From assembly GCA_025981625.1 (NCBI GenBank), contig JAICXF010000046.1, forward strand, positions 1 to 14,532: a DNA stretch of 14,532 bases, given 5' to 3'. This stretch comes from Sphingomonas sp. (GTDB lineage Bacteria > Pseudomonadota > Alphaproteobacteria > Sphingomonadales > Sphingomonadaceae). Positions 1 to 14,532 of this stretch are shown in pieces (the first letter of the stretch is position 1; each line of letters opens with the position of its first letter). The notes under the pieces are model-generated. The model made no database searches. It saw only the letters and a list, made by a program, of their open reading frames with translations, and was not told where the DNA came from. The translations under genes were made by a program, and so were the position numbers.

Positions 1-685
<685 letters not shown>

Positions 686-723
686 GCGCGAAAAGCTCCA
701 GAAACGGAAAATTTGCCCCCATG

Positions 724-757
724 AAAAAACGGGGCGCGACCGTGGCTTAAGCCCCGT
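724..757 (-). terminator. Terminator-like hairpin in the atpH leader
   Basis: Read on the minus strand, ACGGGGC (757-751) and GCCCCGT (735-729) form a 7-bp GC-rich stem with a 15-nt loop, and the last T of the stem continues into five more T (728-724). This has the form of an intrinsic terminator, yet it lies 39 nt upstream of the atpH GTG with no minus-strand gene ending before it in this window. It could be an attenuator of the atp operon, the terminator of a short leader RNA, or a relic of a formerly upstream gene. Nearby GCCCC (777-773) and a repeated CATGGGGGC (768-760 and 723-715) could form competing pairs. Confidence 0.5.
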
Positions 758-793
758 ACGCCCCCATGGGATGGGGCGGCCCCTAGCAAGCGG

Positions 794-799
794 ATTGTA
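794..799 (-). promoter_or_regulatory. Possible -10 element for atpH
   Basis: TACAAT on the minus strand is a 5/6 match to the sigma-70 -10 consensus. It would start transcription near 787, giving a leader of about 100 nt that contains the hairpins described for 715-777. No convincing -35 hexamer is placed 16-18 nt upstream, so this is a weak call. Confidence 0.25.
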
Positions 800-897
800 G
801 CGATGCAACCGCCAGGTTCGGTTTGAGCGCAAGCAGGCGGAAGCCGCAGCGGAACGGCCTGGCTAAAGTGCCCTCGATCCCATCGAAGGAGCTTCAA

Positions 898-2010
898 ATG
901 CGCGGCCTTGCACTACATCGCGACCCGTTTAGGACGAAAATGGTGAGCAACGTCTCGCGCCTTGATCCCGAGACTGCCTGGGCGGCCTTCATGCGCCGCG
1001 ACCGACGCTGGGACGGGCGGATCATCGGCGCCGTTCACACCACGGGCATCTATTGCAAGCCGAGCTGTCCGGCCCGGCGCCCAAAGCGCGAGAACGTGAC
1101 GTTCTATTCGTCTTGCGAGGAGGCGCGGGCAGCGGGCTTTCGCGCCTGCATGCGCTGCAAACCGGACGAGGTCGGCCGCGATCGGGAAGCGGTCGCGCAG
1201 GCCGTCAAGCTGATCGAGCACGCGGAGGAAATCCCGACCCTTGCCGAGCTGTCGGCTGCCGTGGGCTACGCACCGCACCACTTCCAGCGGTTGTTCAAGC
1301 GCGACCTCGGAATTTCGCCGGCCGAATATGCCCGCGGCTTGCGGAATCAGAGGACCCAATCGGCGCTGAAGGCGAACGGACGGGTGACTGATGCGGTTTA
1401 TGAGGCGGGCTATTCGGGGCCGAGCAGCTTCTACAGCGATGCGAAGGAGAGGCTTGGAATGACTCCATCGGCATGGCGCGACGGCGGCCGCGGCGAGACC
1501 ATTCGGTGGACCCACTTCGACAGCCCCCTCGGCCAGATGCTCATCGCGGCGACCACCAAGGGCATTTGCCGTCTGACGTTCGACGATAGCGAACAGTCGC
1601 TCCGACGGCTGTTTCCGAACGCCACGGTCGTCGAGGATGCCGGCGGTCTGAAGGCACTGGTCGAGGGGGCGCTCACCGCGATCGAACGGCCGCTGGCGGC
1701 CCAGGAGCTTCCGATCGATGTGGCCGGCACCGCTTTCCAGGAAGCGGTGTGGCGCGAGCTGAGGAAAATACCATTGGGCGAGACCCGCAGCTATGCCGAC
1801 ATCGCCGCGGCCATCGGTCAGCCGAAAGCTGTTCGGGCGGTCGGCACGGCGAACGGCGACAATCATGTTGCGGTGCTGATCCCGTGCCATCGCGTCATCC
1901 GCAGCGACGGCTCGCTCGGCGGCTATGCCGGCGGGCTCGACCGCAAGCGCAAGCTGCTCGCCGCCGAAGGGCACGCGGCGAAGGCACCGGAACTGCCGCT
2001 CCTGGATTAG
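898..2010 (+). CDS. ada: Ada: bifunctional DNA-methyl acceptor, transcription regulator and O6-methylguanine-DNA methyltransferase
   Basis: The 370-residue protein repairs alkylated DNA and activates the adaptive response. It has three parts. Residues 34-90 are the Ada zinc domain with four cysteines (C53, C57, C84, C87) in GIYCKPSCPAR and CMRCKP; by family knowledge one accepts methyl from phosphotriesters and switches the protein on. Residues about 105-195 are an AraC-type helix-turn-helix (LAELSAAVGYAPHHFQRLFK). Residues about 200-360 are the methyltransferase domain with PCHRVI and acceptor Cys330. All key residues are present. I chose the ATG at 898 because GAAGGAG lies 6 nt upstream; the frame is open to 823 and an internal ATG at 940 lacks a site. 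The gene is divergent from atpH. A GAGCGCAA element at 825-832 resembles part of an Ada box, so autoregulation is possible. Confidence 0.96.
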   Translation: MRGLALHRDPFRTKMVSNVSRLDPETAWAAFMRRDRRWDGRIIGAVHTTGIYCKPSCPARRPKRENVTFYSSCEEARAAGFRACMRCKPDEVGRDREAVAQAVKLIEHAEEIPTLAELSAAVGYAPHHFQRLFKRDLGISPAEYARGLRNQRTQSALKANGRVTDAVYEAGYSGPSSFYSDAKERLGMTPSAWRDGGRGETIRWTHFDSPLGQMLIAATTKGICRLTFDDSEQSLRRLFPNATVVEDAGGLKALVEGALTAIERPLAAQELPIDVAGTAFQEAVWRELRKIPLGETRSYADIAAAIGQPKAVRAVGTANGDNHVAVLIPCHRVIRSDGSLGGYAGGLDRKRKLLAAEGHAAKAPELPLLD

Positions 2011-2062
2011 CCGCTTGCTTCACTACGGGCCTTCCGCTCAACCGGCGACGGAAGGGGGCGCG

Positions 2063-2971
2063 ATGCAAGGCTATTCGGACGACAGGACCGGCGAGCCGCT
2101 GTTCAAGCGGATCGTCGATTTTCCCCTCGTCGCCATGCTGCTTGCCACAGCTACTGTATTCCTCACCCTCGGTGTCGCGGCGTCGATCGCGGATGATCTG
2201 CTTCCCGCGATCGCCGGATTTGACGAGCATATGAGGTTCGACGCGGTCTGCTGCGTCCTCCTCATCATCCTATACAAGCTCGTGATCCGCCATCTGGGCG
2301 AACCCCGGCGCGATGATTTGCGGACGGCCGGCGCACTGCGCCTCCTGTCGATCGGCCTGGCCGTCGGCGTGGCTTTGTTCTCCTTCACGGTCGCCGTTGC
2401 CGCGGCACTCGGCATCTACGCGATCACCGGCCCCGGCGACGCCGGGGATTTGCTGCCCCAATTGATCGTCGGCGCGATCTTCCCGGCGGTGTTCGAGGAG
2501 ATCCTCTTCCGCGGCATCCTGTTCCGCTGGATTGAAGAGTTCGGAGGAAGCTGGGCGGCGCTGGTGCTGACATCCGCCTTGTTCGGCGCGGTTCACCTCT
2601 CCAATCCTCACGCGAGCGCCGTCGCCACAGTAGGAATTGCATTCGAGGCGGGGATCATGCTCGGCGCGGCATACATGATCACGCAAAGCCTGTGGTTGCC
2701 GATGGGGCTGCACGCCGGCTGGAATTTCATGCAGGGAGAAGTGTTCGACATTCCGGTTTCGGGAACGCCGGTCCACGGCCTTGTCACCGCAAGGTTGAGC
2801 GGCCCGCCCCTCCTGACCGGCAATGGCTTTGGCCTTGAAGCGTCGCTGATCGACATCGTGATCGCGACGTTGTTCGGCTTCTGGCTGCTGTGGCTGGCGA
2901 TCCGCAGGGGCGAGATCGTTCCGCCGTGGTGGGTGCGGCGGCGCGACGCTATTTCGACGTCGACTTCGTAG
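2063..2971 (+). CDS. CPBP-family intramembrane glutamic protease (CAAX/Abi family)
   Basis: The 302-residue polytopic membrane protein has hydrophobic segments near residues 22-42, 60-78, 92-120, 133-150, 163-180, 188-210 and 268-288. The core CPBP motifs are intact: EEILFRG with Glu145-Glu146 and Arg150, FGAVHLSN with His178, and HAGWNF with His217 and Asn221. In characterised relatives (Rce1 type) these residues form the active site in the membrane. Family members process prenylated proteins or peptides, confer bacteriocin self-immunity or act as scaffolds; the substrate here is unknown. The ATG at 2063 has GGAAGGGGG 4 nt upstream. It follows ada by 52 nt on the same strand with no clear terminator between, so co-transcription is possible, though a functional tie to alkylation repair is not implied. 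Confidence 0.9.
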   Translation: MQGYSDDRTGEPLFKRIVDFPLVAMLLATATVFLTLGVAASIADDLLPAIAGFDEHMRFDAVCCVLLIILYKLVIRHLGEPRRDDLRTAGALRLLSIGLAVGVALFSFTVAVAAALGIYAITGPGDAGDLLPQLIVGAIFPAVFEEILFRGILFRWIEEFGGSWAALVLTSALFGAVHLSNPHASAVATVGIAFEAGIMLGAAYMITQSLWLPMGLHAGWNFMQGEVFDIPVSGTPVHGLVTARLSGPPLLTGNGFGLEASLIDIVIATLFGFWLLWLAIRRGEIVPPWWVRRRDAISTSTS

Positions 2972-2979
2972 CCCCACTT

Positions 2980-2991
2980 CGCAGCGCTGCG
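2980..2991 (+). terminator. Short palindrome after the CPBP gene
   Basis: CGCAGCGCTGCG is a perfect 12-bp palindrome 8 nt after the CPBP stop codon, followed within a few bases by TTTT (2996-2999). As RNA it can form only a 4-bp stem with a GCGC loop, so it is at best a weak terminator between this gene and the convergent PilZ gene. Confidence 0.25.
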
Positions 2992-3046
2992 CATGTTTTC
3001 AGCATTGATGTGCGTAGCTGTCCGTGGCTCCACGAACGCCGGAGCT

Positions 3047-3313
3047 TCAAATGGCGCGCTCGTCCAGGAACTTGGCTCCGGCGCTTCCGGGAAGGGCCCA
3101 GCGCACCTGCGCCCGCACCTGCCCCATGCCGGAGATTGCGATGCCCAGCAGCTCTCCAATCTGCAGATCGCTGTCGGTCTCGATCCGGCAGCCTTCGTGT
3201 GAAAAGTTGGTGAGCCTCACCGACGTGCTGGTTCCGTCGCCCCGGTGTACCAGCGCGTCGACTTCGACCGGATGCCGGTCATTTCGGCCAACCCAACCAT
3301 GCACTCGCTGCAC
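3047..3313 (-). CDS. Small single-domain PilZ protein
   Basis: The 88-residue cytoplasmic protein consists of one PilZ domain, the family that commonly binds cyclic di-GMP. It shows the beta-barrel pattern and the NFSHEG motif (residues 36-41), matching the consensus D/N-x-S-x-x-G, and ends with a VRWALPGSAGAKF strand as in many sphingomonad PilZ proteins. The upstream RxxxR motif is imperfect: R10-N-D-R13-H-P-V leaves Gly9 where the first arginine is expected, with R10 one place late. It may bind the nucleotide weakly or not at all (inference). The start is GTG (3313-3311), with a GGGGG run 9 nt upstream; GTG at 3304 is an alternative. It lies 108 nt downstream of the acyl-AMP ligase on the same strand and may share its transcript. 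Confidence 0.82.
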   Translation of the reverse strand: MQRVHGWVGRNDRHPVEVDALVHRGDGTSTSVRLTNFSHEGCRIETDSDLQIGELLGIAISGMGQVRAQVRWALPGSAGAKFLDERAI

Positions 3314-3421
3314 GATTCAATACCCCCACGACATCAACCGTCTGTGGCAGGGTGGCGTGAAGAAACGCTTAATCGAGGTTGTAAACCGTACTCGCTGGCG
3401 CGGGCGTGCGTCCGCAGTCGG

Positions 3422-5185
3422 CTAAGCCGCGATGTCGTAGGGCTGGATTTCGCCGCTGAGATACAGGTTGCGTGCCTTGGTGCGCGACAGCTTGCCCGAG
3501 CTGGTGCGGGGCAGGGTGCGCGGCGGGACCAGCTCGACGACCGGCGTGATGCCGGTGATGGCGCGGACCCGCTCACGAATTTCGTCGCGCAGGCGCCCGC
3601 GCTCCTCGTTGCCCGAAACTCGGCAATGGACGAGCACGGCCGGCGTCTCCTCGCCGCTCGGGCCGGTGATTGCGAAGGCGGCGATGTCGCCCGACTTGAA
3701 GCCGGGAAGCTGCTCCACGGCCCATTCGATATCTTGCGGCCAATGATTGCGGCCGTTGATGATGATGATGTCCTTGGCGCGGCCGACGATGAAGATATAG
3801 CCATTCGACATGTAGCCCATGTCGCCGGTGTCCAGCCAACCATCGTCGCTGAGACAGGCGCGGGTCGATTCCTCGTCCCGGAAGTAGCTGTGCATGACCG
3901 ACGCGCCGCGCACGTAAATCTTGCCGATGCCGCGATCACCGAGCGGTTCGCCCTCCACGCCGCGGATCTCGATCTCCATGCCGGTGACCGGCCGGCCGCA
4001 GTTGACGACGGCGCGGTAGCGGCGCGGGCGATCCTCGTCCTGGATGCCTCCGGAAAGCTCGGTCTCTTCGACCAGCTCGAGGCGGATGCCTTCACCCGGC
4101 GGCATCAGCGATACGGCGAGCGTCGCCTCGGCCAGGCCGTAGCTGGGGCAGAACGCGCCCGCCTTGAACCCCGCCGCGTCGAAGCTGTCGACGAAGGCCT
4201 GCATGACCTCGGGCCGGATCATGTCGGCGCCAGTGCCGGCGATGCGCCACCGCGACAGGTCGAAGCGATCCTCGGCCCGCGTTTGCGAGCTCATCCGCCG
4301 CGAGCAGATGTCGTAGCCGAACGACGGTGAATAGCTGACCGTCGTGCCCGGATTGCGGGTGATCATGTCGAGCCACGCGAGCGGACGGCGGGCGAAATCC
4401 TCTGTCTTCAGATAATCGACCGATAATTGCAGTGCGACCGGCGACAGGAAGCAGCCGACCAGGCCCATGTCGTGGTACCAGGGCAACCACGAAACGCAGC
4501 GATCGGTCTCGCGCACCTGAAGGCCGATCCCATGCGCGTGGAGATTATCGAGCAAGGCCCGGTGAGTGACCGCGACTCCGTGCGGGAAACGAGTCGAGCC
4601 GCTCGAATATTGAAGATAGGCGATATCATCGGGCCGGGCGGTCGGAAGCGCGCCTGCGGCAGGCTCGACGGCGTCGAGTGTGTTCCAGCCACGCGATTGA
4701 ACGTGCGCCTTATCGGCTGCGTCGGCGGCGAAGTCGGACAACTCGGGCGGATAGAGGAACAGCACCGGGTCGCAGCTCTTCAGCTGAACTCCGAGTTGCT
4801 CCACATAGGCCTCACGTCCGCCGAAACTGGTCGGCAGCGGCAGCGGAACCGGCCATGCGCCGGCATAAACCGCGCCGAAGAAGGCGGCGGCGAATTCGGG
4901 CCCGGTCTCGGCGACGAGAGCGATGCGGTCTCCGGGCTTGATCCCGAGCGAAGCGAAGCGACGCGCCAGCAGAAACGCATCATCGCGCAGCTCGTCATAG
5001 CGATAGACCTGCGTGAGTGACCCGCGTGCATCATGAAAGTTGAGCCCGCGTTGCCCCTTCGCCGCATAATCGAGCGCATCGCCGATGGTTTCGAAATCCG
5101 CCAGACGGCGCGGCAGCGTGTCGATGGTGGGGGTCGCTCCAGCAGGTGCGAGGTCGGTCGTCACTGACGGGTTACGGTCGAGCAC
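3422..5185 (-). CDS. Fatty acyl-AMP ligase (FAAL-type adenylate-forming enzyme)
   Basis: The 587-residue cytoplasmic enzyme activates fatty acids with ATP to acyl-adenylates. FAALs usually pass the acyl group to an acyl-carrier protein rather than to CoA. Visible motifs in order: YSSGSTRFPHGV (residues 193-204, phosphate loop), WLPWYHDMGL (234-243), YGLAEATL (349-356), DGWLDTGDMG (448-457), GRAKDIIIINGRN followed by PQDIE (468-486) and SSGKLSR with the catalytic Lys565. The STRFP variant and the GRNxxPQDIE hinge are typical of FAALs rather than acyl-CoA synthetases. I chose GTG 5185 because AGGAAGGG lies 5 nt upstream; the frame runs open to 5284 but that stretch is not family-like. No carrier protein, PKS or NRPS is adjacent, so the product is unknown. 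A sphingolipid or lipid-A-like acylation role is only a guess. It is divergent from recX. Confidence 0.92.
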   Translation of the reverse strand: MLDRNPSVTTDLAPAGATPTIDTLPRRLADFETIGDALDYAAKGQRGLNFHDARGSLTQVYRYDELRDDAFLLARRFASLGIKPGDRIALVAETGPEFAAAFFGAVYAGAWPVPLPLPTSFGGREAYVEQLGVQLKSCDPVLFLYPPELSDFAADAADKAHVQSRGWNTLDAVEPAAGALPTARPDDIAYLQYSSGSTRFPHGVAVTHRALLDNLHAHGIGLQVRETDRCVSWLPWYHDMGLVGCFLSPVALQLSVDYLKTEDFARRPLAWLDMITRNPGTTVSYSPSFGYDICSRRMSSQTRAEDRFDLSRWRIAGTGADMIRPEVMQAFVDSFDAAGFKAGAFCPSYGLAEATLAVSLMPPGEGIRLELVEETELSGGIQDEDRPRRYRAVVNCGRPVTGMEIEIRGVEGEPLGDRGIGKIYVRGASVMHSYFRDEESTRACLSDDGWLDTGDMGYMSNGYIFIVGRAKDIIIINGRNHWPQDIEWAVEQLPGFKSGDIAAFAITGPSGEETPAVLVHCRVSGNEERGRLRDEIRERVRAITGITPVVELVPPRTLPRTSSGKLSRTKARNLYLSGEIQPYDIAA

Positions 5186-5274
5186 GCCGTCCCTTCCTGA
5201 TAAAAGATACCTGGGCGGCACCCCTCGCGCCGCGCTCTCTCCCCCTTGGCGAGCGACTGTGGCACAAAAACGGC

Positions 5275-5841
5275 GTGCATTCACGCGCTAAACCCCGCCG
5301 CCCGCTCCCGCCGCTGAGCGAAGCTTCGCTCCAGGACCTCGCGCTTCGGTATGTCGGCAAATACGCGACCACCCGCGCAAAGCTCACTGCTTACCTGAAG
5401 CGAAAGGTGCGCGAGCGCGGCTGGGACGGCGCCGAGCCGGATCTGCCAGCATTGGCCGAGCGAATGGTCGAGCTCGGCTATGTCAACGATGCCTCTTACG
5501 CCTTGAGTCGCTCTCGGTCGCTGCTGGCCCGCGGCTACGGCAAGAGGCGTCTTGTCGAGCAGCTTCGTGTCGCCGGTGTTGGCGAGGAGGACGGAGCCGA
5601 GGCCCAGGCGCATGCCGATATCGAAGCTGTCGATGCGGCAATCCACTTCGCGAGACGAAGACGCATCGGTCCGTTCGCGACGGAAGCGGCGGATCCTCGG
5701 CAGCGCGAAAAATGGATCGTCGCAATGATTCGCGGCGGCCATGATTTCACGCTTGCAAAAAGGCTGGCGGCAATGGGCCCCGGAGCCGAAATCCAAGTCG
5801 ATGAGTTGCGGGAAACGACTCGCAATCACAATCCATGTTAA
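5275..5841 (+). CDS. recX: RecX-family regulatory protein
   Basis: The 188-residue protein has the all-helical tandem-repeat organisation of RecX, a cytoplasmic modulator that binds RecA filaments. Recognisable segments are LQDLALRYVGKYATTRAKLTAY (second half about residue 30 on), LGYVNDASYALSRSRSLLARGYGKRRL (repeat with the YVND-hinge) and the C-terminal ARRRRIGPF and HDFTLAKRL parts. Low conservation is normal for the family. The only sensible start is GTG 5275. It has no visible Shine-Dalgarno site, which leaves the start uncertain; an ATG at 5146 in the same frame would overlap the divergent acyl-AMP ligase and is unlikely. recA is not in the window. The 89-bp divergent spacer to the ligase probably holds both promoters, but I could not place them. 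Confidence 0.85.
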   Translation: MHSRAKPRRPLPPLSEASLQDLALRYVGKYATTRAKLTAYLKRKVRERGWDGAEPDLPALAERMVELGYVNDASYALSRSRSLLARGYGKRRLVEQLRVAGVGEEDGAEAQAHADIEAVDAAIHFARRRRIGPFATEAADPRQREKWIVAMIRGGHDFTLAKRLAAMGPGAEIQVDELRETTRNHNPC

Positions 5842-5863
5842 CGGATGTTCGTCTAAAGTCGGT

Positions 5864-5891
5864 TTGCCGACATAGATGCCCATGTTAATAG
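5864..5891 (+). promoter_or_regulatory. Possible promoter of the cold-shock gene
   Basis: TTGCCG (5864-5869) and TAATAG (5886-5891) are separated by 16 nt and resemble -35 and -10 elements. Transcription would begin near 5898. This would leave the in-frame ATG at 5899 without a leader and supports the downstream ATG at 5947 as the start of the cold-shock gene. The -10 match is poor, so the call is tentative. Confidence 0.3.
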
Positions 5892-5946
5892 CGTCGCCAT
5901 GGTGCGAGCAGCTGCAAATCTGGCCGAAGGAGGTGTTGGGCCGACG

Positions 5947-6501
5947 ATGGAGCTCGACGACGGTCCAGTCCAGTCCGAAATGGAACCCATTACCGGGCGG
6001 GTAAAATGGTTCGACGCGACCCGCGGGTTCGGTTTTCTGGTCAGTGAGCAGATCGATGGCGACATCCTGCTGCACTTCAGCGTGCTCCGCGAACATGGCC
6101 GCAGAAGCGTACCGGAGGGCGCGATCGTCGAATGCCTGCCGGTGAAGCTGGATCGCGGCTTGCAGGCCAAAAAAGTCATCTCGATCGACGTATCCTCGGC
6201 CTTGCCGCAGCAGCCTCGCTCGTCCATTGCCTCGGGAGAACGGTCGGACCGCAAGGCCCTTGCGGAAAATGCCGGCGAGTTCGAACCGGTGGAGGTCAAA
6301 TGGTTCAACCGCGTTCGCGGCTATGGTTTCCTCAAACGGCCCGACGAATTGGGCGGCGAGGACGTGTTCGTGCACATGGAGACGGTGCGCAACTCTCATC
6401 TGCCCGAGCTTCAGCCGGAGCAGTGGCTGGAGGCGCGGATCGCTCCAAGCTCGAAGGGGCTGACGGCGGTCGAGCTTCGCGACGGCGGCGACTCGGCGTA
6501 G
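5947..6501 (+). CDS. Two-domain cold-shock protein (CspA family)
   Basis: The 184-residue cytoplasmic protein contains two cold-shock nucleic-acid-binding domains. The first (about residues 16-85) has GRVKWFDATRGFGFL and DILLHFSVL. The second (about 113-180) has VKWFNRVRGYGFL and EDVFVHMETV. These correspond to the RNP1 and RNP2 patches. A charged linker joins them. Double-CSD proteins of this size occur in alphaproteobacteria and are thought to act as RNA chaperones or regulators. The first RNP2 has ILLHFS instead of the usual VFVHFS, and the second lacks the usual HxS serine (HMET), so binding strength of each half may differ. GAAGGAGG at 5926-5933 lies 13 nt before the ATG at 5947, a long spacing; ATG 5899 is the alternative. 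The DUF192 gene overlaps its end. Confidence 0.9.
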   Translation: MELDDGPVQSEMEPITGRVKWFDATRGFGFLVSEQIDGDILLHFSVLREHGRRSVPEGAIVECLPVKLDRGLQAKKVISIDVSSALPQQPRSSIASGERSDRKALAENAGEFEPVEVKWFNRVRGYGFLKRPDELGGEDVFVHMETVRNSHLPELQPEQWLEARIAPSSKGLTAVELRDGGDSA

Positions 6502-6965
6502 CGGCCGGCGCACTGGTTGCCCTGATTGCCTGCAGCCCGCAGGCCCCTGCCCACAACGCGCCCGTGGAATCCGTCGACTCGCGCGCCCAGACGGGACTTC
6601 GCGAAGTGCCGCTGACCATCCGATCGAAGACCGGAACGCATCACTTCACCGTCGAGGTTGCCGCCACCCCAGACCAGCAGGAGCGGGGGCTGATGTTCCG
6701 CCGCTCGCTCGCCGGCGACCGCGGCATGATCTTCCCTTACGAGCCGCCGCAGCAGGTCGCGTTCTGGATGAAGAACACGCTGATCCCACTCGACATCATC
6801 TATGTCCGCGCCAACGGGACGATCGCGCAGATCGTCAATGCCCAGCCGATGGACATTACCCCGCTGCCGTCCGGCGAGCCAGTTGTCCTCGTGCTGGAGA
6901 TTCGCGGAGGCCGGGCCGCCGAATTGGGCATCAAGGAAGGCGACAAGGTCACCTGGACCAAGTGA
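6423..6965 (+). CDS. DUF192-family lipoprotein
   Basis: The DUF192 domain (about residues 55-178 of 180) is clear: VEVAATPDQQERGLMFR, GMIFPYEPPQQVAFWMKNT and IPLDIIYV are the family hallmarks. The function is not established; relatives are small exported proteins. An N-terminal RASRRRRLGV stretch, a hydrophobic run and the lipobox LIAC (Cys37, then Ser at +2) predict a lipoprotein kept in or sent to the outer membrane. The start is problematic. Going upstream from the lipobox, the first usual start codon is GTG 6423, inside the cold-shock gene, which would give a 79-bp overlap; GGAG lies only 2 nt before it. The basic part of the signal peptide is therefore encoded by the end of the cold-shock gene in another frame. 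NDUFA12 follows after 49 nt. Confidence 0.83.
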   Translation: MAGGADRSKLEGADGGRASRRRRLGVAAGALVALIACSPQAPAHNAPVESVDSRAQTGLREVPLTIRSKTGTHHFTVEVAATPDQQERGLMFRRSLAGDRGMIFPYEPPQQVAFWMKNTLIPLDIIYVRANGTIAQIVNAQPMDITPLPSGEPVVLVLEIRGGRAAELGIKEGDKVTWTK

Positions 6966-7014
6966 GCTTCCCCGCCTTGCGGCGAGGGGAGGATTGCGGC
7001 AGAGGCACGCTCCC

Positions 7015-7398
7015 ATGGGCTTTTGGTCGAGAACATTCACGTGGTGGAGCGGCGCGACGTGGGGAACCGCGCTGTTCACCCGTCGCTTCGGGGACGAAGT
7101 CGGCCGCGACGATGCCGGCAACGTCTATTACCAGGACAAAAAGCAGCGGCACCGCCGTTGGGTGATCTATTCCGGCGCCAATGACGGGAGCCGCGTGCCG
7201 CCCGACTGGCAGCTGTGGCTGCGCGGAACGATCGCCGACCTGCCGGGCAAGGCCCTGCCGCCGCCGCGCAAGTTCCAGGTGAAGCCGACGCCGAACCTGA
7301 CCGGTACGATGCAGGCGTTCCGCCCGGATGGAGCGCTCGGATCGGGCAAGCTGCGCCCGGCGTCGACCGGGGATTACGAGCCGTGGATTCCCGAATAA
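7015..7398 (+). CDS. NADH:ubiquinone oxidoreductase accessory subunit, NDUFA12 family
   Basis: The 127-residue protein matches the NDUFA12 (B17.2/N17.2) family: WGTALFTRRFGDEVGRDDAG near residues 16-35, YYQDKKQRHRRWVIY near 38-52, then SRVPPDWQLWL and a basic Pro-rich tail ending in YEPWIPE. In mitochondria and in alphaproteobacteria such as Paracoccus this is a supernumerary subunit on the peripheral arm of complex I, on the cytoplasmic side, needed for assembly or stability. It is one of the few accessory subunits shared by alphaproteobacteria and mitochondria. The ATG at 7015 has AGAGG 9 nt upstream. The nuo operon itself is not in the window. It sits between two lipoprotein genes, and the DUF2155 gene overlaps its last codons or follows within 2 nt, so they are surely co-transcribed. 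Confidence 0.95.
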   Translation: MGFWSRTFTWWSGATWGTALFTRRFGDEVGRDDAGNVYYQDKKQRHRRWVIYSGANDGSRVPPDWQLWLRGTIADLPGKALPPPRKFQVKPTPNLTGTMQAFRPDGALGSGKLRPASTGDYEPWIPE

Positions 7399-8012
7399 GC
7401 GTGAGCCGCTCCGCCGCTCCGTTGCTGTTGGTGCTCGCGCTTGCCGGATGCGGGAAGGGCGCCCAGCAGAATGCGTCCGCGCCCCAATCTCGACAGGTCG
7501 CCTCGACAGCCAACGGCGAGGGCGGCGTGACTCCGATGGCGCAGCGGGTTGCCGTGCTGGGTATTCTCAACAAGCGCAACGGGATCGTCCAGAATATCGC
7601 TCTCCATCCCGGCCAGTCGGCGCGCTGGAAGGACGTTATCGTTCGCCTTCGCGCGTGCGAGGCGAGCGCGCCGTGGGAAGAGGAGAAGCTGACCGGCGCA
7701 TTCGTCCAGGTCGACGTGCAGCAGGCCGACAAGAGCTGGCATCGGGTCTTTTCGGGCTGGCTCTACAAGGAATCGCCGTCGCTGAACGTCGTCGAGCATC
7801 CGGTCTATGATGTGTGGCCCAAGAGCTGCGCAATGACATATCCCTCCGGGCCGCCGGCACCGGCCGCACCGGCAAGCTCGAGCAATCTGTCGAGCGCGGC
7901 AAAATCGGGCGAGGCCTCCGCGGCTCGTGGCGGTGCTTCGACCGGTGCTCCCGTGGCTGGCACGCCCACCGCGACGCCGCCCCCGAGCGCCGCCGACAAC
8001 AACGCCACGTAG
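7383..8012 (+). CDS. DUF2155-domain lipoprotein
   Basis: The 209-residue product begins with a signal sequence ending in the lipobox LAGC (Cys23). The DUF2155 domain spans about residues 52-149: [16 protein letters not shown] (Cys92), [37 protein letters not shown] and a terminal KSC (Cys149). The paired cysteines could form a disulfide in the periplasm (inference). No function is known. After Cys149 comes a 60-residue Ala/Pro/Ser/Gly tail with no family similarity that I recognise, lying antisense within aat. GTG 7383 (GGGGA 9 nt upstream, 16-nt overlap with NDUFA12) or GTG 7401 (2 nt after the NDUFA12 stop) may be the start; both leave the lipoprotein signal intact. Its steady company with NDUFA12 hints at a role near complex I, unproven. 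Confidence 0.87.
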
Positions 8013-8560
8013 GTCTCGCGGGGAACGCTTACGGCGCCGAGCGACGCCAGATGCTCCGTCATGAACTGGCAGTCGAGCAACGAGAAATCGCCGACCTTCA
8101 GCCGCGCGACCAGCCAGGCGAGCGCCACTTTCGAAGCGTCCGTCACTCGGCTGAACATGCTTTCACCGAAAAAGGCGCGGCCGAGCTTGACCCCATAAAG
8201 CCCGCCCACGAGCTTCTCGTCCCGCCAGACCTCGACGGAATGCGCATGCCCCGAGGCATGGAGCGTCAGCATCGCGCTTTCGAGTTCGGCGTTGATCCAG
8301 GTTTCGTCGCGATCAGCGCATGCGCTGATGACGGCCGGAAAATCCCGATCGTGAGTCACCGTGAAGCGACCGGAGCGAAGGGTCCGGCGAAGCGAATGCG
8401 AAAGGTGAAAGCCGTCCAGCGGGAGGATCGCCCGGTTGCGCGGCTCGACCCAGAACAGCTCCGCGGCATCGCGGCTGTCGGCCATCGGGAAGATCCCCGT
8501 GGCGTAACCCTGCAGCAACAGGCGCGGGTCGAGGCGACTCATTTCCTCATATTCCGTCAT
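7805..8560 (-). CDS. aat: Leucyl/phenylalanyl-tRNA--protein transferase
   Basis: The 251-residue cytoplasmic enzyme transfers Leu or Phe from tRNA to N-terminal Arg/Lys of proteins, marking them for ClpS/ClpAP degradation in the N-end rule pathway. Family motifs: [15 protein letters not shown] (residues 14-28), [13 protein letters not shown] (36-48), [10 protein letters not shown] (69-78), [11 protein letters not shown] (127-137) and [16 protein letters not shown] (161-176). The usual domain ends near residue 190. Here about 60 more residues follow, Ala/Gly/Pro-rich and closing in IAQLLGHTS, a type of ending I associate with sphingomonad Aat proteins from memory. This extension is exactly the part that overlaps the convergent DUF2155 gene. 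ATG 8560 and ATG 8542 are both possible starts; neither has a well-spaced ribosome site (GAGG is only 2 nt from 8542). arsC lies 67 nt upstream on the same strand. Confidence 0.94.
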
Positions 8561-8627
8561 GCCCGCGAAAGCGCGAACCCAGTCTTTCTATTCTAGCCGG
8601 GCCCTCGCTGCCCAGGAATAACGAACC

Positions 8628-8975
8628 TCACAATATCTCCCGGACCTTCTCCTGCGGACGGCAGAGACGGACGCCGTTCGGAGTCTCGACGATCGGCCGC
8701 TCGATCAGGATCGGGTGCTTGACCATGGCGTCGAGCACGTCGTCGTCGCTGACATCCGGCCGATTGAGGCCGAGCTCCGTCGCGAGCGGCTCCTTTGAGC
8801 GCAATCCCTCGCGCGGCCTGATCCCGGCGCGGTGATAGAGGCGCGCAAGCTCGTCGCGGCTCGGCGGGTTCTTGAGGTATTCGTGGATCCAGACGTCGCA
8901 CCCGGACTCGCGAAGGATGTCGAGCGTCTTGCGGGACGTTCCGCACATCGGATTGTGAAAAATCGTTGCTTTCAT
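8628..8975 (-). CDS. arsC: ArsC-family arsenate reductase (glutaredoxin-coupled type)
   Basis: The 115-residue cytoplasmic protein has the thioredoxin-like ArsC fold. The catalytic motif NPMCGTSRKT places Cys11 where plasmid R773 ArsC has Cys12. The three arginines of the R773 active site are matched by Arg59 (GLRSKEP), Arg93 (IERPIV) and Arg106 (RLCRPQEKV). This favours true reduction of arsenate to arsenite with glutathione and glutaredoxin over the Spx/YffB paralogues, which lack some of these residues. No arsR, arsB, acr3 or arsH neighbours it, so it is an orphan and its physiological role is open. The ATG at 8975 has GAGGA 11 nt upstream; the frame is open to 9179 but the extra part has no similarity. 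It may be co-transcribed with aat. Confidence 0.92.
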   Translation of the reverse strand: MKATIFHNPMCGTSRKTLDILRESGCDVWIHEYLKNPPSRDELARLYHRAGIRPREGLRSKEPLATELGLNRPDVSDDDVLDAMVKHPILIERPIVETPNGVRLCRPQEKVREIL

Positions 8976-9173
8976 CTTGAGCCAGTTCCTCACTTCTTTC
9001 AGTCGCTTGAACAAAGATTTAACAGCGGGTGCAAGGCTTTGCATGACACTATTGTCGCGCTTGCGGAACGATGCCGCCTTATCGTCGTTCCTGCGCCTGT
9101 AACATGCACCGTCGCCGGCGGCAGTGGTGCCGTGCGCATGTTTGCAACGGTCATCAGAACGGGAGAAAGAGCG
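8976..9173. promoter_or_regulatory. Divergent intergenic region between arsC and the glycine-zipper gene
   Basis: This 198-bp spacer must contain promoters for both directions, but I could not place a convincing -35/-10 pair. It holds one small inverted repeat, TGCAA-GGCT-TTGCA (9030-9043), that might be an operator, and a Shine-Dalgarno GGGAG at 9161-9165, 8 nt before the plus-strand ATG. The base composition is lower in GC than in the flanking genes. Confidence 0.4.
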
Positions 9174-9764
9174 ATGCAAAAATCAATTCTAGCACTCACC
9201 CTTGGAAGCACGGCCATGCTCGGGGCGTGCGCGACCAATCCTGCGGTCCCCCGCGACGCGGCGATCGGTGCTGTCGGCGGCGCCGCAGTGGGCGCGGTCG
9301 TTCCGGGTGTGAGCGTGATCGAGGGCGCCGCCGTCGGTGCGGCGATCGGCGGTCTTGCAGGCGCTGTATGGGCCGACAACAACAATGACGGCTATGTCGA
9401 CGGCTATATGTACAACGGCCAATATTATCCCGGCACGCCTTCCGGTTACGATCCGGGCACCCACAGCGTTCTCGCCAGCGCGGCCACGGGCGCCGTCGGC
9501 GGCGCTGCGCTCGGGGCGGCTGCCGGCGCGGTCCTCCCGGGCGTCAGCGTGCTCCAGGGTGCGGTGATCGGCGCTGCCGTCGGCGGCCTTGCCGGCGCCG
9601 TATGGGCCGACCGCAACAATGACGGACAGGTAGACGGCTACGTGTACAACGGGCAATATTATGCCGGTGCGCCCGCCGGTTATACCGGCACTGCTGCCGC
9701 TCCGATGCCCGCTCCGGCTCCGATGCCAATGCCGGCTCCGAGCCGCGGTGGCGAGCGCGGCTAA
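9174..9764 (+). CDS. Duplicated glycine-zipper lipoprotein with D-x-N-x-D-G loops
   Basis: The 196-residue envelope protein begins with a signal peptide ending in the lipobox LGAC (Cys19). Two homologous units follow (about residues 32-92 and 106-170). Each has a glycine-zipper membrane hairpin (GAVGGAAVGAVVPGVSV, then GAAIGGLAGAVWAD), then an acidic loop, D68-N-N-N-D72-G-Y-V-D76 or D146-R-N-N-D150-G-Q-V-D154, then GYxYNGQYY. The loop resembles the calcium loop of EF-hands and dockerins. The tail is Pro/Met/Ala-rich (PMPAPAPMPMPAP). Glycine-zipper lipoproteins of the 2TM type are common outer-membrane-associated proteins of unknown role. GGGAG lies 8 nt before the ATG. A strong terminator starts 69 nt after the stop codon, inside the next gene's signal-peptide region. 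Calcium binding is inference. Confidence 0.87.
   Translation: MQKSILALTLGSTAMLGACATNPAVPRDAAIGAVGGAAVGAVVPGVSVIEGAAVGAAIGGLAGAVWADNNNDGYVDGYMYNGQYYPGTPSGYDPGTHSVLASAATGAVGGAALGAAAGAVLPGVSVLQGAVIGAAVGGLAGAVWADRNNDGQVDGYVYNGQYYAGAPAGYTGTAAAPMPAPAPMPMPAPSRGGERG
9267..9683 (+). repeat. Internal tandem duplication in the glycine-zipper gene
   Basis: Units at 9267-9449 and 9489-9683 encode about 61 and 65 residues that align almost throughout. The second has four extra residues in the first helix (AAAG), so the GAVGG starts are 74 residues apart but the GAVWAD ends 78 (234 bp) apart. Several stretches remain nearly identical as DNA, for example around ATGGGCCGAC at 9368 and 9602. Confidence 0.85.
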
Positions 9765-9775
9765 TCCGGACCCCG

Positions 9776-9792
9776 TCAAAGAGGGTCTTTGA
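9776..9792 (+). promoter_or_regulatory. Hairpin over a possible start site of the L,D-transpeptidase gene
   Basis: TCAAAGA (9776-9782), loop GGG, TCTTTGA (9786-9792) form a perfect 7-bp stem. It takes in the GAGGG that would serve as ribosome site for the ATG at 9792, and also the A of that ATG. This argues for GTG 9816 as the working start or for structure-controlled use of 9792. Confidence 0.45.
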
Positions 9793-9815
9793 TGGGAAGT
9801 TTGATTGGAGAACGC

Positions 9816-11171
9816 GTGAAGAGTTTGCGTTTCAAGTGCACCGGCCCGCGGCCGGTGCACTTTTTTGGGCTGACGGGAACCGCCGCGGCAGCGCTGCTGG
9901 CTGTGGCAATCCCCATCACTCCGGCCGTCGCGCAGCCCGCGGCAGTGGCCAAGCCCGCCGTGCGCAGTCAGACGGTCGCCGACTTCTACCGCGGCAGGAA
10001 CAATTATCCGCTGTGGCTGACACCGGCCGCCGGGGATTCGGCGCAGCAGCTCGTTACGCTTCTCGCAAATGCCAACTTCGACGGGCTCGATCCCACGCGC
10101 TACAACGTTCCGGCCATTCAGCAGGCGCTCGATCTCGCTCGGGACGGCAAGCGCAAGCATGTCGAAGCCGCCGACCAGCTGCTGTCGAATGCTTTCGTCA
10201 CCTACGTTCAGGATCTTCGACAGGACCCGGGCGTCGGAATTAGCTACGTCGACGCGAGTTTGAAGCCGACGCCGCCGACCCCTCTTGCGGCGCTGCTGAC
10301 GGCTGCCGCGGCGCCGTCGCTCAGCGACTATGTTCATTCGCTCGGCTGGATGAATCCGATCTACGCGCAACTCCGCGATGCGCTCGCGACCCACGCTTAT
10401 TCGACCGACAGCCAGCGCGAAGCGCTCGAGCTCAACCTCAAGCGCGCGCGCGTACTGCCGGCCGGCAAGCAGCGCTACGTGCTGGTGAACGCCGCGCAGC
10501 AGCGGCTGTACATGTACGAAGGCGGAAAGGCCGTCGATTCGATGGTGGTGGTCGTCGGCAAGCCGAAATGGCCGACGCCGATGATGACCGCGTACATCCG
10601 CTATGCGGCGCTCAATCCCTATTGGTACGTTCCGTCCGACCTCGCCGGCGAGGACGTCGGCCAGTATGTGGTCAAATATGGCCTCTCCTATCTCGATCGG
10701 ATGGGATATGAGGTCGTCGACGACTGGACGCCCAATCCGAAAATCATCGATCCGAAGACCATCGACTGGAAGGGTGTCGTCGCCGGCAAGGTCAACGTCC
10801 TCATTCGTCAAAAGCCCGGTCCGCAGAACTTCATGGGCCGGATGAAGTTCATGTTTCCCAACGAGTTCGGCGTCTATCTGCATGACAACCCGCGCCGCGA
10901 GCTGTTCCTGAAGTCGACGCGCTACTTCAGCGGCGGTTGCGTCCGGCTGGAGGATGCCGCGCGCCTTGGGCGGTGGCTGTTCGGGCACGATCTCGACTGG
11001 CAGTCGGCGGGAACCGAGCAGCCGGTGCCGCTCGCTACTCCGGTGCCGGTCTACATCACCTATCTGACGGCGATGCCCGACGGCGGCACGATCGCTTATT
11101 ACGACGACGTCTATGGGCGGGATGCGGCGAAGCTCGCGGCGGCTCCGGTCAAGTCGGGCGTGAGCCGCTAA
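9816..11171 (+). CDS. Secreted L,D-transpeptidase (YcbB/LdtD-like, YkuD catalytic domain)
   Basis: The 451-residue periplasmic enzyme would make 3-3 cross-links in peptidoglycan or attach lipoproteins to it. A basic, unusual n-region (KSLRFKCTGPRP), a hydrophobic core (AAAALLAVAIPI) and a cleavage site after AVA (residue 39) form the signal peptide. Residues about 50-210 are the LdtD-type scaffold (FYRGRNNYPLWLTP, FDGLDPTRYNVP). The YkuD domain (about 220-385) carries YLHDNP with His356 and SGGCVRLED with catalytic Cys375. GTG 9816 has GGAG 5 nt upstream. ATG 9792 is the alternative; its ribosome site lies in a hairpin. A strong intrinsic terminator covers codons 7-17, so expression probably depends on coupled translation. 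Its stop codon interlocks with that of the convergent tonB-like gene. Confidence 0.93.
   Translation: MKSLRFKCTGPRPVHFFGLTGTAAAALLAVAIPITPAVAQPAAVAKPAVRSQTVADFYRGRNNYPLWLTPAAGDSAQQLVTLLANANFDGLDPTRYNVPAIQQALDLARDGKRKHVEAADQLLSNAFVTYVQDLRQDPGVGISYVDASLKPTPPTPLAALLTAAAAPSLSDYVHSLGWMNPIYAQLRDALATHAYSTDSQREALELNLKRARVLPAGKQRYVLVNAAQQRLYMYEGGKAVDSMVVVVGKPKWPTPMMTAYIRYAALNPYWYVPSDLAGEDVGQYVVKYGLSYLDRMGYEVVDDWTPNPKIIDPKTIDWKGVVAGKVNVLIRQKPGPQNFMGRMKFMFPNEFGVYLHDNPRRELFLKSTRYFSGGCVRLEDAARLGRWLFGHDLDWQSAGTEQPVPLATPVPVYITYLTAMPDGGTIAYYDDVYGRDAAKLAAAPVKSGVSR
9834..9866 (+). terminator. Strong intrinsic terminator inside the L,D-transpeptidase coding start
   Basis: AAGTGCACCGGCC (9834-9846) and GGCCGGTGCACTT (9850-9862) are perfect 13-base arms around a 3-nt CGC loop, and the Ts run on from 9861 to 9866. 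This is a textbook rho-independent terminator on the plus strand; the minus strand lacks a long T-run. It is suitably placed to end the glycine-zipper transcript, yet it lies within the signal-peptide codons of the L,D-transpeptidase gene, where it encodes KCTGPRPVHFF. Confidence 0.88.
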
Positions 11172-11872
11172 CCGCGCCACCAGTTCGGGAAGAAGGTGAC
11201 GTCCTGCCCCACCGGGCGGCCATTCGGGTCGCGCGCCGGATCGAACCGGATGTAGCGCAACGTCAGCTCGCACATCAGCCCGTCGATGGACGGGTCGCCG
11301 CTTGAGCGGGCGACGCGGCAGTTCGAGACACTGCCGTCCGGATTGACCCGGATCGTCACGCCGACCCTGCCGCTGGGGAGCCCGGTGCGGGCAAGCGCCC
11401 TATATTCGCTGTCCGGGATTTTGCTGATCCGCCGCGCCGGGGTGAAGCGGGAGAAGTCTCCGCCGCCACCGGGCGCGTTTCCCGCTCCGCCGGCACCCGT
11501 TCCATTGCCCGCCCCGGCAGCGCCCGACGTCGTTGCGCTCGCTGAGCCGGGAACCTTCGCGGCGGGGAGCGGCGAGGGTGCGGGGATGCGGGGCTGCGGC
11601 GCAACCACGGGGGAAGGCTCGGCTTTCTTCGCCGGTGCGCCTTGAGGTTTCTTCATCGCCTGTGGTTTCGGCGCGGGCTTCCGCGGCGGCTGGACCGGCG
11701 GGGGCGGGGGTTGGCTAAGGCTGATGGTGGTCAATGCCTCGACGGCGTGCCGAACGTTCGCGACGTGGAGTCCGGAAAGGATCAGAAACGCCAGCGCCAC
11801 ATGGACCAGGATAACCGCGGCGATGGCTTTCGCCCGGTCCGGAGCATCAGCGCCTCCGCGATAGCTCGACAC
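11168..11872 (-). CDS. TonB-family energy transducer
   Basis: The 234-residue protein has the TonB layout: a short cytoplasmic start, one membrane anchor (about residues 16-36), a Pro/Lys-rich periplasmic spacer (PPPPPVQPPRKPAPKP, then a Gly/Ala-rich stretch to 138) and the C-terminal TonB domain (about 147-230; SEYRALARTG, GRVGVTIRVNPDGSV, RYIRFDPARDPNGRPV). Such proteins link the proton-motive force, through ExbB-ExbD, to outer-membrane receptors. His24 of the anchor matches the key His20 of E. coli TonB, but the partner serine four residues earlier is Val here. No exbB or exbD is adjacent. I chose GTG 11872 because GGAGGA lies 10 nt upstream; GTG 11908 is possible. It lies downstream of the MFS gene on the same strand, and its stop interlocks with that of the L,D-transpeptidase. 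Confidence 0.88.
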   Translation of the reverse strand: MSSYRGGADAPDRAKAIAAVILVHVALAFLILSGLHVANVRHAVEALTTISLSQPPPPPVQPPRKPAPKPQAMKKPQGAPAKKAEPSPVVAPQPRIPAPSPLPAAKVPGSASATTSGAAGAGNGTGAGGAGNAPGGGGDFSRFTPARRISKIPDSEYRALARTGLPSGRVGVTIRVNPDGSVSNCRVARSSGDPSIDGLMCELTLRYIRFDPARDPNGRPVGQDVTFFPNWWRG

Positions 11873-11928
11873 GCGTTCAATGTCCTCCGCCCGACGAACG
11901 CCTGGCACGAATCGAAGTTTGCAGCGGC

Positions 11929-13164
11929 CTAGCCGGACCCGGCTCTCGCTTCAGCAAGGAAGTCCGCTTCTTTGCGCTCCGGCCCGAGAGCCGTCCAGAT
12001 CGCGATGACGACAGCCATGATCCCGCAGACCAGCGCGAGCGCCAGCGCGTAATTGTCGCCATGCCTTTCGGCGATGGTTGCCTGGATCGGCCCGTTTTTC
12101 GACGCGATCAGATTGCCGAGCTGATAGGCGAAACCGGGAAACAGGCTGCGGGCGAGCGGGGGCGACAATTCGTTGAGGTGCACCGGCACGATCCCCCACG
12201 CACCCTGAACCGCGACCTGAACCAGGAATGCGCCGATAGCCAGCAGCAGCGGCGTCGTGGAGAAGGCCCAGAGCGGAATGATCGGCAGCGCAAGCAGGCT
12301 CGCGATGATGATCGCGCGCTTGCGCCCGATCCGCTCGGACCAGATACCGAACCCGATCCCGCCCACCATCGCGCCAACGTTCATGATCGCGGTCAGCGTG
12401 CCCGTCGTGTGCGTGTCGTAATGGTGCTGCTTTTGCAGGAACGTCGGATAGAGGTCCTGCGTGCCGTGGCTGAAGAAGTTGAAGGCGGTCATCAGCACGA
12501 CGAGGTACAGCGCGATTTTCCAGTAACGCAGCAGCTCGGTGACCGGGTTGACTTGCGTCTTGCCGCGCCGCGCCTCGAACACCGGGCTTTCGTGGACGTG
12601 CATCCGGATCAAAAGGACGAGCAGTGCAGGGGCGACCCCGACCATGAACATGCCGCGCCAGCCGATCCGATCGAACAGCAGGAAATAGACCAGGCTGGCA
12701 ATGAAATAGCCCGACGGGTAGCCGCTCTGGAGCAGGCCCGAGACCGGTCCGCGAAGCCGCGCGGGGATGCTCTCCATGACCAGGCTCGCGCCAAGCCCCC
12801 ATTCGCCGCCCATGCCGATGCCGAACAGGAACCGCAGGACGAGCAGACTGGTAAGCGTCGGCGCGAAGCCGGAGGCGAGCTCGAAGATCGAGAACAGGAC
12901 GATGTCGGCCATCAACACCGGCCGGCGCCCGAACCGTTCGGCCAGCCAGCCGAACACGAAGGCACCGATTGGCCGTGCCGCCAACGTCAGGAACGTCGCT
13001 TCGGTCACCGCCTTTACGTCGGTCCCGAATTCCCTCGCGATGGCCGTGAACATGAAGGTCATCAGGAAATAATCGAACGCATCGAGCGTCCAGCCGAGAT
13101 AGCTCGCCCAGATCGCGCTGCGCTGGGATCCATCGAGCGATTTCAGATCGGCGATCAGGCTCAT
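11929..13164 (-). CDS. MFS transporter of the sialate:H+ symporter / Jen1-like monocarboxylate group
   Basis: The 411-residue inner-membrane protein has 12 predicted helices. The first carries GWTLDAFDYFL. The MFS loop signature appears twice (GWLAERFGRRP at 72-82 and IWSERIGRKRA). Helix 7 holds NFFSHGTQDLYPT (residues 229-241), which fits the N-x-x-S/T-H-x-S/T-Q-D-x-x-x-T motif described for the yeast lactate/pyruvate permease Jen1, in the same MFS branch. The motif argues for proton symport of a short monocarboxylate such as lactate or pyruvate, though sialic or aromatic acids remain possible. ATG 13164 has GGAG 6 nt upstream. The tonB-like gene follows within about 56 nt, so co-transcription is likely. 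The 144-bp spacer to the divergent small gene should hold its promoter, which I could not place. Confidence 0.9.
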   Translation of the reverse strand: MSLIADLKSLDGSQRSAIWASYLGWTLDAFDYFLMTFMFTAIAREFGTDVKAVTEATFLTLAARPIGAFVFGWLAERFGRRPVLMADIVLFSIFELASGFAPTLTSLLVLRFLFGIGMGGEWGLGASLVMESIPARLRGPVSGLLQSGYPSGYFIASLVYFLLFDRIGWRGMFMVGVAPALLVLLIRMHVHESPVFEARRGKTQVNPVTELLRYWKIALYLVVLMTAFNFFSHGTQDLYPTFLQKQHHYDTHTTGTLTAIMNVGAMVGGIGFGIWSERIGRKRAIIIASLLALPIIPLWAFSTTPLLLAIGAFLVQVAVQGAWGIVPVHLNELSPPLARSLFPGFAYQLGNLIASKNGPIQATIAERHGDNYALALALVCGIMAVVIAIWTALGPERKEADFLAEARAGSG

Positions 13165-13308
13165 TCGACGCTCCTCGACGGCACTTCGCTCCTCTGCCCA
13201 CCGGTCGAGCCATCGGCAAGCGCCTTCGGACCGCCGTTACTGAATGGAAGTTCATGGAACAGGTCGTTTCGGGGTCGCGTTCCTGAGGCAACAGTGAAGG
13301 AGAGTGAG

Positions 13309-13560
13309 ATGAAAGGCTTCATCGCGATTACCGCAGCTTCGATCTTCGCGGTCGCGGCGGCGTCGCCGGCGGATGCCCGCCAGGGCTGCGGCCCGGGGTT
13401 CCACCGGACGCCTTACGGGCGCTGCGTGCCCAATCGCGGACCGCGCGAGCAGGTGTGGGTCGTCGGCCGCTACTATCCTGGCCACGGCTACTGGTACCAG
13501 AACCGCTGGTGGCACCATCGTTATCGTGATCGCGATCACAACGATTGGCGCTATCGCTGA
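13309..13560 (+). CDS. Small exported two-cysteine protein
   Basis: The 83-residue product has a signal peptide (MKGFIAITAASIFAVAAASP, cleavage after ADA at about residue 23). A mature part of about 60 residues follows. It opens with GCGPGFHRTPYGRCVPN, where Cys27 and Cys39 probably form a disulfide, and ends in a stretch rich in Tyr, Trp, His and Arg (WYQNRWWHHRYRDRD). The GCGxGxHRxxxGRCxP pattern occurs in many small exported alphaproteobacterial proteins of unknown role. GAAGGAG lies 8 nt before the ATG. It is divergent from the MFS gene and convergent with the next gene, with a strong hairpin between them. No function can be named. Confidence 0.8.
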   Translation: MKGFIAITAASIFAVAAASPADARQGCGPGFHRTPYGRCVPNRGPREQVWVVGRYYPGHGYWYQNRWWHHRYRDRDHNDWRYR

Positions 13561-13595
13561 GCGCTTAGAACCGGCGAGTCCAGCTAATCGGGGCT

Positions 13596-13626
13596 GCACC
13601 GCTCGTCCTACAAGGGCGAGCGGTGC
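13596..13626. terminator. Hairpin between convergent genes, probable bidirectional terminator
   Basis: GCACCGCTCGTCC (13596-13608) pairs with GGGCGAGCGGTGC (13614-13626) over 13 bp with one G-U pair and a 5-nt loop (TACAA). It lies 36 nt past the stop of the small exported gene and 4 nt past the stop of the minus-strand gene, where a terminator is expected. Neither side has a T-run, so it may act as an RNA 3'-end barrier or a factor-assisted terminator. Confidence 0.65.
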
Positions 13627-13629
13627 GCT

Positions 13630-14019
13630 CTATTGCGCGCAGATCCTGTCGAGGATGATCGCCGCGATCGATCCTCCGCGGGCGGTGTGTTTTTCGTCCG
13701 GGCCTACGGAATTCAGTACCGCTCCCTTCTTCATATAATCGGTGTGCAGATCACTGTACGTCCGATCAGCGCAATTGCCCTGCCGCAGCGCAACGAAGCC
13801 ATCGGCGCCCTTGGCGGCTTCGCTGGGAGCATATTGCACCCGCAGCGCAAAGGTCACCAGATTGCCTTCGCGCTTGGCGTTGACGCGATCGACGTCATAG
13901 CTCGCGCCGAGGTTGTTCTTGCCGACGTTCACCCAGACCTGGGATGGATTGGGCGCCGCTTGAGCGAGGCTCGCCGCCAAGGCGAGCCCAAGCGCAAGGC
14001 TGATTTCGCGTTCGATCAT
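13630..14019 (-). CDS. Small exported protein, possibly surface-adhesin protein E-like
   Basis: The 129-residue protein begins with a signal peptide (MIEREISLALGLALAASLAQA, cleavage near residue 21-22). The mature part starts with WVNVGKNNLGASYDVDRVNA and continues with strands such as NLVTFALRVQYA and CADRTYSDLHTDYM. The W-x-x-V start and the Y-D-V-D-R-V strand recall the small surface-adhesin protein E domain found in many proteobacteria, but I cannot confirm this by eye. Cys83 and Cys127 could pair. The ATG at 14019 has GGGAG only 2 nt upstream, shorter than ideal; longer in-frame starts would lie in accC. It follows accC by 26 nt on the same strand and is probably read from the same transcript. 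No link to fatty acid synthesis is implied. Confidence 0.75.
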   Translation of the reverse strand: MIEREISLALGLALAASLAQAAPNPSQVWVNVGKNNLGASYDVDRVNAKREGNLVTFALRVQYAPSEAAKGADGFVALRQGNCADRTYSDLHTDYMKKGAVLNSVGPDEKHTARGGSIAAIILDRICAQ

Positions 14020-14045
14020 GGCTCCCGCTGTGCGTTCGGGTTCAT

Positions 14046-14532
14046 TTACGCAGCATTGCGCGCGAGCCATGCCTCCAGCCACTTGATGGTGTAGTCGCCC
14101 GCCAGGAACTCGGGGTCGCGCACGAGTTTCTGGTGGAGCGGGATCGTGGTCTTCATGCCTTCGACCACGAACTCCTCGAGAGCGCGGCGGAGCCGGCGGA
14201 TGCAGCTGTCGCGGTTGGAGCCGTAGACGATCAGCTTGCCGTTCATGCTGTCGTAGAAAGGCGGCACCCGGTAGCCGGTGTAGAGCCCGCTATCGACGCG
14301 GACGTGCATGCCGCCGGGCGCGACATAGTTCTTCACCAGCCCGGGTGAGGGAGCGAAGGTCTCGGGATCTTCGGCGTTGATGCGGCATTCGATCGCATGG
14401 CCGTGCAGATGGACCTGGTCCTGACGGCAGGAGAGGCCTTCGCCGCAGGCGACGCGGATCTGCTCCCGGACGAGATCGATGCCGGTGATCATCTCGGTCA
14501 CCGGATGCTCCACCTGCAGCCGGGTGTTCATC
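14046..14532 (-). CDS. accC: Biotin carboxylase subunit of acetyl-CoA carboxylase, C-terminal part
   Basis: Partial gene: the 5' end lies beyond 14532. The visible 161 residues begin at MNTRLQVEHPVTE, the strongly conserved biotin carboxylase motif that carries the catalytic-site arginine, and go on through HAIECRINAEDP, PSPGLV, RVDSGLYTGYRVPPFYDSMNGKLIVYG and EFVVEGMKTTIPLH to the usual C-terminal end. The enzyme carboxylates biotin on AccB with ATP and bicarbonate, the first step of malonyl-CoA formation in the cytoplasm. The fragment looks intact and the stop (TAA) is in the expected place. accB would normally lie just upstream, outside the window. A small exported-protein gene follows 26 nt downstream. 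Confidence 0.97.
   Translation of the reverse strand, partial: MNTRLQVEHPVTEMITGIDLVREQIRVACGEGLSCRQDQVHLHGHAIECRINAEDPETFAPSPGLVKNYVAPGGMHVRVDSGLYTGYRVPPFYDSMNGKLIVYGSNRDSCIRRLRRALEEFVVEGMKTTIPLHQKLVRDPEFLAGDYTIKWLEAWLARNAA

Follow-up and report, generated by a model that had tools for sequence, protein, structure and literature searches.

A conserved terminator-like hairpin within the signal-peptide codons of an L,D-transpeptidase gene downstream of a glycine-zipper gene in sphingomonads

The window, i.e. the whole stretch of 14,532 nucleotides of Sphingomonas sp. DNA that was analysed, carries a glycine-zipper gene (gz) on the plus strand at 9174 to 9764, ending with the stop codon TAA at 9762-9764. 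The gene was recognised by its reading frame and by matches to Gly-zipper_YMGG and Gly-zipper_Omp, and in the genus it is the conserved upstream partner of the gene that follows. This second gene (9816 to 11171, plus strand) encodes an L,D-transpeptidase of the YcbB type (LDT) with a signal peptide, and its domain matches exceeded the gathering score for PF20142 (Scaffold, 84.2 bits) and PF03734 (YkuD, 80.1 bits). The motif SGGCVRL was read directly in the LDT sequence, and we take its cysteine to be the catalytic one. Between the gz stop and the LDT start codon, GTG at 9816-9818, the gap is 51 nt; a GGAG at 9807-9810 precedes the start, and the start stands 18 nt ahead of the hairpin described below. 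A gene for a TonB C-terminal protein, identified by domain match, lies convergently on the minus strand at 11168 to 11908, and a relative of it is found directly behind gz in two other loci (L191 and L195).

The hairpin at 9834-9862 consists of the 5' arm AAGTGCACCGGCC (9834-9846), the loop CGC (9847-9849) and the 3' arm GGCCGGTGCACTT (9850-9862). It is followed by a run of six T at 9861-9866, two of which double as the last stem pairs. Hairpin and T-run also serve as LDT codons 7-16 and 16-17 (Phe-Phe), respectively. Direct reading thus confirmed the original prediction of perfect 13-bp arms, a 3-nt loop and a T6 run between 9834 and 9866, in frame within LDT codons 7-17 counted from GTG 9816. 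Both parts of an intrinsic terminator were present, a stable GC-rich hairpin with a short loop and a U-rich tract directly behind the stem, the latter being T6 in the window and weak in some relatives. The predicted RNA fold had an energy of -25.4 kcal/mol, while shuffles averaged -14.3 kcal/mol (z -3.95) and none of 200 was equally stable. When the amino acids were kept fixed, 5 of 1000 synonymous recodings equalled the pairing, in a region that was picked once the hairpin had been seen. A generic terminator scan of the window did not list the hairpin at 9834-9862, because it demanded five T in the 8 bases past the stem and two of the T count as stem.

A known structured RNA family, such as a riboswitch, was rejected as the identity of the element, since the Rfam search of 9000-10300 gave nothing over the gathering score and only two matches below it (AS-pc02 at 9789-9951 with 17.8 bits versus 40, and asX1 with 22.5 bits versus 70). 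A repeat family was likewise rejected: with at most 2 mismatches the pattern occurred in 2 of 298 family genomes, namely in G001 at the LDT locus and as an unlike match in G062. With at most 1 mismatch it was found in 8 of 71 genus genomes, in all 8 at LDT positions. A search for plasmid relatives returned two records with partial matches.

To compare the element among relatives we started from the protein. The search gave 4314 relatives among 7996 scored candidates, and CTG..PVHFF, the translation of the hairpin and T6, was present in 111 of the 120 relatives listed, while most of the flanking signal-peptide residues varied more. As this alone could reflect conservation of the protein, the DNA had to be compared. 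The genus sample comprised 71 genomes, with Sphingomonas hankyongi as a member through L005 and G004, and LDT matches were found in all 71. From the genus 70 loci were fetched (L025-L094), 46 of them behind gz and 24 not, and some of the 71 genomes had no gz-LDT locus. Together with the window this gave 47 gz-LDT loci, and a strong hairpin, defined by a stem score of at least 25, was present in 43 of them, 23-76 nt past the gz stop (median 40) and in frame in the n-region of the LDT signal peptide; the loci are related to each other, so that these counts do not stand for independent events. Genus loci L034, L062, L069 and L077 had no strong hairpin (stem below 25).

Outside the genus gz was clear by BLAST in 3 of 8 loci, of which L009 (Sphingosinicella) and L095 had the hairpin and L096 did not. 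In L099, L100, L101, L112 and L113 a gz-like end was judged by eye, the BLAST signal being weak or absent. Among these, L112 showed the same arrangement, L099 and L101 had a hairpin that holds the ATG, and L100 and L113 had none. The tests below used 46 hairpin rows, i.e. the 43 gz-LDT loci of the window and genus and three from outside the genus; L034, L062, L069, L077 and L101 were excluded for a stem below 25, and L099 because its gz end was not matched by the pattern. Hairpin, T-run and open reading frame are conserved together in related sphingomonads, which is the comparison that the original prediction had proposed, and the opposite outcome that it had named, no hairpin in close relatives, was not what we found.

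The arm sequences themselves varied from AGTGCACCGGC through GACGCACCGGC and GTGCCGGGCGC to CCGCCGGACGC, each with its complement, although in this comparison pairing is partly true by construction, the hairpins having been selected. The encoded peptide varied as well (KCTGPRPVHF, TVRTGPQRPVRI, CAGRLVRPAL and KPAGRPLRPAGF). In alignment A3 (MAFFT, all 46 hairpin rows) standard pairs made up 88.6% of the paired positions, a value biased upward because only rows with a hairpin had been selected, versus 33-47% when the partner was slid by 1-3 columns. Cells changed on both sides numbered 103 compared to 37.5 (sd 5.2) in shuffles. RNAalifold recovered the helix unaided on A3, with compensatory change in 8 of 11 pairs. 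In the subset A2 (16 rows) paired cells and doubly changed cells exceeded the shuffles, but the number of further pair types did not, and in the subset A1 (7 rows) covariation was not above shuffles.

These data bear on the idea that conservation is limited to the peptide or to a DNA palindrome, either as a signal-peptide motif or as an operator for a DNA-binding protein. The frequency of CTG..PVHFF among the listed relatives would fit such an idea. Across the genus, however, both the peptide and the arm sequences change and the pairing stays; moreover, the T-tract is one-sided, and in the pattern searches of family and genus genomes the exact sequence was no repeated site. We regard this explanation as hardly credible.

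Behind the stem T was enriched at third codon positions. In the 46 rows the four codons past the stem had T in 74 of 184 third positions (40%) versus 1953 of 16836 (11.6%) in the LDT body; in the following twelve codons it was 62 of 552, and the T-rich stretch was about ten bases long. Hydrophobic codons raise T at second and not at third positions, and the excess at third positions therefore points to a U-tract. In a recoding test the region was set in advance and ran from the first in-frame start codon up to residue 46 of LDT, with L040 and L057 skipped. Of the 47 gz-linked loci, 37 had a hairpin-plus-U score above that of their synonymous recodings (p<0.05), compared with 2 of the 22 LDT loci in this genus that lack gz upstream; a few loci in the test score via another hairpin further downstream. 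Median z was 2.22 and 0.09, respectively (Mann-Whitney p 8e-10, uncorrected for kinship), and none of the 22 loci without gz had z>2. By the third-position T counts the U-tract is selected at silent sites.

A terminator score was positive in 42 of 46 rows and below zero in L041, L045, L067 and L009. The tail score had a median of 3.73 in the 46 rows, whereas a set of 509 strong hairpins from two genomes gave 2.00. Poor U-tracts, in which the best 8 bases hold no more than 2 T, were found behind the strong stems of L027, L041, L045 and L060. Such loci would suit an element of RNA stability or processing, in which the hairpin shields or trims the gz mRNA at its 3' end and transcription is not stopped. 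A precedent is the coding-region stem-loop of E. coli arfA, an RNase III cleavage site at which transcripts also end (PMC3989581). A stabiliser would not need the silent-site enrichment of T right behind the stem, though, and we judge this explanation to be quite unlikely.

Where translation of LDT begins decides whether the hairpin is coding. An in-frame ATG, GTG or TTG between the gz stop and the hairpin, with no intervening stop, was present in all 46 rows. In eight rows AAGGAG was found ahead of the LDT ATG (L054, L055, L056, L058, L059, L061, L066 and L071), and in L060 the sole upstream start was a TTG 3 nt ahead of the extended stem. The original prediction had stated that no usual start codon past the hairpin keeps a signal peptide, the next GTG being at 9903. 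This did not hold, as an in-frame GTG at 9855 in the 3' arm keeps a hydrophobic signal (VHFFGLTGTAAAALLAVAIPITPAVAQ). Its equivalent was the annotated start in 3 of the 120 listed relatives (P0008, P0044 and P0081), and in G356 an ATG with AAGGGA before it lies 42 nt past the stem start. Both observations would agree with a mis-annotated start, in which case translation of LDT would start further downstream and the hairpin would be a terminator or leader that is not translated. Against it stand the open frame and the upstream in-frame start in every row and the AAGGAG motifs ahead of the upstream ATG. GTG 9855 was absent from several genomic relatives (e.g. L043, L052, L053, L067 and L070), and in L067 and L070 no in-frame ATG, GTG or TTG was listed past the hairpin at all. 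From the upstream starts and from these two loci we concluded that the hairpin is coding, and a mis-annotated start appears very improbable. A broader claim of the original prediction was supported as well: the signal-peptide codons contain a terminator-like element, and no transcript with the LDT start can avoid it.

Two further arrangements around the start were noted. In the subclade with L063, L065, L068, L070 and L072 a small second inverted repeat of the GGACC...GGTCC type, read by eye, lies right behind the LDT ATG and ahead of the terminator hairpin. P0093, of which only the protein record was available, is annotated with the hairpin apparently in another frame (MSAPAAGRCTFLG...).

In two genomes (L191 and L195) the gene behind gz is a convergent TonB-like one and not LDT. 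The TonB-like genes share 34% and 41% identity with the window gene at 11168-11908, and in the genome of L195 an LDT is found on the opposite flank of gz. In both loci a strong hairpin with U-tract was kept, 48 and 41 nt past the gz stop, respectively. As the hairpin is kept behind gz without LDT, and LDT loci without gz showed no excess, the element seems to go with gz; this test rests on two genomes only, and the hairpin in them could be the leftover of a lost LDT. In L194 (G354) a hairpin with a 4-nt loop is kept and the LDT frame is disjoined from the upstream start, due to either a broken gene or an assembly error.

The original prediction had read the odd segment CTGPRPVHFF as an older gz terminator recruited into coding sequence. 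L191 and L195 support the origin from a gz terminator. The segment is no local oddity, given the compensatory change across the genus, and recruitment would leave the same picture as an element that evolved in place and was maintained. The clearance between gz stop and hairpin was at least 30 nt in 43 of 46 rows and shorter in L036, L051 and L060. This fits a distance effect in E. coli, where a terminator was repressed near a stop codon and maximal beyond about 30 bp (PMC4824070).

The placement of such hairpins was surveyed in two related genomes, over 800 kb with 768 genes called crudely. Of the 59 hairpins that reached stem 27 and U 5, 54 were intergenic, 3 antisense and 2 sense inside genes. 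One of the latter two was the gz-LDT element of G312. The other lies on the minus strand of the joined stretch of G312 at offset 239399 (approx. C1:1139400), 928 nt into a gene of approx. 2.6 kb. Further cases may hide in the intergenic class, because the copy of G356 itself meets the thresholds and yet appears to have been counted outside its gene by the crude caller.

Judged from the sequence comparisons, the element is a conserved, dual-coding, terminator-like stretch. We consider it likely that hairpin and U-tract form the intrinsic terminator of gz, overlapped by the start of LDT, and that LDT is a read-through product. This reading draws on the conservation, the pairing, the silent-site U-tract, the upstream starts and the persistence behind gz without LDT, all of them evident from comparing the sequences. 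LDT would be packed tightly behind gz with its start codon ahead of the gz terminator, so that this terminator would also encode the n-region of the signal peptide. Paired and often silent changes in arms and U-tract would preserve the stop signal together with the protein code. We infer that transcription stops at the hairpin and that the efficiency of the stop sets the LDT level. The majority of RNA polymerases arriving from gz would halt at approx. 9866, and only those reading through would yield LDT mRNA, leaving LDT at a low share of gz. Production of the enzyme probably depends on polymerase running past the stop signal.

Zymomonas mobilis belongs to the same order as the sphingomonads. 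About 250 intrinsic terminators have been mapped in Z. mobilis, and they resemble those of E. coli (PMC7566282). A close laboratory mimic of the gz-LDT arrangement is plasmid W48 of Li et al., an operon with the terminator tR2 placed 30 bp past the AUG of the second ORF, where the terminated mRNAs are non-stop. In that study translation cut termination by only about 10%, and the upstream gene was expressed at roughly half its level, which was put down to the non-stop mRNA (PMC4824070). Unlike gz-LDT, W48 is artificial, works in E. coli with unrelated genes, and its terminator also precedes a nearby stop codon (PMC4824070).

The original prediction had proposed self-attenuation gated by translation, i.e. 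an early LDT ribosome would block folding of the hairpin and LDT mRNA would be finished only with efficient initiation. The distance from start to stem was mostly 16-20 or 29-36 nt (22 nt in L074 and L075), near the edge expected for an initiating ribosome. Furthermore, the LDT ATG overlaps the gz stop in L063, L065, L067, L068, L070 and L072, so that a hand-over of ribosomes could occur. However, the hairpin persists behind gz where no LDT comes next, and the W48 mimic lost only the approx. 10% of termination mentioned above, although in another organism and with another terminator (PMC4824070). Self-attenuation is in our view unlikely. Under the gz-terminator reading, ribosomes starting LDT would probably have little effect on termination, because of this small loss in E. 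coli.

The gz-LDT element would work like an intra-operonic partial intrinsic terminator, yet without a leader peptide and within the 5' end of the structural gene that follows. Such terminators likewise place a GC-rich hairpin and U-tract between genes of the same strand and lead to unequal expression, which we presume for gz-LDT, and the arrangement was present here, with gz and LDT in line and the terminator-like element between them. They differ from it in that the gz-LDT hairpin and U-tract are translated as signal-peptide codons of the downstream gene. The pyrBI leader attenuator also has its terminator early in a frame that is translated. In that case the frame encodes a leader peptide and the system senses UTP (PMC4824070), whereas the gz-LDT frame is a structural gene for which no signal is known. 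In ribosome-mediated attenuators of the trp or pyrBI type the leader peptide is separate, and here the frame across the hairpin is LDT itself. The arfA stem-loop is similarly inside an ORF and gives non-stop mRNA, but there RNase III does the cutting and the stem-loop sits at the 3' end of the frame (PMC3989581), while the gz-LDT hairpin is at the 5' end, hairpin and T6 being codons 7-17 of 451. Transcript ends in or near coding sequence are also described for E. coli, both within ORFs and in 5'-UTRs; those were mapped by experiment, and the gz-LDT pair was not found among them in the accessible part of that report (PMC7815308). A literature search covering titles and abstract openings, with few subscription journals, gave no account of the gz-LDT pair or of a terminator in signal-peptide codons.

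Tentatively, the overlap may be more than tight packing. As suggested by the drop of upstream-gene expression in W48 that was put down to non-stop mRNA (PMC4824070), the terminated gz mRNA would carry a stop-less LDT mini-ORF, on which ribosomes would stall and call for trans-translation, giving a stress-responsive balance. Such a working device is unlikely. If true, it would tie together the LDT initiation rate, tmRNA capacity and the life of the gz mRNA, with read-through giving LDT, and would balance an envelope glycine-zipper protein against a cell-wall cross-linker.

As a natural case over dozens of genomes, one stretch of DNA seems to be both an export signal and the transcription stop of the previous gene, and the double constraint can be read as paired and silent changes. 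Signal-peptide n-regions may thus hold regulatory RNA, which is a warning for gene callers and for terminator finders that throw out intragenic hits. The dozens of natural variants would also be useful for the study of early translation versus termination outside E. coli.

A second hairpin upstream, proposed to mask an upstream start, was indeed present in the window. It does not span 9776-9792 as originally predicted but 9772-9796, with 11 bp and without a clear U-tract, and it was found in ten loci of the window's subclade (window, L025, L026, L028, L030-L033, L038 and L076). Within the subclade it is maintained by matched changes, e.g. CCCGTCAAAG/CTTTGACGGG versus CCGCCGGGC/GCCCGGCGG. The supposedly masked start, ATG 9792, was present in 3 of the 10 genomic loci with this hairpin (window, L032 and L076). 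Its equivalent was the annotated start in 26 of the 120 listed relatives and may start some LDT copies. The start common to all ten loci was the position of GTG 9816. In L099 (G022) and L101 (G076), the GGGGAATGCGG/CCGCATTCCCC hairpin holds the LDT ATG in its own 5' arm, which is possibly a masking of the start codon different from the arrangement in the window.
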